Origin: Flagellimonas spongiicola
GTDB lineage: Bacteria > Bacteroidota > Bacteroidia > Flavobacteriales > Flavobacteriaceae
Reading direction: 5' to 3'
Length of the DNA stretch: 64,000 bases
Assembly: GCF_023502425.1 (NCBI RefSeq)
Contig: NZ_JAMFMA010000002.1
Location: 558,001 to 622,000, forward strand
Position 1 is the first letter of the stretch; each line of letters starts with the position of its first letter. Positions 1-64,000 of this stretch are shown one piece after another. The position numbers were made by a program, and so were the translations under genes. The notes beneath the pieces are model-generated. The model was not told the DNA's origin. It saw only the letters and a list, made by a program, of their open reading frames with translations, and did not search any database.

Positions 1-191
1 CGGTTAAAAGTGCCATGATGGAAATGAATATGGTAGCGGAGGGCTATTATGCCACAAAAAGCGCACATTTAATCAATCAAAATCGGATTAAAAAAACAAA
101 AACCCCAATTATCAATGCAGTTTATGCTGTGTTATACGATAATAAGAATCCTAAAAAAGTTTTTCGCAAACTGACGGATAAAATGAATTGA
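1..191 (+). CDS. gpsA: NAD(P)-dependent glycerol-3-phosphate dehydrogenase, C-terminal end (partial)
   Basis: Only the last 62 residues are inside the window; the reading frame enters from the left edge at base 3 and stops with TGA at 189-191. The piece contains AMMEMNMVAEGYYATKS and a later PIINAVYAVLYDNKNP, which match the helical C-terminal domain of GpsA, the cytoplasmic enzyme that reduces dihydroxyacetone phosphate to sn-glycerol 3-phosphate for phospholipid synthesis. It ends 9 bases before the stop codon of the convergent glpD gene, so the biosynthetic and the catabolic enzyme for the same metabolite face each other. Family assignment is by motif similarity to GpsA; the active-site half lies outside the window. 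Confidence 0.85.
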   Translation, partial: VKSAMMEMNMVAEGYYATKSAHLINQNRIKKTKTPIINAVYAVLYDNKNPKKVFRKLTDKMN

Positions 192-200
192 TACCCTTCC

Positions 201-1871
201 CTAAACTCTTCTGTCCAAGGAGAAATTGGAATGCGTATCCAGTTCGTTCAACAATTTCTCCTTGAATTGCTGTATCTCTTGTTTTGAATAACCAAACGTC
301 TTCTGGAATTCATCCAAAACGGGTTGCATATATTCACGTACACTGTCAATATCGAAATACAACCGCCCTGTCCTCCTAATAAAGAAGTCCATTGGGGTGA
401 CTGACATCTCATGGGCAATTGAAAATTGAACCTCAGCACGAATCAACCTAACATAAGGATCCTTGATTCTTAAATTGGCATATGTAGCCAAAATCAAGTC
501 AGTTTGGATGCCATAGGTGGTAACCAAATACCATGCGTCATATGCTGTAAATCCTTCAGTTTGCAAACGATTGCTTATCTCATCCATGTATTTTTTAACA
601 TGTTTGAACTTCTTGAAGGCACTGCCACAAAGCGGAAGTTTATCAGTAATACATTGTACTAGTTCCACCCCATGTTCATCTTCCATCCTTTGAGCAATCC
701 TATTCACGGTTCGTTCTGCCATCTTGCGATATCCCGTTAGCTTACCGCCCGCTATGCTAATCAAACCCGTGTCAGAAGTGAAAATCTCATCCTTTCGGGA
801 AAGTTCTGAAGCAGATTTCCCTTCTTCATGGATCAATGGGCGTAACCCTGCCCAAGAGGAGACTATGTCATCCATTTCTAAATGGATGTCCGGGAACATA
901 TTGTTCACCGCACTGATCAAATAAATGGCATCCGCCAAATCTGTCTGCACATTGTCTTTGTCCAAATTGAAATTGGTATCGGTGGTGCCCACGTAGGTCA
1001 CCTTTCCACGTGGTATGGCAAAAATCATGCGGCCATCGGGTACATCAAAATAGACAGATTGCTTTACGGGCAATTTTTCCTTTGGAAATACCAAATGCAC
1101 TCCTTTGGTCAAATGTAGCCGCTTTCCTTTTTTGGAATTATTGATACTTCGCAATTCATCTACCCAAGGTCCAGCTGCGCTTACTACATATTTAGCATTG
1201 ATTTTGTATGTAGTATTATTTAGCTCATCATTGACCACTACACCCGATACCTTACCTTTTTTATACAGAAAATCAGTTACCCTGGCATAATTCAATGCCT
1301 CTGCGCCGTGCTTTATACTTGTCTTGATATTTTCAATGGTCAATCTTGCATCATCTGTTCTGTATTCCGCATAATACCCTGCGCCATTCAATATTTTTTT
1401 GGGAAGTAACGGTTCCAATTTCATTGCTGGTTTTTTTTCCAGCATTTGCCGTTTGTCATCACCAGAAACTTGGGCCAGAATGTCATATACTTTTAATCCA
1501 ATGGAAGTGAGCCACTTTCCATAAGAACCGCCTTCAATAAGCGGTAGCAACATTTTTTCTGGAAGCACTAAATGAGGGGCCAGTTTATGTACGATAGCTC
1601 TTTCTGAACCTACTTCCTTGACCAACCAGAAATCAAATTGCTTTAAATAACGTAACCCACCATGAATCAATTTGGTGGATTTACTACTTGTTCCAGACGC
1701 AAAATCACCTTTCTCCAACAACAGTACCTTCAATCCTCGTGAAGCCGCATCCAAGGCAATTCCACCACCGGTGATACCGCCTCCAATGATTAAAAGGTCA
1801 AAGGATTGTTTTGCAATTGCATCAAAGTTTTTTGTTCGGTTAACATTGGTAAATTCCCGTAGCTCTTCCAT
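201..1871 (-). CDS. glpD: FAD-dependent glycerol-3-phosphate dehydrogenase
   Basis: 556 residues, the usual length for GlpD. It oxidises glycerol 3-phosphate to dihydroxyacetone phosphate at the cytoplasmic membrane and passes electrons to quinone. The N-terminus carries the FAD-binding Rossmann fold (GGGITGGG at about residues 30-37, then an acidic strand end LLLEKGDFASGTSS), followed by STKLIHGGLRYL, a stretch typical of GlpD. A second dinucleotide-associated motif, AGGKLTGYRKMAERTVN, lies near residue 375, and a helical C-terminal DAO_C domain fills about residues 420-540. It is preceded by a small conserved gene 14 bases upstream, probably in the same transcript. It converges with gpsA, which makes the reverse conversion. 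No glycerol kinase or uptake facilitator gene is visible in the window. Confidence 0.93.
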   Translation of the reverse strand: MEELREFTNVNRTKNFDAIAKQSFDLLIIGGGITGGGIALDAASRGLKVLLLEKGDFASGTSSKSTKLIHGGLRYLKQFDFWLVKEVGSERAIVHKLAPHLVLPEKMLLPLIEGGSYGKWLTSIGLKVYDILAQVSGDDKRQMLEKKPAMKLEPLLPKKILNGAGYYAEYRTDDARLTIENIKTSIKHGAEALNYARVTDFLYKKGKVSGVVVNDELNNTTYKINAKYVVSAAGPWVDELRSINNSKKGKRLHLTKGVHLVFPKEKLPVKQSVYFDVPDGRMIFAIPRGKVTYVGTTDTNFNLDKDNVQTDLADAIYLISAVNNMFPDIHLEMDDIVSSWAGLRPLIHEEGKSASELSRKDEIFTSDTGLISIAGGKLTGYRKMAERTVNRIAQRMEDEHGVELVQCITDKLPLCGSAFKKFKHVKKYMDEISNRLQTEGFTAYDAWYLVTTYGIQTDLILATYANLRIKDPYVRLIRAEVQFSIAHEMSVTPMDFFIRRTGRLYFDIDSVREYMQPVLDEFQKTFGYSKQEIQQFKEKLLNELDTHSNFSLDRRV

Positions 1872-1885
1872 AGCATATTTGCTTC

Positions 1886-2242
1886 CTATTCAATATAGTT
1901 TTTTTCTAAAAAATAATTGACCAATGCCTCTTTCATAAGTATGGATTGTTCGCCTGGTTTTAGGGGTGGCAATTGTTCCTTAACAGTATAGTGTGGCCAA
2001 CCATCGTCATCAAAAAAATCAAACTCATAGTAGCCATAAGGTTCTAATAATCTGCAAATGGCAATATGCATTAAATTGACTTTTTCGTCCTTCTTGAAAC
2101 TTCTATGCAAATTTCCCAATTCCTGAACACCAACCAGGTAAATGATTCCATCCAACGCCAAAGGGTCACCATCCGAAAATTGGTCGGATAATTTTAAAAC
2201 CAAATCATCCCATCTTTCTTTTAAAATTTCGTCTCTTGCCAT
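1886..2242 (-). CDS. Conserved hypothetical protein, acidic, 118 aa
   Basis: A soluble, acidic protein of 118 residues without signal peptide or membrane segment. Recognisable features are the hydrophobic stretch DGIIYLVGVQELG and an aromatic-acidic patch YYEFDFFDDDGWPHYT in the second half. I do not recognise the family; it resembles small conserved proteins of unknown function in Flavobacteriia. Its stop lies 14 bases before the ATG of glpD, so the two are likely co-transcribed. The divergent cvpA-like gene starts 59 bases away from its ATG, leaving a compact shared promoter region. Function unknown. Confidence 0.75.
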   Translation of the reverse strand: MARDEILKERWDDLVLKLSDQFSDGDPLALDGIIYLVGVQELGNLHRSFKKDEKVNLMHIAICRLLEPYGYYEFDFFDDDGWPHYTVKEQLPPLKPGEQSILMKEALVNYFLEKNYIE

Positions 2243-2301
2243 ATTCGTTTAGCTCTTTCAAAGGTAGTCATCAATATCCTATATTTGTTAAAATTGAACA
2301 G

Positions 2302-2841
2302 ATGAACTTTTTGGATATCGTTATTGGTGTGCTCTTGATTTGGGGCCTTTTCAAAGGATTGAAGAATGGACTATTTGTTGAAATTGCTTCTTTAATTGCA
2401 TTGATAGCTGGAATCTATGGCGCTATCCACTTTTCCTACCTAACCGCTGACCATCTGTCCGAAAACATGGGTTGGGATGGCCAATACCTTAAGATATCCG
2501 CTTTTCTGATTACCTTTTTTGGTATTGTGATCTTGGTACATTTGGCAGGAAAGTTCCTAACCAAAATTGCTGATTTTGCCATGTTGGGATTGTTAAACAA
2601 AATAGCAGGCGGTTTGTTCGGGATGCTCAAAGTAGCCATAATAGTTGGAGCATTACTTATTTTCTTCGAGCGATTAAACTCCCCGTTTGAATTCATCAAC
2701 GAAGACACAAAAAACGAATCCATCTTTTACAATCCAGTCAAGGAAATTGGAGCATTGGTATTTTCATTGGTGTTGGAGAAAGCACATGAGAATGAACCTG
2801 CGATTGAATCCGACCCAAACTCCCAAAATACGATTATATAA
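2302..2841 (+). CDS. CvpA family membrane protein
   Basis: 179 residues from the ATG at 2302 (MNFLDIVIGV); the frame is open further upstream to 2236, but that extension overlaps the start of the divergent gene and lacks the family's typical hydrophobic N-terminus. Four predicted membrane segments lie at about residues 3-20, 25-45, 60-85 and 105-130, with the KGLKNGLF loop that is common after the first helix in CvpA proteins. E. coli CvpA is known from colicin V production and envelope homeostasis; the biochemical role is unresolved. A hydrophilic acidic tail closes the protein. It stands alone, with no co-directional gene close by. Confidence 0.8.
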   Translation: MNFLDIVIGVLLIWGLFKGLKNGLFVEIASLIALIAGIYGAIHFSYLTADHLSENMGWDGQYLKISAFLITFFGIVILVHLAGKFLTKIADFAMLGLLNKIAGGLFGMLKVAIIVGALLIFFERLNSPFEFINEDTKNESIFYNPVKEIGALVFSLVLEKAHENEPAIESDPNSQNTII

Positions 2842-2849
2842 AAGGTGTA

Positions 2850-2864
2850 GTTTATCGGATAAAC
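2850..2864. promoter_or_regulatory. 15-bp perfect palindrome, possible operator
   Basis: GTTTATCGGATAAAC is an exact inverted repeat of 7 bp around a central G, 8 bases after the stop codon of the CvpA-like gene. There is no T-tract beside it, so it is not a standard intrinsic terminator. It may be a binding site for a dimeric regulator or a weak hairpin; nothing links it to a particular protein. Confidence 0.3.
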
Positions 2865-2991
2865 GGTAAGCCATTTCTTGACCTAAATCGCCCATTCCCT
2901 AGAAATTGAGCAACTTAACGGATAAATTCACCACACCATGGAAATTTCATGGTATCATAACCGGTGCATCCTAGTTTAGCTGCAAGAACAC

Positions 2992-3014
2992 TTAGGGTCA
3001 TAGAACAGCCCTAA
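2992..3014 (+). promoter_or_regulatory. Hairpin in the leader of the CAP-domain lipoprotein gene
   Basis: TTAGGG (2992-2997) and CCCTAA (3009-3014) are perfect 6-bp arms around an 11-base loop, ending 16 bases before the ATG at 3031. It would fold in the 5' leader of the following gene. A further near-palindrome, ACCATG...CATGGT, lies about 50 bases upstream (2935-2953). Regulatory meaning is inferred only from position. Confidence 0.3.
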
Positions 3015-3030
3015 ATTACACCCCCGGAAA

Positions 3031-3549
3031 ATGAAAAAGCTAAAATCCACCCTTTTGGCGTTGGTTGTATTGGCTACATTAACAATGTGCAGCAAGACTG
3101 AAGCCTTTGGAGACGAAAGTGCCATTAATAACCCTGTTTTAGAGAACGAAAAACTAACGGTTGACCCATCTTCAATTGAATCAGAGTTAATTGAATTGGT
3201 GAACGACCACAGAGCCTCTGTTGGAGCAAGTACTTTGGTCGTTAGCTCATCCTCTTATGTACATGCCAAGGATCATAACGATTATATGATTTCAAAAAAT
3301 AAGCTAAGTCACGATAATTTTGAAGCACGTGCAAACAAAATCGCTACGGAAATAGATGCCATCCAAGTCAGTGAAAATGTAGCACGATTTTATACCTCAG
3401 CGGAAGGCACACTTGAGGGCTGGTTGGACAGTGATTCCCATAAAAATACCTTGGAAGGGGATTTTACGCATACAACCTTGAGTGTTCAATTGGACAAACA
3501 AGGGAGACCATATTTTACGCAAATCTTCATGAAGGTGGAAGCCCAATAA
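3031..3549 (+). CDS. CAP (SCP/PR1-like) domain lipoprotein
   Basis: 172 residues. The N-terminus is a lipoprotein signal peptide with the lipobox LTMC, acylated Cys at residue 20. About residues 50-170 form a CAP domain: LIELVNDHRASVGASTLV (helix 1), AKDHNDYMISKNKLSHDNF with the conserved His that ends in a SHDNF/GH-like box, SENVAR, and a later EGWLDSDSHKNTLEGDFT (WxxSxxHxxN-like) motif. These are the two characteristic His-containing motifs of bacterial CAP proteins. Such proteins are exported; functions vary and are mostly unknown. It is a single gene closed by a strong terminator. Confidence 0.87.
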   Translation: MKKLKSTLLALVVLATLTMCSKTEAFGDESAINNPVLENEKLTVDPSSIESELIELVNDHRASVGASTLVVSSSSYVHAKDHNDYMISKNKLSHDNFEARANKIATEIDAIQVSENVARFYTSAEGTLEGWLDSDSHKNTLEGDFTHTTLSVQLDKQGRPYFTQIFMKVEAQ

Positions 3550-3572
3550 AACGTTTTACATAATTAAATTTG

Positions 3573-3600
3573 GACCCGGGCAATGCTCGGGTCTTTTTGT
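3573..3600 (+). terminator. Intrinsic terminator after the CAP lipoprotein gene
   Basis: GACCCGGG and CTCGGGTC form an 8-bp stem with a 5-base loop, followed by TTTTTGTT. It lies 24 bases after the stop codon at 3549. Confidence 0.85.
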
Positions 3601-3652
3601 TATTCCCTATGTTTCCAGTAAGGAATTTTATACCTTTCAACAAATCTTGGAA

Positions 3653-4192
3653 ATGGCAATACAAGCACCATTCAACCTAAATAAATGGATTGAGGAAAAT
3701 AGGGATACCTTGAAGCCTCCTGTAGGGAATAGAAACCTTTACAAAGAAGCCGGTGATTATATTGTTATGATAGTTGCGGGACCAAATGCCCGAAAGGATT
3801 ATCATTACAATGAAACCGAAGAGCTTTTTTATCAATTAGAGGGAAATATTGAGGTTCACATCCAAGAAGATGGGAAAAAGAAAACCATGAAATTGGGTGC
3901 CGGGGATATGTATTTGCATCCTGCCAAGATTCCCCATTCACCTGTAAGGCATGAGGGTTCAATTGGACTTGTGGTTGAGCGTAAACGCAATCATATGCAA
4001 GTAGATGATGGCCTTTTATGGTTTTGTGACAATTGCAATCACAAACTGTACGAAGCCTATTTTACACTACATGATATTGAAAAAGACTTTCTGGCACATT
4101 TCAAGCACTTTTATGGTTCAAAGACTTTAAGAACTTGTAATAATTGTGGGACCGTTATGCCAGTTGATGAACGATTTATTGCAAAAGATTAA
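3653..4192 (+). CDS. nbaC: 3-hydroxyanthranilate 3,4-dioxygenase
   Basis: 179 residues from ATG 3653. The enzyme opens the ring of 3-hydroxyanthranilate to 2-amino-3-carboxymuconate semialdehyde in the kynurenine pathway (tryptophan degradation or quinolinate/NAD synthesis). The cupin iron site is visible: His51, Glu57 and His95, with Arg47, Arg99 and Glu109 placed as substrate-binding residues. The C-terminal rubredoxin-like metal site of the bacterial enzymes is complete: Cys125-x-x-Cys128 and Cys162-x-x-Cys165. The numbering agrees closely with what I remember of the Cupriavidus enzyme. An upstream TTG at 3647 is in frame but the ATG fits the family N-terminus. The next gene starts 2 bases after its stop. 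No other kynurenine pathway gene is recognisable in the window. Confidence 0.93.
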   Translation: MAIQAPFNLNKWIEENRDTLKPPVGNRNLYKEAGDYIVMIVAGPNARKDYHYNETEELFYQLEGNIEVHIQEDGKKKTMKLGAGDMYLHPAKIPHSPVRHEGSIGLVVERKRNHMQVDDGLLWFCDNCNHKLYEAYFTLHDIEKDFLAHFKHFYGSKTLRTCNNCGTVMPVDERFIAKD

Positions 4193-4194
4193 TT

Positions 4195-4566
4195 ATGCTA
4201 ATTCTCGCCAAAATCATAATCGCTATTGTTGCCCTGCTCCATCTTTATTTTTTATGGTTGGAAATGTTTGCATGGACCACAAGGGCCAAAAAAGTTTTCA
4301 GGAAATTCCCAGAGGAATTGTTTGAACCTACTAAAACGCTTGCAGCCAACCAAGGTTTGTATAACGGTTTTTTGGCTGCCGGATTAATTTGGTCACTCCT
4401 GATTCAAAATGCATTATGGCAAGGCTATGTCGCACTTTTTTTCCTTTGCTGTGTTGCTATTGCCGGAATCTATGGAGCGTGGACCGCTTCAAAGAAAATA
4501 TTTACCGTTCAAGCACTACCGGCATTGCTAGGTATTTTGCTAATATTGCTCCACAAATTCCTGTAA
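4195..4566 (+). CDS. DUF1304 family small membrane protein
   Basis: 123 residues with four predicted membrane segments (about 4-24, 50-72, 76-97, 103-121). The first helix is followed by LWLEMFAWTTRAKKVFRKF and then a NQGLYNGFLAAGLIW helix, the signature arrangement of DUF1304 proteins. Function unknown. It starts 2 bases after nbaC and is probably translated from the same mRNA, but DUF1304 proteins are scattered through many contexts, so a role in kynurenine metabolism does not follow. Confidence 0.85.
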   Translation: MLILAKIIIAIVALLHLYFLWLEMFAWTTRAKKVFRKFPEELFEPTKTLAANQGLYNGFLAAGLIWSLLIQNALWQGYVALFFLCCVAIAGIYGAWTASKKIFTVQALPALLGILLILLHKFL

Positions 4567-4585
4567 ACTTCCACAGGATTATTCG

Positions 4586-4593
4586 TAATTTTG
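4586..4593 (+). promoter_or_regulatory. Candidate -7 promoter box of the aldehyde dehydrogenase gene
   Basis: TAATTTTG matches the Bacteroidota -7 consensus TAnnTTTG and lies 34 bases before the ATG at 4628. No TTG element is seen at the expected 19-21 bases upstream, so the call is tentative. Confidence 0.4.
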
Positions 4594-4627
4594 AAAAATA
4601 TAACAATTCACACATAAAAAGTTATAA

Positions 4628-6181
4628 ATGTCAGAAACTGCAGTTGCATTTGGTATTGATGAGGCTCTAGAAAAATTAGGTCTCAACCAAATAAATGAAG
4701 GCACTTCCACTGGGTCCAACAACTTTAGTTCCGGTGAAGCCATTGCTTCCTATTCACCCGTAGATGGTGCATTAATTGGAAAAGTAAAAACCACCACTCA
4801 GGCGGATTACGAGAAGGTGATGACCACAGCCACCGAGGCTTTTACCGAGTGGCGCAAGGTGCCTGCTCCCCAAAGAGGAGAAATTGTTCGCCAATTTGGT
4901 GAAAAGCTAAGAGAGCTGAAAGAACCTCTTGGTAAATTGGTTTCCTATGAAATGGGCAAATCCTATCAAGAAGGTTTGGGTGAAGTACAGGAGATGATCG
5001 ACATTTGCGATTTTGCCGTTGGACTTTCAAGACAACTTCACGGACTTACCATGCATTCTGAACGTCCTGGACATAGAATGTACGAGCAATACCACCCACT
5101 TGGCATCGTTGGAATCATTTCTGCGTTCAATTTTCCCGTTGCCGTTTGGGCATGGAATACTGCTTTGGCCTGGGTTTGTGGCGATGTTTGTGTTTGGAAG
5201 CCATCTGAAAAAACCCCAATGTGTGGCGTAGCTTGCCAGAACATCATTGCTGAGGTCTTGAAAGAAAATAATCTGCCAGAAGGAATTTCTTGTTTGATCA
5301 ATGGAGATTACAAAGTTGGTGAAATGATGACCAATGATAATCGTGTTCCATTGGTTTCCGCAACTGGTTCTATCCGAATGGGGAAAATAGTTGCTCAAGC
5401 TGTAGCCGCTAGATTAGGAAAATCCCTTTTGGAATTAGGAGGAAACAATGCCATTATCGTGACTCCAGATGCGGATATAAAAATGACTGTGATCGGTGCA
5501 GTATTTGGCGCAGTAGGAACTGCTGGACAAAGATGTACTTCCACAAGACGATTGATCATCCATGATTCCATCTACGATCAAGTGAAAGATGCCATCACTG
5601 ATGCCTATTCACAATTACGTATTGGCAATCCCTTGGATGAAAACAATCATGTTGGTCCATTGATTGATACAGATGCGGTAAGCATGTATGAAGCTGCATT
5701 GGTTAAAGCCCAAGAAGAAGGTGGGAAAGTATTGGTGCCCGGCGGCGTACTGGAAGGTGAGGGATATTCCAGTGGCTGTTATGTTAAACCAGCCATTGTT
5801 GAAGCGGAAAACAGCTTTCAAATAGTACAAGAAGAAACTTTTGCCCCTATACTTTATTTAATGAAGTATTCAGGATCTGTTGAAAATGCCATTGCACTTC
5901 AAAATGGTGTTGTTCAAGGTCTATCTTCTGCCATTATGACCAACAATCTTCGCGAAGCGGAACGTTTCCTTTCTGCTGCGGGGAGTGATTGTGGAATTGC
6001 CAATGTAAACATCGGTACTTCCGGTGCGGAAATTGGAGGCGCTTTTGGCGGTGAGAAGGAAACTGGTGGAGGACGTGAAAGTGGTTCCGATGCATGGAAA
6101 GTTTATATGCGTAGACAAACCAATACCATCAATTATACTACTGAGCTTCCTTTAGCCCAAGGAATAAAATTTGATTTATAG
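4628..6181 (+). CDS. amaB: ALDH7-family aldehyde dehydrogenase (L-aminoadipate-semialdehyde / piperideine-6-carboxylate dehydrogenase type)
   Basis: 517 residues. NAD(P)-dependent oxidation of an aldehyde to the acid. Catalytic Glu269 sits in LLELGGNNAIIV and catalytic Cys303 in TAGQRCTSTRR; the cofactor motif SAFNFPVAVWAWN lies near residue 165. The ELGGNN variant (instead of ELGGKS/P) and the overall length are typical of the ALDH7 / antiquitin group, whose best-known substrate is alpha-aminoadipic semialdehyde from lysine catabolism. Because it follows a 3-hydroxyanthranilate dioxygenase gene, 2-aminomuconate semialdehyde was considered as a substrate, but that enzyme belongs to the ALDH8 group with a different motif. 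It has its own promoter-like box and a strong terminator, so it is probably a single-gene unit. Confidence 0.85.
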   Translation: MSETAVAFGIDEALEKLGLNQINEGTSTGSNNFSSGEAIASYSPVDGALIGKVKTTTQADYEKVMTTATEAFTEWRKVPAPQRGEIVRQFGEKLRELKEPLGKLVSYEMGKSYQEGLGEVQEMIDICDFAVGLSRQLHGLTMHSERPGHRMYEQYHPLGIVGIISAFNFPVAVWAWNTALAWVCGDVCVWKPSEKTPMCGVACQNIIAEVLKENNLPEGISCLINGDYKVGEMMTNDNRVPLVSATGSIRMGKIVAQAVAARLGKSLLELGGNNAIIVTPDADIKMTVIGAVFGAVGTAGQRCTSTRRLIIHDSIYDQVKDAITDAYSQLRIGNPLDENNHVGPLIDTDAVSMYEAALVKAQEEGGKVLVPGGVLEGEGYSSGCYVKPAIVEAENSFQIVQEETFAPILYLMKYSGSVENAIALQNGVVQGLSSAIMTNNLREAERFLSAAGSDCGIANVNIGTSGAEIGGAFGGEKETGGGRESGSDAWKVYMRRQTNTINYTTELPLAQGIKFDL

Positions 6182-6190
6182 AACGAATGG

Positions 6191-6217
6191 AAAAGCCCGA
6201 GTAATCGGGCTTTTTTT
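6191..6217. terminator. Bidirectional intrinsic terminator
   Basis: AAAAGCCCGA and TCGGGCTTTT are perfect arms around GTAA, followed by more T on the plus strand. It separates the aldehyde dehydrogenase gene from the convergent gene ending at 6235. Confidence 0.9.
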
Positions 6218-6234
6218 ATTTTCTTTTGCAACTG

Positions 6235-6996
6235 TTATTCAGGGGCTATTCGTTTGACTAGCTCATAAATAATGCTATACTGAAATCCTCCTTCCGGCAT
6301 AATTTCGCCCATCTTGGATTGCGAGACAACCTCTTGGAAGTCTGCATCCATACCATCTGGATTGTATCGTAAATAATTCATCACATCTTTCATGGTGTCA
6401 AATCCATCCCAGGTAAGAGCAGAGAACCTTGCAGCAATTCCTCTTGGATAAACTACTGACATAATACCCCATGATTTCATTCCCAAATTACCATTGGTAA
6501 TGTTCTTTTGATGCAAGGGTTTCCAAAGTGTTTTATTCTCTTCGATAAAAGCGCCCCTATTTTTGGGCATTGCATAATTTACGAGTGCATATTTGTAGTC
6601 ACCTTGCACCATATCTTCCAATTGAAGCCAATAGTCAAAAGGTACCGTTGTAAACGAATTGGTCTCTACAAGCTTAGGCGAAACACCCATCAGCTTAACA
6701 TTTTCACTAGTCCATACCTCAGAAGGGGCGGCTTTTTCAAAACTTTCATAAAGGTTTACAAATACATAATTGGGAGCGCCATCTTCGGTTACTCCAACTT
6801 TTCTCCAAAGTGACCATCCAGTCATTTTTCCTTGATCAATAGCTGCCTTTGCAACTTTGGCCCAATGGTTCGTTTCCTTATCCAGAAATTCAGCTTCACG
6901 ATCCGCAGGTACTACTCTATATTGAAAATAGGCTACCTGGGCAAAAGAAGAAATCGAAATCAGTAAAGCAATCAATGTCATTAGTGTTGATCTCAT
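6235..6996 (-). CDS. Secreted protein of unknown function, 253 aa
   Basis: The first 19 residues form a cleavable Sec signal peptide (hydrophobic core LMTLIALLISISSFA followed by Q). The mature part has no membrane segment. Two stretches look alike in layout, VAYFQYRVVPADREAEFLDKE near the start and YKYALVNYAMPKNRGAFIEEN in the middle, each beta strand followed by a helix with an acidic tail. This hints at two ferredoxin-like (dimeric alpha/beta barrel type) halves, an inference from pattern only. I do not recognise a named family. Its upstream region contains a candidate structured RNA with a terminator about 100 bases before the ATG. Confidence 0.7.
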   Translation of the reverse strand: MRSTLMTLIALLISISSFAQVAYFQYRVVPADREAEFLDKETNHWAKVAKAAIDQGKMTGWSLWRKVGVTEDGAPNYVFVNLYESFEKAAPSEVWTSENVKLMGVSPKLVETNSFTTVPFDYWLQLEDMVQGDYKYALVNYAMPKNRGAFIEENKTLWKPLHQKNITNGNLGMKSWGIMSVVYPRGIAARFSALTWDGFDTMKDVMNYLRYNPDGMDADFQEVVSQSKMGEIMPEGGFQYSIIYELVKRIAPE

Positions 6997-7106
6997 AATA
7001 TTTTGGTTTTGGTTAACCTTATAATATAATGATTATCAACCACTTATGCAATTTTTTAGATGACACCGAAAAACGCGTAGGAATACTCTTAAGTTCATTG
7101 GTGCAA

Positions 7107-7240
7107 CAAAAAATCGCGACCCAATCTGGAACCGCGACTTTTAAACCAACTTAACTAACTCAAACTTAAATTAAACCCTATTTCAATGCCGGAACTTCGT
7201 CGGGAGAAATAGGGTTCCTTACCTAATATATGTTGCAAAA
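7107..7240 (-). ncRNA. Candidate structured small RNA (or structured leader) on the minus strand
   Basis: The 496-base gap 6997-7492 has no believable gene but contains clear RNA structure. AACCCTATTTC (7174-7184) and GAAATAGGGTT (7206-7216) are exact 11-bp arms; inside them CCG (7189-7191) pairs with CGG (7201-7203). On the minus strand this hairpin is followed by an unstructured stretch with two TAAG motifs, then by a short hairpin (TCGCG/CGCGA arms, 7114-7118 and 7133-7137) and six T, an intrinsic terminator. On the plus strand the 11-bp hairpin has no T-tract after it. A box GAATTTTG close to the -7 consensus lies just before the hairpin on the minus strand (about 7235-7245). It could be a free sRNA or an attenuator-like leader of the secreted-protein gene downstream. 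Confidence 0.45.
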
Positions 7241-7492
7241 TTCCCACATTTCAGCCTTAAAATTTTCTTAATTCGTATAGCTGGTAAAGAATTATGTATG
7301 ATTTGCACTTTTTTGTGCTTGTTTATAGTACCGTCAGGTCACTGTTTTTATAATTTGTTTTCTAAACAGCTCAAATTCTAAGGTTTAAGTACAAACATTC
7401 TACCGGATTTTTAATAATTTGTAGAGAACATCTCTTGTTAAGAATACCTCAGCCAACTTAGGTAAAAACCTATTGCACTAAATACATTACCA

Positions 7493-8053
7493 ATGGAACT
7501 AGAATATTTTGAAATTTGGGACTTGCTCATATTATTTTTATTGCTGTTGATTACTGGAATGATAGGGTATATCATGGGACGCAAACGAAAAACCAAATCA
7601 GAAGACAATGCTGTTCTTCAGGAATTAAAGGAAGAAAACATCCGATTGGCGGCGGAATTGGACAATATCCAATCCAAAACTTCCTCAGCAACCACGGCGA
7701 ATTTGGATGCTGCCAAAACGGCATCAGATGCAATCTCAATTCCCAATGAAGATACTTTCAATCCGGAAGCAGCAAAATCGGCCTTTGGCAAACGAGTTAA
7801 GGAAAACGATTTGAAGATCGTGGAAGGTATAGGCCCAAAGATTGAAGGACTATTTCATAATCATGGCATAAAAACATGGAAAGCACTTTCTGAGGTTTCC
7901 ACGGTAAAATGTCAAGAAGTGCTATCCTCTGGTGGTGATCGCTATCGCATACATGATCCCGCTTCTTGGCCCATGCAGGCAAAAATGGCTTATAAAGGTC
8001 AATGGAAAGAATTGGCCAAATGGCAGGACAAACACCTGTCAGGTAAATTCTGA
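7493..8053 (+). CDS. Membrane-anchored protein with C-terminal helix-hairpin-helix-like domain
   Basis: 186 residues. One N-terminal membrane helix (about residues 10-30, ILFLLLLITGMIGYIMG) is followed by a charged, partly coiled-coil stretch (about 35-60), a low-complexity linker rich in Ala, Thr and Ser (about 60-90), and a compact C-terminal domain beginning LKIVEGIGPKIEGLFHNHGI. That VEGIGPKI motif followed by a helix is the hallmark of the helix-hairpin-helix / DUF4332-like fold often found fused to membrane or ribosomal-protein-like sequences. Whether it binds nucleic acid at the membrane or is a protein-protein module cannot be told. It converges with the phosphatase gene, one base apart. 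Confidence 0.75.
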   Translation: MELEYFEIWDLLILFLLLLITGMIGYIMGRKRKTKSEDNAVLQELKEENIRLAAELDNIQSKTSSATTANLDAAKTASDAISIPNEDTFNPEAAKSAFGKRVKENDLKIVEGIGPKIEGLFHNHGIKTWKALSEVSTVKCQEVLSSGGDRYRIHDPASWPMQAKMAYKGQWKELAKWQDKHLSGKF

Positions 8054-8054
8054 T

Positions 8055-8780
8055 TTAGTTTCTACCGCGCTCCCCAGGGTAAAATGTATGCACTGGGTCA
8101 CTTTGCCAAAATGTTTTACTTGCTACATCCATTATTGTCAACGCTCCTTTGAATGCGGCGCCAGTATCTACATTCCAAACGTTAGCTCCATTTTTAGGTA
8201 CGGCCTCATTCACTTTTGAAATTGGTGTATGACCAATAAAAACCTCCTTGTAATGCGTAAGCCGTTTCGGAAATTCAGGATGGTCCTTATTAAATTCAGG
8301 ATTCAAAGCTCTTGCCAATTCCCATAAGGTACGATCCCAATAGAACAGTTGATCAAAATATTCAAATTCAACTCCCTTCAGATTGGTGTATCCAGCATGC
8401 AGATAAAGTCGATTGTCTTGATCAATGTAGTAATTTTTCAATTCAGCATAAAATTCCAAATGCCGATTCCATGTCTGGTCATCAGCCGCTAAATACGAAT
8501 CGCGAGTGGCAGCACCACCATGGGCTAACCATTGTGGATTTTCCTTTTTGGATTGCATCCACTCCCTGCAGAGCTCGTCGTGATTTCCTCGAATAAAGGT
8601 GCATCGATGACGCTCCTTTAAGTGAATTAAAAAATCCACAGTCTCCACTGCAGTACTCCAGCCGTCTACATAATCCCCTAAAAAAATCAGATGGTCATCA
8701 GCCTTTACGCCAACCCTGTCCAATACTTGTTCTAAAGCCCTAACTCCAGAATGTATATCGCCAATTACTAGCGTTCGCAT
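8055..8780 (-). CDS. Metallophosphoesterase (serine/threonine phosphatase / diadenosine tetraphosphatase type)
   Basis: 241 residues from the ATG at 8780 (MRTLVIGDIHSG). An in-frame ATG six codons upstream (8798) exists, but the family starts directly with the first beta strand. The metal-binding motifs of calcineurin-like phosphoesterases are present in order: GDIHSG (about residues 7-12), GDYVDGW (about 37-43), GNHDE (about 68-72), a later HAGYTN and a GHTPIS near the C-terminus. This set matches the PPP-type phosphatases and bis(5'-nucleosyl)-tetraphosphatases; the exact substrate cannot be told from sequence. Cytoplasmic. It stands alone, with a divergent fructokinase gene 150 bases away. 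Confidence 0.88.
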   Translation of the reverse strand: MRTLVIGDIHSGVRALEQVLDRVGVKADDHLIFLGDYVDGWSTAVETVDFLIHLKERHRCTFIRGNHDELCREWMQSKKENPQWLAHGGAATRDSYLAADDQTWNRHLEFYAELKNYYIDQDNRLYLHAGYTNLKGVEFEYFDQLFYWDRTLWELARALNPEFNKDHPEFPKRLTHYKEVFIGHTPISKVNEAVPKNGANVWNVDTGAAFKGALTIMDVASKTFWQSDPVHTFYPGERGRN

Positions 8781-8880
8781 ACATAGAATTTTGAGCAATG
8801 ATACATAGAAAAAGTTCCAAATCTGGAAATTTTATGTAAAGTTTGGACGTAATCCTAGTTTACAAAAGCAATTGTATTTT

Positions 8881-8912
8881 TTGGAAACCCACCCATTTTC
8901 TATGTACTTTAG
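8881..8912 (+). promoter_or_regulatory. Promoter of the fructokinase-amylosucrase operon
   Basis: TTG at 8881-8883 and TACTTTAG at 8905-8912, 21 bases apart, fit the Bacteroidota TTG / TAnnTTTG promoter with one deviation. The same octamer TACTTTAG is used by the first small RNA of the 46-kb array. The ATG follows at 8931. Confidence 0.6.
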
Positions 8913-8930
8913 GATTTTGTATCGCATTCT

Positions 8931-9875
8931 ATGAAAAAAGTCTTCTGTATCGGCGAGCTGCTCATTGATTTTGTTGCAGAAAACCAAGGGAACGATCTTA
9001 CCAAAGCGAATATCTTCACCAAAAAAGCCGGAGGTGCGCCGGCCAATGTTGCTTGTGCAATCTCAAAGCTCGGTGGCAAAAGTGTTTTTATTGGCGCAGT
9101 AGGCCATGATCCATTTGGTAAATTCTTACTGGATACCATCAAAAAAGAGGGTGTTGATATTTCCTTGGCCCAAGAGGTGGATACTTTTACCACATTGGCA
9201 TTTGTGTCCATAGCTGAAGATGGCGAACGTGATTTTGTCTTTAGTCGAGGTGCTGACCGAGAATTGGTGTACGATCCCACACTACGGAAAAATTTTCATG
9301 GGAACTTGCTTCATTTGGGTGCCGCAACGGCATTACTTGGTGGTGCACTGGAACAAGCCTACGGGAAGTATCTTTTTGACGGCTTGACCAAGGATATGTT
9401 TATCTGCTTTGATCCAAATTACCGCAGTGATCTTTGGAAAGACAAACAAGAACAATTCATTAAAAAATGCATGCCGTTTGTTGAAAAGTCACAACTGTGC
9501 AAATTCAGTTTGGAAGAGGCCCAGCTCCTATCAGGAAAGGAAAATATTTATGATGCCTGCGATATACTTCATGAAGTTGGGGCTAATATCATCACTATTA
9601 CCCTAGGTAAGGAAGGTACACTGGTCAGCGTTCGTGAAAACAAAGCGATTGTACCTAGCATAAAAGTGAAACCTGTAGATACCACCGGAGCAGGAGATGC
9701 TTTTATTGGATGCTTACTCAAACAAATTGCCGATTTGGATAATTTCCATGAACTGGAAAATGAATTTGAGAACCTGCTAAAAATGGTGGCAACTGCCAAC
9801 AAAGCTGGTGCGCTAACAACCACAAATTTTGGAGCAATTCCTTCGCTCCCGACCAAAAATGATCTGCTGGCCTAA
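8931..9875 (+). CDS. Fructokinase, PfkB family
   Basis: 314 residues, a full-length ribokinase-fold sugar kinase. The N-terminal signature GELLIDFV is followed by KKAGGAPANVACAISKLGG (PfkB signature 1, with the Gly-Gly substrate loop), and the C-terminal signature VDTTGAGDAFIGCLL carries the catalytic base Asp256. The GGAPANVA variant and the neighbouring amylosucrase point to fructose as the substrate, giving fructose 6-phosphate. The stop codon touches the ATG of the next gene without a gap, so the two are translationally linked: amylosucrase releases fructose and this kinase would trap it. Sugar specificity is inferred from context. Confidence 0.88.
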   Translation: MKKVFCIGELLIDFVAENQGNDLTKANIFTKKAGGAPANVACAISKLGGKSVFIGAVGHDPFGKFLLDTIKKEGVDISLAQEVDTFTTLAFVSIAEDGERDFVFSRGADRELVYDPTLRKNFHGNLLHLGAATALLGGALEQAYGKYLFDGLTKDMFICFDPNYRSDLWKDKQEQFIKKCMPFVEKSQLCKFSLEEAQLLSGKENIYDACDILHEVGANIITITLGKEGTLVSVRENKAIVPSIKVKPVDTTGAGDAFIGCLLKQIADLDNFHELENEFENLLKMVATANKAGALTTTNFGAIPSLPTKNDLLA

Positions 9876-11804
9876 ATGAATCAAGCTGCACTCCATAAAC
9901 TTGTGTCAAAAAGAGCAAAGAATGCTACGCTCAACGAACAATTCAATCTTAGACTAACCACTAACTTAAGTCTTGTCCAACAGCTCTTTTTTTCCTTGTA
10001 CCCTATGGAAAATCACAGCAAGGATTTTGATCGACTACTTAAGTTACTTCCAAAATTATTTGACACAAGACCTGAGGATTTAAGACTTCAGGACGTGGCG
10101 CGATTGGCCTCTGGCACTTGGTATCAAAGTGAGCAAATAGTAGGCATGCAGCTCTATGTTGAGAATTTCAACAAGGATTTAAAAGGTCTCAAGGAAAAAA
10201 TACCGTATCTATTGGACTTAGGCATCAATTTCCTTCATATTATGCCCATAACGGAACGTCCAAAAGGGGAAAGTGATGGTGGTTATGCGGTGAACAGCTA
10301 CCACAAAGTGGACAAAAAATATGGCTCTCAAAAAGATCTACTGGATATAACCAAAACCTTTCGCGACAAGGGCATACTGTTGATGCTGGATTTTGTTGTA
10401 AACCACACTTCAGATGAATATTCTTGGGCAAAGAAAGCAAAGAAAGGGAGTCCAAAATACCAACAGTACTACTATACCTTTAATGACCGGACTATCCCCG
10501 ATGAATTTGAAAAGACCTTGCCTGAGGTATTTCCCGAAACCTCGCCTGGTAATTTTACTTACATCCCTGAAATGGAAAAATGGGTGATGACCGTGTTCAA
10601 TAGTTACCAATGGGATCTTAATTACACCAATCCGGATGTTTTTATGGACATGCTTGCCAATTTGGTGAAAATGGTAAACTTAGGCGTGGATTTGGTGCGG
10701 TTTGACGCTCTGGCATTTTTATGGAAGAAAATTGGTACGATTTCACAAAATCAACCCGAAGCCCACATCTTGGTCTCCTTATTCCGGATGTGCTTGCAAA
10801 TCGTGGCTCCCGGCACCATATTTTTGGCTGAAGCCATTGTTGCTCCTACGGATATAATCAAATATTTTGGTGAAGGCCCCAGAGAAGGGAATGAATGTGA
10901 ATTGGCTTATAATGCATCCCTAATGGCACTGTTATGGAATTCCATTGCCACCAAAAAAACAGGCTTGTTGTATAAAAGCATGTTCAATGTTCCCAAAAAA
11001 CCTGCCTCCTGTACCTGGATAAATTATGTAAGATGCCATGATGATATTGGATTAGGATACGAAAATCGCTTTATACGGGAAATGGGCTGGGACCCCAACC
11101 AACATCGAAAGTTTTTACTGAATTATTACTGTCAAAAATTGGATTGGTCTCCTGCCACAGGTTTACTGTTCATGTATAACCCAAAAACTGGAGATGGCCG
11201 AATAACGGGGAGTGCTGCTTCCTTACTAGGATTAGAAAAGGGAATCGCTACCAAGAATACGAAAATGGTTGATCATGCCCTGGCCAAAATTGTGCTTCTC
11301 CATGCTGTTATCCTATCCTATGGAGGTATCCCTATGATTTATGCTGGCGATGAGATAGCAACGCTAAATGATTATTCGTATTTGGATGACGAAAGCAAAC
11401 AAAATGATAGTAGATGGGTTAACCGTCCTAAACAAGATTGGCAAGCAATTGAAAAACTAAAAAACAAAGATCTTGCATCATCCAAGATTTATCATAAACT
11501 AAAACAATTGGTGGCGATAAGGAAGTCCAACCCCACTTTGGCTGATAATGACAACCTCAATCTAATTGAAAGTGGGAACGATCATATCTTGGTATATGAG
11601 CGTACTGGCAAGAACGATGCAAACATATTGGTTATCTGCAATTTTGATGAAATTCCCCAGATCATTGACTCGAACTTGGTTTTGAAGTTAGGATATTTCA
11701 CGCAAGGAGACCCAAAAAATTTGGTGTCTGGAAAAACCGTAAGCGTCAACAGTGCTTTATTTGAATTGCAACCCTATGAAATTATGTGGCTTAAAAAGAA
11801 TTAA
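9876..11804 (+). CDS. Amylosucrase (GH13 sucrose glucosyltransferase)
   Basis: 642 residues, the usual amylosucrase length. The enzyme polymerises the glucosyl unit of sucrose into an alpha-1,4-glucan and frees fructose, without nucleotide sugars. The (beta/alpha)8 catalytic domain starts near residue 95; the nucleophile Asp277 is in GVDLVRFDALAF, the acid/base Glu319 in IFLAEAIV, and the transition-state pair His388-Asp389 in YVRCHDDIG. Two amylosucrase-specific motifs that build the salt bridge at the bottom of the sucrose pocket are present, SDGGYAV (about residue 131) and DSRWVNRP. The helical N-terminal domain (about 1-90) and a beta-sandwich C-terminus ending LQPYEIMWL also fit the Neisseria enzyme. 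No signal peptide is visible, so it acts in the cytoplasm and would need imported sucrose. Its end overlaps the convergent gene by 4 bases. Confidence 0.93.
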   Translation: MNQAALHKLVSKRAKNATLNEQFNLRLTTNLSLVQQLFFSLYPMENHSKDFDRLLKLLPKLFDTRPEDLRLQDVARLASGTWYQSEQIVGMQLYVENFNKDLKGLKEKIPYLLDLGINFLHIMPITERPKGESDGGYAVNSYHKVDKKYGSQKDLLDITKTFRDKGILLMLDFVVNHTSDEYSWAKKAKKGSPKYQQYYYTFNDRTIPDEFEKTLPEVFPETSPGNFTYIPEMEKWVMTVFNSYQWDLNYTNPDVFMDMLANLVKMVNLGVDLVRFDALAFLWKKIGTISQNQPEAHILVSLFRMCLQIVAPGTIFLAEAIVAPTDIIKYFGEGPREGNECELAYNASLMALLWNSIATKKTGLLYKSMFNVPKKPASCTWINYVRCHDDIGLGYENRFIREMGWDPNQHRKFLLNYYCQKLDWSPATGLLFMYNPKTGDGRITGSAASLLGLEKGIATKNTKMVDHALAKIVLLHAVILSYGGIPMIYAGDEIATLNDYSYLDDESKQNDSRWVNRPKQDWQAIEKLKNKDLASSKIYHKLKQLVAIRKSNPTLADNDNLNLIESGNDHILVYERTGKNDANILVICNFDEIPQIIDSNLVLKLGYFTQGDPKNLVSGKTVSVNSALFELQPYEIMWLKKN

Positions 11805-12937
11805 TTGTAACGGACTTTCCTTAGTACACGCAAGGATTCCTTTAAAGAGCTGTAGATTTTCGTGTCATAGGTTTTAAGCAATGGTCTGGCACGCTCCAAA
11901 CGTTCTTTTGCTTCTTCAAAACCGTTCAAATAACAAATCAAGTACGTAGCAGGCAAATACGTTAAATCCAACTTTTCAGCAGTATTCAATTTGATTTTTT
12001 GTTCCAGTTTTTGGAGTAACGTATTGTTTGAGTTTAAAACGTGGTAAAGTGTTTTTTTATCATATTGAGGCGGCTCAAATACCAATTCGCTATTTATGGT
12101 GTATTTCCCATTCTCGGAAAATGTAATTACCACTTCTTCCAAAGGGTAATATTTTTGTTGGGAGGCCAAGCCCAGTTGCACAAACTCCATCATTGTAAAG
12201 GAGTCTTCGTTATAATCAATAGTTATTTCATCCAAAGCCGAGTAAAATAGTTTTACTTGTTCGTTGATCAACTCAATATCTACCCTGGAATAGTAGGTCT
12301 TGTTCTTTACTTTATTCTTGTTCCCTGCCCAGCAAACAACAAATTGTTCTTTAAAAACGCGATAATCACTTGTTAAATCGGCATGCCTATGATTGATGAA
12401 ATTGATTACGGCATCCAAAGTCAACTCAATGTTATTTCTTGCATGTTGCTCTATAGTGGCCACCGCTTCTGAATTGATATCCTTAAGTTCTATATCAAAG
12501 GCCTTGGGCAAGCTAATGCTCCCTTCCCTAAAAAAAACTGCTCCGCCGTAGTATTTCCAAATATTTTTTCTGAGGGCACATACCTTACCATTGGATCGTA
12601 TGGTTACCAATCCTACCACTTTTCCTTCTGGTAAGTGAGGAAAGGGAATGTTTTCGTACGAAATTATGGGGGGATTGTCTAAATAAGCATTAACAAGGTT
12701 TTGGATCTTGCTATCATCAAAAAAATCAACCCCAACAATTTTGTTGTCCTCGTCTTCAACGCCAACAACGATAAATGAGTTGTTCATGGGATTACTATTG
12801 GCCAATGCACAAACATGCTTCAAGAATTTTGCCTTCCCCTCCTTTTCTCCAATGGCGATGAATCGTTTTTTATCGTAAAAACTGTTCTCGTCGTTATGGG
12901 CAAGTAGGTTCTTTACCAGAAGGCGTTTATTGATCAT
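11801..12937 (-). CDS. AlbA_2 (Schlafen-type) domain protein
   Basis: 378 residues. The first about 130 residues look like an AlbA_2 / Schlafen core: EGKAKFLKHVCALANSNPM, then FIVVGVEDEDNKIVGVD, and IPFPHLPEGKVVGLVTIR. In classical members the motif after the first helix is the divergent P-loop-like or nucleic-acid-binding segment. The remaining two thirds are of mixed helix and strand and not assigned to a family. Proteins with AlbA_2 domains are often annotated as ATP-binding or transcriptional regulators, but the biochemical role here is unknown. Its ATG overlaps the stop of the upstream SDR gene by 4 bases (ATGA arrangement), so it is expressed with the two oxidoreductase genes. Confidence 0.75.
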   Translation of the reverse strand: MINKRLLVKNLLAHNDENSFYDKKRFIAIGEKEGKAKFLKHVCALANSNPMNNSFIVVGVEDEDNKIVGVDFFDDSKIQNLVNAYLDNPPIISYENIPFPHLPEGKVVGLVTIRSNGKVCALRKNIWKYYGGAVFFREGSISLPKAFDIELKDINSEAVATIEQHARNNIELTLDAVINFINHRHADLTSDYRVFKEQFVVCWAGNKNKVKNKTYYSRVDIELINEQVKLFYSALDEITIDYNEDSFTMMEFVQLGLASQQKYYPLEEVVITFSENGKYTINSELVFEPPQYDKKTLYHVLNSNNTLLQKLEQKIKLNTAEKLDLTYLPATYLICYLNGFEEAKERLERARPLLKTYDTKIYSSLKESLRVLRKVRYN

Positions 12938-13692
12938 AACACTTTCCTAACTATAGTGCTGCTGGCTTGGTCTGTGGGCATTACCACTAAATCTGCAATG
13001 TTCACGTGATACGGTCTTGTAATTACAAAATGGATGATGTCCGCAATATCAGGGGCCGTCAAGGGTTGGAATCCCTTATAAACAGATTTGGCCCTTTCTG
13101 AATCTCCTTTAAATCGCACATCGCTGAACTCGGTTTCCACAAGACCTGGATTAACAGCCCCAACTCTAATCCCATGCGCATTTAAGTCCAATCGCATACC
13201 TTGGTTTATAGCATCTACTGCATGCTTACTCGCGCAATATACATTGCCTTTGGGGTATACTTCCTTGCCAGCAGTGGAACCAATATTGATGATATGACCG
13301 GATTTTCTGTCCACCATTTGAGGCAAAATTGCTTTGGACATGTATAATAATCCTTTCACATTGATATCCAACATGGCGTCCCAATCATCCAAACTCCCTT
13401 GGTCAATAGTATCCAATCCATGCGCATTGCCCGCATTGTTTATCAATACATCTATTCTGGAAAATGCTTCTGGTAATTCGGTGATAGCATTCAAAACAGC
13501 ATCTCGATTACGGACGTCAAATTTCAAGGTATGGATTTTGGCTTCTTTTCCTAAATCTGTTTTAAGTTGGTCCAATCGTTCGCTGCGACGACCGCAGAGC
13601 ACCAAGTTAAATCCGTTTTTAGCCAATAATTCTGCTGTGGCCCGTCCTATTCCACTAGTGGCTCCAGTAATCAAAACAGTCTTTGTGTCCAT
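12934..13692 (-). CDS. Short-chain dehydrogenase/reductase, YdfG-like
   Basis: 252 residues, classical SDR. TGATSGIG (residues 10-17) binds the dinucleotide, LINNAG follows at about 83-88, and the catalytic Ser139, Tyr152 and Lys156 are in place (INIGSTAGK and YCASK). The Arg pair in CGRRSERL after the second strand favours NADP(H). The sequence is nearest in pattern to YdfG, the 3-hydroxy acid / malonic semialdehyde / L-allo-threonine dehydrogenase group, with the conserved tail PYHVNIADLVVMPTDQ. Substrate is inferred from similarity only. It lies between an aldo/keto reductase gene 8 bases upstream and the AlbA_2 gene, which it overlaps by 4 bases. Confidence 0.88.
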   Translation of the reverse strand: MDTKTVLITGATSGIGRATAELLAKNGFNLVLCGRRSERLDQLKTDLGKEAKIHTLKFDVRNRDAVLNAITELPEAFSRIDVLINNAGNAHGLDTIDQGSLDDWDAMLDINVKGLLYMSKAILPQMVDRKSGHIINIGSTAGKEVYPKGNVYCASKHAVDAINQGMRLDLNAHGIRVGAVNPGLVETEFSDVRFKGDSERAKSVYKGFQPLTAPDIADIIHFVITRPYHVNIADLVVMPTDQASSTIVRKVL

Positions 13693-13700
13693 ATCTTAAT

Positions 13701-14573
13701 TTAAGGTACTTCTTGTCCATGACTTGATTCTAACAACTTGAACCAGTCTTGTAATTCAATATCTATGTGTTGGGCTTTGGCGGACCCGGTCAAACGTTCT
13801 TTGGTTGTTGTTCCTATAACCGGTCTAGGTGTTGCAGGATGATGCAGCATCCAGGCTAAAAGAAACTGGCTTGCTTCAACATTGTATTTATCGGCCAGCT
13901 CTCGTAAGGTATTGTTCACGCGTTCGGTACGGTCGCTTTTCTCGCGGAAAACCTGACCCAAAGGACTCCAGGACATCGCCATACGTCCATTCGATAAACA
14001 ATCATCAAAAGTACCATCGTACAATGGATCTAAATGGGTAATGGAAAACTCCACTTGATTGGCCCTTATTGGAATGAACTTATCCAACATAGCGACCTGA
14101 CTAGGACTAAAATTTGAAACCCCAAACTGTTTGATTTTACCTGTTACAAGCAGTTTATCAATCGCTTCTGCAACTACTGAAGGATTCAGTAACGGGCTTG
14201 GTCGATGTAAAAGAAATAGATCTATATAATCTGTCTTCAAGTTTTTCAAGGACTGTTCCGCTGACCAGATAATATGATCTTTGCTGTAATCGTAATGTTT
14301 CAATTGGATGCCCTTGCGTGAAGTCATTTGGATTCCACACTTAGTTATCAACTGGATTTGACTGCGATCTATAGTACTTTCTGCCAAGGCCTTGCCAAAA
14401 TCCGCTTCTGTTGTATAATCCCCATAAATATCTGCATGATCGAAGGTATGAAGGCCTACTTCAAGACAATGCTCCATCAAGTCGATCATTCCTTTCGTGC
14501 CAAGTTGCTTTCCCCAAGAGCCCCAAGTCATCGTCCCAACAATGACTTTGGAATAATTATCCGTATTCTGCAT
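13701..14573 (-). CDS. Aldo/keto reductase, YdhF-like
   Basis: 290 residues, complete AKR barrel. The catalytic tetrad is visible: Asp45 and Tyr50 in FDHADIYGDY, Lys78 in LITKCGI, and the His in LFLLHRPSP. The VIGTTTKERL motif near residue 262 binds NADP(H). The starting sequence IVGTMTWGSWGK is typical of the YdhF subgroup of oxidoreductases whose physiological substrate is unknown. First gene of a three-gene minus-strand unit (AKR, SDR, AlbA_2) with gaps of 8 and -4 bases. Cytoplasmic. Confidence 0.9.
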   Translation of the reverse strand: MQNTDNYSKVIVGTMTWGSWGKQLGTKGMIDLMEHCLEVGLHTFDHADIYGDYTTEADFGKALAESTIDRSQIQLITKCGIQMTSRKGIQLKHYDYSKDHIIWSAEQSLKNLKTDYIDLFLLHRPSPLLNPSVVAEAIDKLLVTGKIKQFGVSNFSPSQVAMLDKFIPIRANQVEFSITHLDPLYDGTFDDCLSNGRMAMSWSPLGQVFREKSDRTERVNNTLRELADKYNVEASQFLLAWMLHHPATPRPVIGTTTKERLTGSAKAQHIDIELQDWFKLLESSHGQEVP

Positions 14574-14730
14574 ATCAAGTGAAAGTATAAAATTAAACCC
14601 TTAAAACCTTCATAAAACTAGGGCTTCGCGGATTTTTTTAACCATTAATTAACAGATGGATTTTAAATAAATTTTCATTTTGCACATCTAGAAAAAAATC
14701 AACAGAAATATCTAAACGATAAAGGTTTAT

Positions 14731-15732
14731 ATGGAAGAAAACACTACTATAGATATTAGTGCTGTGAATGAGAAAATTGCCCAGGAAAGTGCTTTTATTG
14801 ACTTGCTTACCACAGAGATGAACAAGGCCATAGTTGGCCAAAAACATATGGTTGAGCGGCTATTGATCGGACTACTTGGTCAAGGACATATATTATTGGA
14901 AGGTGTTCCCGGATTAGCGAAAACACTGGCAATCAACACACTTTCTAAAGCTGTGAAAGGCGATTTCAGTCGTATTCAATTTACCCCGGATTTGTTGCCT
15001 GCAGATGTTGTGGGTACCTTAATATATAATATCAAGGAAAATGATTTTTCCATCAAGAAAGGGCCAATTTTTGCAAATTTCGTCCTAGCGGATGAGATCA
15101 ACAGGGCTCCAGCTAAAGTGCAATCTGCTCTTTTGGAGGCCATGCAGGAAAAGCAGGTGACCATTGGGGATGAAACTTTTAAGTTGGATGCACCTTTCTT
15201 GGTAATGGCAACGCAAAACCCAGTTGAGCAGGAAGGTACTTATCCACTTCCAGAAGCTCAGGTGGACCGATTTATGCTTAAAACTGTTATCGATTATCCC
15301 AAATTAAACGAGGAACAGTTGATCATTCGACAAAATCTTAAAGGGTCACACGAACCGGTTAAACCTGTAGTGACCTTAAAACAGATTCTTAGTGCACAAA
15401 AAGCCGTAAGGGAAGTGTATATGGATGAAAAAATAGAAAAATACATTCTGGATTTGGTGTTTGCTACACGTTATCCTGAAAAATACAATCTTGAAAATCT
15501 TAAACCCCTGATCAGTTTTGGTGCTTCTCCAAGGGGAAGTATCAATTTGGCGAATGCCTCCAAATGCTATGCATTCATAAAACGAAGAGGATATGTGATT
15601 CCTGAGGATGTAAGAGCCGTTGTACATGACGTGCTTAGACATCGTATTGGTATTACCTATGAGGCCGAAGCTGAGAATATCACTTCAGAAGAGATTATCA
15701 ATAAAATCGTGAACGAGGTAGAAGTGCCATAG
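14731..15732 (+). CDS. MoxR family AAA+ ATPase (first gene of the Bat operon)
   Basis: 333 residues. Walker A EGVPGLAKT (about residues 54-62), Walker B VLADEINRAP (about 120-129), sensor 1 in VMATQNPVEQEGTYPLPEAQVDRF with the arginine finger, and a C-terminal helical lid with FGASPRGSINLANASK. MoxR ATPases act as chaperones that mature or insert metal into partner proteins, working with VWA-domain proteins. Here the DUF58 gene and two VWA genes follow directly, which is the standard Bat (Bacteroides aerotolerance) arrangement. The 157-base upstream gap shared with the divergent aldo/keto reductase gene should contain the operon promoter; I could not fix it. Confidence 0.93.
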   Translation: MEENTTIDISAVNEKIAQESAFIDLLTTEMNKAIVGQKHMVERLLIGLLGQGHILLEGVPGLAKTLAINTLSKAVKGDFSRIQFTPDLLPADVVGTLIYNIKENDFSIKKGPIFANFVLADEINRAPAKVQSALLEAMQEKQVTIGDETFKLDAPFLVMATQNPVEQEGTYPLPEAQVDRFMLKTVIDYPKLNEEQLIIRQNLKGSHEPVKPVVTLKQILSAQKAVREVYMDEKIEKYILDLVFATRYPEKYNLENLKPLISFGASPRGSINLANASKCYAFIKRRGYVIPEDVRAVVHDVLRHRIGITYEAEAENITSEEIINKIVNEVEVP

Positions 15733-15821
15733 CATTGCAAAATTGCTTTGGTTATTTGATGACCACGTTTTACCAACTTACCATCACCAAAAACTGAAAA
15801 CAAAATACGGTTTGCTCACCG

Positions 15822-16688
15822 ATGGATACGAAAGAATTACTTAAAAAAGTACGCAAAATTGAAATAAAGACCCGGCGTCTCTCCGATCATATTTTTGGTG
15901 GGGAGTACCATTCTACCTTTAAGGGTAGGGGTATGACTTTCAGTGAAGTTCGTCAGTATCAGTTTGGTGATGATGTGAGAAACATTGATTGGAACGTTAC
16001 TGCCAGGTACAATGAGCCTTTTGTAAAGGTTTTTGAGGAAGAACGCGAACTTACCATGATGCTGATGGTAGATGTGAGTGGCTCTGAATTGTTCGGCACC
16101 ACCAATCAGTTTAAAAAAGAAGTGGTAACAGAAATCAGTGCAACACTGGCATTTTCTGCATTGCAAAACAATGATAAAGTTGGTTTGATTCTGTTCTCGG
16201 ATGAAGTAGAGCTGTTTATTCCTCCAAAAAAAGGAAAAAGCCACGTACTTCGAATTATCCGTGAATTATTGGAGTTCACCCCCAAGAGTAGCGAAACAAA
16301 TATTGCTGAAGCACTTAAGTTCCTCACCAATGTGATGAAAAAGAAAGCCATTGTTTTTGTCCTTTCAGATTTTATTGCTGATACATACGATAACACACTT
16401 CGCATTGTTGGGAACAAACATGATGTAACTGGAATCCGAGTCTATGATGCAAAAGAAGAGTCCATTCCAAATTTGGGAATGGTACAAATGCAAGATGCAG
16501 AAACTGGACGATTGCAACTAGTGAATACGAAATCCAAACGTGTGCGAAATGCCTATGGAATGTTCCATAAAGAAAAAGTAGAATATTTCCAGGACACGTT
16601 CACAAAATCGGGATGCGGGGTTATCCATTGTCGGGTAGATGAGAGTTATGTGAAAAAATTGTTGGGCTATTTTAAAAGAAGAGGATAA
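15822..16688 (+). CDS. DUF58 domain protein (VWA-like) of the Bat operon
   Basis: 288 residues. The motif FKGRGMTFSEVRQYQFGDDVRNIDWNV, split here as GRGMTFSEVRQYQFGDD and RNIDWNVTAR, is the diagnostic core of DUF58; it is followed by a VWA-like fold with MLMVDVSGSELFG in place of the MIDAS loop and VFVLSDFIADTYD as the second metal-site segment. Soluble, no signal peptide. Known as a constant partner of MoxR ATPases. The next gene's ATG overlaps its TAA by one base, indicating translational coupling. Confidence 0.92.
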   Translation: MDTKELLKKVRKIEIKTRRLSDHIFGGEYHSTFKGRGMTFSEVRQYQFGDDVRNIDWNVTARYNEPFVKVFEEERELTMMLMVDVSGSELFGTTNQFKKEVVTEISATLAFSALQNNDKVGLILFSDEVELFIPPKKGKSHVLRIIRELLEFTPKSSETNIAEALKFLTNVMKKKAIVFVLSDFIADTYDNTLRIVGNKHDVTGIRVYDAKEESIPNLGMVQMQDAETGRLQLVNTKSKRVRNAYGMFHKEKVEYFQDTFTKSGCGVIHCRVDESYVKKLLGYFKRRG

Positions 16689-18352
16689 TGCATAAAAAGC
16701 ATTGGTACATAACAAACATGAAATTCAATCACTTGAAATCAAGTGTGTTGCTGTTCCTGTTTGTTTTCTCACTCACATTATCTGTATCAGCTCAGGAAGA
16801 ATCCAAGGTTACCTCCGAGATAGATACTACAGGGATAAAAATTGGAGAACAGATAAAATATACGATTACCGTAGAAACGGATTCCTTGAATGTGGTCCAT
16901 TTTCCTGAAGGTCAAACCTTTTCGCCTTTGGAAACGGTTGAAGCAATAATGCAAGACACGGTAAAGAACAACAACAAGGTTGTTTTGCAACAAGTTTATG
17001 CGCTAACACAATTTGACAGCGGTGCCTATACCATCCCTCCTCAAAGAATAGCCATTAACGAACAACCCTTTTTTACGGACTCATTCAATATCCGTGTTGC
17101 AGATGTGGCCGTAGATACCACCAAACAAAAAATGTACGACATTAAACCACTTATTCAAGTGGATAAAAGTTATGCGAAGTTGTGGATGACCATTCTTTGG
17201 ATCACAATAGCACTCTTGTTGATTGCATGTTTGGTGTATTGGTTTTTCCTAAGAAAGAAGCCTTTGACGGAAGAAGAAAAAGAAGCACTTTTACCTCCTT
17301 ATGATCGTGCTTTGTTGGAATTGAAAAAGTTAGAAAATTCCAGATACCTCATCCATGATGAATATAAAAAATACTATTCGGAGCTAACAGATATAGTTCG
17401 TTCATATTTGGAGGAAGATGTAAACGTTTCCGCCTTGGAAAGTACCACAGGTCAGTTAATCACCAAATTGGAATTACTTAAAGATGCCGGTGAGTTAAAC
17501 CTTGAGCATGAAACGATAGATCAATTCCAAAAAATTCTTCGAACCGCTGACTTGGTAAAGTTTGCCAAATCCAAACCTTCAACATCTGTTGCAGAGGAAG
17601 ACCGTAAAATGGTGGAGCAAATCGTGGTAAAAACGCATGACGCACTGCCAGAACCAACAGAGGAAGATTTAATACTGACCGCGGAGTATCAATTGGAACT
17701 GGCCAAGAAAAAACAGCGTAAAAGAATAATCTGGGCGGCGGCGATTTTTGTCGGTCTGCTAGTTACCGGAAGTGCATTTTCCATAGCGTATTACGGGTAT
17801 AAAGAAGTCAAGGATACTGTCCTTGGTCACCCTACAAAAGACCTTTTGGAAGGCGAATGGGTAGCAAGTTCGTATGGGTATCCTCCTATTGAAATTGAAA
17901 CTCCACAAGTCCTAATAAGACAAGAAATAGAGCTACCTGAACAGGCAACTGAAGTCGTAAAAAGTCACCAAACCTTTATGAACGGGAAGGTAGATGGATT
18001 GTTTTCGGTATCCACCAATTCCACTACCTACAAAGAAGCTGTTGATCCTGACTTTGAGGCATTGGTTGAAGCCAATCTTGCGCAATTTGAAGGGATGGGT
18101 GTAAAAAATATGTTGACCAAGACCGATGAGTTCAATACTAAATCAGGAGTGTCTGGAATTAAAACCTACGGGTCTGGTTCTTATGAAAATCCAACCACGA
18201 AGCAATCGGCAAGAATCGATTACATGATTCTTTGTTTTGGTGGCAAAGGATTTGTGCAACAAGTAGTGATCTATCATGAAAAAGGAGATGCATATGCGGA
18301 ACAGATCGTGAATAGAATGCTGGCATCTTTGGACGTAAAAACACAAGTATAA
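16688..18352 (+). CDS. Bat-operon membrane protein with N-terminal BatD-like and C-terminal periplasmic domain, 554 aa
   Basis: The ATG at 16688 overlaps the preceding TAA; a second in-frame ATG at 16718 would give a more compact signal peptide (KFNHLKSSVLLFLFVFSL then AQEE). Layout: signal peptide, a beta-rich domain of about 110 residues (TGIKIGEQIKYTITVETDS) resembling the first domain of BatD, a membrane helix at about 160-185, a long cytoplasmic helical segment with DIVRSYLEEDVNVSALEST, a second membrane helix at about 350-372, and a C-terminal domain of about 180 residues that I do not recognise. It lies between the DUF58 and BatA genes, the position where Bacteroidota Bat operons carry an unnamed membrane gene. 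Function unknown; probably part of the Bat complex. Confidence 0.82.
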   Translation: MHKKHWYITNMKFNHLKSSVLLFLFVFSLTLSVSAQEESKVTSEIDTTGIKIGEQIKYTITVETDSLNVVHFPEGQTFSPLETVEAIMQDTVKNNNKVVLQQVYALTQFDSGAYTIPPQRIAINEQPFFTDSFNIRVADVAVDTTKQKMYDIKPLIQVDKSYAKLWMTILWITIALLLIACLVYWFFLRKKPLTEEEKEALLPPYDRALLELKKLENSRYLIHDEYKKYYSELTDIVRSYLEEDVNVSALESTTGQLITKLELLKDAGELNLEHETIDQFQKILRTADLVKFAKSKPSTSVAEEDRKMVEQIVVKTHDALPEPTEEDLILTAEYQLELAKKKQRKRIIWAAAIFVGLLVTGSAFSIAYYGYKEVKDTVLGHPTKDLLEGEWVASSYGYPPIEIETPQVLIRQEIELPEQATEVVKSHQTFMNGKVDGLFSVSTNSTTYKEAVDPDFEALVEANLAQFEGMGVKNMLTKTDEFNTKSGVSGIKTYGSGSYENPTTKQSARIDYMILCFGGKGFVQQVVIYHEKGDAYAEQIVNRMLASLDVKTQV

Positions 18353-19350
18353 TGTTTGATAATATCGAATTTGCAAACCCACAGTTTTTTTGGTTGCTAT
18401 TATTGCTGCCATTGGCTTTGCTATGGTATCTATTCAAACACAAGGAGGAAATGGCCTCTTTGCGAATTTCCAGTATCAAAGGATTTACCATAAATAGCCT
18501 GACTGCCAAATTCAGACCAGTTCTTTTTGCTTTACGCCTTTTGGCATTGGCATCCATAATAACAGCTTTGGCCAGACCGCAAATAGAAGATATTTCCACA
18601 CGTACCAAGACCACAAAAGGTATAGATATTGTAATGGCCATTGATGTTTCCTCAAGTATGTTGGCACGGGATCTTAAGCCGAACAGGCTTTCCGCACTTC
18701 GTGATGTAGCAGGAGAATTCATAAAAAAACGCCCCAATGACCGTATTGGTCTGGTAGGATATGCTGGAGAGAGCTACACCAAAACGCCGATTACCAGCGA
18801 CAAATCCATCGTTTTAAATGCACTGCGTGAAATAAGTTATGGTGATTTGGAAGATGGAACAGCAATTGGCATGGGCTTAGCAACTTCCGTAAATCGATTA
18901 AAAGAAAGTAAGGCAACAAGTAAAGTTATCATCCTATTAACTGATGGAGTCAACAATTCAGGATTTATTGAACCAAAAACTGCCGCAGATTTGGCTATTG
19001 AATTTGGCATTAAGACCTATACTATAGGATTGGGGACCAATGGGAATGCACTTTCACCGGTGGCATACAACCCTGATGGAACATTCAGATATGGTATGCG
19101 TCAGGTGGAAATTGATGAAGCTTTATTAAAAGACATCGCCAAGGTCACGGGTGGTAAATACTTCCGTGCCACAGATAATGAAAAACTTGAAGAAATCTAT
19201 GACGAGATCAACAAGTTGGAAAAAACCGAAATTGAGGAATTCAAATATTACAACTACGATGAAAAATACCGCTCCTTGATTTTCTTGGCGGGAATTTTGT
19301 TGTTATTGGAGTGGGTATTACGTAATTCCGTATTTAAAAGTTTTATTTAA
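18352..19350 (+). CDS. batA: VWA domain membrane protein BatA
   Basis: 332 residues. Two N-terminal membrane helices (about 10-27 and 58-78), a VWA domain of about 190 residues with an intact metal-ion-dependent adhesion site (IVMAIDVSSSMLARD, then DGTAIGMG and LLTDGVNNSG), and a C-terminal membrane helix (about 305-325). This three-helix plus VWA layout is that of BatA. BatA-E were described in Bacteroides fragilis as an aerotolerance locus and in Leptospira as oxidative-stress related; the molecular job is not settled. Its ATG overlaps the upstream stop by one base and BatB starts 3 bases after its stop. Confidence 0.92.
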   Translation: MFDNIEFANPQFFWLLLLLPLALLWYLFKHKEEMASLRISSIKGFTINSLTAKFRPVLFALRLLALASIITALARPQIEDISTRTKTTKGIDIVMAIDVSSSMLARDLKPNRLSALRDVAGEFIKKRPNDRIGLVGYAGESYTKTPITSDKSIVLNALREISYGDLEDGTAIGMGLATSVNRLKESKATSKVIILLTDGVNNSGFIEPKTAADLAIEFGIKTYTIGLGTNGNALSPVAYNPDGTFRYGMRQVEIDEALLKDIAKVTGGKYFRATDNEKLEEIYDEINKLEKTEIEEFKYYNYDEKYRSLIFLAGILLLLEWVLRNSVFKSFI

Positions 19351-19353
19351 GCA

Positions 19354-20400
19354 ATGATTCAGCTTGACGAAAAAGCATATTTCTATCTATTGGCCATTAT
19401 TCCTGTAATGGTTGTGGCCTTCTTTTTCCTTCAAGTTTGGAAGCGAAAGACTCAGAAGCAATTTGCAGAAGCTTCTTTGCTGCGAAAGTTGGCGCCGAAT
19501 CGGTCTAGCTTTAAATCGGCACTCAAATTGATTTTTCTTCTATTGGGGTTGAGCTTTCTTATTCTTGGGTTGGTAAACCCAAAAATCGGTACCAAGTTGG
19601 AAACCGTTAAGCGCGAAGGTGTGGATATTGTATTCGCAGTGGATGTCTCCAAAAGTATGCTTGCAGAGGATATTGCCCCCAACCGACTGGAAAAATCCAA
19701 GCGTTTGGTATCCGAAATCATCAATCAATTGGCAAGTGACCGAATTGGGATTATTGCATATGCGGGACAAGCCTACCCTCAATTGCCAATAACCACAGAT
19801 TATAGTGCGGCGAAAATGTTCTTACAGAGCATGAACACCAATATGCTTTCATCGCAAGGTACTGCAATCAACGCCGCAATTGATTTGGCCAGCACTTACT
19901 ACAATGATGCCGAACAGACCAACAGGGTGTTGTTCATTGTTTCTGACGGAGAAGATCATTCCGAAAGTTCAACCATTGAGGCTGTGGATAAAGCTATTCA
20001 AAATGGTATCCGCATCTATACAATTGGTGTGGGAAAACCCAAAGGTGCACCAATTCCCTTAAAAAGAAACGGCATTGTTGAGGGATTGAAAAAAGACAAT
20101 CAAGGCGAAGTAGTAATCACGAAACTCAACGAAGCCGTATTGGCTGAAATTGCAGAAGAAGGTAATGGACAATATATTGATGGTTCCAACACGGAAAATG
20201 CTGTGGAATACATTAAGGAGCAATTGAACCAAATGGATAAGAAGGAATTTGAAGCCAAGCAATTTGCTGAATATAAGGACCAATTTCAATGGTTCTTGGG
20301 CATAGGGCTTTTCTTTTTATTTTTGGACATTTTCCTATTGGACAGGAAGACACGATGGTTGAAGAAATTAAATCTTTTTAATGAACATGATGATGCATAA
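19354..20400 (+). CDS. batB: VWA domain membrane protein BatB
   Basis: 348 residues, homologous in layout to BatA: two N-terminal membrane helices (about 7-27 and 53-75), a VWA domain with intact MIDAS (IVFAVDVSKSMLAED, SSQGTAINAAI, FIVSDGEDHSES) and a final membrane helix (about 308-328). The longer insertion NGIVEGLKKDNQGEVV between the last strands is typical of BatB. Its last 20 bases overlap the start assigned to BatC. Probably forms a membrane complex with BatA. Confidence 0.92.
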   Translation: MIQLDEKAYFYLLAIIPVMVVAFFFLQVWKRKTQKQFAEASLLRKLAPNRSSFKSALKLIFLLLGLSFLILGLVNPKIGTKLETVKREGVDIVFAVDVSKSMLAEDIAPNRLEKSKRLVSEIINQLASDRIGIIAYAGQAYPQLPITTDYSAAKMFLQSMNTNMLSSQGTAINAAIDLASTYYNDAEQTNRVLFIVSDGEDHSESSTIEAVDKAIQNGIRIYTIGVGKPKGAPIPLKRNGIVEGLKKDNQGEVVITKLNEAVLAEIAEEGNGQYIDGSNTENAVEYIKEQLNQMDKKEFEAKQFAEYKDQFQWFLGIGLFFLFLDIFLLDRKTRWLKKLNLFNEHDDA

Positions 20401-21274
20401 GACGAGTTTGTTATTGGTCATGTCACTTCTAATAACCTGGGGATATGGCCAGGAAGAAACGGAGGAAGCCAAAGTCGCAGAAAAAGCACTTCAAGCTTCC
20501 ACCAACTTGACTTGGGAAGCCAATATGGAATTGACCACAAATGATTTTATCACTGCAGAGGGTGAATACCGCAAGGCGATTTCCAAAAGTGAGGACAATA
20601 CCGTGGCCCCATTCAATCTAGGTACTGCGTATTACAATCGGGAAAGTTATAGTGAAGCCTTTGGTAGGTTTAAACAGGCGGGTGAAAAATCCAAGGAAAA
20701 GCCTAATAAACACAAGGCGTTCCATAATATGGGCAACGTGTTCATGAAAAACAAGGAATACCAAAAAGCTGTTGAAGCATACAAGGAAGCCTTGCGGAAC
20801 AATCCAACAGACGAGGAAACCCGATATAATCTAGCGCTGGCCAAGAAAATGTTGGAAAAAGAACAAGAGGAACAAAACAACGACCAGAACGACGATAATA
20901 AGGATCAACAAGATCAAGACAATCAAAAGGATAAAAACCAAGACCAGAACAACGAGGGCGAAAACAACAAGGATCAAGAAGGCGAGCAGGACGAGAATGA
21001 GAACAAAGATGAGGGTGATGATGGTAAGAATGGTCAAAATGAAACTGAAGAAAACAAAGAAGGTGACGGCGAAGAAAAGAAAGAACAGGAACAAAAACCT
21101 GATGAAGGTGATGAGCCTGAAGAAAAACAACAACAACCTCGTCCTAACCAACTCTCCAAACAGCAGATCCAGAATTTGCTAGAGGCCATGCAAAATGAAG
21201 AGAAAAAAGTGCAGGAGAAAATGGAGGCCAAAAAAGTGAAAGGAAAAAAAATTAAAAACGAGAAGGATTGGTAA
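20381..21274 (+). CDS. batC: TPR protein BatC with acidic low-complexity tail
   Basis: 297 residues. A signal peptide (several possible starts at 20381, 20387, 20390 and 20393; the first is used here and overlaps batB by 20 bases) is followed by about three tetratricopeptide repeats (residues about 45-165, for example APFNLGTAYYNRESYSEAF and KAFHNMGNVFMKNKEYQKAV). Residues about 170-265 are extremely rich in Glu, Asp, Asn, Gln and Lys and must be disordered. A basic helical end follows. This matches BatC, a periplasmic TPR protein of the aerotolerance operon. Its TAA overlaps the next ATG by one base. Confidence 0.9.
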   Translation: MNMMMHKTSLLLVMSLLITWGYGQEETEEAKVAEKALQASTNLTWEANMELTTNDFITAEGEYRKAISKSEDNTVAPFNLGTAYYNRESYSEAFGRFKQAGEKSKEKPNKHKAFHNMGNVFMKNKEYQKAVEAYKEALRNNPTDEETRYNLALAKKMLEKEQEEQNNDQNDDNKDQQDQDNQKDKNQDQNNEGENNKDQEGEQDENENKDEGDDGKNGQNETEENKEGDGEEKKEQEQKPDEGDEPEEKQQQPRPNQLSKQQIQNLLEAMQNEEKKVQEKMEAKKVKGKKIKNEKDW

Positions 21275-23061
21275 TGAAAAGCAGGAACCACATATTACTG
21301 TTTTTTGCCTGTATCCCTTTCCTTTTTGGGAGCACGTTACATGCTCAGGAAACTGCTGAAGAAGTTTCGTTTAAGATGATTTTGAGCAAGGAGAAGTTAG
21401 GTGTAAATGAACGCCTTCGCGTTGAATTCACCATGAATAAGGATGGCGATAATTTTGTGCCACCGCAATTTGATGGCTTCAATGTTGCCATGGGACCTTC
21501 GCAATCTATCAGCTCTTCTTGGGTTAACGGAAAGCGCAGTTTTTCCAAAACCTACTCTTACATATTGGTACCAACGGCAAGAGGTAGATTTACAATCAAA
21601 CAAGCCACTATTGAGATTGAAGGTGAAACCTACAAAACACTGCCCAAAACCATTGAAGTAACGGCTGCAGTAGACAAACCTAGTGATCAAAGAACCGTTG
21701 ACGATGTTGCAGACGAGAGTCTTCACTTGGTAGCAGAGGTTTCAGATGCAAGTCCTTTTCTAAACGAAGCAGTGACCGTAGTCTATAAGCTATATGTTGG
21801 CCATTCCATTAGGGTAACGAACTACAGGTCATTGGACAATCCAACTTATAACAACTTTTGGAGCCAAGAAATTGACGTATCCAAACCCAAACCAAAGAAT
21901 ACTACCTACAACGGTAAGCCCTATTTATCAGTGGTGCTTAAAAAAGTGGTTTTATATCCTCAAAAATCAGGCAAATTGGACATTGAACCATTAGCCCTGG
22001 AAATTTATGTGGATGTACCAACCAATAGAAGGGATTTCTTCGGCGGTAGAATCTATACGCAAACAACAAAAACAGTATCTGCAGGCAGCAGAACTTTAAA
22101 TGTAAAAGTGTTACCAGTTGCTGGAAAACCAGCGAATTTTGGTGGAGCCGTTGGGGATTTCGATTTCAGCGTAACCACAAGTAAAAAGGAACTGAATGCG
22201 TCGGAATCATTACAAGCTAGGGTTGAAGTGTCCGGCAAAGGAAATCTAAAACTCTTTCAACTCCCTGAACCAGAATTGCCAAGTGCATTAGAGGTTTATG
22301 AGCCTGAATTTGATGAAAAAGTACGAACCATTAGTACAGGAATGGAAGGTAAAGTGGCCAACAATTACACTATTGTCCCCAATTACCGAGGAAAATATCC
22401 AATACCAAGTATATCATTTAGTTATTTCAATCCCAAAACGGCAAAGTATGTTACGCTCAATTCAGATGAAATAAACATTGAAGTGCTTGAAGGACCTCTC
22501 GGTTCTGAGGAAAATACTGTAGCTGCCACAAACAATAGACAGGTGGTTGTGCCTACAGGAAAACAATTTCATTTCATTAAGTTAAGTCCCAACCTGAATA
22601 AGATAGGGGCCAAGTATTTCTTTGGTTCTTCCAAGTTTTTCTTAATGCTATTTGGTCCGTTATTGCTTATTCCGATTGCTGTTTTCTCCTTTAAAAAACG
22701 AGAGGCAATTGCAAGTGATGTTGTGGGCAACAAAATAAAGCAGGCCAACAGATTGGCAAGAAAATACCTTTCTACCGCAAAAAAAGAACTAGGTAACAAA
22801 GAAGCCTTCTATGTTGCATTGGAAAAAGGGCTTCACAATTACTTAAAAGCAAAATTGAAGATTGAAACTTCAGAATTCAGCAAGGAGAAAATCACCAATA
22901 TATTGAACGATAAAAGTGTTTCCTCCGATGACGTAGAAGGTTTTATCAGTTTATTGAAAAATTGCGAAATGGCCCGTTATAGCCCATTCTCAGATGTACA
23001 GATGCAACATGATTATGAAAAGGCCAGTGAAGTGATTTCCAAATTAGACAAGCAGCTATGA
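21274..23061 (+). CDS. batD: BatD-like membrane protein
   Basis: 595 residues from the ATG at 21274, which shares a base with the batC stop; an in-frame TTG at 21268 is less likely. Signal peptide (HILLFFACIPFLFG...LHAQE), then about 420 residues of beta-sandwich repeats with the BatD features SWVNGKRSFSKTYSYILVP and VVLYPQKSGKLDIEP, one membrane helix at about residues 447-468, and a cytoplasmic helical tail (about 480-595). The periplasmic part with a single C-proximal membrane anchor is the BatD architecture; its partners are BatA and BatB. The batE ATG overlaps its last four bases. Confidence 0.9.
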   Translation: MKSRNHILLFFACIPFLFGSTLHAQETAEEVSFKMILSKEKLGVNERLRVEFTMNKDGDNFVPPQFDGFNVAMGPSQSISSSWVNGKRSFSKTYSYILVPTARGRFTIKQATIEIEGETYKTLPKTIEVTAAVDKPSDQRTVDDVADESLHLVAEVSDASPFLNEAVTVVYKLYVGHSIRVTNYRSLDNPTYNNFWSQEIDVSKPKPKNTTYNGKPYLSVVLKKVVLYPQKSGKLDIEPLALEIYVDVPTNRRDFFGGRIYTQTTKTVSAGSRTLNVKVLPVAGKPANFGGAVGDFDFSVTTSKKELNASESLQARVEVSGKGNLKLFQLPEPELPSALEVYEPEFDEKVRTISTGMEGKVANNYTIVPNYRGKYPIPSISFSYFNPKTAKYVTLNSDEINIEVLEGPLGSEENTVAATNNRQVVVPTGKQFHFIKLSPNLNKIGAKYFFGSSKFFLMLFGPLLLIPIAVFSFKKREAIASDVVGNKIKQANRLARKYLSTAKKELGNKEAFYVALEKGLHNYLKAKLKIETSEFSKEKITNILNDKSVSSDDVEGFISLLKNCEMARYSPFSDVQMQHDYEKASEVISKLDKQL

Positions 23062-23819
23062 GAAAACTGATTTTGACCATAGTAATTGTATTTTCAGCCT
23101 TCTTGGGTACTGCCCAAAACGCAGCCCTATTTAATCAGGCCACAGAATTCTACAATAAAGGTGAATACGAAAGGGCTATTGCTAATTATGAAAAAATCTT
23201 GGCAAATGGACAGCATTCAGCGGAATTATACTTCAATCTGGGAAATTGCCATTACAAACTAAATGCAATTGGCCCAAGCATACTGAATTACGAAAAAGCC
23301 TTGCTGTTAAAACCCAATGACAAGGAAATCCGAAACAACTTAGGGTATGCTCAAAACATGCGATTGGATGCCGTAGAAGAAATGCCGAAAACGGAAATAG
23401 CCCAAATTTATGAGGGAATGGTCAACTTTTTCTCATTTGATCAATGGGCCTATCTTGCAGTTGCATTTATGCTTCTATTTGTTCTGGCTTACTTGGCCTA
23501 TTTCTTTTTGCGATTGGCCTCCCAAAAGAGGATAGCCTTTATTTGCAGTATGACGAGTATTTTACTTGGATTTATATGCGTTTTGTTTTCTTATCTTCAA
23601 TATCAAGAGTTTAAAAACGACAACCCGGCCATTGTTTTTAGCAAGGAAGTAAACATTAATTCCGAACCAAACAATTCCAGTGAAATTGTCTTTACTTTGC
23701 ATGAAGGAACCAAAGTGAACGTTCTGGAAAAGTTAAACAATTGGAAAAAGATCAGCATTGCCGATGGGCAGACAGGCTGGATAGAAGCAGAGAATATTAA
23801 ATTGTTGAAGGATTTTTAA
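23058..23819 (+). CDS. batE: BatE: TPR and SH3-like domain membrane protein
   Basis: 253 residues. Signal peptide (MRKLILTIVIVFSAFLGTAQ), two TPR units (residues about 25-100, with ERAIANYEKILANGQ and LYFNLGNCHYKLNAIG), two membrane helices (about 133-153 and 163-183), and a bacterial SH3-like domain at the C-terminus (about 190-250, with VNINSEPNNSSEIVFTLHEG and NNWKKISIADGQTGWIEAE). This order is that of BatE. It ends the eight-gene operon; the ATGA overlap with batD indicates coupled translation. No clear terminator follows, only a short AT-rich gap. Confidence 0.9.
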   Translation: MRKLILTIVIVFSAFLGTAQNAALFNQATEFYNKGEYERAIANYEKILANGQHSAELYFNLGNCHYKLNAIGPSILNYEKALLLKPNDKEIRNNLGYAQNMRLDAVEEMPKTEIAQIYEGMVNFFSFDQWAYLAVAFMLLFVLAYLAYFFLRLASQKRIAFICSMTSILLGFICVLFSYLQYQEFKNDNPAIVFSKEVNINSEPNNSSEIVFTLHEGTKVNVLEKLNNWKKISIADGQTGWIEAENIKLLKDF

Positions 23820-23852
23820 AATTTATTTAACAAAAAAGATACTTGTTAATTT

Positions 23853-23860
23853 TATTTTTG
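23853..23860 (+). promoter_or_regulatory. Candidate -7 box upstream of the small exported protein gene
   Basis: TATTTTTG matches TAnnTTTG exactly and lies 18 bases before the TTG start at 23879. The expected TTG about 19-21 bases further upstream is absent (a TTG at 23843 is too close). Confidence 0.35.
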
Positions 23861-23878
23861 TTTTAAAGAGTTAGAATT

Positions 23879-24187
23879 TTGTTGAAGACCATTGCACATC
23901 CCTTAATTGGTTTTCTGCTAATATTTTCCATATTGGCACCTTCCGTTATACAATTGGTTGACAATGATTCTCCAATTGCCATACTTATGGATTCCTCTGA
24001 GGAAGAAAAGAACAACGATCAAGAATCTGAAAAGAAGATGGGTGAAAAGGATATGTATTTAAACCCGTGTTCTTTAGCCCAAAATATCATCGATCAAAAT
24101 AGTAGAGCCGAAGTACTCGAACAATCGTTCATCCTTTTGGATGCGACTTCCGAGATTTTTCTTCCACCTCCCGAACAGATGGTTTAA
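23879..24187 (+). CDS. Small protein with N-terminal membrane segment, 102 aa, unusual TTG start
   Basis: 102 residues. No ATG or GTG is available in this frame before the hydrophobic N-terminus, and a stop lies at 23864, so translation must start at TTG 23879 or TTG 23882. The N-terminus (AHPLIGFLLIFSILAPSV) is a signal anchor or signal peptide; the rest is acidic with many Glu and Lys (SSEEEKNNDQESEKK), and ends in FLPPPEQMV. Not assignable to a family. It lies between batE and the first SulP gene; whether it belongs to either is open. Codon use and the clean frame suggest a real gene. Confidence 0.6.
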   Translation: MLKTIAHPLIGFLLIFSILAPSVIQLVDNDSPIAILMDSSEEEKNNDQESEKKMGEKDMYLNPCSLAQNIIDQNSRAEVLEQSFILLDATSEIFLPPPEQMV

Positions 24188-24265
24188 TATCCAGCCCTTT
24201 TTAACATCAATTTTAAACCGCCTCCAACCTAAAAACAATTAAGGAGGCATCAACTTTTCATTATC

Positions 24266-25858
24266 ATGTTCAAGCATATTAAAAGTGACTTGCCTGCAAG
24301 TATCGTAGTATTTTTTGTTGCCTTACCATTATGTTTAGGTATTGCATTAGCCAGTGGAGCCCCATTATTTTCCGGGCTTATTGCTGGCATAATTGGTGGT
24401 ATCATAGTAGGTGCCCTTAGTGGTTCCCACATTGGTGTTAGTGGGCCAGCTGCTGGTTTGGCAGCAATTGTATTAACAGCTATAGGCTCTTTAGGAGGTT
24501 TCGAGAATTTTTTAGTTGCTGTTGTACTTGGTGGTCTTATCCAAATATTGTTCAGTATTTTAAAAGCTGGTGTAATCGCATATTACTTTCCATCATCTGT
24601 GATCAAAGGAATGTTGACCGGTATTGGTATCATCATCATTCTTAAACAAATACCACATTTCTTTGGCTACAACGACAGTCCAGAAGGTGATTTTGCATTT
24701 ATTCAAATGGACGGTGAAAACACGTTTAGTGGAATTTTCAATGCTCTAAAATCCATTAGCCCTGGAGCAACCTTAATTGCCATTGTATCCTTGGCTATTT
24801 TAATCCTATGGGATAAAGTATTAACTAAAAAAGGTAAAATTTTTCAGCTTATACAAGGGCCCTTGGTGGCCGTAGTGTTAGGAATAATCTATTATGCGGT
24901 TACAAAAGATGACGCTTACTGGGGAATAGGCTCTGAGTTTTTGGTAAGTGTACCTATTCCTGAGAGCTTGGAAACTGCTAGCAACCTCTTAAGTTTTCCA
25001 AACTTTGCCGTAATTACCAATACCGAAATCTGGATCACCGCATTTACGATTGCATTAGTAGCTAGTTTGGAGACACTTTTATGTGTTGAGGCAACCGACA
25101 AATTGGATCCTTTGAAGAGAACAACCCCAACCAACAAGGAATTGTTTGCACAGGGTGTTGGTAATACCGTTTCTGGCTTGGTAGGTGGTTTACCTGTAAC
25201 CCAAGTAATTGTAAGAAGTTCCGCAAACATTCAATCTGGAGGAAGAACTAAGGCCTCTGCAATCATTCATGGTTTTTTCCTTTTGATTTCAGTTATCCTA
25301 ATTCCAAAGTTGTTGAATATGATTCCGCTATCTGTCTTGGCTGCGATTCTGTTCATCGTTGGATATAAACTTGCGAAACCTGCATTATTCAAGAAAATGT
25401 ATACCCTTGGATGGAAACAGTTTGTTCCATTCGTTGTAACCGTAGTTGGTATCGTGTTTACAGATTTGTTAGTTGGTATTGGCCTTGGTTTACTGGTAGG
25501 TATTGTTGTAATTCTACTTAAGAGCTACCAAAATTCACATTTCTTGCATATTGAAGATAAAAGTAATGGCAAGCATAAAATTAAAATGACACTTGCCGAG
25601 GAAGTGACGTTCTTTAACAAAGGAGCCATCCTTAAAGAATTGGATAGTCTTCCAAACGACACTTATTTAGAACTTAATGTTCTGAATACACGCTACTTGG
25701 ACAACGATATCATCGAAATCCTGGAAGATTTTGCTTTTAAAGCAAAACAGCGAAACATAGACATTCAACTGGTGTCCGAACGAGGTATTGAAGAAAATCC
25801 TGCCAGTTATATCGAATTCTTTAGAAATCGACCAAAAGTGAATCCTGTTTTAAAGTAA
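24266..25858 (+). CDS. SulP family anion transporter with STAS domain (bicarbonate candidate)
   Basis: 530 residues. About 11-14 membrane helices start with DLPASIVVFFVALPLCLGIALASGAP, the SulP signature helix, with SGSHIGVSGPAAGLAAIV shortly after. A cytoplasmic STAS-like domain fills about residues 430-520 (YLELNVLNTRYLDNDIIEILEDF). SulP proteins carry sulfate, bicarbonate or other anions; the following UspA and carbonic anhydrase genes make bicarbonate the likely substrate, as in the SulP-carbonic anhydrase pairs of marine bacteria. In its leader GCCTCC (24220-24225) can pair with GGAGGC (24243-24248), which would hide an unusually good Shine-Dalgarno-like AAGGAGG placed rather far (17 bases) from the ATG. 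Confidence 0.87.
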   Translation: MFKHIKSDLPASIVVFFVALPLCLGIALASGAPLFSGLIAGIIGGIIVGALSGSHIGVSGPAAGLAAIVLTAIGSLGGFENFLVAVVLGGLIQILFSILKAGVIAYYFPSSVIKGMLTGIGIIIILKQIPHFFGYNDSPEGDFAFIQMDGENTFSGIFNALKSISPGATLIAIVSLAILILWDKVLTKKGKIFQLIQGPLVAVVLGIIYYAVTKDDAYWGIGSEFLVSVPIPESLETASNLLSFPNFAVITNTEIWITAFTIALVASLETLLCVEATDKLDPLKRTTPTNKELFAQGVGNTVSGLVGGLPVTQVIVRSSANIQSGGRTKASAIIHGFFLLISVILIPKLLNMIPLSVLAAILFIVGYKLAKPALFKKMYTLGWKQFVPFVVTVVGIVFTDLLVGIGLGLLVGIVVILLKSYQNSHFLHIEDKSNGKHKIKMTLAEEVTFFNKGAILKELDSLPNDTYLELNVLNTRYLDNDIIEILEDFAFKAKQRNIDIQLVSERGIEENPASYIEFFRNRPKVNPVLK

Positions 25859-25864
25859 AACAAC

Positions 25865-26680
25865 ATGGAAAATGGAAAATATAAAATACTAGTTCTTTCC
25901 GATTTGCGGAAAACGACTGAAACCATTTTAAAAAATACCGCCAATTTGGCCAATATGATTGGTGGTGATATTGCAATGTTGCATGTAAAACAGCCATTGG
26001 GTGTAGTAAAACAAGACAACCAATTATCGGCTGTAAGGTCCATAAACGATACGTACACCTCAACAAAAAAACACATACAGCAGCTCGTACGACCTATCCA
26101 AGAGGCGTATGGTGTCAAAATTGATACGTCTTTTAAAGTTGGCAACATAAAGGAACTCATCAACAAAAAGATTGAGGCCTATCATCCAGATATTATTGTC
26201 TTGGGACAACGAAAATCCTCCAGATTCAACTTTTTGGGTGATGGGATTGTCAAACATATCATGTCCAAATTTGAAGGATTGGTAATGATTGCTTCCCACG
26301 AACATAGCATGAATGCAAATAAGGATTTATCCTTAGCTGTAATCAACGGCAATCCTGATTCCATGAAAATAGAATTGATGGACAAGTTGATGAAGTGGAC
26401 CACCAAACCACTCAAATCCTTCAAGATAGCTACTGGTGAAAATACAGCTTCCACGGATGGACAGTTGAAGAAAGGTATGGTTGAATATACTTTTCAACCC
26501 CAGGATAATGTAATCAACAATATGTCTGCCTATTTGTCTCGAACCAATGTAGACCTGTTGTTTGTGGATTTTGCAGATGCAGCAAAAGCCAACATCAACG
26601 TAAAAAATGTAATTGGTAAATTTAATGTGCCATTTCTTTTGGCTGGAAACCGAAAGGCACAAAGTACAACAACGCTATAA
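25865..26680 (+). CDS. Universal stress protein (UspA) family, tandem-domain
   Basis: 271 residues, about twice a single Usp domain. The first half begins KYKILVLSDLRKTTETILKN and contains YHPDIIVLGQRKSS; the ATP-binding loop G-x2-G-x9-G is only partly kept (LGQRKSSRFNFLGDGIVKHIM). The second half is more divergent (LLFVDFADAAKANINVKN). Such proteins bind nucleotides or regulate partner transporters. Six bases separate it from the SulP gene and 24 from the carbonic anhydrase gene, so a regulatory role in the transport and hydration of CO2/HCO3- is a reasonable inference. Confidence 0.8.
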   Translation: MENGKYKILVLSDLRKTTETILKNTANLANMIGGDIAMLHVKQPLGVVKQDNQLSAVRSINDTYTSTKKHIQQLVRPIQEAYGVKIDTSFKVGNIKELINKKIEAYHPDIIVLGQRKSSRFNFLGDGIVKHIMSKFEGLVMIASHEHSMNANKDLSLAVINGNPDSMKIELMDKLMKWTTKPLKSFKIATGENTASTDGQLKKGMVEYTFQPQDNVINNMSAYLSRTNVDLLFVDFADAAKANINVKNVIGKFNVPFLLAGNRKAQSTTTL

Positions 26681-26704
26681 CTTAAAAAGAATAATAGAAG
26701 TAAT

Positions 26705-27331
26705 ATGAAAGCACATACTAAAGAAACACAAGCCGCTATTTCACCTCAGAATGCACTTGAACTATTAAAAGAGGGAAACAAACGCTTTGTGGATAAAAGC
26801 CCAGCAGATCGTGATTTACTGGAACAAGTAGCACAAACATCCTCTGGACAATATCCTTTTGCCACTATACTTAGTTGTATAGATTCAAGAGTATCCGCAG
26901 AACTGATATTTGATCAAGGTGTTGGTGATATCTTTAGCGCTAGGGTTGCCGGAAACATCGTGAATGAGGATATATTGGGCAGCATGGAATTTGCTTGTAA
27001 GTTGGCGGGCACCAAGATCATTGTGGTTTTGGGCCATACCGCCTGTGGGGCAGTAAAAGGTGCTTGTGACGATGCCAAAATGGGTAATCTTACTGAACTT
27101 TTGAGTAAAATCAAGCCTGCTGTTAATGCAGTGGCAGAACCATCCGATGCATCTGCCCGTACCTCTGCCAATATCGATTTTGTAAATAATGTGGCGGAAA
27201 CCAATGTACGCTTAACAATGGATAACATTAGAACCCAAAGTCCGGTATTAAAAGAAATGGAGGACAATGGAGAAATCCTTATCGTTGGTGGGATGTATGA
27301 CATCAACAATGGAGTGGTGAGTTATATGTAA
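26705..27331 (+). CDS. Beta-carbonic anhydrase
   Basis: 208 residues. It interconverts CO2 and bicarbonate in the cytoplasm. The zinc site is complete: Cys58 and Asp60-Arg62 in ILSCIDSR, His111 and Cys114 in VVLGHTACGAVKGA. FSARVAGN at about residue 77-84 is the next conserved strand. The C-terminus ends in GGMYDINNGVVSYM, typical for the family. Last gene of the SulP-UspA-CA unit, closed by a strong terminator. The pairing with SulP transporters on both sides suggests joint control of inorganic carbon. Confidence 0.95.
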   Translation: MKAHTKETQAAISPQNALELLKEGNKRFVDKSPADRDLLEQVAQTSSGQYPFATILSCIDSRVSAELIFDQGVGDIFSARVAGNIVNEDILGSMEFACKLAGTKIIVVLGHTACGAVKGACDDAKMGNLTELLSKIKPAVNAVAEPSDASARTSANIDFVNNVAETNVRLTMDNIRTQSPVLKEMEDNGEILIVGGMYDINNGVVSYM

Positions 27332-27353
27332 CTCATTTCAAATAATAGAATTT

Positions 27354-27387
27354 AAAGGCCAATGTTAACATTTCATTGGCCTTTTTT
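27354..27387 (+). terminator. Intrinsic terminator after the carbonic anhydrase gene
   Basis: AAAGGCCAATG (27354-27364) and CATTGGCCTTT are near-perfect arms around an 8-9 base loop, followed by TTT. Confidence 0.9.
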
Positions 27388-27440
27388 AGGTTTCAAAAAT
27401 TGCTATCTTAACCTGCGATAACAACTATCAATTGTCGGCT

Positions 27441-29294
27441 ATGTTTAAGCATTTAAGAGGTGACCTTTTTGGAGGTATCACTGCTGGAATTGTCGCCCTT
27501 CCATTAGCCTTGGCTTTCGGTGTTAGCTCTGGTTTAGGACCAAGTGCTGGACTATACGGCGCAATTTTCATCAGCTTTTTTGCCGCATTATTTGGGGGTA
27601 CCAGTACCCAAATATCTGGTCCAACCGCACCAATGACTGCGGTTAGTATGGTCGTTATTGCCAGCATTCTTGCAGTCCATGATGGCGATGTGAACAAAGC
27701 ACTGCCCATAATTCTAGGCGTATTCTTGCTTTCCGGTATTTTGCAGATTGGTTTGGGATTGATTGGATTGGGGAAATATATCAAGTACATCCCCTATCCT
27801 GTGGTATCGGGATTTATGACCGCCATTGGGGTAATTATTCTCGTAACTCAAATATTGCCAGCGGTCGGCTATTATCCAAAAGAAGATGAAGCCTATGTTG
27901 CAGAGTTCAAAGCGGCAGCTGAAGAAGAGATATTAGAAAACATCCTTAAGGAAGAAGCCGGAGAGGGTATATTGGTCCTGGAAGACTTTGAGGAAACGAT
28001 AAAAAGAGCCGAGCAAATCACGGAGGCGGATATGCTCAAAGAAGCTAAAACATTGGCGGCCAATAAAGCTTCTGGTGTTTTGGGAACTTTTAGAGTCCTA
28101 GGCAGGGCCCTGCAGCACATAAATTGGCTTGAATTGGCACTTGCGTTGGCCACTATTTTCATCATTTACGGATTCAAACGAATTACTACTGCCATTCCAA
28201 GCACTTTGGTGTCATTAATCGTGGTATCCGGTATTGCTTATGGTTTTGATTTGCCCTATCGTCCAATTGAAAAAATTCCTGAAGGGTTGCCCTTACCGCA
28301 GCTTGGTATTTTCACGGAGTTTAAACTATCAGAACTAACACCATTCATATTTACAGCATTGACCTTATCGCTACTTGGCGCAATAGACTCCCTTTTAACC
28401 TCTGTTGTGGCCGACAATATGACGCAGACCAAACACAAACCTAATAAGGAATTGGTGGGGCAAGGTATTGGGAATAGTATTGCCGCAATATTTGGAGGAA
28501 TCCCAGGTGCAGGTGCAACGATCAGAACAGTGGTCAACATAAATTCAGGAGGTAAGACCCGGCTTTCGGGCATGATCGCAGGAATTTTACTTTTGGTAAT
28601 TCTATTGGCACTTGGCCCGGTAGCTTCACAAATTCCTGCCGCGGTGTTGGCGGGCATCTTGGTTACCGTAGGCATTGGCGTTATGGATTACAAAGGTTTA
28701 AAGGCAATCCCACACCTGCCAAAAGACATTAAAATTGGACCACTAAAGCTAAGTTCTGAAGTTATAATCATGTTGGTTGTCATGGTATTGTCTTCTATAT
28801 GGAATTTAGTTTACGCCGTGGGGATTGGATTGGTCATCGCCTCCTTGATGTTCATGAAGAAAATTGGCGATCTTACCGCTATTCGTTCTGATGTAAAACC
28901 TTTAAAGGAAGAAGCTTGGGAAGACGAAAAAGAATTCCCAAAAATCTTAAAAGAGGAAGTATTCATTAAGCACATTAAAGGGCCGTTGTTTTTTGGGTCA
29001 ACGAATGAATTTCTACAACTGGCTGAACAAATACCGGATACGGCAAGTCATGTGGTAATTCGTTTGGACCGAATGCAGTATATGGACCAATCCGGTTTGT
29101 ACGCCATGGAAGACGTGCTTCAAGACCTTAAGAAAAAGGACATCAATGTAATGTTCGTCGGAATCCTGGAGCAACCAAAATACATGATGGAACGCATCGA
29201 CATAATTCCTGATTTGATTCCATGGGAGAGTATTTTTGAAGATTTTGATGACTGTCTCGATTGGATCAAGGACAATGTTGAAGATACCGACTAG
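27441..29294 (+). CDS. Second SulP family anion transporter with STAS domain and charged insertion
   Basis: 617 residues from ATG 27441 (MFKHLRGDLFGGITAGIVALPLALAFG); an in-frame TTG nine bases upstream is less likely. Membrane part with the SulP motif FGGTSTQISGPTAPMT, interrupted near residues 150-225 by an extra hydrophilic, Glu-rich helical segment (for example AEEEILENILKEEAGEGILV), and a C-terminal STAS domain (about 510-610) with VIRLDRMQYMDQSGLYAMED, where the Ser of DQSG is the residue phosphorylated in related anti-sigma antagonists. Paralogous to the SulP gene 3.2 kb upstream but clearly different in length; own promoter expected. Substrate sulfate or bicarbonate; not decidable here. 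Confidence 0.88.
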   Translation: MFKHLRGDLFGGITAGIVALPLALAFGVSSGLGPSAGLYGAIFISFFAALFGGTSTQISGPTAPMTAVSMVVIASILAVHDGDVNKALPIILGVFLLSGILQIGLGLIGLGKYIKYIPYPVVSGFMTAIGVIILVTQILPAVGYYPKEDEAYVAEFKAAAEEEILENILKEEAGEGILVLEDFEETIKRAEQITEADMLKEAKTLAANKASGVLGTFRVLGRALQHINWLELALALATIFIIYGFKRITTAIPSTLVSLIVVSGIAYGFDLPYRPIEKIPEGLPLPQLGIFTEFKLSELTPFIFTALTLSLLGAIDSLLTSVVADNMTQTKHKPNKELVGQGIGNSIAAIFGGIPGAGATIRTVVNINSGGKTRLSGMIAGILLLVILLALGPVASQIPAAVLAGILVTVGIGVMDYKGLKAIPHLPKDIKIGPLKLSSEVIIMLVVMVLSSIWNLVYAVGIGLVIASLMFMKKIGDLTAIRSDVKPLKEEAWEDEKEFPKILKEEVFIKHIKGPLFFGSTNEFLQLAEQIPDTASHVVIRLDRMQYMDQSGLYAMEDVLQDLKKKDINVMFVGILEQPKYMMERIDIIPDLIPWESIFEDFDDCLDWIKDNVEDTD

Positions 29295-29403
29295 CATTTA
29301 AAAGCACAGTTGTATTTCTTTTTTGAGAATTCCTATTCACATTATTATTTTTCTCTGATTGTAGATCATTGGCTCCTAGCCCTCATATTCAAAGACAATT
29401 TGC

Positions 29404-29411
29404 TAAATTTG
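29404..29411 (+). promoter_or_regulatory. Candidate -7 box of pheS
   Basis: TAAATTTG is a perfect TAnnTTTG match, 22 bases before the ATG at 29434. A properly spaced TTG element is not obvious. Confidence 0.45.
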
Positions 29412-29433
29412 TCGCCCAATAGCGCCAACAGAC

Positions 29434-30453
29434 ATGATTGATACAATAAAGGAGCATCTAAATGAAGTAGCGAATTTCACTTCTACCTCCAAAGATGAGA
29501 TTGAAGCGTTCCGAATTAAATATTTGGGCAAAAAGGGCCTTTTGAACTCTTTCTTTGCTGAGTTCAAGAATGTGCCAAATGATCAGAAAAAAGAATTTGG
29601 GCAGGTTATCAATCAGTTAAAAACCGATGCAACGGATAAGGTAAATGCCCTAAAAGCCGCATTGGAAAATCAAGCTGAAACAACCGGTAAATATGGAGAT
29701 TTAACCCGTCCGGGAGAACCCATAGAACTTGGGGCAAGGCATCCCATATCCATCGTCAAGAATCAAATCATCGATATATTTTCCCGTATCGGGTTCAATG
29801 TTTCTGAAGGGCCAGAAATTGAGGACGATTGGCACAATTTCACGGCATTGAACCTTCCTGAATACCATCCAGCAAGGGACATGCAGGACACCTTTTTTAT
29901 TCAAACAGACCCTGATATTCTTTTGCGTACACACACGTCCAGCGTACAGGTTCGTTACATGGAAAATAACCAACCGCCTATTCGAACCATTTCCCCTGGA
30001 AGAGTATATCGTAATGAAGCTATCTCCGCTAGGTCGCATTGCTTTTTCCATCAAGTGGAAGGGCTGTATGTGGACAAGAATGTATCTTTTGCAGATTTGA
30101 AACAAACTTTGCAATATTTCACTTCTGAGATGTTTGGGAAATCAAAAATCAGATTACGCCCATCATACTTTCCATTTACGGAGCCCAGTGCAGAGGTTGA
30201 TGTGTATTGGGGGCTGGAAACTGAAACCGACTATAGAATGACCAAAGGCACAGGTTGGTTGGAAATTATGGGTTGCGGAATGGTTGACCCCAATGTATTG
30301 CAAAACTGTAATATTGACCCTGAAGTATACTCTGGTTTCGCATTTGGAATGGGCATTGACAGAATCGCATTGCTGCTCCATCAAATTTCCGATATCCGTT
30401 TGCTTAGTGAAAACGACATTCGCTTTTTAGAGCAATTCAAGTCTTCTATTTAG
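29434..30453 (+). CDS. pheS: Phenylalanine-tRNA ligase alpha subunit
   Basis: 339 residues, normal length for PheS. N-terminal coiled-coil arm (about 1-85), then the class II catalytic core: motif 1 region (HPISIVKNQIIDIFSRIGF), HTSSVQVRYM, motif 2 with RVYRNEAISARSHCFFHQVEG, and motif 3 with SGFAFGMGIDRIALLLH. It charges tRNA-Phe together with PheT, whose gene is not in the window. Single gene, cytoplasmic. Confidence 0.96.
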   Translation: MIDTIKEHLNEVANFTSTSKDEIEAFRIKYLGKKGLLNSFFAEFKNVPNDQKKEFGQVINQLKTDATDKVNALKAALENQAETTGKYGDLTRPGEPIELGARHPISIVKNQIIDIFSRIGFNVSEGPEIEDDWHNFTALNLPEYHPARDMQDTFFIQTDPDILLRTHTSSVQVRYMENNQPPIRTISPGRVYRNEAISARSHCFFHQVEGLYVDKNVSFADLKQTLQYFTSEMFGKSKIRLRPSYFPFTEPSAEVDVYWGLETETDYRMTKGTGWLEIMGCGMVDPNVLQNCNIDPEVYSGFAFGMGIDRIALLLHQISDIRLLSENDIRFLEQFKSSI

Positions 30454-30557
30454 GATTCCCGATTTCTGGCATTGGTATTCGATTCCAGTCACTTATAGAT
30501 ATATGGTTACTCTTTTCTAACTATATTTAATAACGGCTAACACTCTAGAATTACCAT

Positions 30558-31850
30558 ATGATTGCTAAATATATCAGTTGCTTTTTGTTTTTAATATCAT
30601 TTCTTGGCATTAGTCAAACCAATGCTATTAAAGTAAATCAGGAAAGACTAGAAAATCGAATCTTTGAATTGGCAAAGTTTGGACTTCAGGAAAATGGAGA
30701 AACCGAACGGGTAGCTTTCAGTGATGCTGACATTGAAGCCCGGAAATGGGTTATGGAAACCTTGACTAAACAAGGACTGGATGTTTCCATTGATTTTGCT
30801 GGTAATATTATAGGTTTGCGCAAAGGGAGCAATTCAGAATTAAAACCCATTTCCTTTGGTTCACACATAGATCGCGTGCCAAATGGTGGTAATTATGATG
30901 GCTGCGTTGGCATAATGGCGGCTTTGGAGGTCATCGAAACCTTAAATGAAAATAAGTTAACAACACGTCACCCCTTAGAAGTGATCGTGTTCTCTAATGA
31001 AGAAGGTGGGGTAATGGGTAGTCGTGCTATGTCCGGTCATTTAGGAAAAGCAGCTTTGGATGTTGTTAACTCGACAGGCTATTCTATGGGCGAAGGCATC
31101 ATGCGGTTAGGTGGCGACACGACCAGAATAGCAGAAGTTCAGCGAAAAAAAGGCGCTATGGCCGCCTTTTTGGAATTACATATTGAGCAAGGTGCCATAT
31201 TAGAAAAAGAAAATCTGGATATCGGTATTGTTGAAGGTATAGTGGGATTAAAATGGTGGGATGTTGAGTTTACTGGATTTGCCAATCATGCCGGCACTAC
31301 TCCTATGAATTCTCGTCAAGACGCACTATTAGCAGCCGCTAAATTTATTGTGGCCGTAAATGAGATCACCAATAGTTTTGAAGGAGCACAAGTGGGAACC
31401 GTTGGAAGAATTAAAGCCCAACCCGGAGCACCAAATGTTATTCCTGGTAAAGTGGTAGCCAGTCTGGAAATACGAGACCTTTCCGCTGAAGTGATTGAAA
31501 AAGTGTATCAAGCCATAAAAGCACGTGGTGAGATTATTGCTAAGGAGAGCAATGTAAAAATCAGCTTTAGACCTTTGGATACCACAGCAGCCCCTGCGCT
31601 GACAGACAGCACAGTTCAAAAGGAAATTGAAATTGCGTCCACTTCTCTTGGACTTTCGCATAAATATATGCCGAGTGGAGCTGGTCATGACGCACAAGAC
31701 ATGGCATGGATAGCTCCAACGGGGATGATTTTTGTTCCTAGCAAAGGTGGTATTAGTCACTCACCAAAAGAGTTTACCGCTGCGGTAGATATGGCCAATG
31801 GGGCTAATGTACTATTGCAAACCATCCTATCCTTGGATAAGAAAATGTAA
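30558..31850 (+). CDS. Secreted M20-family zinc amidohydrolase (hydantoinase/carbamoylase type)
   Basis: 430 residues. A signal peptide (YISCFLFLISFLGISQTNA) precedes an M20 peptidase-fold enzyme of the allantoate amidohydrolase / N-carbamoyl-L-amino acid hydrolase group. Metal-site motifs: SFGSHIDRVPNGGNYDG (His and bridging Asp), VFSNEEGGVMGSRAM (Glu), LHIEQGAILEKE (His), and a final GISHSPKEFT (His). The dimerisation domain lies between about 215 and 330 (WWDVEFTGFANHAGTTPMNSR). Known members act in the cytoplasm on N-carbamoyl compounds; the export signal here suggests a periplasmic substrate, which I cannot name. Single gene, convergent with the lysoplasmalogenase gene. Confidence 0.87.
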   Translation: MIAKYISCFLFLISFLGISQTNAIKVNQERLENRIFELAKFGLQENGETERVAFSDADIEARKWVMETLTKQGLDVSIDFAGNIIGLRKGSNSELKPISFGSHIDRVPNGGNYDGCVGIMAALEVIETLNENKLTTRHPLEVIVFSNEEGGVMGSRAMSGHLGKAALDVVNSTGYSMGEGIMRLGGDTTRIAEVQRKKGAMAAFLELHIEQGAILEKENLDIGIVEGIVGLKWWDVEFTGFANHAGTTPMNSRQDALLAAAKFIVAVNEITNSFEGAQVGTVGRIKAQPGAPNVIPGKVVASLEIRDLSAEVIEKVYQAIKARGEIIAKESNVKISFRPLDTTAAPALTDSTVQKEIEIASTSLGLSHKYMPSGAGHDAQDMAWIAPTGMIFVPSKGGISHSPKEFTAAVDMANGANVLLQTILSLDKKM

Positions 31851-31862
31851 TCAAGTAAGTGC

Positions 31863-32537
31863 TCACTTCTTATACCCGTCCAATATAATATATGTTGCAT
31901 TGGCAATCAGTGCAATACTTAACCAATAGGTAGTTAAAATAACCGCACCGGCAAATTCGAAGGCTGTTTTGAACTTATTTATTGCAATCACGGTATCTGA
32001 GAACATAAACAACAGTACAGCTATTCCAATTAAGGCATATGAAGACTGTTTCCTTTTAAAATATAAGCTTGCACCTTGCCATGCCATAAATACAATTACT
32101 AAAACATACAAAGCAACTGGACCAGTTAAAGCTCCTAAATCATTTCTTAACCACAGGAATAGGCCTACGCCAATACTTACTAGCAATAAGAATATCCAAC
32201 GATTCGTCTGAAATCCTTCTAGTTGAATAAATCCGGAGGCGAAGCACAAATGACCAATTAAAAAAGACCCCAATCCAAAAACAAAGTAATTATCATTAAG
32301 AAGAAAAATATCCCCAATCAAACAGAAAAGAAATGCCAAAACCAGTAGTAATTTGAATCTGAACAGATTAGGAGGCCCTTTTATGAACAAAACCATCATG
32401 ATACTAATTGTAGTCAATGGCTTAAGGATTGCATAAAGTTGTTCCTGCCCAAAAAAATCCATGCATATGGCAGTTACTGCGCATATCACTGCCAGCACAT
32501 TCAATACTGCCTTCAACCTGGATTTGTTCCTTACCAA
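31863..32537 (-). CDS. YhhN/TMEM86 family protein, lysoplasmalogenase
   Basis: 224 residues with about eight membrane helices. Family markers are LKPLTTISIMMVLF near residue 39, FLFCLIGDIFLL near residue 70 and FMFSDTVIAINKF near residue 178; the conserved Asp residues in IGD and FSD are the ones thought to be catalytic in the family. Characterised members hydrolyse the vinyl ether of lysoplasmenyl lipids; in Bacteroidota, which rarely make plasmalogens under aerobic growth, the substrate is uncertain. It overlaps the end of the upstream CYTH gene by 7 bases. Confidence 0.85.
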   Translation of the reverse strand: MVRNKSRLKAVLNVLAVICAVTAICMDFFGQEQLYAILKPLTTISIMMVLFIKGPPNLFRFKLLLVLAFLFCLIGDIFLLNDNYFVFGLGSFLIGHLCFASGFIQLEGFQTNRWIFLLLVSIGVGLFLWLRNDLGALTGPVALYVLVIVFMAWQGASLYFKRKQSSYALIGIAVLLFMFSDTVIAINKFKTAFEFAGAVILTTYWLSIALIANATYIILDGYKK

Positions 32538-33004
32538 TTTGAATACGGGTTCTTACTTAATTGAGAATTATAATATTTCACATCGCCTGTAACTTCTTTG
32601 CCCAACCAATCCGGTTTTTCAAATACCTCATCTTCATGCTGAAGTTCAATTTCAGCAACAATTAAACCCTTGTTTTCCCGTAAAAATTCATCCACTTCAT
32701 AAACATGTTTACCAACTGGAACATGATACCTTACTTTTTCCAAGATTCCTGGCTCACATAAATCTATAAGATTTATGGCTTCTGACGGAGTGATTTGGGT
32801 TTCCCATTCAAATCTTGTGGTTCCAGAATCATTCCCTATTCCTTTTACGGTCAAAAATGCTTCTTCACCTTTAAGTCGAACTCGGACCGTTCGCTCAGGG
32901 TGGGTATTCAGGAACCCTTGAATTATTTTAATATCCAAAGTTGAATCTACTTTGAACGCATTCGATTTCACTAAAAATTTACGTTCTATTTCCAAGTGTT
33001 CCAT
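32531..33004 (-). CDS. CYTH domain protein (triphosphate tunnel metalloenzyme)
   Basis: 157 residues from the ATG at 33004; a TTG one codon upstream is in frame. The N-terminal ExExK signature is Glu5-Ile-Glu7-Arg-Lys9 (EIERKFLV), followed by alternating charged residues on tunnel strands: RVRLKGEEAFLTVKG, FEWETQI, KVRYHVP, YEVDEFLRENKGLIVAEIEL. Bacterial CYTH proteins hydrolyse inorganic triphosphate or similar compounds. Cytoplasmic. The 27-base gap to the divergent dinB start contains a -7 box for dinB. Confidence 0.9.
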   Translation of the reverse strand: MEHLEIERKFLVKSNAFKVDSTLDIKIIQGFLNTHPERTVRVRLKGEEAFLTVKGIGNDSGTTRFEWETQITPSEAINLIDLCEPGILEKVRYHVPVGKHVYEVDEFLRENKGLIVAEIELQHEDEVFEKPDWLGKEVTGDVKYYNSQLSKNPYSNW

Positions 33005-33020
33005 CAATCTAAATATACCC

Positions 33021-33028
33021 TAAATTTG
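33021..33028 (+). promoter_or_regulatory. -7 box of dinB lying directly before its ATG
   Basis: TAAATTTG is a perfect -7 match. The ATG follows after only three bases (33032). With the usual start about six bases after the box the mRNA would be leaderless or start within the ATG. Confidence 0.5.
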
Positions 33029-33031
33029 GGT

Positions 33032-34129
33032 ATGGAGTTGGATTTTCCAAAGCGAAAAATCATACATGTGGACATGGATGCCTTTTATGCATCGGTGGAA
33101 CAATACGATAACCCAGATTTAAAAGGAAAACCAATTGCAGTCGGTGGTGGTTCCAAACGAGGGGTGGTGTCTGCAGCTAGTTATGAAGCCCGTAAATTTG
33201 GAGTCCGAAGTGCAATGGCAGGTTACATCGCAAAGAAAAACTGCCCTGACCTTATTTTTGTCCGTCCTCGTTTTGATCGTTATAAAGAGGTTTCAAATCA
33301 AGTACGGGATATTTTCTTTGAATATACGGACTTGGTAGAACCGCTATCCCTGGATGAAGCCTATTTGGATGTTACGCAGAACAAAAAAGGGAATCCTTCT
33401 GCAACACTTATTGCCAAAGAAATTCGTAAAAAGATATTGGATAAAACCGGATTGACCGCCTCAGCTGGAATCTCCATTAATAAATTCATAGCCAAGGTTG
33501 CAAGTGATTACAACAAACCCAATGGCCAAAAAACAGTAAACCCTGAAGAAGTCATTCCTTTTTTGGAAGCATTGGACATTCGCAAGTTCTATGGCGTTGG
33601 AAAAGTTACGGCAGAAAAGATGTACAAACTTGGTATTTTCACCGGACTCGACCTTAAGAAAAAACCCCTTGAGTTTCTAGATCAACATTTTGGCAAAAGT
33701 GGCAGTTACTACTATCACGTTGTTCGAGGAATTCATACTAGTGAAGTTAAACCTCATCGTATTCCCAAATCAGTTGGTGCCGAGCGAACCTTTAGTGAGA
33801 ACTTAAGTAGCGAAGTTTTTATGTTGGAAAAATTGGACAGTATTGCCGGAGAGCTGGAACGCAGGCTGCAAAAATCCAAAATTGCGGGTAAGACCATCAC
33901 CTTAAAAATAAAATATAGCGATTTTACCTTGCAGACCCGGAGTAAGACCATTCCCTATTTTATATCTAATAAGGAACTGATCTTGGAAACCGCAAAGGAG
34001 CTATTGTATCAATCTGAATTGCAGGATTCTGTCCGCTTATTGGGTATCTCATTGGCCAATTTAAACACTGAAAAGAAAAAAGCGGCAGAGAAAGAAAGCG
34101 TTTCGGTTCAGCTAAAAATTGAGTTTTAG
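33032..34129 (+). CDS. dinB: DNA polymerase IV (Y-family)
   Basis: 365 residues from ATG 33032 (MELDFPKRKIIHVDMDAFYASVE). The frame is open upstream to 32996 but that extension overlaps the divergent CYTH gene. Catalytic acids: Asp14 in IIHVDMDAFY and Asp108-Glu109 in PLSLDEAYLD. The GVRSAM finger motif (about 57-62), thumb helix-hairpin-helix (KFYGVGKVTAEKMYKLGI) and little finger domain (about 240-345) are complete. The end carries QLKIEF, a plausible sliding-clamp binding peptide. Performs error-prone translesion synthesis. No LexA box was recognised. Confidence 0.94.
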   Translation: MELDFPKRKIIHVDMDAFYASVEQYDNPDLKGKPIAVGGGSKRGVVSAASYEARKFGVRSAMAGYIAKKNCPDLIFVRPRFDRYKEVSNQVRDIFFEYTDLVEPLSLDEAYLDVTQNKKGNPSATLIAKEIRKKILDKTGLTASAGISINKFIAKVASDYNKPNGQKTVNPEEVIPFLEALDIRKFYGVGKVTAEKMYKLGIFTGLDLKKKPLEFLDQHFGKSGSYYYHVVRGIHTSEVKPHRIPKSVGAERTFSENLSSEVFMLEKLDSIAGELERRLQKSKIAGKTITLKIKYSDFTLQTRSKTIPYFISNKELILETAKELLYQSELQDSVRLLGISLANLNTEKKKAAEKESVSVQLKIEF

Positions 34130-34131
34130 TA

Positions 34132-34162
34132 TTGTTCGACTAATCATTTCTTGTTTAATTTG
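34132..34162 (+). promoter_or_regulatory. Promoter of the TetR gene, start codon at the expected transcription start
   Basis: TTG at 34132-34134 and TTAATTTG at 34155-34162 are 20 bases apart. Six bases after the -7 box, where transcription should start, is the GTG start codon at 34168. Confidence 0.5.
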
Positions 34163-34167
34163 TAGTA

Positions 34168-34746
34168 GTGCAACGTCCTGAATTACACGAACATATTATA
34201 ACCACTGCTGGCAATCTATTTTATGTAAATGGCTACAACGCCACTGGCATTAACGAAATAGTGGAAAAATGCAATATTGCAAAAGCCACGTTGTACAGTC
34301 ATTTTAAATCCAAGGAAGATATCTGTATTGCCTACTTACAACAGCGTCATGATGCCTTGCTAGCATCCCTAAGGCCATTTGTATCCAGACGTAAGAACGG
34401 TAAAAATCAATTGACAGCCATATTTGATTATTTACGTGATCAGTATCGTGAAGAGAATTTTCACGGGTGTTGGGGTTTAAAAACCTTTGGTGAGCTTTCT
34501 CCAAAGCAGAAAAAAATCAGCAGCACAATTCAAAAGCAGAAAAAGGAACTTTTGCTTTACCTAGGCGAAGTAGTTGCGGAAAATGTCAATAATGTCTCGA
34601 AAGCGGAAATAGAAAAGTATTCTGGTGGATTATACTTATTGTATGAAAGTGCAGCCACTGAGAGCCATCTCTTTAAAAACGATTGGCCGATCTACATGGC
34701 AAAAAACATGGCCAGCAACTTGTTTGAAAATGCGGAGATAAACTAA
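34168..34746 (+). CDS. TetR/AcrR family transcriptional regulator
   Basis: 192 residues with a GTG start; no alternative start is available before the helix-turn-helix. The DNA-binding domain spans about residues 6-52 (IITTAGNLFYVNGYNATGINEIVEKCNIAKATLYSHFKSKED, read as separate helices LFYVNGYNATGINEIVEKC and AKATLYSHFKSKED), the TetR_N pattern. The ligand domain is helical and not assignable; a Cys-containing segment FHGCWGLKTFGELSP at about residue 93 recalls YxaF/YezE-type regulators that sense quinones or electrophiles. Probably controls neighbouring redox genes or itself. No SD sequence precedes the GTG. Terminates at a bidirectional terminator. Confidence 0.88.
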   Translation: MQRPELHEHIITTAGNLFYVNGYNATGINEIVEKCNIAKATLYSHFKSKEDICIAYLQQRHDALLASLRPFVSRRKNGKNQLTAIFDYLRDQYREENFHGCWGLKTFGELSPKQKKISSTIQKQKKELLLYLGEVVAENVNNVSKAEIEKYSGGLYLLYESAATESHLFKNDWPIYMAKNMASNLFENAEIN

Positions 34747-34773
34747 AAGCCCCTTCAAATTGAAGAGGCTTTT
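34745..34773. terminator. Bidirectional intrinsic terminator
   Basis: AAAAGCCCCTTCAA and TTGAAGAGGCTTTT pair over almost their full length, with an A-run on one side and a T-run on the other. It serves the TetR gene (plus) and the cupredoxin-like gene (minus). Confidence 0.88.
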
Positions 34774-34792
34774 AGTTCCAAACATCATAACA

Positions 34793-35185
34793 TTACTTCA
34801 CCGTCAAAATGTTATCGGTTGATGTTGGGTTCAAAGGACAGAAATATACATACTCCCCTTTTTCCAATTTAGTAGGTTTGGATGTTTGAGATGCTCCTGT
34901 TTTAACAGGTTTGGTTACATATGCAGTCTGAATGTGATTTTCAGGTTTGCTAATGTCTTTTCCTTTTTTCACCAAAACGAAACCTACATCATGACCTACA
35001 CCATTGTTTGAAATATCAAAAACATAGGTGCCTTCAGACACTGTAATCTGCTTTTGGGTAAACTCACCAGCAGTTTGTTCAAGTGCCAAAGTCTTTACCG
35101 CAGCATCTTTCATCATCTTGTCTTGGGCGTTGGCAGAAAATACCAAGCCAATGGTCATAACTAAAATTGCAATTGTGTTTTTCAT
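34793..35185 (-). CDS. Exported cupredoxin-like protein with incomplete copper ligands
   Basis: 130 residues. Signal peptide 1-20 (MKNTIAILVMTIGLVFSANA), then a small beta-sandwich: ITVSEGTYVFDISNNGVGHDVGFVLV in pieces, and the closing strand KGEYVYFCPLNPTSTDNILTV. His65 and Cys116 sit where type 1 copper proteins have their first His and the Cys, but the second His and the Met normally found just after the Cys are replaced (PLNPTSTDN). It therefore either binds metal differently or is a structural relative. It lies 33 bases downstream of the AhpD-like gene and is probably in one unit with it. Confidence 0.78.
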   Translation of the reverse strand: MKNTIAILVMTIGLVFSANAQDKMMKDAAVKTLALEQTAGEFTQKQITVSEGTYVFDISNNGVGHDVGFVLVKKGKDISKPENHIQTAYVTKPVKTGASQTSKPTKLEKGEYVYFCPLNPTSTDNILTVK

Positions 35186-35218
35186 CTGTATCGATTTAAA
35201 TAATTGGGTTTATAAATA

Positions 35219-35767
35219 TTAAGCTTCTACTGTTTGAAGTGGTTGAGCTACAGGAAAATCAACAGGGATATCCGTAGTATTGTTGATGTAATTGGAAATG
35301 GTCTTGTCACCTACCAAAACAATGGTGTCAATCAAGTTTTCCTTTGTCCATCCTGCTGAAAAGAAGTTCTCAACTACAGATGCATCGGTAGTTCCTCTAT
35401 TTTCAGTGATGTTTTTCGCCAATCTTGCCAAAGCATCCAACTTATTGTCAAAAGATGCTCTTCCTGAACGCAATTCCAATATCTGATTATCTGTAAAACC
35501 ATTCATTTTACTAATTGCTGTGTGCGCGGACAAACAGTAAAGACAACCGTTTACTTCACTTACGGCAAGATTTACTACTTCTTTTTCCTTAGTTTTCAAA
35601 GAGGTCTTTGCGTTAGAAAGGTTCAAGTAATTGGCCAATGCATTTTCAGAATGTGCGTAGGTTGCAAAAAGGTTGGGAACAAAACCTACTGCTTTTTCCA
35701 AATTATCGAATATAGCTTGGTTAGCTTCACTAACTTCTTCTCTTTTAGGTACATTAAATGTGCTCAT
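35219..35767 (-). CDS. Carboxymuconolactone decarboxylase / AhpD-like peroxidase-related protein
   Basis: 182 residues, all-helical. The redox centre is Cys75-x-x-Cys78 with His82 in VNGCLYCLSAHTAI, as in AhpD-type alkylhydroperoxidases; VGFVPNLFATYAHSENAL near residue 28 is the other family motif. Members reduce organic peroxides by way of the CxxC pair or serve as related decarboxylases. Downstream of a small His/Cys-rich gene and an AraC regulator, upstream of the cupredoxin-like gene; the set looks like a stress-responsive redox cluster (inference). Confidence 0.88.
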   Translation of the reverse strand: MSTFNVPKREEVSEANQAIFDNLEKAVGFVPNLFATYAHSENALANYLNLSNAKTSLKTKEKEVVNLAVSEVNGCLYCLSAHTAISKMNGFTDNQILELRSGRASFDNKLDALARLAKNITENRGTTDASVVENFFSAGWTKENLIDTIVLVGDKTISNYINNTTDIPVDFPVAQPLQTVEA

Positions 35768-35798
35768 AGTTCTAATTTTTATTTTGTTGTTATATGGA

Positions 35799-35957
35799 TT
35801 AAAAATTCTTTACAAAGGGTTTCTCGGCATCACAATAGAAATCATGATGGTGTTTTTGGTCACAATGTGATTCAGATATGATGGGTTGAGGTGCCGGTTT
35901 GTTAACCGCTCTAAAAATCTCAATGAGATTGAAAAGTGATTTTTCGTTTGCTTTCAT
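35799..35957 (-). CDS. Small His/Cys-rich protein, 52 aa
   Basis: An ORF below the usual length cut-off: ATG at 35957, TAA at 35799-35801, 52 residues. The N-terminal half is an ordinary helix (NEKSLFNLIEIFRAVNK), followed by PAPQP and a cluster SHCDQKHHHDFYCDAE with two Cys and four His within 13 residues, a likely metal site. It fills the gap between the AraC gene and the AhpD-like gene on the same strand, 31 bases before the latter's ATG, with AAGATAAAG just ahead of its start. No family name can be given. The position inside a compact same-strand unit and the regular amino-acid composition support a real gene. Confidence 0.55.
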   Translation of the reverse strand: MKANEKSLFNLIEIFRAVNKPAPQPIISESHCDQKHHHDFYCDAEKPFVKNF

Positions 35958-36048
35958 CTTTATCTTGTTTTTAATTACAGTGCAAAGATGTAGCGAAAGA
36001 CAAAGGGAGTGTTAGCAGGAATTTCCCGATGACTTGCCTAAATTTCCC

Positions 36049-36897
36049 TTAGGCCATTTCTAAAGCGTTTTCTCGGTATTCTGAGGGGGTCATCTGTGTC
36101 ATTTTCTTAAAAAAACGACTAAAATGTGCAGGGTCATTAAACCCTAATTCAAACGCGATTTCCTGATTTTGCTTTCCGGTAAAGTGAATCAGTCTTTTTG
36201 CTTCCAACGCCAGCCGGTCCAAAATTATTTGTTGTGGCGGTTTCTGATTGTAGATTGAAAATAAGTTGGAAAGTGTCTTGGGTGATTTAAACAACATTTC
36301 AGCGTAGTCGCTCACCTTTCTTTTGGATTTATAATGCAAATCAACCAAGTAGTTGAATTTTCGAATAACATCAATTTGGTCATTATTAAGGGACTTAACT
36401 ATTAACTGCTCTTTTGCCAGTCTAGTAGTCATAATGATAAGGCGCTTCAACAACATTTGAAGCATGTCTCCTTGTATGTTATCTGGTGTAGAAAATTCTT
36501 CAACAAATACATCAAACCATAAATTGAACTTTTTCAGCTGATCTTCAGGAATGGTAACTATGGGGAGGTCCTGTGTTCCAAAAAATAAGATGCCGTTACA
36601 AGAGACCTCACTATCATGATCGGAAATGCAATAAAACTCCCGATTGAAAAGTACTGCCGCCAAAGGCAAATCGGTTTTGGCAAATGAAACATGTTGCAAA
36701 TAGGTAACCGTCACCAATTGATTTGGTTGCAGTACCAATTCTAAATCATCCACAATCAAAGTAGTGGCTTCTGTATTTCTGTTCCAGAGGAATTTAATGG
36801 TATTTGCAGTAGAAGAAAACCTAAGATTATCTTCTTTTATGTTCTCCGTAAATCCAAGAATTGATCCTAAATTTGGATCCTTAAATTCAAATTTCAT
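36049..36897 (-). CDS. AraC family transcriptional regulator
   Basis: 282 residues. The last about 95 residues form the double helix-turn-helix: YAEMLFKSPKTLSNLFSIYN for the first and IAFELGFNDPAHFSRFFKKMTQMTPSEYR for the second, which matches the AraC signature well. The N-terminal about 150 residues look like a cupin-type ligand or dimer domain (LVTVTYLQHVSFAKTDLP). It is the first gene of a minus-strand series with the small His/Cys-rich, AhpD-like and cupredoxin-like genes and is the obvious candidate to regulate them. The divergent PAS gene is 174 bases away. Confidence 0.9.
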   Translation of the reverse strand: MKFEFKDPNLGSILGFTENIKEDNLRFSSTANTIKFLWNRNTEATTLIVDDLELVLQPNQLVTVTYLQHVSFAKTDLPLAAVLFNREFYCISDHDSEVSCNGILFFGTQDLPIVTIPEDQLKKFNLWFDVFVEEFSTPDNIQGDMLQMLLKRLIIMTTRLAKEQLIVKSLNNDQIDVIRKFNYLVDLHYKSKRKVSDYAEMLFKSPKTLSNLFSIYNQKPPQQIILDRLALEAKRLIHFTGKQNQEIAFELGFNDPAHFSRFFKKMTQMTPSEYRENALEMA

Positions 36898-37071
36898 AGG
36901 TCTTTTCCCCTTCTTTTATTGCCAAATTTCTGCGGTTTTCCAGTATTTAGTCCATTTCTTTTGTTGATACTTACAGGAATTTTCGCAGCTTAAAAGGCAT
37001 AAAATATTAAACAACAATGTTAATGTTGCCCATAAATTTTAGCGTGAATTTTCCTTTTTATAGTATTGAAT

Positions 37072-37593
37072 ATGAAAAAGATGGAATCTTATGACGATGC
37101 GGCCCATAAATTTTATGGGGGACAGAACATACAGGGATACCCGTTACAGTCCATGGACGTATATGCAAAATTCTTTGATAAGTTATCCATGAATCTATTG
37201 GATATCAAAGGATTGACATCTCTAGCCACAGATTTAAAATGGCAGGACATCAATAATTTTGATGAGGAAATTTTGGATAAGCAACACATCATAGTGGTAA
37301 CAGATGCCCAATTGAAAATTGTTTATGCAACTCAAAACATGGTCGAAATGAATGGCTACTTACCGCATGAGGTTATTGGTAAAAGTCCGAAAATGTTCCA
37401 AGGAAAAAGTACCTGCAGAACAACAACACAAACCGTTTCCAATGCCATTAAGAACAGACAACCTTTTGAAGTAATTCTAACCAACTATAGAAAAAATGGT
37501 ACTACCTATGAGTGCCATATCAAAAGCACCCCAATCTTTGACAGAAAGGGGAAACTTGTGAATTTTATTGCGTTTGAAAGAGAGGTCGCCTAG
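37072..37593 (+). CDS. Single PAS domain protein
   Basis: 173 residues from ATG 37072; an in-frame TTG at 37066 is less likely. Residues about 65-172 are a PAS domain: HIIVVTDAQLKIVYATQNMVEMNGYLPHEVIGKSPKMFQG in pieces (TDAQLKIVYATQNM, GYLPHEVIGKSPKMFQGKST), then FEVILTNYRKNGTTYECHI and PIFDRKGKLVNFIAFERE. The short N-terminal part has no output domain, so it may act through a partner. The QGKST segment where LOV proteins have NCRFLQG lacks the flavin Cys, so it is probably not a light sensor. It overlaps the end of pyk by 4 bases. Confidence 0.85.
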   Translation: MKKMESYDDAAHKFYGGQNIQGYPLQSMDVYAKFFDKLSMNLLDIKGLTSLATDLKWQDINNFDEEILDKQHIIVVTDAQLKIVYATQNMVEMNGYLPHEVIGKSPKMFQGKSTCRTTTQTVSNAIKNRQPFEVILTNYRKNGTTYECHIKSTPIFDRKGKLVNFIAFEREVA

Positions 37594-39032
37594 AAACTAC
37601 AGCTTTCTATCTCTGTAACCCTTAGCGTATTTACCATTCCCTTGTCCTTAATTGGCATGGCTGCAAGACTGATGAGCATATCCCCTACATCAAGATATCC
37701 TTTTTTACATGCTATTTGGTTCACGTCCTCAATGGTTTCATCTGTGGAAACATACCTATCATAAAAGAAGGCCTTAACCCCCCAAAGTAGATTCAATTGG
37801 GTCAGAATCCTTTTGTTTGATGTAAATACGAGTATGTGCGCACTTGGTCGCCAAGCAGAAATTTGAAAAGCAGTATAACCACTATTGGTAAGTGTTGAAA
37901 TCGCTTTTGCTTCAATCTCGTTGGCCATTATCGCCGCATGATAACAAACTGATTTTGTAATATATCGTTTGGTGCGAATGTGTGGTGGTGTCTGCGGAAC
38001 GGAAATTAGATTAGACCCTTCAACACTAACAAGGATACTTGCCATTTTCTCAATCACCTGTACAGGGTAATTCCCTACTGATGTTTCACCAGACAACATC
38101 ACAGCGTCAGCTCCATCCATTACCGAGTTGGCCACGTCATTCACCTCTGCCCTCGTTGGCGTAAGACTTGTTATCATGGTTTCCATCATCTGGGTTGCGA
38201 TGATTACTGGTATACGTGCTTTCTTGGCTCTTAGCACCAACTGTTTTTGAATTAGCGGTACTTCATGAGCTGGAACCTCTACTCCTAAATCACCCCGTGC
38301 GACCATAAGTCCATCACAATAAGCCACAATTTTGTCTATGTTATCCACCGCTTCCGGTTTCTCAATCTTGGCTATAATTGGAATTTTATGTTCCGAATTC
38401 TTGTTGATCAGGCTTTGAAGATCCATTAAATCCTGACTATGTCGTACAAAAGATAATGCAATCCAATCTACATCCTGGCTGATTGCAAATTCTGCATCCT
38501 TGATATCTTTTTCAGTCAAAGCCGGTAATGAAATATCCGTATTAGGTAGATTCACTCCTTTTTTGGATTTCAATGGTCCACCTTGAATTACCTCGGCTTT
38601 TACTTCATTTTCGCCATTGGTGGATTTTACTTCAAAAATCAGTTTCCCATCATCCAAGAGCACACGCTCACCGGGTTTTACATCTTTTGGGAAATTCTGG
38701 TAATTCATATATACCCTGCTTGCACTGCCTTCAAAAGGCTCTCCAGTTGCAAAAGTAATCTCGTCACCGGGCGCAACCACGGCCTCCCCACCCATAACAC
38801 CAACACGTAATTTTGGTCCTTGCAAATCCGCAAGAATCGCAGTATTGGTTTCAAGTTCGTCATTTAGTTCTCGTATCAATCGAATTCGCTCCGCCACGTC
38901 GTCATGGGACGCGTGAGAGAAATTAATACGGAAAACATCCACCCCAGCTTCCATCATTTCCTTTAGCACTTCCTTCTTGCTTGTTGCTGGGCCTAACGTG
39001 GCTACTATTTTTGTTTTTTTAACGGCTGGCAT
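37590..39032 (-). CDS. pyk: Pyruvate kinase
   Basis: 480 residues. Transfers phosphate from phosphoenolpyruvate to ADP in glycolysis. TKIVATLGPATSKKEVLKEM at the N-terminus, FRINFSHASHDD, the catalytic Lys region PIIAKIEKPEAVDNID (about 221), VARGDLGVEVP, and AVMLSGETSVGNYPVQVIEKM are all present. The C-terminal regulatory domain is shorter than in E. coli PykF but complete. It starts 2 bases after the stop of the upstream IPExxxVDY gene. The end overlaps the convergent PAS gene. Confidence 0.96.
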   Translation of the reverse strand: MPAVKKTKIVATLGPATSKKEVLKEMMEAGVDVFRINFSHASHDDVAERIRLIRELNDELETNTAILADLQGPKLRVGVMGGEAVVAPGDEITFATGEPFEGSASRVYMNYQNFPKDVKPGERVLLDDGKLIFEVKSTNGENEVKAEVIQGGPLKSKKGVNLPNTDISLPALTEKDIKDAEFAISQDVDWIALSFVRHSQDLMDLQSLINKNSEHKIPIIAKIEKPEAVDNIDKIVAYCDGLMVARGDLGVEVPAHEVPLIQKQLVLRAKKARIPVIIATQMMETMITSLTPTRAEVNDVANSVMDGADAVMLSGETSVGNYPVQVIEKMASILVSVEGSNLISVPQTPPHIRTKRYITKSVCYHAAIMANEIEAKAISTLTNSGYTAFQISAWRPSAHILVFTSNKRILTQLNLLWGVKAFFYDRYVSTDETIEDVNQIACKKGYLDVGDMLISLAAMPIKDKGMVNTLRVTEIESCSF

Positions 39033-39034
39033 TG

Positions 39035-39499
39035 TTAAAAGATTAAATTTCTTCTTGATTTTAAAGTTTGGGTTTCCAAGGGATAAGCTGTTACCACTTT
39101 GGATATGGTATTGATTGATTTGATTTGTTGAACCAGAGTAGGGCCATCTACCCCGTCCACTTTCAATAAATAATCAACTTCCTTGCGTTCTTTAACCAGG
39201 TAATCTGTTCTTAAAGCAGTACGGTTTTGAAACAATCCATCTGAGGGAACTGTTTCCTCTACTGCACACTTATTGGAAATCAATGTCCAATAAGTATCGC
39301 TTAATTCATCATCCCAGTCAAAAACTGAAAAAGTCAAATCCTGATTTACCTGCAAATCACTATTCCTTCTTTGCAGGTGTAAACCACAGACATCATTGAT
39401 GGCATATCCCATGGCAAAATCTTCCAGCCCACTATGAATTGCAATGAGCTGAAAATTGTCATCATAAAAATCCTCAGATATCTTATGTGTTGTCAACAT
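39035..39499 (-). CDS. IPExxxVDY family protein
   Basis: 154 residues, soluble, acidic. This Bacteroidota family is named for a C-terminal motif; here the matching stretch reads VKERKEVDYLLKVDGVDG, so the first part of the motif is altered while VDY is kept. The N-terminal half (DFYDDNFQLIAIHSGLEDFAMGYAIN) is typical. Function unknown; the family is constantly found between rnc and pyk, as here. Two bases separate its stop from pyk's ATG, so they share a transcript. Confidence 0.85.
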   Translation of the reverse strand: MLTTHKISEDFYDDNFQLIAIHSGLEDFAMGYAINDVCGLHLQRRNSDLQVNQDLTFSVFDWDDELSDTYWTLISNKCAVEETVPSDGLFQNRTALRTDYLVKERKEVDYLLKVDGVDGPTLVQQIKSINTISKVVTAYPLETQTLKSRRNLIF

Positions 39500-39611
39500 G
39501 TGTCTAACGCGAACTGTAAATATACTTCTAATTCCCTTATTTGGCCTAGATTAATGGGAACAAACAGAGATTTTACACTACGAAAACGTTTGAGTTTACG
39601 GTAATTTAAAG

Positions 39612-40349
39612 TCAGCTATTTTCTATTCGGCTTTGAAGTGCAAAATAGGCTCTTTTCGAAGCTTTTTCTTCCGCCTTCTTTTTTGAAGTGGCCCTGGCTT
39701 TTGCCATTACCCGTTCGTTAATGGTGAGTTTTACGGCAAAATGCTTTAGTTCATCGTTGCCGGTGTCTTCATAAACATCGTAATGGAAGGTCTTCTTCTG
39801 TTTTTGGCACCATTCAATGAGTAAACTCTTGTAACTGATTACCTTTCCTTCCAATTGTTCTATATCCACATAGGGCATTATTACCCTTTGATTGATAAAC
39901 TTTTCACAATAGGTATATCCTCTATCCAGATAAATGGCCCCCACAAGTGCCTCAAATACATTGCCATGGATGTTTTCACCAAAATGGGTCTTAGGAATTC
40001 TACTCTCCACATAATGGAGCAGTTTAAGATCTTTACCTAATTCGTTCAAGTGCTTTCTACTTACAATCTTTGAACGCATTTTGGTCAAATAACCTTCATC
40101 CCCACCGGGCACTTGATTGTATAAATGTTTTGAAATAATAGTCCCCAGCATGGCATCTCCCAAAAACTCAAGTCGTTCATAATTCATTGGGTTGCCGTCC
40201 TTGTCCCTTCTATTTACGGAACGGTGCAGAAAAGCTTTTTTATAAATGTCAATGTGCTTGGGTTTAAACCCAAGAATTGATTTGATGCCCAAAAAAAAAT
40301 CCCCATCCGGTTTTGGATGGGAATTGAATATTTTGGAGGTAAATTTCAT
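39612..40349 (-). CDS. rnc: Ribonuclease III
   Basis: 245 residues. Cleaves double-stranded RNA in rRNA and mRNA processing. The signature NYERLEFLGDAMLG contains catalytic Glu61 and Asp65; FLHRSVNRR precedes it and GNVFEALVGAIYLDRG carries the second pair of acidic residues. A double-stranded-RNA-binding domain occupies about residues 165-240. Codons 9-20 contain a perfect terminator-like hairpin with nine T (listed separately), so expression may be attenuated within the gene itself. It lies 12 bases downstream of fabF. Confidence 0.94.
   Translation of the reverse strand: MKFTSKIFNSHPKPDGDFFLGIKSILGFKPKHIDIYKKAFLHRSVNRRDKDGNPMNYERLEFLGDAMLGTIISKHLYNQVPGGDEGYLTKMRSKIVSRKHLNELGKDLKLLHYVESRIPKTHFGENIHGNVFEALVGAIYLDRGYTYCEKFINQRVIMPYVDIEQLEGKVISYKSLLIEWCQKQKKTFHYDVYEDTGNDELKHFAVKLTINERVMAKARATSKKKAEEKASKRAYFALQSRIENS
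40291..40324 (-). promoter_or_regulatory. Terminator-like hairpin inside the rnc coding region
   Basis: On the coding (minus) strand ATTCCCATCC and GGATGGGGAT form a 10-bp stem (one G-T pair) around AAAACC, followed without a break by nine T. It begins about 25 bases after the rnc ATG. This is the full signature of an intrinsic terminator and also a slippage-prone T9 run. Confidence 0.6.
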
Positions 40350-40361
40350 TATACTACAAAA

Positions 40362-41612
40362 CTACCCTATTTTTTTGAACAATACACAGGCATTGTGTCC
40401 GCCAAAACCAAAAGTATTGCTCATTGCTACATTTACATCTCGCTTTTGAGCCTTGTTCAATGTAAGGTTCAAAGTAGGGTCAATGTTTTCATCCACAACA
40501 CTGTGATTGATTGTTGGTGGTACTAAACTATGTTCCATTGCCAAGATAGAAGCAATAGCTTCAATGGCACCAGCGGCACCAAGCAAATGCCCCGTCATGG
40601 ATTTGGTTGAGTTGATATTGATGTTTGGCGCATGTGCCCCAAATACCTTGGAAATGGCTTTCAACTCAGCAACGTCACCTAGAGGTGTTGATGTTCCATG
40701 TGTGTTGATGGCATCTACGTCTTCAGGTTTTAATCCTGCATTTTGCAAGCAGTTTTCCATTACCCGTACAACACCAATTCCTTCTGGATGCGGTGCTGTC
40801 ATATGGTGTGCGTCACTTGACAATCCACCACCTAATACCTCGGCATAGATTTTGGCGCCACGTGCTTTGGCATGCTCGTATTCTTCCAGAATCAAGGCTC
40901 CTGCTCCTTCTCCCAGAACAAAACCGTCCCGCGTTGCATCAAAAGGCCTTGACGCTGATTCAGGACTATCATTTCGCGTAGAAAGCGCGTGCATAGCGTT
41001 GAAGCCGCCCATACCTGCAATCGTTACAGCTGCTTCACTTCCTCCTGTTACAATAACGTCACAATGCCCTAGTCGAATGTAATTAAGTGCATCGATCATG
41101 GCATTCGCTGAGGAGGCACAAGCAGATACCGTAGTATAGTTGGGACCCATAAAGCCATGCTTTATAGAGATGTTCCCTGGTGCAATATCTGCAATCATTT
41201 TAGGTATAAAGAACGGATTGAATCTTGGCGTACCATCACCTCCAGCATACCCTATCACTTCGTTTTGGAAAGTTTCCAATCCACCAATACCGGCTCCCCA
41301 AACAACGCCAACTCTAAATTTGTCAACGGCGTCCAGGTCAATTCCAGAATCAGCAATGGCTTCATCAGAAGATACCAAAGCATATTGGGCAAACCTGTCC
41401 AATTTCCTGGCTTCCTTCCTATCAAAATAATCTTGAGGATTATATCCTTTAAGTTCGCAAGCAAACTTGGTTTTGAACTTGTCCGTATCAAAATACGTGA
41501 TGGGAGCGCAACCGCTTTTCCCAGTTTTAAGTCCCTCCCAATAAGCCTCTAAATTGTTACCTATAGGTGTTAGTGCACCCATTCCAGTAACTACAACTCG
41601 CTTTAACTGCAT
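40362..41612 (-). CDS. fabF: 3-oxoacyl-ACP synthase II
   Basis: 416 residues. Condenses malonyl-ACP with acyl-ACP in fatty-acid elongation. The Cys-His-His triad is present: TTVSACASSANAM (Cys), INTHGTSTPLGD (His) and KSMTGHLLGAAG (His). The start MQLKRVVVTGMGALTPIGNN and the end NTFGFGGHNACVLF are characteristic. It stands between acpP and rnc on the same strand; a palindromic terminator lies between acpP and fabF, so fabF receives only read-through from acpP or uses its own promoter. Confidence 0.96.
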   Translation of the reverse strand: MQLKRVVVTGMGALTPIGNNLEAYWEGLKTGKSGCAPITYFDTDKFKTKFACELKGYNPQDYFDRKEARKLDRFAQYALVSSDEAIADSGIDLDAVDKFRVGVVWGAGIGGLETFQNEVIGYAGGDGTPRFNPFFIPKMIADIAPGNISIKHGFMGPNYTTVSACASSANAMIDALNYIRLGHCDVIVTGGSEAAVTIAGMGGFNAMHALSTRNDSPESASRPFDATRDGFVLGEGAGALILEEYEHAKARGAKIYAEVLGGGLSSDAHHMTAPHPEGIGVVRVMENCLQNAGLKPEDVDAINTHGTSTPLGDVAELKAISKVFGAHAPNININSTKSMTGHLLGAAGAIEAIASILAMEHSLVPPTINHSVVDENIDPTLNLTLNKAQKRDVNVAMSNTFGFGGHNACVLFKKIG

Positions 41613-41642
41613 TGAACTATGTTTTACCCTTATGAACCTAAA

Positions 41643-41686
41643 TTATAAAAAAATTATCCATGTGATGATCATCACATGGATAATTT
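41643..41686 (-). terminator. Perfect 36-bp palindrome between acpP and fabF acting as terminator
   Basis: Bases 41651-41686 are an exact palindrome, 18 bp arms without spacer (AAATTATCCATGTGATGA and its complement). On the minus strand it is followed by TTTTTATAATT, so it can end the acpP transcript. Such a long perfect hairpin is also a possible RNase III substrate; rnc is two genes downstream. Confidence 0.8.
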
Positions 41687-41712
41687 AAAATCTTTAGTAA
41701 AATATCATAAAA

Positions 41713-41946
41713 TTACTTCGCTTCTTCTATATAGCTAATGGCTTGACCAACAGTTGCAATGTTTTCTGCTTGGTCATCTGGGATTTGAATGTCAAATTCT
41801 TTTTCAAACTCCATGATAAGCTCAACAGTGTCCAAGGAATCTGCGCCCAAATCGTTAGTAAAGCTAGCTTCCGCTACTACTTCATTCTCATCTACACCTA
41901 GTTTATCAACGATGATAGCCTTTACTCTTGATGCAATGTCTGACAT
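41713..41946 (-). CDS. acpP: Acyl carrier protein
   Basis: 77 residues from the ATG at 41946 ([18 protein letters not shown]); the frame is open 32 codons further upstream but that part is unlike ACP and AT-rich. Ser37 in [16 protein letters not shown] is the phosphopantetheine attachment site. Very acidic, as usual. Carries the growing acyl chain in fatty-acid synthesis. It is followed by the palindromic terminator and then fabF; the likely promoter lies in the 162 bases shared with the divergent purN. Confidence 0.96.
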
Positions 41947-42108
41947 AATTATATCGGTTTTAAAAATTTTAATCGGGGCAAAAATATAAAACTTTGGATT
42001 AAATACACTATTTGTCGATAAAATGTACCTCAAATTAAACATCTTACGCTCTAGTACTGTACATTAGCTATCGGATAATACAAGGGGAATTAGTCCTAGA
42101 ATTTGAAT

Positions 42109-42669
42109 ATGAAACGACTTGTTATTTTAGCTTCTGGAAGTGGTTCCAACGCTGAAAATATTATAAATTATTTTTCTGGTAACAGCAATGTGGAAATAGC
42201 TGCAGTGCTAACCAACAAGCAGAATGCCAAAGTTTTGGACCGTTGTGCCCGATTGGATGTTCCTGCAGTTTATTTCAACAAATCCCTTTACAGCAGTCCA
42301 AAATTCCTTACCCTATTGGACGGTTTCAATCCAGACCTTATCATACTTGCAGGGTTTTTATGGAAAATTCCAACTGAGCTTGTGGTAAAGTTTCCAAATA
42401 AAATCATCAATATCCATCCTGCTTTGTTACCCAAATACGGTGGCAGGGGTATGTATGGAAGCAAAGTCCATGAAGCAGTAAGGGAAAACAACGAATCGGA
42501 AAGTGGCATAACAATTCATTATGTAAATGAGAATTATGATGAAGGTGCCATCATATTTCAGGTATCAACGGCAATCGACCCATTAGATACTGCTGAAAGT
42601 ATTGCACAAAAAGTACATCAGTTGGAATATGAGCATTTTCCGAAGGAAATTGAAAAACTACTGATCTAG
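42109..42669 (+). CDS. purN: Phosphoribosylglycinamide formyltransferase
   Basis: 186 residues from ATG 42109; TTG 42103 in frame is less likely. Transfers the formyl group of 10-formyltetrahydrofolate to GAR in purine synthesis. KRLVILASGSGSNAENII binds the substrate phosphate; NIHPALLPKYGGRGMYG holds the Asn-x-His catalytic pair, and SGITIHYVNENYDEGAII the catalytic Asp. Cytoplasmic. One base separates it from the RNase H gene. Another purine gene (PurF-like) is 1.7 kb downstream. Confidence 0.95.
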   Translation: MKRLVILASGSGSNAENIINYFSGNSNVEIAAVLTNKQNAKVLDRCARLDVPAVYFNKSLYSSPKFLTLLDGFNPDLIILAGFLWKIPTELVVKFPNKIINIHPALLPKYGGRGMYGSKVHEAVRENNESESGITIHYVNENYDEGAIIFQVSTAIDPLDTAESIAQKVHQLEYEHFPKEIEKLLI

Positions 42670-42670
42670 A

Positions 42671-43306
42671 ATGGCCAAGAAGCAAAAATTCTATGTGGTT
42701 TGGAAAGGAAAACGACCTGGAATCTATGAGTCCTGGGACGATTGCAAAGCACAAATTGAAGGTTTTAAGGGTGCGCAGTACAAGTCTTTTGCAAAATTTG
42801 ATCTAGCCAAAAAAGCATTTAACGGAAACTACGCTGATTATAAGGGAAAGGGACAAAAAGAAAAGGAACTTTCGCCAGAAGAATTGCTACGCATTGGTGA
42901 GCCCAATTACAACTCTATTTCAGTGGATGCAGCATCTAGCGGAAATCCAGGTAAAATGGAATACCAAGGTGTTGACACTAAATCCAAAAAACGCTTGTTT
43001 AAACAAGGGCCTTTTGAACAAGGAACCAATAACATTGGAGAATTCTTGGCATTGGTACATGGCTTGGCCTTTTTAAAAGAACGCAACAGTAATCGCATCA
43101 TTTATTCGGATTCCCGCATAGCCATAGGTTGGGTACGGAAGAAAAAGTGCGGTACCAAACTACAAAAGAACGCAAAGAACGCTCAACTTTTTGAGCTTAT
43201 AGAACGTGCGGAAAATTGGCTCAAAAAAAACAGGTTCAACACACCTATCGTAAAATGGGAGACAAAAGCATGGGGGGAAATTCCTGCTGATTTTGGAAGA
43301 AAATAA
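42671..43306 (+). CDS. Ribonuclease H1 with N-terminal viroplasmin domain
   Basis: 211 residues. Residues about 5-50 are the viroplasmin / hybrid-binding domain (KFYVVWKGKRPGIYESWDDC), which holds RNA/DNA hybrids. Residues about 75-210 are the RNase H fold: SVDAASSGNPG (first Asp), NNIGEFLALVHGLAF (Glu), IIYSDSRIAIGWV (Asp), and a late acidic residue in IPADFGRK. It removes RNA from RNA-DNA hybrids. Directly behind purN. Confidence 0.92.
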   Translation: MAKKQKFYVVWKGKRPGIYESWDDCKAQIEGFKGAQYKSFAKFDLAKKAFNGNYADYKGKGQKEKELSPEELLRIGEPNYNSISVDAASSGNPGKMEYQGVDTKSKKRLFKQGPFEQGTNNIGEFLALVHGLAFLKERNSNRIIYSDSRIAIGWVRKKKCGTKLQKNAKNAQLFELIERAENWLKKNRFNTPIVKWETKAWGEIPADFGRK

Positions 43307-43379
43307 GGGAGTTAACCATTCAATTTCACGGCATTTTCTTAATTAAATGCCAAGTGCTGGTAAATGGAATATCTAACCG

Positions 43380-43387
43380 TATATTTG
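43380..43387 (+). promoter_or_regulatory. Candidate -7 box of the PfkB kinase gene
   Basis: TATATTTG is a perfect TAnnTTTG match, 16 bases before the ATG at 43404. No clear TTG partner at 19-21 bases. Confidence 0.5.
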
Positions 43388-43403
43388 CAGCAAATTTTAG
43401 CAA

Positions 43404-44330
43404 ATGGGCAAATTGCTGATTGTAGGCAGCGTGGCTTTCGATGATATTGAAACGCCATTTGGGAAGAGTGACAAAATTTTAGGTGGAGCCGGTACCTTTA
43501 TTGGTTTAGCGGCGTCCCAGTTTAATTTGGAATCTGCGGTTGTTTCCGTAGTAGGAGATGACTTCCCGCAGGAATACCTTGACTTATTTACCGAACGCAA
43601 CATTGATATTTCAGGTATTGAAGTTGTTCAGGGGGGTAAAACCTTTTATTGGAAGGGGAAATATCATAATGACTTGAATTCCCGTGACACCTTGGTGACT
43701 GAATTGAACACCATGGCAGATTTCAACCCAATTGTTCCCAACAATTTTAAAGATGCCGACGTGGTCATGTTGGGCAATCTTCATCCAAACATTCAACTAG
43801 GTGTAATAGATCAGATGGAGCAACGACCAAAATTGATCATTGCGGATACCATGAATTATTGGATGAACCATACATTGGATGAATTGATGGAAATGATTTC
43901 AAAAATTGATGTCATTACAATCAATGATGAAGAAGCTAGGCAATTGACCAATGAGTATTCCTTGGTAAAAGCCGCAGCAAAAATCCATGAAATGGGACCC
44001 AAATATGTGGTCATTAAGAAAGGAGAGCATGGAGCCCTATTATTCCATAACGAACACGTTTTCTTTGCTCCGGCCTTACCATTAAAAGAAGTTTTTGACC
44101 CAACAGGTGCAGGTGATACGTTCGCGGGTGGTTTTGCAGGACATCTAACAGAAGCTCAAAACATATCATTTGAAAGTTTAAAAAATGCCATTATCCATGG
44201 ATCTAATTTGGCTTCGTTTTGTGTTGAACGTTTTGGCACGGAGCGCATGCTGAATTTGAAAAAGGAAGAAGTGAGAGCGCGTCTTATGCAATTTAAGGAA
44301 TTGACGCAATTCAATATAGAGTTAACATAA
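43404..44330 (+). CDS. PfkB family carbohydrate or nucleoside kinase
   Basis: 308 residues. Start GKLLIVGSVAFDDIETPFG, glycine-rich loop KILGGAGTFIGLAASQF, and the anion-hole/catalytic motif DPTGAGDTFAGGFAGHL near residue 233. The overall pattern is close to adenosine/ribokinase-like proteins of Bacteroidota often annotated simply as sugar kinase. FDDIETPFG in place of the usual substrate loop means the substrate cannot be inferred. It lies between RNase H and the PurF-like gene and is closed by a terminator; a purine-linked role (nucleoside kinase) is possible from context only. Confidence 0.85.
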   Translation: MGKLLIVGSVAFDDIETPFGKSDKILGGAGTFIGLAASQFNLESAVVSVVGDDFPQEYLDLFTERNIDISGIEVVQGGKTFYWKGKYHNDLNSRDTLVTELNTMADFNPIVPNNFKDADVVMLGNLHPNIQLGVIDQMEQRPKLIIADTMNYWMNHTLDELMEMISKIDVITINDEEARQLTNEYSLVKAAAKIHEMGPKYVVIKKGEHGALLFHNEHVFFAPALPLKEVFDPTGAGDTFAGGFAGHLTEAQNISFESLKNAIIHGSNLASFCVERFGTERMLNLKKEEVRARLMQFKELTQFNIELT

Positions 44331-44336
44331 ATTATC

Positions 44337-44364
44337 GCCCTGAAGAATTTCGGGGCTTTTTTTA
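44337..44364 (+). terminator. Intrinsic terminator after the PfkB kinase gene
   Basis: GCCCTGAA (44337-44344) and TTCGGGGC (44349-44356) form an 8-bp stem with a 4-base loop, followed by TTTTTTT. Confidence 0.9.
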
Positions 44365-44376
44365 TTTGATTTTTTT

Positions 44377-46275
44377 ATGAGTGATGCCATTAAGCACGAA
44401 TGCGGAATATCAATGATCCGTTTGCTTAAACCGCTAGAATACTACAAGGAAAAATACGGTACAGCATTTTATGGGGTAAATAAGATGTACCTCATGATGG
44501 AAAAACAGCACAATCGCGGACAAGATGGTGCTGGCTTTGCAAGTATCAAAATGGACATGAATCCCGGGGAGCGTTATATGAGCAGGGTGCGTTCTGCACA
44601 GCAGCAACCCATACAGGATATCTTTGCCCAAATTAATGAAAGGATCAATACCGCACTGGAGCAGAATCCCGAATATGAAAATGATGTTGCACTCCAAAAA
44701 AAGAACATACCTTATATAGGTGAACTCTTAATGGGTCACGTAAGATATGGCACCTTTGGTAAAAACAGTATCGAAAGTGTTCACCCCTTCTTACGCCAGA
44801 ACAACTGGATGCATCGTAATCTTATCGTAGCTGGTAATTTTAATCTCACCAATGTTAATGAGCTTTTTGGGAACTTGGTGGAATTAGGTCAGCATCCCAA
44901 GGAAATGGCGGATACCGTTACCGTCATGGAAAAAATAGGTCATTTTCTGGACGATGCCGTCGCCAAGCTCTATAAACAAATCAAGAAGGAAGGGTATAAC
45001 AAAAGGGAGGCTTCACCACTAATCGCTGAGCGATTGAATGTTGCAAAAATTTTACGAAAAGCTTCCAAAAACTGGGATGGCGGGTATACCATGGGAGGTC
45101 TACTTGGGCACGGTGATGCATTTGTGGTTCGTGATCCCGCTGGTATTAGGCCCGCCTACTACTATCAGGATGACGAAGTTGTTGTTGTAGCATCTGAAAG
45201 ACCTGTGATACAAACTGTGTTTAATGTTGGTTATGACGAGGTGAAGGAATTGGATCCTGGTCATGCGGTGATTATCAAAAAGAAAGGTACAGTCCACTCT
45301 GAAGAAATATTGGAACCAACTGAACGGAAAGCATGTTCATTTGAACGTATATACTTTTCCAGAGGGAGTGATAAAGAAATTTACCAAGAAAGAAAGATGC
45401 TTGGTAAATTGGTATTTCCTCAAATACTCAAGTCCATTAATAATGACTTGGTGAATACTGTTTTCTCCTATATTCCAAATACTGCGGAAACTTCATTTTT
45501 TGGAATGGTGAAAGAAGCTCAGAACTATTTGAATAAAAGAAAAGAAGAACAGATTCTCGAACTTGGAACCAACATCACCGCGGAGAAACTGAATAAAATC
45601 TTAGATGTGCGACCAAGGATTGAAAAGGTGGCCATAAAAGATGCAAAGCTCAGAACCTTTATCACCCAAGACAGTAGTCGTGACGATTTAGTTGCCCACG
45701 TTTATGATATCTCTTATGGTTCGGTAAAGAAAGGTGATAATCTGGTAATCATAGATGACAGTATTGTTAGAGGTACCACCTTGAAGAAAAGTATCCTTAA
45801 AATATTGGACCGTCTATCCCCTAAAAAAATTGTAGTTGTTTCATCCGCTCCACAAATCAGATACCCTGACTGTTATGGAATAGATATGGCAAAGTTGGAA
45901 GACTTTGTGGCGTTTAAAGCTGCTCAAGCTTTACATGAAGATCATGGCACTACTTCCAAAATTAAAGAGATCTATGAAAAGTGTTTGGCACAAAAAGATT
46001 CCAAGGATAAGGAAGTGGTCAATTACGTGAAGGAATTCTATGCGCCATTTACCGCTGATCAAATTTCAAAGAAAATTGCTGAAATACTAAGTCCAAAAGG
46101 AATCAAGGCAGAGGTTGATATTATTTACCAAAGTATTGAAGGCTTACATCAGGCTTGTCCCAAAAATTTAGGGGATTGGTATTTTACTGGAGATTACCCA
46201 ACCCCAGGAGGTAACCGGGTAGTAAACCGGGCGTTTATCAATTTTTACGAAGGGAAGAACCAAAGAGCTTATTAA
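44377..46275 (+). CDS. Amidophosphoribosyltransferase (PurF-like), long form
   Basis: 632 residues, about 130-150 longer than standard PurF. The N-terminal Ntn-type glutaminase domain starts MSDAIKHECGI; Cys9 after Glu8 would become the N-terminal nucleophile after removal of eight residues. HNRGQDGAGFASI, GHVRYGTFG and DPAGIRPAYYY are typical class II amidotransferase motifs. The phosphoribosyltransferase domain has the PRPP loop LVIIDDSIVRGTTLKKS (about residues 455-471). Insertions lie around residues 60-100 and 360-440. First step of purine synthesis is the expected role; since Bacteroidota often have a second, shorter PurF, this one may be specialised. Followed by the small RNA array. 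Confidence 0.88.
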   Translation: MSDAIKHECGISMIRLLKPLEYYKEKYGTAFYGVNKMYLMMEKQHNRGQDGAGFASIKMDMNPGERYMSRVRSAQQQPIQDIFAQINERINTALEQNPEYENDVALQKKNIPYIGELLMGHVRYGTFGKNSIESVHPFLRQNNWMHRNLIVAGNFNLTNVNELFGNLVELGQHPKEMADTVTVMEKIGHFLDDAVAKLYKQIKKEGYNKREASPLIAERLNVAKILRKASKNWDGGYTMGGLLGHGDAFVVRDPAGIRPAYYYQDDEVVVVASERPVIQTVFNVGYDEVKELDPGHAVIIKKKGTVHSEEILEPTERKACSFERIYFSRGSDKEIYQERKMLGKLVFPQILKSINNDLVNTVFSYIPNTAETSFFGMVKEAQNYLNKRKEEQILELGTNITAEKLNKILDVRPRIEKVAIKDAKLRTFITQDSSRDDLVAHVYDISYGSVKKGDNLVIIDDSIVRGTTLKKSILKILDRLSPKKIVVVSSAPQIRYPDCYGIDMAKLEDFVAFKAAQALHEDHGTTSKIKEIYEKCLAQKDSKDKEVVNYVKEFYAPFTADQISKKIAEILSPKGIKAEVDIIYQSIEGLHQACPKNLGDWYFTGDYPTPGGNRVVNRAFINFYEGKNQRAY

Positions 46276-46366
46276 GGAAAACCCGTATTTAGTCGATTTT
46301 ACAGTGCGTTTCATCGATGAAATATGCAGATGGTCGGATTTATGCCCTCTGGGCAGCCCACAAACC

Positions 46367-46374
46367 TACTTTAG
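46367..46374 (+). promoter_or_regulatory. -7 box of small RNA copy 1
   Basis: TACTTTAG, one mismatch to TAnnTTTG, five bases before the conserved core at 46380. Confidence 0.65.
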
Positions 46375-46379
46375 TATTG

Positions 46380-46454
46380 CCATAGCATAAGTAGGTTAAG
46401 TTCATGGTAAGATTTGGGGCAAAAAAGGTGGAAGCTATTCCACCTTTTTTATTT
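46380..46454 (+). ncRNA. Tandem small RNA, copy 1 of 4
   Basis: The 40-base core 46380-46419 (begins CCATAGCATAAGTAGG, ends GTAAGATTTGGGG) is identical to copies 2 and 3. It contains three TAAG motifs at core positions 9, 18 and 29. It is followed by a terminator: 13-bp stem 46421-46433 with 46438-46450, loop GCTA, and a T-rich tail. The -7 box is five bases upstream of the core. The predicted RNA is about 75 nt with an almost unstructured 5' half. No ORF runs consistently through the copies. No family name can be given without an Rfam search. Confidence 0.8.
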
Positions 46455-46532
46455 TACCGTTTCTTCCCCAACCTGCAATTCAATCGAAAAAACATCTCAA
46501 TACTGTATTTCAGCTAAGCAACTGGGCGTTTA

Positions 46533-46574
46533 TCTAAAAGCTTCTTCAAAGCGAGTTGGTCTGCCTTACATTTG
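46533..46574 (+). promoter_or_regulatory. Promoter of small RNA copy 2 with upstream element
   Basis: TACATTTG (46567-46574), a perfect -7 box, lies five bases before the core. TCTAAAAGCTT (46533-46543) lies 23 bases upstream of it, and the same element with the same spacing is found before copy 3. Confidence 0.7.
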
Positions 46575-46579
46575 GAGGA

Positions 46580-46655
46580 CCATAGCATAAGTAGGTTAAG
46601 TTCATGGTAAGATTTGGGGAAAGCGACCGGAGTAATCTTCGGTCGCTTTATTTTT
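46580..46655 (+). ncRNA. Tandem small RNA, copy 2 of 4
   Basis: Core 46580-46619 identical to copies 1 and 3. Terminator stem of 13 bp, 46620-46632 (AAAGCGACCGGAG) with 46637-46649 (CTTCGGTCGCTTT), loop TAAT, then ATTTTT. The stem sequence shares nothing with that of copy 1 beyond the A/T base, yet length and loop size are the same. The leader GGAGGACC between -7 box and core is shared with copy 3. Confidence 0.82.
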
Positions 46656-46747
46656 GGGGTATCCACAACCATTGCGTAGTCCTTTTCCTTGTTTCCCGTA
46701 CGTTCCCATTACAATACTTGTCGTTCACCCAAATTACAGGAGTTTCG

Positions 46748-46789
46748 TCTAAAAGCTTTCATTTAAACCATGCCTCTGCATTACTTTTG
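46748..46789 (+). promoter_or_regulatory. Promoter of small RNA copy 3 with upstream element
   Basis: TACTTTTG (46782-46789), perfect -7 box, five bases before the core; TCTAAAAGCTT (46748-46758) exactly 23 bases upstream, as in copy 2. Confidence 0.7.
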
Positions 46790-46794
46790 GAGGA

Positions 46795-46870
46795 CCATAG
46801 CATAAGTAGGTTAAGTTCATGGTAAGATTTGGGGAAAGAAGGCGGAGCGTGCTCCGCCTTCTTTATATTT
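46795..46870 (+). ncRNA. Tandem small RNA, copy 3 of 4
   Basis: Core 46795-46834 identical to copies 1 and 2. Terminator stem 46835-46847 (AAAGAAGGCGGAG) with 46852-46864 (CTCCGCCTTCTTT), 13 bp, loop CGTG, followed by ATATTT. Together with copy 2 it forms the closest pair, sharing promoter, leader and core. Confidence 0.82.
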
Positions 46871-46974
46871 GAGTCCCAATGATTTACCGAAATTCCGCTT
46901 CTAAAACATTCTCAGCTTTTTAACCGAAAATCAAAAAATTCCTCAAAAACTTTTGTTATTTCTCACAATACCAG

Positions 46975-46982
46975 TAATTTAG
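46975..46982 (+). promoter_or_regulatory. -7 box of small RNA copy 4
   Basis: TAATTTAG, five bases before the core at 46988; a TTG at 46953-46955 lies 19 bases upstream, giving a normal TTG/-7 promoter. Confidence 0.65.
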
Positions 46983-46987
46983 TTTCG

Positions 46988-47063
46988 CCATAGCATAAGT
47001 AGGTTAAGTTTATGGTAAGATTTGGGACGAAAAGGGTGAGGGCTTCCTCGCCCTTTTCTATTT
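46988..47063 (+). ncRNA. Tandem small RNA, copy 4 of 4
   Basis: Core 46988-47026 differs from the others by C to T at core position 24 and by A instead of G at position 40. Terminator stem 47029-47041 (GAAAAGGGTGAGG) with 47046-47058 (CCTCGCCCTTTTC), 13 bp including one U-G pair, loop GCTT, then TATTT. It ends just before the stop codon of the convergent lipoprotein gene. Confidence 0.8.
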
Positions 47064-47065
47064 AC

Positions 47066-47455
47066 TCAATTCTGGTCATCTTTTTGGTTGTCAGCAGACA
47101 GTTTTAGATTTTCAGAAATCACCTTAAAATTCGTCGCACTGCTAACTTTAATTCCGTTTACAGTTAGTGTTATTGGACCCGTTGTAGCCCCTGACGGAAC
47201 CGTTACCACCAACCGGGTGGTGCTAGCGGTAATTATTTCTGCTTTCTTGCCATTAAACTGAATGGTGTTGTCCTCCAAAAAGTCACCAAAACCCTTTCCT
47301 TCCAAGACCACAATTTCACCTATTGGACCCGTTGTTGGTTGCACACTGGAGATTGTAGTTACCGTTCCATCAAAGGTGTCCACATCATCCTTGTTACAAG
47401 CAAATGCAGCAACTAGCAATAACAATAAGAAGTTCGTATTGGGCGGCTTAACCAT
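47066..47455 (-). CDS. IPT/TIG domain lipoprotein, short
   Basis: 129 residues. Lipoprotein signal peptide with lipobox AFAC, acylated Cys20, followed by NKDDVD. Residues about 35-115 form one IPT/TIG immunoglobulin-like domain: SSVQPTTGPIGEIVVLEGKGF, IQFNGKKAEIITASTTRLVV, VPSGATTGPITLTVNG. The polar tail ends NQKDDQN. The TIG domain is clearly similar to that of the next gene (shared pattern VTVP-GATTG and SS-TNF), so the two are duplicates. Cell-surface or periplasmic; function unknown. Preceded by the 21-bp-repeat operator. Confidence 0.82.
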   Translation of the reverse strand: MVKPPNTNFLLLLLVAAFACNKDDVDTFDGTVTTISSVQPTTGPIGEIVVLEGKGFGDFLEDNTIQFNGKKAEIITASTTRLVVTVPSGATTGPITLTVNGIKVSSATNFKVISENLKLSADNQKDDQN

Positions 47456-47477
47456 GACTTGTTCGCTTTATCATGAA

Positions 47478-47562
47478 CAAAGGAACAGGCTTTACTAATG
47501 CTATTTATACGCCAATTCACGGATGCCTGTTTTGAATTGACAAATAGGCGATTTCAATTGAT
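47478..47562 (-). promoter_or_regulatory. Operator with 21-bp direct repeats and -7 box, lipoprotein gene 1
   Basis: In gene direction: repeat unit 1 (47562-47542, ATCAATTGAAAT...), unit 2 (47541-47521, GTCAATTCAAAACAGGCAT), half-site GTGAATTG (47520-47513), 27 bases, then TTCCTTTG (47485-47478), 22 bases before the ATG. Same geometry as before the two other lipoprotein genes. Confidence 0.7.
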
Positions 47563-47592
47563 TGTGCTTCAGTAACTCCACTTAAATCCAAT

Positions 47593-47622
47593 AAAAAAGT
47601 GCTACCAAGGCAGCACTTTTTT
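47593..47622 (-). terminator. Intrinsic terminator after lipoprotein gene 2
   Basis: AAAAAAGTGCT (47593-47603) and AGCACTTTTTT (47612-47622) are exact 11-bp arms around an 8-base loop, 22 bases past the stop of the gene at 47645. Symmetric, could act in both directions. Confidence 0.9.
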
Positions 47623-47644
47623 GTAACGAGATAATTGATAATTC

Positions 47645-48865
47645 TTATGGCAAAATTTGAGATAATACTTTTATCTCTGTAGTGCGGTTATTACCTTCGC
47701 CCGTTACACTAATAACCTGTATATATCCCTTTACGCCAGCCCCATTCACAAAGCTGTAGATTCCATCTTTTGTAATTGCAATATTATCCAATACTGTTCC
47801 AGTAGAATGGTCAATGATTTGATCAACATCAGTTGAAGTAATAGAAGCAAAATTCATTTCCTCTTCTGCTCTAAATGTGGTTTCAGGGGCTTGATTCCCG
47901 AAGGGATCTGCAAATTCCTTTCCTGCTAGTAAATGCGGTGAAATCAAATTGGGAAACTGGTCGCCTGCAGTACCATCTAATCCAAGGACACCAAATGCCA
48001 TATCTATCGTTATACGATCATCACTCGATAGTTCTTCGGCTTGTCCATTGGTATATACATCTCCATTGCTAGACTTAAACAAATTGCCAATTTCAAAATT
48101 CCCTTGACTACCTAGTGTAATTGGTGTTTCCAGATTGTTATAAACATTCAATAAGGGATATTTTCCACCGCTACCCCCTTGGCCTTGTGCCACTACCTGA
48201 AATTCATATGTAACAGTAGTGAATTCTTCATCATCAGTATCTTTGACCTGAAAGGTCAATACCACAACACTGCCAACAGCGTCATCTACAGGAATAGCAT
48301 ACTCAACATCCCCCTCTGTTTGTGCTGCTATAGCGGCTTTGATTTCCTCTGAAAACACTGAAGCGGCAGTTTCACCATCTACGGATTTGACTAAATCAAA
48401 GCTTTCAAGTCCTTCAGGCACCTCCATACTTAGTATCATAAATACAGATTCCCCTACCTCAAACCTATTTGTTTTATAATCATTATCAGGGGTCAAGGAG
48501 ATAGTTGGTTTACGGTCAACCACACTAAAATTGGTTGAGCTCGAAGCTTCTTCTCCATCTACTTCAACTTCAATTTTTCCCGTTGTGGCACCCTCTGGCA
48601 CGGTAACGGTCAATAGGGTTGTAGTAGCGGCATCTATTGTGGCAGTTTGCCCGTTAAAGGTCACCTTATTGCCAGCAGCAGTGGACGCAAAGTTCTTTCC
48701 CGTAATTTCAACGGTAGCTCCATGATCCCCGCTGGATGGACTAAAGCTTTTGATGCAGAGTGTAGTGCTTTCATCTGGTACGGACTGGTCATCATCTTTG
48801 CTACAAGACAAGGCGAAAAGGCCAGTTGCAACTAATACAATACTTACATAAACAATTTTTTTCAT
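47645..48865 (-). CDS. IPT/TIG domain lipoprotein, 406 aa
   Basis: Lipoprotein signal peptide with lipobox ALSC, Cys21, followed by SKDDDQ. About residues 36-116 are an IPT/TIG domain (IKSFSPSSGDHGATVEITGKNF, VTVPEGATTGKIEVEVDG). Then come about 110 residues that look like a second beta-sandwich (ISLTPDNDYKTNRFEVGESV; VVLTFQVKDTDDEEFTTVTY) and a C-terminal half without recognised fold that contains short Gly-rich and Asp-rich stretches (VAQGQGGSGGKYPLLNVYNN). Surface-exposed or outer-membrane lipoprotein; ligand unknown. No partner porin (SusC-like) gene is present nearby. Confidence 0.8.
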   Translation of the reverse strand: MKKIVYVSIVLVATGLFALSCSKDDDQSVPDESTTLCIKSFSPSSGDHGATVEITGKNFASTAAGNKVTFNGQTATIDAATTTLLTVTVPEGATTGKIEVEVDGEEASSSTNFSVVDRKPTISLTPDNDYKTNRFEVGESVFMILSMEVPEGLESFDLVKSVDGETAASVFSEEIKAAIAAQTEGDVEYAIPVDDAVGSVVVLTFQVKDTDDEEFTTVTYEFQVVAQGQGGSGGKYPLLNVYNNLETPITLGSQGNFEIGNLFKSSNGDVYTNGQAEELSSDDRITIDMAFGVLGLDGTAGDQFPNLISPHLLAGKEFADPFGNQAPETTFRAEEEMNFASITSTDVDQIIDHSTGTVLDNIAITKDGIYSFVNGAGVKGYIQVISVTGEGNNRTTEIKVLSQILP

Positions 48866-48889
48866 GATCTAATTTTTAAGGTTAAAACA

Positions 48890-48974
48890 CAAAGAAATTG
48901 GTAAGTACGTATTAATTACCACCCCAATTCACGGATGCCTGTTTTGGGTTGACAAATGCCGGTTTTGGGTTGAC
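48890..48974 (-). promoter_or_regulatory. Operator with 21-bp direct repeats and -7 box, lipoprotein gene 2
   Basis: Best-preserved copy. Units 48974-48954 and 48953-48933 both begin GTCAACCCAAAAC and agree at 18 of 21 positions; half-site GTGAATTG follows (48932-48925), then 27 bases and TTTCTTTG (48897-48890), 24 bases before the ATG. Confidence 0.78.
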
Positions 48975-48993
48975 TGAACTATTCCCAAAAACT

Positions 48994-49016
48994 AAAAAAG
49001 CCCGCAAATGCGGGCT
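48994..49016 (-). terminator. Intrinsic terminator after lipoprotein gene 3
   Basis: GCCCGCAAATGCGGGC hairpin with six T on the minus strand. Identical over about 27 bases to the terminator at 50711-50736. Confidence 0.9.
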
Positions 49017-49039
49017 TCTATTTTTAATTGACACCAACT

Positions 49040-50593
49040 TTATTTAATGAAAACAGCATTTGCTCGTGAAGTTTCATAACCGTTGGACAAGTCCTGTTCA
49101 AAAATAGATTCACCATTCTTAATCCACAATCTTGCTGCCCAATTGGGGCCTTCTGATGCTTGAGATCCCGTTACATATACCTTTTTATCACTTTTATCCA
49201 CTTTAAGGTCGCTGGCATAAAAGTTAATGCTATTATTATTACTTAAATTAAATTCTTCCTCATGCACCCAAAGTTTGGTGGCATATTTTCCATTCTCATT
49301 TGTTGTACCTATAGTGTAAACGACCCCATCATCAACAAAGATATCTTTGGCCGAGGTATCACTAGCCGTATCTAAATCCGATGTTGGGCCATTTACCATC
49401 CATCTTCGGGCTTTGACATTGCCACCTTCAAGGATTCTACCTGCCACATATATATCATCATTTTTGGTTATAAACATTCCGTTAGCTTCGGCACCCATAT
49501 CGTTTTCATCTAAAACCGTACTTGACCCATTTAATTCCCAGAGTTTTGCCTTGTGTATACTTGGTTGGCTATTGTATTCATATCCCACCGCATATATTCC
49601 ATTTTCATTTGCTGCAATTGAATACAGCTTTTGATTAATTTCTTCCGATTCTACCAAATGTTCATTGATTCCATCCCAAATAATTCCTTCATTGAATCCT
49701 CCGGACCATCTATAGCCGGCAACATAGTAATTGGATTCGAATACTGTAACGGAATGAGCGTTACCATGATGAAAACCAACTTGATTCAAAATTTTAGGAA
49801 TGCCATCTATCCAAATAGCCGCTTGATACTTGCTGCCGTCATATATGCTTCCTACTATATATTGACTTCCTGATGCTGTAACATATATATCATTTGCATA
49901 AGAAGTGGTGGATCCATCTGGCACCGTTAACTTAGTAGAATTACCATTGACCCATAATGTGGCTTCGTCATTCGTCTGGCCTACAACGTAAACATTAGGG
50001 TTAACGGTAATAGTTGCCGCAACGGTTTTATTGTCTACCGTAACGGATATTGTAGCCGTTCCGCTGCCGCTAGCGGTAATCAGTCCGGTTTGATCTACAG
50101 TTGCCACGGCTTCATCATCAGAAGCCCAAACTGGGCTACTGGTTTGATCTACATCCGCATCTATCGTCAAGTTAAGAGAAGCCGTATCATTGGTGCTTAA
50201 TTCTAGTGCTGTATTATCCAAGGTCAGTGTGTTTACAGGCCCGTCTAAAACACTTACGGAACAAGTTGCTATTGCCTCATCCACTGTTGCAGTAATGGTT
50301 GCAGTCCCTATGGACAAAGGTGTAACCTCACCACTGCTATTTACCGTTGCCACCGCAGTATTACTGCTAGTCCATGTTACTGCAGCACTACCAATATCCG
50401 TGGTCACTGCCAAGGACTCCTTATAAAATGCAAACGGATACATTTGCAAGCTTGTCTTGTCTAATTCTATTGCTGTTACGGGATCTGGATTTGAGCCAGG
50501 ATCTGGTGTGTCTGGGGTATCATCCTTTCCACAGGAGTGGACCAGGAATCCAAAACATAGTAGTACAAGACCTAAATATGCAATTCTTTTCAT
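49040..50593 (-). CDS. Lipoprotein with two bacterial Ig-like (Big2) domains and a propeller-like repeat region
   Basis: 517 residues. Lipobox VHSC, Cys21, followed by GKDDTPDTPDPGSNPDP. Two Big2 domains at about 40-118 (VTWTSSNTAVATVNSSGEVT) and 122-202 (WASDDEAVATVDQTGLITA). From about 205 to the end there are some six repeats of about 50 residues with the pattern YVxG...KxxLWxNG (for example IYVAGRILEGGNVKARRWM and VYTIGTTNENGKYATKLWV), which suggests a beta-propeller or similar all-beta fold. Exported, membrane-anchored; probable binding role, ligand unknown. Preceded by the third copy of the 21-bp-repeat operator. Confidence 0.82.
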   Translation of the reverse strand: MKRIAYLGLVLLCFGFLVHSCGKDDTPDTPDPGSNPDPVTAIELDKTSLQMYPFAFYKESLAVTTDIGSAAVTWTSSNTAVATVNSSGEVTPLSIGTATITATVDEAIATCSVSVLDGPVNTLTLDNTALELSTNDTASLNLTIDADVDQTSSPVWASDDEAVATVDQTGLITASGSGTATISVTVDNKTVAATITVNPNVYVVGQTNDEATLWVNGNSTKLTVPDGSTTSYANDIYVTASGSQYIVGSIYDGSKYQAAIWIDGIPKILNQVGFHHGNAHSVTVFESNYYVAGYRWSGGFNEGIIWDGINEHLVESEEINQKLYSIAANENGIYAVGYEYNSQPSIHKAKLWELNGSSTVLDENDMGAEANGMFITKNDDIYVAGRILEGGNVKARRWMVNGPTSDLDTASDTSAKDIFVDDGVVYTIGTTNENGKYATKLWVHEEEFNLSNNNSINFYASDLKVDKSDKKVYVTGSQASEGPNWAARLWIKNGESIFEQDLSNGYETSRANAVFIK

Positions 50594-50617
50594 GGTTTAA
50601 TTTTTATGGTTAAACCC

Positions 50618-50702
50618 TAAAGAAAAAGGAGATAAGTCATTTAAGACAAGCTCAATTCACGGATACCTGTTTTGAGTTGATGGATGAAGTATTTGGATGG
50701 AC
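50618..50702 (-). promoter_or_regulatory. Operator with 21-bp direct repeats and -7 box, lipoprotein gene 3
   Basis: Unit 1 (50702-50682, GTCCATCCAAATAC...), unit 2 (50681-50661, ATCAACTCAAAACAGG...), half-site GTGAATTG (50660-50653), 27 bases, then TTTCTTTA (50625-50618), 24 bases before the ATG. Unit 1 is the most diverged of the three copies. Confidence 0.7.
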
Positions 50703-50710
50703 CTTAAACT

Positions 50711-50736
50711 AAAAAAGCCCGCAAATGCGGGCTTTT
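50711..50736 (-). terminator. Intrinsic terminator after sodA
   Basis: GCCCGCAAATGCGGGC hairpin flanked by A4/T6 runs, 23 bases beyond the sodA stop. Confidence 0.9.
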
Positions 50737-50758
50737 AATTTGTATTTAATGGTGCTCC

Positions 50759-51367
50759 TTACTTGTTGGCAGCGTAGTACTCCGATACTTTGTCCCAATT
50801 GATCACATTGAAAAATGCAGCAACATAATCAGGTCTGCGATTTTGATAATTCAAATAATAGGCATGCTCCCAAACATCCAAACCTAAAATTGGATGCCCA
50901 CTACAACCTACTTCCGGCATCAGGGGATTGTCCTGGTTAGGTGTGGAACATACTTCTACTTTTCCACCTTTATGGACACATAACCAAGCCCATCCAGAAC
51001 CGAAGCGTGTTCCTGCCGCAGCACTGAATTGTTCTTTAAAAGCATCAAAAGATCCAAAAGCTTCATCAATTGCAGAAGCCAGTTCGCCACTTGGTGTACC
51101 GCCGCCATCAGGAGACATTACTTCCCAAAACAGACAGTGGTTGTAAAAACCGCCTCCGTTATTCCGCACTGCTCCATTGGACATGTCCAAACTGGAGAGT
51201 ATGTCTTCAATACTCTTGCCTTCCATATCTGTACCAGCAATAGCACCATTTAATTTAGTGGTGTAGCCATTGTGGTGTTTGGTATGATGAATCTCCATGG
51301 TCCTGGCATCTATATGTGGCTCCAAGGCATCGTATGCGTAAGCTAATTTTGGTAAATCAAAAGCCAT
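50759..51367 (-). CDS. sodA: Superoxide dismutase, Fe/Mn family
   Basis: 202 residues. Disproportionates superoxide in the cytoplasm (no signal peptide). Metal ligands by family pattern: His in [11 protein letters not shown] (His27 region), His in [13 protein letters not shown] (His77 region), Asp and His in [26 protein letters not shown] is conserved. Metal preference (Fe, Mn or both) cannot be told safely from sequence. Single gene with its own terminator; AddA-like helicase gene is divergent from it. Confidence 0.95.
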
Positions 51368-51485
51368 AATTGTATTGTTTTTAAGTTTTTAATGATTCCT
51401 GTAAAAATACGGCTTTATGATATATATTTCATCTTCCACAAGCTTAAGTTCAGACCGCTAATCCGTAATTTGCAGGAAATTTGTT

Positions 51486-54400
51486 TTGGATACCGCCGCG
51501 TTTAAAATATACAATGCTTCTGCTGGTTCTGGGAAAACCTATTCCTTGACCAAAGAATATCTGTACCTGCTATTAAAAGACGGCTCCCCTACAAAATTTA
51601 GGCAGGTTTTGGCCCTAACTTTTACCAACAAAGCGGTGGGTGAGATGAAATCCCGTATACTGGATAGCCTCTACCAATTTGGTCAGGAAAATCCTGAAAA
51701 CAGAAGTCCACTATTTAAAGAATTGTGTAGGGCACTTGGGATAAGTCCCCAGCAATTACAGCAACGGTCCAGAAGCTTGCTTCAACGTATTCTGCACAAC
51801 TACTCTTTTTTTGAGATTTCCACTATTGACAAATTCAACCATAAAATCATCAAAACATTTGCACGGGACTTGCAACTGTCGCAAAATTTTGAAGTGGAAT
51901 TGGATACTGAGTTGTTATTACAGGAGGCTGTGGGAAGGGTATTGGAGCGTGCAGGAAAAGAGGAAGCGCTTACCAATGCTCTCATTGCATTTTCATTGGA
52001 AAAAATTGCTGAAGATAAAAGTTGGGATATCTCTAGGGATTTGGTTGAAATAGGGAAACTGCTTTTCCAGGAAGATCACGCTGAAAACTTGGAAAAACTT
52101 ACGGGAAAAGAAATTGCTGACTTCAAAGAAATACAAAAGAAGATTTTAGATCAAATCAAAAAGCTGGAAGTAGCAGCACAGACCATTTCCGAAACTGTAC
52201 TCCAAGAAATACACGACCAAGGATTTGAACCGGATGATTTTCCTAGAAAAACCTTGCCCAATCACTTCAACAAAATTCTAGGTCAAACATTTGAGACCAA
52301 AGTATTATATGCCAACAAATTGGAGGAAGCGCTAGTAAATGGAAAAATACTTAAAGCAAGTGACAAACGGGATTCAACAATTTTATGTGCTCAAATTCTT
52401 GAGCACTATAACGCCATAAAGCGATTACTCTTTCAACGAAATTACCTGAAAAACTGCTACGGCAACATTGTTCCGCTCAGCCTTTTGAACGAAATCGGTA
52501 AGGAATTGAAGCAAATAGAACTAGACAAGGAAGTAATCCCCATATCGGCCTTAAACTCCTTACTTTCCAAAGAGGTAAAAAACCAACCGGCTCCCTTTAT
52601 TTATGAGCGAATGGGAGAAAAATATCGTCATTATTTTATCGATGAATTCCAGGACACATCGAAATTACAGTGGGAAAATCTAGTTCCCCTAATTAGTAAT
52701 GCATTGGAAAGTATGAATGATACTAATGAACAAGGGTCTTTGTTTCTGGTAGGCGATGTAAAACAAGCCATATATCGTTGGCGCGGTGGAAAAGCTGAAC
52801 AGTTGCTGAACCTTATCAATCTAAAATCCAATCCGTTTTCCGTAGCACCAGAACTGTTTGCGTTGGAAACCAACTGGCGCAGCCATAGTCAGATCATAGA
52901 TTTCAACAATCACTTTTTCGGAACGATTTCCCCCTATTTCAAACAAGGAGCATACCAACAACTTTTTACAGAAAGTGTTCAAAAAACCAACCACAAAAAG
53001 GGCGGCTTGGTTCATATAAGCTTTCTGGATTCCAATAGTCCCAATAAAGATATGGCCTATTGTGCTCAGACGCTGGAGAGGATTCGAGAGGTCAAAAACC
53101 ACAACTTTGATTACGGTGATATCTGCATACTCGTCCGCAAAAATGATCATGGAACACTTCTGGCCAACTATCTTTCGGAAAATCAGGTGCCCGTAGTTTC
53201 ATCCGAATCCTTACTGCTAAAGAATGATCCGGTTGTTGTATTTCTAATCGCATTATTGCAGTATTTGGATAATCCAAGTCATCAAGAAGCAGTATTTCAG
53301 CTTTTGTTGTTTCTGTCCTCCGGTCAAGAATATCGGCATTCGTTCATCGCTTCGCATAAGGATAATCTTGACGATCTTCTTTTCAATCGATATGATTTTA
53401 ACGTGGCCCTACTTAAATCCGAGACTACATTAACCATTTTAGATCATGCGATAACCAAATTTGATTTGGTGAATGAATCACCAGCTTACTTGATTTTTCT
53501 TTTGGACGAAGCTCTGGAAATGGAACAGAAAGAGGGACCTGGAATTAATTCCTTTTTGAAACATTGGGAACGTAAAAAAGATAAGTTGTCCATTACAGCC
53601 CCTGAGCAAATGGAGGCGGTTAAAATCATGACCATACATAAGTCGAAAGGGTTGGAGTTTCCGGTGGTACTATTTCCGTTTGCCAATGCCATGATAAACG
53701 ACCCCAGAAAACAAAAGAAAGCTTGGGTGGCCGCAACGGCAAAGGAAGCAACTTTGGAGCTCCCACATTTATTGGTCAACTATAAGAAAGAGATGATGGA
53801 GTACAATGCTGTTGCCGCTCAAACTTATGTTGAAGAATTAGGGAAAACCGAACTGGATGCACTGAATGTGTTATATGTTGCGATGACTCGCGCAGAAAAA
53901 GCACTTTACGTAATATCTGAACGGTCTAAACCAATAGCCAATTTAGAACAATGTAATTCCTATTCGGACTTGCTTCAATACTATGTACAAGATGCCGCTA
54001 TCCCAGAAATTGAAACAGGTAATTATGTAATAGGATCATTGCCAAATCAACTGGAAGCTGATAAATTGCCGTCCCATACCAAATCAATTCAATTTAAGAA
54101 TAGGAGTGAAAAAGGGACATCATTCGAGATTTCTACGCGGTCAGTTCAACTTTGGGATGACAGTAGAAGGGAATCCGTGGAGATGGGCAATCTGATTCAT
54201 TTTGCCATGAGCAAGGTGGGTACAAAAGAAGATGTGCCCAAAGTGATCAATGAAATCACATCAACCGGCGAACTTCCTATTGAATCCGCTCCATTTGTGG
54301 CCCAGAAAATGAAGGAGATTGTGGGTCATCCACAACTTAGCTCATTTTATTCCACATCAAATGAAGTTAGAAATGAACAGGAACTTTTATTGACATCAGG

Positions 54401-54596
54401 AAAAATTCTTCGACCAGACCGGATTATGCTCAGAAATAACAAAGCGTCTGTTATCGATTATAAAACCGGTAAAAAAGCACCAAGTCATAAGGAACAGATC
54501 GTTTCATATGCCGACGCCTTAAAAGATATGGGATATACTATTGAACACATTATTATTATATATATTGACAATCAAATAACACCTCTTTTCCTTTAA
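51486..54596 (+). CDS. UvrD-type helicase with C-terminal RecB-like nuclease motif (AddA-like)
   Basis: 1036 residues. The TTG start at 51486 is forced: Walker A ([12 protein letters not shown]) begins at residue 10 and there is no earlier ATG; AGGAAA eight bases upstream may serve as ribosome site. Helicase motifs: [18 protein letters not shown] (Ia), [14 protein letters not shown] (II), [16 protein letters not shown] (III), [13 protein letters not shown] (IV), [19 protein letters not shown] (V), [17 protein letters not shown] (VI). The C-terminus has [22 protein letters not shown], the RecB nuclease core. Partner of the PD-(D/E)XK protein at 57337 in double-strand-break repair. It is separated from that gene by kbl and ompA. 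Confidence 0.9.
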
Positions 54597-54606
54597 ACGA
54601 ATTACT

Positions 54607-55809
54607 ATGTACGGAAAAATTAAAAATCACTTGGCAAACGAGCTTGAAGAAATCAAAGAAGCAGGATTATATAAAAAGGAACGCATTATTACATCACCAC
54701 AGGATGCGGTCATTAAAATATCTACGGGGGAAGAAGTAATCAACTTTTGCGCCAATAACTATTTGGGTCTTTCATCCCACCCAGATGTGATCCAAGCCGC
54801 TAAGGATACCTTGGACTCCCATGGTTTTGGAATGTCTTCAGTCCGATTCATATGTGGAACCCAGGATATCCACAAAGAACTAGAGCAAAAGATTGCTGAC
54901 TTCTATGGCACTGAGGATACCATATTATATGCTGCGGCTTTTGATGCGAATGGCGGGGTGTTTGAACCGCTATTGACGGCAGAGGATGCCATCATATCAG
55001 ATTCCTTGAATCATGCCTCCATTATTGACGGCGTTCGTTTGTGCAAAGCCAAACGCTATCGCTATGCCAACAATAACATGGAGGAACTTGAAATGCAATT
55101 GAAGCAAAGTCATGAAGATGGGGCAAGATTCAGAATCATTGTTACCGATGGTGTTTTCTCAATGGATGGGCTATTGGCTCCTTTGGATAAAATATGTGAT
55201 TTAGCAGATAAATATGATGCCCTCGTGATGATTGACGAATGTCATTCCGCAGGTTTTATTGGAGAAACCGGCAGAGGTACCCTGGAAGAAAAAGGTGTAA
55301 TGGACCGCATTGACATTATTACGGGAACCCTAGGTAAGGCACTTGGTGGTGCCATGGGGGGTTATACTACCGGTAAGAAAGAAATCATAGAGATGCTTCG
55401 ACAACGTTCTAGACCCTATCTATTCTCCAATTCATTAGCCCCGGCTATTGTAGGGGCATCCATCAAGGTATTTGACATGTTGGATAAAGACACCACGCTA
55501 CGCGATAAGCTCCAGGAGAATACCGAATATTTCAAGGATGGCATGAAAAAAGCAGGATTTGACATTATAGATGGCGACTCCGCAATAGTCCCTGTTATGC
55601 TTTATGACGCCAAATTGTCGCAACAAATGGCGGATATGTTACTTGAACAGGGTATATATGTAATAGGATTCTTCTATCCGGTTGTACCCAAAGGGAAAGC
55701 GAGGATACGGGTTCAATTATCCGCAGCACATGAGAAGCATCATCTGAATAAAGCCATTGCCGCATTTATTGAAGTTGGAAAAGCCCTAAAAATCGTTGAA
55801 ACGCATTAA
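54607..55809 (+). CDS. kbl: Glycine C-acetyltransferase (2-amino-3-ketobutyrate CoA ligase)
   Basis: 400 residues, PLP fold type I. Cleaves 2-amino-3-ketobutyrate with CoA into glycine and acetyl-CoA in threonine degradation. [17 protein letters not shown] near residue 45, [33 protein letters not shown], the PLP-contacting Asp-x-x-His in [12 protein letters not shown], and the Schiff-base Lys in [17 protein letters not shown] are all seen. Starts 10 bases behind the AddA-like gene. No threonine dehydrogenase gene follows here. Confidence 0.95.
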
Positions 55810-55849
55810 ATGTTCTATGTAATGCACCAAAAAAAAAGAAAATTTGATT

Positions 55850-55879
55850 TTGTTAATAAGTCTTAACAACTTACATTTG
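55850..55879 (+). promoter_or_regulatory. Consensus promoter of the ompA-like gene
   Basis: TTG (55850-55852), 19 bases, TACATTTG (55872-55879): a textbook Bacteroidota housekeeping promoter. The ATG follows at 55914. The -7 box is the same as that of small RNA copy 2. Confidence 0.85.
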
Positions 55880-55913
55880 CTGCTGATAAACACTTAAACT
55901 TAAAATTTTGAGC

Positions 55914-57272
55914 ATGAAACATCTTAGCAAATTATTGGTTGTTGCCCTTGTCTTTGTGGGTTTTAACAACGTACAAGCGCAAGACGAGAATAATCCATGG
56001 CAGATCAGTTTCGGTATCAACGCCATTGATACTTATCCAACCAATGATGAGAGCAATCCTTTCTCAAGTACTACTTTGTTTGATGAGTATTTTAATGTAT
56101 CTGATCACTGGAATATCTTGCCTTCTGTTTCTTATGTAGCTGTTAGCAAATACGTAGGAGATGGTTTCTCTGTAGGTGCAAGAGGTTCTTTGAACAGAAT
56201 AGAAATGAACGGTGACCAACCTGTTGATGACCTTTCACACTATGCTATCGACGGTACCATTAAGTACAACTTCCTAAAGAATACTACAATCGATCCTTTC
56301 GCCGAAATCGGTGGTGGTTATACTTGGATTGATGAAGTTGGTGCTGGTACAGTTAACGGAGGTATCGGTGTAAACGTTTGGTTCTCTGAGAACATTGGTC
56401 TTACCCTTCAAACACAATACAAGCATGCATTCGAGGATTTCCTAGTAAGACACTTCCAACACATGGCAGGTCTTAGCATCAAATTTGGTGGTACTGACAC
56501 TGATGGTGATGGTATCTATGACAAAGACGATGCTTGTCCAGAAGTTGCTGGTCTAGAAGCATTCAACGGTTGTCCTGATGCTGATGGTGACGGAATCGAA
56601 GACAGTAAAGATAGCTGCCCTAACGAAGCTGGATCTAAAGAAATGAACGGTTGTCCTGATGCTGACGGCGACGGAATCGCTGATAAAGATGATGCTTGTC
56701 CAAATGAAGCTGGTCTTGCTGCACTAGCTGGATGTCCTGATGCTGACGGTGACGGTGTTGCTGACAAAGATGATCAGTGTGTTAACGAAGCTGGTCCTGC
56801 TGAAAACAATGGATGCCCTTGGCCAGACAGAGACGGTGATAGCGTTCTTGACAAAGACGATCAGTGTCCTGACGTAGCTGGTACTGTTGCAAACAACGGT
56901 TGCCCAGAAGTAACTGAAGAAGTTCAAAAGCAATTGAACGATTACGCTAGAACTATCTTGTTCGATACTGGTAAGTCTTCTATCAAAGCTGAGTCTACTT
57001 CAGTAATGGTTGACATTATCCAAATCTTGAACGAGTACCCAACTGCTAAGTTTACAGTTGAAGGTCACACTGATAGTGTAGGTAGTGCTAAATTGAATCA
57101 GTCTCTATCTGAGAAGAGAGCTAACTCTGTACGTGATTTCTTGATTGACAAAGGAATCGGCGCTGACAGACTTACTGCTATCGGGTACGGTGAAGACAAG
57201 CCAATCGCTACTAACAACACTAGAGCTGGTAGAACTCAAAACAGACGAGTTGAAATCAACTTGATCAAATAA
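55914..57272 (+). CDS. OmpA family outer membrane protein with thrombospondin type 3 repeats
   Basis: 452 residues from ATG 55914; an in-frame TTG at 55908 is unlikely. Signal peptide ([20 protein letters not shown]), N-terminal beta-barrel of about 170 residues, five calcium-binding TSP3 repeats (about 198-320, each like [19 protein letters not shown]), and a C-terminal OmpA peptidoglycan-binding domain (about 335-452; [28 protein letters not shown]). The base composition of codons (many GGT, GCT, AGA, GAC) is more biased than in neighbours, as expected for a very abundant protein, and it has a consensus promoter and a strong terminator. Confidence 0.95.
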
Positions 57273-57296
57273 TAAAAGGAATTAAATTTCCTTGAG

Positions 57297-57330
57297 AAAA
57301 GGCCCTGCAAATGCAGGGCCTTTTTTATTT
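57297..57330 (+). terminator. Intrinsic terminator after the ompA-like gene
   Basis: AAAAGGCCCTGCA and TGCAGGGCCTTTT form a perfect stem around AA, followed by TTATTTT. Confidence 0.93.
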
Positions 57331-57333
57331 TAG
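57326..57333 (+). promoter_or_regulatory. Candidate -7 box of the AddB-like gene, embedded in the ompA terminator
   Basis: TATTTTAG ends three bases before the ATG at 57337. It would give a leaderless mRNA; alternatively the gene depends on read-through. Confidence 0.35.
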
Positions 57334-57336
57334 TGT

Positions 57337-60063
57337 ATGCAACAAGCCTTTCTAGAATATGTGCTTCAAGACCTCAAACAGAAAGATGTTGCCATTAACA
57401 ATTGTACCTATGTACTCCCTAGCAAACGCTCTGGTACCTTCCTTAAAAAGTACATAACAAACAGTTTGGAACAAGGAGTATTCTGCCCTCCCATTCTGGC
57501 TATTGAAGAATTTGTACTAGAACTTTCAGAACTTGCTGTAGTATCCAATCTAGACTTGTTATTTCTGCTTTACGAAGCTTACAAACAAACCAATATTAAA
57601 GCGCATGACGATTTTGATACGTTTTTAAAATGGGGACAAACCTTACTTCAGGACTTTAATGAAATAGACCGTTATTTAATCCCCCAAAAGGAAATTCTGG
57701 GTTACTTGTCCGCAATTAAAGAACTTAACCATTGGTCTTTACAGCAGAACAAAACTGAACTGATTCAAAATTATCTGCAACTTTGGAACAATCTCCTGCC
57801 TATATATCAAGCCTTTACCGAAAACCTACTGTCAAAAGGTCTTGGCTATCAGGGATTGATATATCGTACCGCGGCTCAAAAAATAGCTGCTGATTCAAAA
57901 ACTGAAAACGACCACCCTATTGTTTTTATCGGATTCAATGCCTTAAACAGTGCTGAGATTAAAATCATTCAGCGTTTTTTGGAAAACCCAATCAACCAAG
58001 TGTATTGGGATATTGACAGTTATTTTTTGGAAAACACCATACATGATGCTGGACTTTTTATCCGAGATTATAAGAAATTCTGGTCCTATTACGAGAAAAA
58101 TTCCCTTTTAGGCATTCAGAACAACTTTCTGCAAACGAAAAACATAGAAATAACCGGAGTTCCTAAAAGCATCAATCAAGCACAAGTGGTTGGAGGTTTG
58201 CTTTCACAACTGAATGAAAGTGCTGATAATGGGCTTCAAAATACCGCCCTAGTGTTGGCAGATGAGTCCTTGCTAAATCCGGTACTTCAAGCAATACCTG
58301 ATTATATTTCCAAGGTGAACATCACTATGGGTCTGCCCCTTAACACTACTATTACTTATGCTTTTTTCATGTCTTATCTAGATATGCACATCGCCAAAGT
58401 AGAAAGAGGTTGGTTTTATGAAGATGTCCTTTCCCTTTTTTCAAGTCCCTTAACCCAGGTTTTGTCCACAGCTGAAGCTGTTGCTTCTGTTTCTGAAATA
58501 ACCACACAAATTAAAACGCACAACCTCATTTATATCAATAGCACTGTTCTTGAACCTTATTCCAAAAACTCCCCATTACTTCAGTTACTATTTCCTGAAA
58601 CGCAATTAACCCCTAAACAGTGGGTGCAAACCTCCTTAGACTTGATTTTGTATCTAAAGGATAGCTATGTCAAAAAGGAAGAGCCGTTACTATTGGAACA
58701 CCTTTACCGCTTTTTCAAATTGTTCAATCAATTGCAGCAGCAATTATTGATTGTGGATTTTATTTCCAATCTTAAATCAATCAAAGGGTTTTTCAAGCAA
58801 TTGGCTTCTATTGAAACACTTGATTTTGTTGGAGAGCCACTCTCCGGCTTGCAAATCATGGGTATGTTGGAAAGTAGGAACCTTGACTTTGAAACCGTAA
58901 TTATAACCTCTGTCAACGAAGGCATCCTACCATCAGGCAAATCCAATAATTCCTTCTTGCCTTTCGATGTAAAAAGAGAGTTTGGTCTGCCCACCTATAA
59001 AGAGAAAGATGCAATATATACCTATCACTTTTATCGATTGATCCAGCGGGCAAAAAACGTACATCTTATTTACAATACGGAGCCCGATGTCCTGGAAGGC
59101 GGTGAACGAAGTAGATTGATTTCACAGTTATTGACAGACCCAAACCTTAAAGACAATGTTAGGCATACCATTGCAGCTCCCAAAGTAGAGGTACAACCCA
59201 ACTCGCCCTTAACAATTGATAAGGACAAAAAAATGAAGGTGGATTTGCAGGTGTTCGCCGCCAATGGCTTTTCCCCAACATCTTTAACCAACTATATACG
59301 CAACCCCATTGAATTCTATAAAAAGAGTGTTTTAAAGATCTATGATGTTGAAGAAGTAGAAGAAAGTATTGCCGCGAATACATTTGGGACCATTATCCAC
59401 GACAGCCTTGAAGTGCTTTACAAGCCCTATATTGAAACAGAACTGACCCCAGCAATTAATAAGGCTTTAGTGGGCAATGCAGCAGAAACCATAGCGAATG
59501 TCTTTGCTAAAATACTGCCCGGAGTAAACCTAGAAAAGGGTAGATACCTTTTAGTTTATAACGTTGTTCTCAACTATATCCTTAAGTTTTTGGAGTTGGA
59601 GTTGGCGCAGTTGCAAAAGCATACCATCAAAATCATAGCTCTGGAGCAAAAATTTGAAACCGAACTTCAAATTCCGGAATTGGATTACCCCATTAAACTT
59701 AAAGGTACTCTTGATAGGGTTGATTTGGTAGATGGGTCGCTAAGAATAGTGGATTATAAAACTGGGCGTGTTGAACCCATTAATGTAAAGCTAAAGGATT
59801 GGAATGAATTAACGGAGAGCTATGATAAGAGTAAAGCATTTCAATTGCTATGCTACAGCTATCTATACTATAAAAATACAGGGGTCTCAACTATGATAGC
59901 TGGCATCTATACCTTTAAAAATTTAAACAAGGGTTTCCTTCAGTTTTCCTTCAACAGTCCTGTCATAACGGATGAATCCTTATCTAACTTTGAAGCATCA
60001 CTTTTTCAACTAATCTCTGAAATTTGTAACCCTAATATCCCCTTTATCGAAAACTTGGAGTGA
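57337..60063 (+). CDS. PD-(D/E)XK nuclease family protein, AddB-like
   Basis: 908 residues. The N-terminal two thirds resemble an inactivated UvrD-like helicase fold as in AddB/RexB (NCTYVLPSKRSGTFLKKYI near the start; VNEGILPSGKSNNSFLPFDVKREFGLP near residue 526, which matches helicase motif-like region of AddB). The C-terminal nuclease has GTIIHDSLEVLYKPY and the active-site core LKGTLDRVDLVDGS, LRIVDYKTGRVEP, where Asp and Lys are catalytic. The four Cys that hold an Fe-S cluster in Bacillus AddB were not seen. Works with the AddA-like helicase at 51486 in recombination repair. It starts only 7 bases behind the ompA terminator. Confidence 0.87.
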   Translation: MQQAFLEYVLQDLKQKDVAINNCTYVLPSKRSGTFLKKYITNSLEQGVFCPPILAIEEFVLELSELAVVSNLDLLFLLYEAYKQTNIKAHDDFDTFLKWGQTLLQDFNEIDRYLIPQKEILGYLSAIKELNHWSLQQNKTELIQNYLQLWNNLLPIYQAFTENLLSKGLGYQGLIYRTAAQKIAADSKTENDHPIVFIGFNALNSAEIKIIQRFLENPINQVYWDIDSYFLENTIHDAGLFIRDYKKFWSYYEKNSLLGIQNNFLQTKNIEITGVPKSINQAQVVGGLLSQLNESADNGLQNTALVLADESLLNPVLQAIPDYISKVNITMGLPLNTTITYAFFMSYLDMHIAKVERGWFYEDVLSLFSSPLTQVLSTAEAVASVSEITTQIKTHNLIYINSTVLEPYSKNSPLLQLLFPETQLTPKQWVQTSLDLILYLKDSYVKKEEPLLLEHLYRFFKLFNQLQQQLLIVDFISNLKSIKGFFKQLASIETLDFVGEPLSGLQIMGMLESRNLDFETVIITSVNEGILPSGKSNNSFLPFDVKREFGLPTYKEKDAIYTYHFYRLIQRAKNVHLIYNTEPDVLEGGERSRLISQLLTDPNLKDNVRHTIAAPKVEVQPNSPLTIDKDKKMKVDLQVFAANGFSPTSLTNYIRNPIEFYKKSVLKIYDVEEVEESIAANTFGTIIHDSLEVLYKPYIETELTPAINKALVGNAAETIANVFAKILPGVNLEKGRYLLVYNVVLNYILKFLELELAQLQKHTIKIIALEQKFETELQIPELDYPIKLKGTLDRVDLVDGSLRIVDYKTGRVEPINVKLKDWNELTESYDKSKAFQLLCYSYLYYKNTGVSTMIAGIYTFKNLNKGFLQFSFNSPVITDESLSNFEASLFQLISEICNPNIPFIENLE

Positions 60064-60774
60064 TTATTTCAAATCTGGCCGTGTTGGTCTCACCTCTATT
60101 TTGCTAGGTAACGTTCTTGGATGCATGTGCATCAAATCCACAACAAGCTTTCCAATGTCCTCAGCTTGTATTTTCCATGCATCTTTATCACTTGGAACAT
60201 TATCGTTAAAATAGGTGGCTACAGAACCTGGCATTATGGTAGTAACTTTTATATCATGTTTTCTTAAGTCGAGCATAGCTGCTTGGGTAAAACCCACAAC
60301 TCCAAATTTAGTTGCGTTGTATCCCGCTCCTTGCGCAAAGAAATTGGTGCCGGCAAGGCTAGCGATGGTCATATAATAACCTTTTGATGCTTTCAATCCT
60401 TCAAAACTAGCCCTTAGGGTATTAAAGGCTCCTGTTAAATTCGTATCAATCATTTGTTGCCACTTTTCAGGCTCCAACTCATAAATAGGTGCAAAATGAC
60501 CGACACCAGCATTGGCAACTACTAAATCCAATTGACACCATTGCTTTAATATAGTCGCTGCTGCATTATGTTCACTTTGCAACTCAACAACATTCGCAAC
60601 AATTCCTAAAATATCACCCAATGGTTCCAAAATTGAGATGGCATTGTCTACTCCGTCTTGACTTCTTCCACTGACAGCTACTTTCATGCCCTCTTTCAAC
60701 AAACATTGGGCTATGCCCAATCCAATACCTTTTGTTCCACCTGTAATATAAGCTACTTTACCTTCTAAATCCAT
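60064..60774 (-). CDS. Short-chain dehydrogenase/reductase
   Basis: 236 residues. Cofactor motif TGGTKGIGLGIA (residues 10-21), a basic SGRSQDG after the second strand suggesting NADP(H), VVANAGVGHF, and the catalytic Ser-Tyr-Lys in MTIASLAGT and GYNATKFG. Substrate unknown. It abuts the stop codon of the AddB-like gene without overlap. Single gene. Confidence 0.88.
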   Translation of the reverse strand: MDLEGKVAYITGGTKGIGLGIAQCLLKEGMKVAVSGRSQDGVDNAISILEPLGDILGIVANVVELQSEHNAAATILKQWCQLDLVVANAGVGHFAPIYELEPEKWQQMIDTNLTGAFNTLRASFEGLKASKGYYMTIASLAGTNFFAQGAGYNATKFGVVGFTQAAMLDLRKHDIKVTTIMPGSVATYFNDNVPSDKDAWKIQAEDIGKLVVDLMHMHPRTLPSKIEVRPTRPDLK

Positions 60775-60926
60775 TCTGATAATCCGTTTTAATATTGGCC
60801 GTTTCTAAATTTAGGTTGTAATCCTAGTTAAAAACTTAACTATTCAAAAAAGTGGTTTTATAATTTGACCCCATACATGCTTCTTTCGTGCAACCAAAAG
60901 AATCATTTTTTGACAAATTAGAAGTA

Positions 60927-60953
60927 AATAAAAACCCCCACAAAAGTGAGGGT
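60927..60953 (-). terminator. Terminator of the tRNA-Ala gene
   Basis: On the minus strand ACCCTCAC and GTGGGGGT form a hairpin with a TTTT loop, followed by TTTTATTT. Confidence 0.8.
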
Positions 60954-60965
60954 CTTAATATGATG

Positions 60966-61039
60966 TGGAGAATACCGGATTCGAACCGGTGGCCTCTTGC
61001 CTGCCAGGCAAGCGCTCTAGCCAACTGAGCTAATCCCCC
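60966..61039 (-). tRNA. tRNA-Ala (anticodon GGC)
   Basis: 74 nt without encoded CCA. Acceptor GGGGGAT with ATTCTCC, including the G3-U70 pair that is the identity element of alanine tRNA; D-stem GCTC...GAGC; anticodon arm CTTGC-CTGGCAG-GCAAG with GGC at 34-36; T-arm ACCGG-TTCGAAT-CCGGT; discriminator A73. Reads GCC and GCU codons. Own promoter upstream and terminator downstream. Confidence 0.97.
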
Positions 61040-61047
61040 GCGGAGGG

Positions 61048-61077
61048 CAAAGGAAAGACTTTTTAAGAAAGTTTCAA
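61048..61077 (-). promoter_or_regulatory. Promoter of tRNA-Ala
   Basis: On the minus strand TTG (61077-61075), 19 bases, TTCCTTTG (61055-61048), nine bases before the tRNA. The -7 box is identical to that of lipoprotein gene 1. Confidence 0.6.
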
Positions 61078-61095
61078 AATCGGATTCGGCTTCCG

Positions 61096-61893
61096 TTATT
61101 CTTTTTTAACACTCAACACCAATACCGGAATAGGAACGAAAAACTCGGACTTTGGAATGGTGTTTTTTTCCCATAGTTTCTTAAAGAAACCACGTTTTCT
61201 TCGGAAGACGCACAAAAGGTCCGGCTCTTCTTTCTGAAAATACTCCAATACTCCCAAATAGGTAGTGGCCTGTTCCGTAATGTTAACTTGTTGACTTAAG
61301 TCCAACATAGCCGTATTTATTTGAAGATCATCTTCTGAATAGCCAGGTCGCTTTACCAAGAGTAACGTAATACTGGACCTGAATTTATCTTTGATCGCAA
61401 CCAACGGATTTAGCACCCTGCTCCGTTTTAAAATTCCGGAACCAAAAGCCGTCATAATATTTGCAATCGGTTTAAACGAAGTGCCCTTTGGCACCAATAA
61501 AGCTGGAATATTGGTTTGCTTTATTATCCTACCTGAAGTATTACCCAGATAGAGTTCATCCTGAATATCATTGCTACGTGGAGCCATGATAATAAGATCA
61601 ATCCCAAACTCTTTATTGATACTTTTTAACCCATCCAAAATGTCGCCATTGTAGGTGGCAATTTTTATTTCAACGCCATTGGAATTAATAGTATCAATGA
61701 TTTCCTTAAGCCGCTCTTTACTACTTTGCGCAACTTTCTGCTCAACATTGGCCAAACTACCCGCAGCAGACATAACCTGGAAAACATCCATGACGAACAC
61801 TTGAGCCCCAAAATTCGCGGCAAAGTCAATCGCATATTGCAAGGTGTCCGAAGAATTAGGTGAAGTTCCAATGGGTACAAGTATATTGTTCAT
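61096..61893 (-). CDS. Universal stress protein (UspA) family, tandem-domain
   Basis: 265 residues. First Usp domain about 1-140: NNILVPIGTSPNSSDTLQYA, FGIDLIIMAPRSNDIQDELYLGNTSGRIIKQTNIPALLVPKG in pieces (IIMAPRSN, LGNTSGRIIKQTNIPALLVP); the GNTSGRII loop follows the ATP-binding G-x2-G-x9-G(S/T) layout in part. The second half (about 145-265) is a more divergent Usp domain (LLVKRPGYSEDDLQINT; EEPDLLCVFRRKRGF). Stress-related nucleotide-binding protein in the cytoplasm. Single gene, divergent from the GNAT gene. Confidence 0.85.
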   Translation of the reverse strand: MNNILVPIGTSPNSSDTLQYAIDFAANFGAQVFVMDVFQVMSAAGSLANVEQKVAQSSKERLKEIIDTINSNGVEIKIATYNGDILDGLKSINKEFGIDLIIMAPRSNDIQDELYLGNTSGRIIKQTNIPALLVPKGTSFKPIANIMTAFGSGILKRSRVLNPLVAIKDKFRSSITLLLVKRPGYSEDDLQINTAMLDLSQQVNITEQATTYLGVLEYFQKEEPDLLCVFRRKRGFFKKLWEKNTIPKSEFFVPIPVLVLSVKKE

Positions 61894-61946
61894 AGGTTGG
61901 TGGTTATGATTATAGCTTAAATTTACAATTTAATTGAAACGAATCC

Positions 61947-62447
61947 ATGATAAGACCCGGAAAGATAACAGATATTGAAGATATCCTTCACATTACTCGA
62001 AGATGTGCGCAAAAAATGGAGCAAATGGGTATATACCAATGGAATGAACACTACCCCTCTCGCGAAGCTTTTCAAAACGATGTCAAAAGAAATGAGCTTT
62101 ACGTATTAGAACTAGATGGTAAGGTGATGGGTACCGTGGTAGTGTCCACATTTATGGATGAAGAATACATCCCCATCCAATGGTTGACCAAAAACGAAAA
62201 CAATATTTACATCCATCGACTTAGTATAGATCCTGAACTGCAAGGGAAGGGTTATGCTCAAAAATTAATGGATTTTGGAGAGAATTTCGCAAGAAAGAAT
62301 AATATCCAATCCGTTAGATTGGATACCTTTTCCCAGAACAAGCGAAATCAGCATTTCTATGAACAACGCGGCTACAAAAAACTGGGCGATATTTTCTTTC
62401 CAAAACAAAGTTCACATCCTTTTCATTGTTACGAATTAGTGCTGTAA
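61947..62447 (+). CDS. GNAT family N-acetyltransferase
   Basis: 166 residues. Acetyl-CoA-binding motif IHRLSIDPELQGKGYAQKLMDF (about residues 90-111; R/Q-x-x-G-x-G/A as QGKGYA) and C-terminal RLDTFSQNKRNQHFYEQRGYKKLG, the typical last part of the fold. Begins MIRPGKITDIEDILHITRRC. Substrate unknown. 12 bases separate it from the MATE gene, so they may be co-transcribed. Confidence 0.88.
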   Translation: MIRPGKITDIEDILHITRRCAQKMEQMGIYQWNEHYPSREAFQNDVKRNELYVLELDGKVMGTVVVSTFMDEEYIPIQWLTKNENNIYIHRLSIDPELQGKGYAQKLMDFGENFARKNNIQSVRLDTFSQNKRNQHFYEQRGYKKLGDIFFPKQSSHPFHCYELVL

Positions 62448-62459
62448 CTTGCACTGACT

Positions 62460-63794
62460 TTGGCAACGGAAATCAATTTAAAATCCATTAACCAACTCGC
62501 CATTCCCGCAACCATTTCGGGAATAGCAGAACCTATTCTGTCCATCACAGATACCGCTATTGTAGGCAACATTCCTGTAGATGGCCTGGAGTCTTTGGCA
62601 GCTGCCGGCATTGTAGGTTCGTTCCTATCCATGCTGATTTGGGTACTGGGCCAAACCCGAAGCTCGATTTCAGCGATTATCTCACAATACTTAGGTGCAG
62701 GAAAGCTAGAAGAAGTGAAGAATCTTCCTGCCCAAGCAATTTTCTTCAATATACTTTTAAGTATCGTGGTTCTGGTATCCACCATTTTCATAATTGAAGA
62801 GATTTTTTCCCTATTTGAGGCCTCAGGTAAAATTTTGGAGTATTGTATTTCCTATTACTCCATTAGGGTTTGGGGTTTTCCATTGACACTGTTCACTTTT
62901 GCCATTTTTGGAATTTTCAGGGGATTGCAAAACACCTTCTACCCCATGGTCATTGCAATAATAGGTGCCGCCCTGAATATTATTTTGGATTTTGCTTTTG
63001 TATATGGTATTGATGGATTTATTCCTGCCATGTATTTGGACGGTGCTGCTTGGGCAAGTCTTATTTCACAAGCGGTTATGGCCCTTTTGGTGTTTATATT
63101 GCTCCTCAAGAAAACCGATATCAGCCTTAAATTGATATTTCCCTTAAATAAGGAATTAAAGCGATTGATATTCATGAGTCTTAATCTTTTTGTTAGGGCA
63201 ATTGCATTGAATGCGGCATTGATTATCGCCGTTCGTGAGGCCACTTCTTTGGGAGATCGATTTATTGGAGCACATACCATTGCCATAAACCTATGGTTGT
63301 TCGCGGCATTTTTTATTGACGGATATGGGGCCGCCGGAAACAGTATGGGAGGTAAACTTTTAGGCGCTAAGGATTACGATGGTCTATGGAAGTTAGCACG
63401 AAAAATAATCACCTACGGGATGGTTGTAAGTCTAGTTTTAATGTCCCTTGGGTTTGTATTTTACAATTCCATTGGTCATCTCTTTTCCAATGATCAAATT
63501 GTATTGCAAACCTTCTACAGCATTTTCTTTATAGTGATTTTAGGATTGCCCATGAACACTTTGGCATTTGTGTTTGATGGCCTCTTTAAAGGATTGGGCG
63601 AGATGAAATATTTGCGCAATGTCCTATTGTCCGCGACGTTTCTAGGATTCGTACCCGCTTTATACATCGGTAAACTATTGGGTTGGGGTTTTTATGCGAT
63701 TTGGATCGCCTTTGTTGTATGGATGCTCATTCGTGGATTGGCCTTGGTCTGGAAATTTAGAAGAAAGTTCCGACCCTTGCTCCAAAACACTTAA
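62460..63794 (+). CDS. MATE family efflux transporter
   Basis: 444 residues with 12 predicted membrane helices. N-terminal motif SINQLAIPATISGIAEPILSITDTAIVGN in pieces (LAIPATISGIAEPILSITDT then AIVGN), SRSSISAIISQYLGAGK-like second motif, and an internal repeat of the fold from about residue 230 (FMSLNLFVRAIALNAALI). This is the DinF-like branch of MATE antiporters, which export cationic compounds using H+ or Na+. The start is a TTG at 62460; no ATG is available before the first helix, and no SD sequence was seen. Confidence 0.9.
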   Translation: MATEINLKSINQLAIPATISGIAEPILSITDTAIVGNIPVDGLESLAAAGIVGSFLSMLIWVLGQTRSSISAIISQYLGAGKLEEVKNLPAQAIFFNILLSIVVLVSTIFIIEEIFSLFEASGKILEYCISYYSIRVWGFPLTLFTFAIFGIFRGLQNTFYPMVIAIIGAALNIILDFAFVYGIDGFIPAMYLDGAAWASLISQAVMALLVFILLLKKTDISLKLIFPLNKELKRLIFMSLNLFVRAIALNAALIIAVREATSLGDRFIGAHTIAINLWLFAAFFIDGYGAAGNSMGGKLLGAKDYDGLWKLARKIITYGMVVSLVLMSLGFVFYNSIGHLFSNDQIVLQTFYSIFFIVILGLPMNTLAFVFDGLFKGLGEMKYLRNVLLSATFLGFVPALYIGKLLGWGFYAIWIAFVVWMLIRGLALVWKFRRKFRPLLQNT

Positions 63795-63841
63795 TTTAGT
63801 CATCCAAGCTAACCTTTAACTTGGCGTAATTAGAATTTGAA

Positions 63842-64000
63842 ATGTCCACAACAAGAACCAACGGAAGTCTTTATACCAAAATCGAAAACCGTATCGCCTG
63901 GGTGGAATTTGGTCATCCAGCCAGTAATTCATTTGTATCTGAACTTTTGGCTAGGTTGGCCGCAGAAATCGATAAATTATCCGCAAAAGAAGAAGTTTCC
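63842..64000 (+). CDS. Enoyl-CoA hydratase/isomerase family protein, N-terminal part (partial)
   Basis: 53 residues to the right edge, frame open. Starts MSTTRTNGSLYTKIENRIAW and continues VEFGHPASNSFVSELLARLA, which corresponds to the first two beta strands and the PxxNxF/L loop of crotonases (usually HPPVNALN). The catalytic Glu residues lie beyond the window. Family call is probable, exact function open. Confidence 0.75.
   Translation, partial: MSTTRTNGSLYTKIENRIAWVEFGHPASNSFVSELLARLAAEIDKLSAKEEVS

Follow-up and report, generated by a model that had tools for sequence, protein, structure and literature searches.

Tandem sRNA-like units with a near-invariant core between purF and sodA: an apparently undescribed family in Flavobacteriaceae

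Units and genes at the locus

The window, i.e., the whole 64,000-nucleotide stretch of the Flagellimonas spongiicola genome that was analysed, contains four tandem sRNA-like units (46367–47065, + strand) located directly downstream of purF. All four have the same layout: a −7 box, 5 bases, a 39/40-base core (CCATAGCATAAGTAGGTTAAGTTCATGGTAAGATTTGGGG), 0–1 base, a 13-bp hairpin and a T-rich tail. The features of the locus are as follows:

44377–46275, +: purF (amidophosphoribosyltransferase) ORF, the fixed upstream neighbour of the array
46367–46374, +: copy 1, −7 box TACTTTAG, TAnnTTnG-type at −13
46380–46419, +: copy 1, core of the first-position type (GGGGC)
46421–46450, +: copy 1, terminator hairpin, 13 bp, 4-nt loop
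46567–46574, +: copy 2, −7 box TACATTTG
46580–46619, +: copy 2, core of the middle type
46620–46649, +: copy 2, terminator hairpin
46782–46789, +: copy 3, −7 box TACTTTTG
46795–46834, +: copy 3, core of the middle type
46835–46864, +: copy 3, terminator hairpin
46952–46982, +: copy 4, putative promoter (TTTG, 19-nt spacer, TAATTTAG), a block conserved in last copies across genera
46988–47027, +: copy 4, core of the last-position type (T at 24; GGGA then CG)
47029–47058, +: copy 4, terminator hairpin
50759–51367, −: sodA (superoxide dismutase) ORF, convergent, downstream of the array

The core starts given in a preliminary description of this DNA (46380, 46580, 46795 and 46988; spacing 200, 215 and 193) were reproduced exactly, as was the identity of the cores: copies 1–3 are the same over 40 nt, and copy 4 carries two changes, C to T at position 24 and G to A at position 40. 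Each of the four boxes ends exactly 5 bases before its core, and the predicted folds agree with the earlier picture of four hairpins with 13 pairs and a 4-nt loop; copy 3 also allows a fold with 14 pairs and a loop of 2 nt. The first 21 bases of the core have four matches in the window, compared with a mean of 0.01 in shuffled windows. No fifth copy was found elsewhere in the 3.7-Mb genome of this strain, the sole other match having 3 mismatches and no unit around it. As the same core is present in more than 116 related loci, the array is not a product of chance.

Among the related loci listed, purF lies upstream on the same strand in 94, usually at a distance of 102–116 nt from the first core, and in 92, sodA follows the array on the other strand; many of the remaining loci are truncated by the end of a contig or of the locus. 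Judged from these sequences, the locus of the array is fixed, with purF and sodA converging on it. Three lipoprotein-like ORFs are found between the array and sodA in the window (47066–50593, − strand), and nearly all relatives are without them. By visual inspection, two of these ORFs carry IPT/TIG-like repeats and the third Ig-like ones.

Distribution, core conservation and copy types

An exact search of species-representative genomes with the 21-mer yielded at least 116 loci, and the titles of the matches listed name Flavobacteriaceae, except for one labelled just Bacteroidetes. In the 296 units among the matches listed, core positions 22–39, which lie outside the retrieval 21-mer, are nearly invariant; the exceptions are C/T variation at position 24 and, in one clade, the loss of a single base at about position 31. 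The identity of PurF to the protein of the window drops to 70%, while the core stays nearly invariant. The deepest conserved stretch is AAGUUYAUGGUA-N(1–4)-AUUUGGGG, which is retained even in the most divergent homologue (L353), where AGUAGG is missing.

For a wider survey, a covariance model (R2) was used that has the terminator stem as its only structure and that strongly divergent homologues may escape. It matched 239 out of 299 sampled Flavobacteriaceae genomes at E < 1e-8 (counted as table rows) and 258 out of 299 at E ≤ 0.001, with 1 to 8 copies per genome. The genomes carrying the near-invariant RNA range from a reduced one of 1.2 Mb to 6 Mb. About one fifth of the sampled family genomes (G029, G107 and others) gave no convincing match, and several of these are small (1.3–2.2 Mb). 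Outside the family, nothing convincing was found in 395 genomes of the class, where the top score was 44.5 bits; the best-scoring matches (up to this value) were rejected, as those inspected lacked the core. A mobile origin was likewise rejected, as searches of viral contigs, phages and plasmids did not find the core. The near-invariance of positions 22–39 and the presence in 239 of 299 genomes support strong selection on the core, in line with the selection that had been proposed from the window, and point to its conservation across the family. The four units seen here, together with the 1–8 copies per genome, also favour the view that they represent a sibling multicopy RNA family.

The canonical promoter of Bacteroidota is TTTG-N19-TAnnTTTG. 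Of 299 units, 232 have a TAnnTTnG box whose first base lies at exactly −13, compared with 0.45 units per position elsewhere, which is consistent with the independent promoter-like boxes suggested for each copy. With the box this close to the core, the expected transcription start is the first C of the core or a base beside it. At the level of sequence, the units are predicted to possess both a promoter and a Rho-independent terminator of their own, as is characteristic of trans-acting sRNAs.

The copies are ordered. In 57 complete arrays, the first copy has GGGGC, the middle copies have GGGGA, and the last copy has T24 and GGGACG. Hairpins at the same position are 82–83% identical between genomes, whereas those at different positions within one genome share 43–66%. 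The hairpin sequences described earlier as unrelated are so within this genome; between genomes, the hairpins are positional orthologues rather than free sequence. Since positional orthologues are more alike than paralogues, the copy types are old and have been kept apart. The 48 bases upstream of the last copy are 76% identical between genomes, compared with 41% for the first copy, suggesting that the last copy has a conserved promoter region of its own. Its spacer (CACAATACCAG, window 46952–46982) is conserved across genera, which is unusual for a plain spacer, and it may be a regulator site.

Recent amplification of the middle copy was observed in some genomes, for example with three near-identical 213-bp units (L117, 2068–3200) or at least seven copies (G721:C71:40432–42197). 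Elsewhere (L023, minus strand, position 1283), intact copies are accompanied by a middle copy whose core has decayed at the 3′ end (GGTAACATGTGTGA) and which is perhaps losing function.

The fixed site between convergent genes, the strong hairpins on the purF strand and the fact that no terminator was found between purF and copy 1 would suit an array of serial terminators that insulates purF and sodA from each other and has little function in trans. Such insulation, however, requires neither an invariant core nor a box at a constant offset nor copy types that differ by position, and 2–6 terminators in series would be redundant, which makes this explanation very improbable.

Terminator helix, core folding and search for targets

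Covariation was counted in 42 units aligned without gaps. In the terminator helix, 8 out of 13 pairs show changes on both sides, with 99.5% of the cells paired, and sliding the whole structure by 1–3 columns lowers the pairing to 39–59%. The compensatory change initially read from four hairpins is therefore also evident from these 42 units. A 5′ hairpin (core positions 1–28) is predicted as well, with pairs that scarcely vary in close relatives. Among 23 distinct variants, it is mostly no stabler than in shuffled sequence, and some of the variants disrupt it. On these grounds, the 5′ hairpin was rejected as a functional structure, and the earlier reading of the core as single-stranded is acceptable; the core is best taken as largely single-stranded.

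The reading frame that follows the only ATG of the core is altered between clades by the one-base deletion class and has no conserved stop, and no stop precedes the variable hairpin. Because the deletion shifts this frame, the core is not expected to be coding, and by their sequence the units are non-coding.

For mRNA targets, pairing energies of the core with the start regions of 683 and then about 1300 genes of this genome were compared with those of shuffled cores. In the larger set, pairing was better than with shuffled cores, at starts only, but this enrichment was gone when the start codon was excluded; it is therefore an artefact produced by the CAU within the core. Start contexts of the type UACC-AUG-AA (UACCAUGAA) showed no notable positional excess. 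The 8-mer CCCAAATC is over-represented before starts, although the counts (6 sense versus 1 antisense) are too few for a claim. The starts of the neighbour genes (purF, sodA, purN and pfkB) gave no pairing signal, nor did a two-genome comparison of 52 orthologue pairs.

Several individual candidates were rejected. The antisense target AAATCTTACCATGAA had no clear excess over the reversed pattern, and purD, which pairs well in this genome, lacks the pairing in relatives. The site upstream of an NlpC/P60 lipoprotein gene (AACCUACUUA), likewise a good candidate in this genome, is not conserved in orthologues among the retrieved relatives (approximate query, 79% identical to the actual protein). 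As for SusC, at 13 starts the predicted pairing of the real core was weaker than that of 187 out of 200 shuffles.

That no mRNA target signal survived the controls speaks for the main rival to base pairing, namely a protein-binding RNA whose core is the recognition site and whose copies titrate the protein, following the logic of CsrB or 6S. The nearly invariant stretch of about 39 bases, which exceeds the usual need of a seed, and the several copies per genome point the same way. However, the unit contains no repeated binding motif, Rfam gave no match to 6S or CsrB, and the 5′ hairpin that could present such a site is no better than shuffled sequence. Titration is accordingly regarded as unlikely, but as an explanation to be taken seriously. 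The invariance of the core across the whole family would also fit pairing with one abundant structured RNA (rRNA, tRNA or similar) instead of mRNAs, to which we attach hardly any probability.

Proposed mechanism and comparison with known sRNAs

When the whole window was compared with Rfam 15, a tRNA was the sole match at the gathering cut-off. The preliminary description had left room for membership in an existing family such as the Flavo-1 motif. This did not hold: the units matched no family at the cut-off, and Flavo-1, a flavobacterial RNA motif like the array, gave no match to them even at E values up to 10. STnc40, HrrF, sraA, MicX and other Rfam families were rejected, as their matches were below the cut-off and either ran through the terminator or had poor structure. 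Neither the core sequence nor a description of it was found in the literature searched, which comprised main texts outside subscription journals, so that some RNA-seq table may already list it. Based on these searches, the array represents an apparently undescribed, new family of putative tandem sibling sRNAs.

The closest resemblance is to FopS/GibS (RF04319) of Bacteroides, paralogous sRNAs of about 65–75 nt encoded at dispersed loci (PMC11697453). FopS sRNAs, to which the RRM protein RbpB binds, block the translation of susC mRNA (PMC11697453). Like the array, they are multicopy, have canonical Bacteroidota promoter boxes, and carry a short conserved 5′ part with UUCAUGGUA..AGAUU..GG followed by a terminator. 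The core shares UUCAUGGUA and AGAUUU with the FopS R1′ seed (UUUUUCAUGGUAUUAGAUUUAAGG), with a 2-nt gap: the seed reads UUCAUGGUA-UU-AGAUUU and the core UUCAUGGUA-AGAUUU. FopS-like copies of Prevotella and Parabacteroides retain the shared stretch up to AGAUU. In shuffle tests, this likeness has a p of about 0.01, and the two collinear exact blocks have a p of about 0.002 (post hoc). The resemblance is thus suggestive, and is not proof of kinship. The array units differ from FopS in their 5′ extension (AAGUAGGUUAAG) and in the GGGG that follows the seed.

The shared motif, the same layout and the multiple copies (shuffle p of about 0.002–0.01, post hoc) could also mean that the array is a true distant homologue of FopS/GibS with the same type of targets, i.e., susC and polysaccharide-utilisation operons. 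The covariance score of copy 1 against RF04319, however, is 21.0 bits, under the 56-bit gathering score, which does not support an identification of the array with FopS, and no RF04319 match was obtained in the genome. Moreover, the SusC start regions of this genome pair worse with the real core than with most shuffled cores, the scattered FopS genes contrast with one tandem row of copies, and no RRM_1 protein (PF00076) was found in this genome, while a Bacteroides control was detected. Homology of this kind therefore seems improbable. Sequences of the FopS-seed type (TTCATGGTATTAGATTTAAGG) were also observed in 16 IMG/VR viral contigs (L358–L373), where many of these sequences precede a hairpin whose loop is CGTGA-like, and Bacteroides phage BX-TP2 has a stretch similar to the FopS seed.

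The units, their boxes at a fixed offset, the covarying terminators, the near-invariant core, the ordered copy types and the conservation throughout the family are established at the level of sequence. With modest confidence, we favour the interpretation that they encode tandem sibling sRNAs of about 75–77 nt that act, like FopS, by base pairing of the core near start codons. The short, largely unstructured and invariant core, the own promoter and terminator, and the resemblance to FopS are what favour base pairing. Every unit would have a housekeeping-type promoter of its own, and its transcript would begin with the first C of the core or a base next to it and end at the terminator of that unit. 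The exposed core would then pair with mRNAs around the start codon, UUYAU being complementary to AURAA, and pairing would block or tune translation as Bacteroides FopS does; it is plausible that the array works like FopS. The several copies would provide dose and separate promoter control, with the last copy wired differently. As Hfq was not found in this genome either, no known chaperone is available for the proposed pairing.

A broader and rather doubtful conjecture is that the array and FopS/GibS descend from, or have converged on, one Bacteroidota-wide start-codon seed (UUYAUGGUA-N-AUUU). The array might then be the core of a Flavobacteriaceae-wide regulon that operates without Hfq or RRM proteins, with the first, middle and last copies dividing the labour.

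Flavobacteriaceae rank among the most abundant bacteria of the sea, and to our knowledge very few of their sRNAs have been described. That about 80% of the sampled genomes encode a near-invariant RNA at the same site marks it as a strong candidate for the role of a basic regulator, and the interest of the array lies in its breadth, invariance, fixed locus and ordered copies. The array, its promoters and the copy order are so well defined that the family lends itself to the study of post-transcriptional control in a lineage for which the genome examined showed neither Hfq nor RRM proteins. A covariance model like R2 would allow annotators to find the family.

Within the family, Rfp18 of Flavobacterium psychrophilum has at least three stem-loops, pairs via the third, is encoded by a single gene and is conserved beyond the species (PMC9723704). 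The array unit (77 nt), with a weak 5′ hairpin and a terminator, is set apart from Rfp18 by this description (PMC9723704). What the two have in common is that they are sRNAs (putative in the case of the array) of Flavobacteriaceae conserved across more than one species.

Among the multicopy RNAs of other bacteria to which the units had been likened, CsrB proved a poor analogue, as the core has no repeated GGA motif. The Qrr sRNAs of Vibrio are siblings with a long invariant core, multiple copies, and their own promoters and terminators, and at the level of sequence the array shares all of these features. The two are not homologous (no Rfam match), Hfq was not found in the present genome, and Qrr genes mostly occupy separate loci whereas the array forms one tandem row. 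On the basis of these features, paralogous sRNAs of the Qrr or FopS type would be a better comparison for the array than CsrB.
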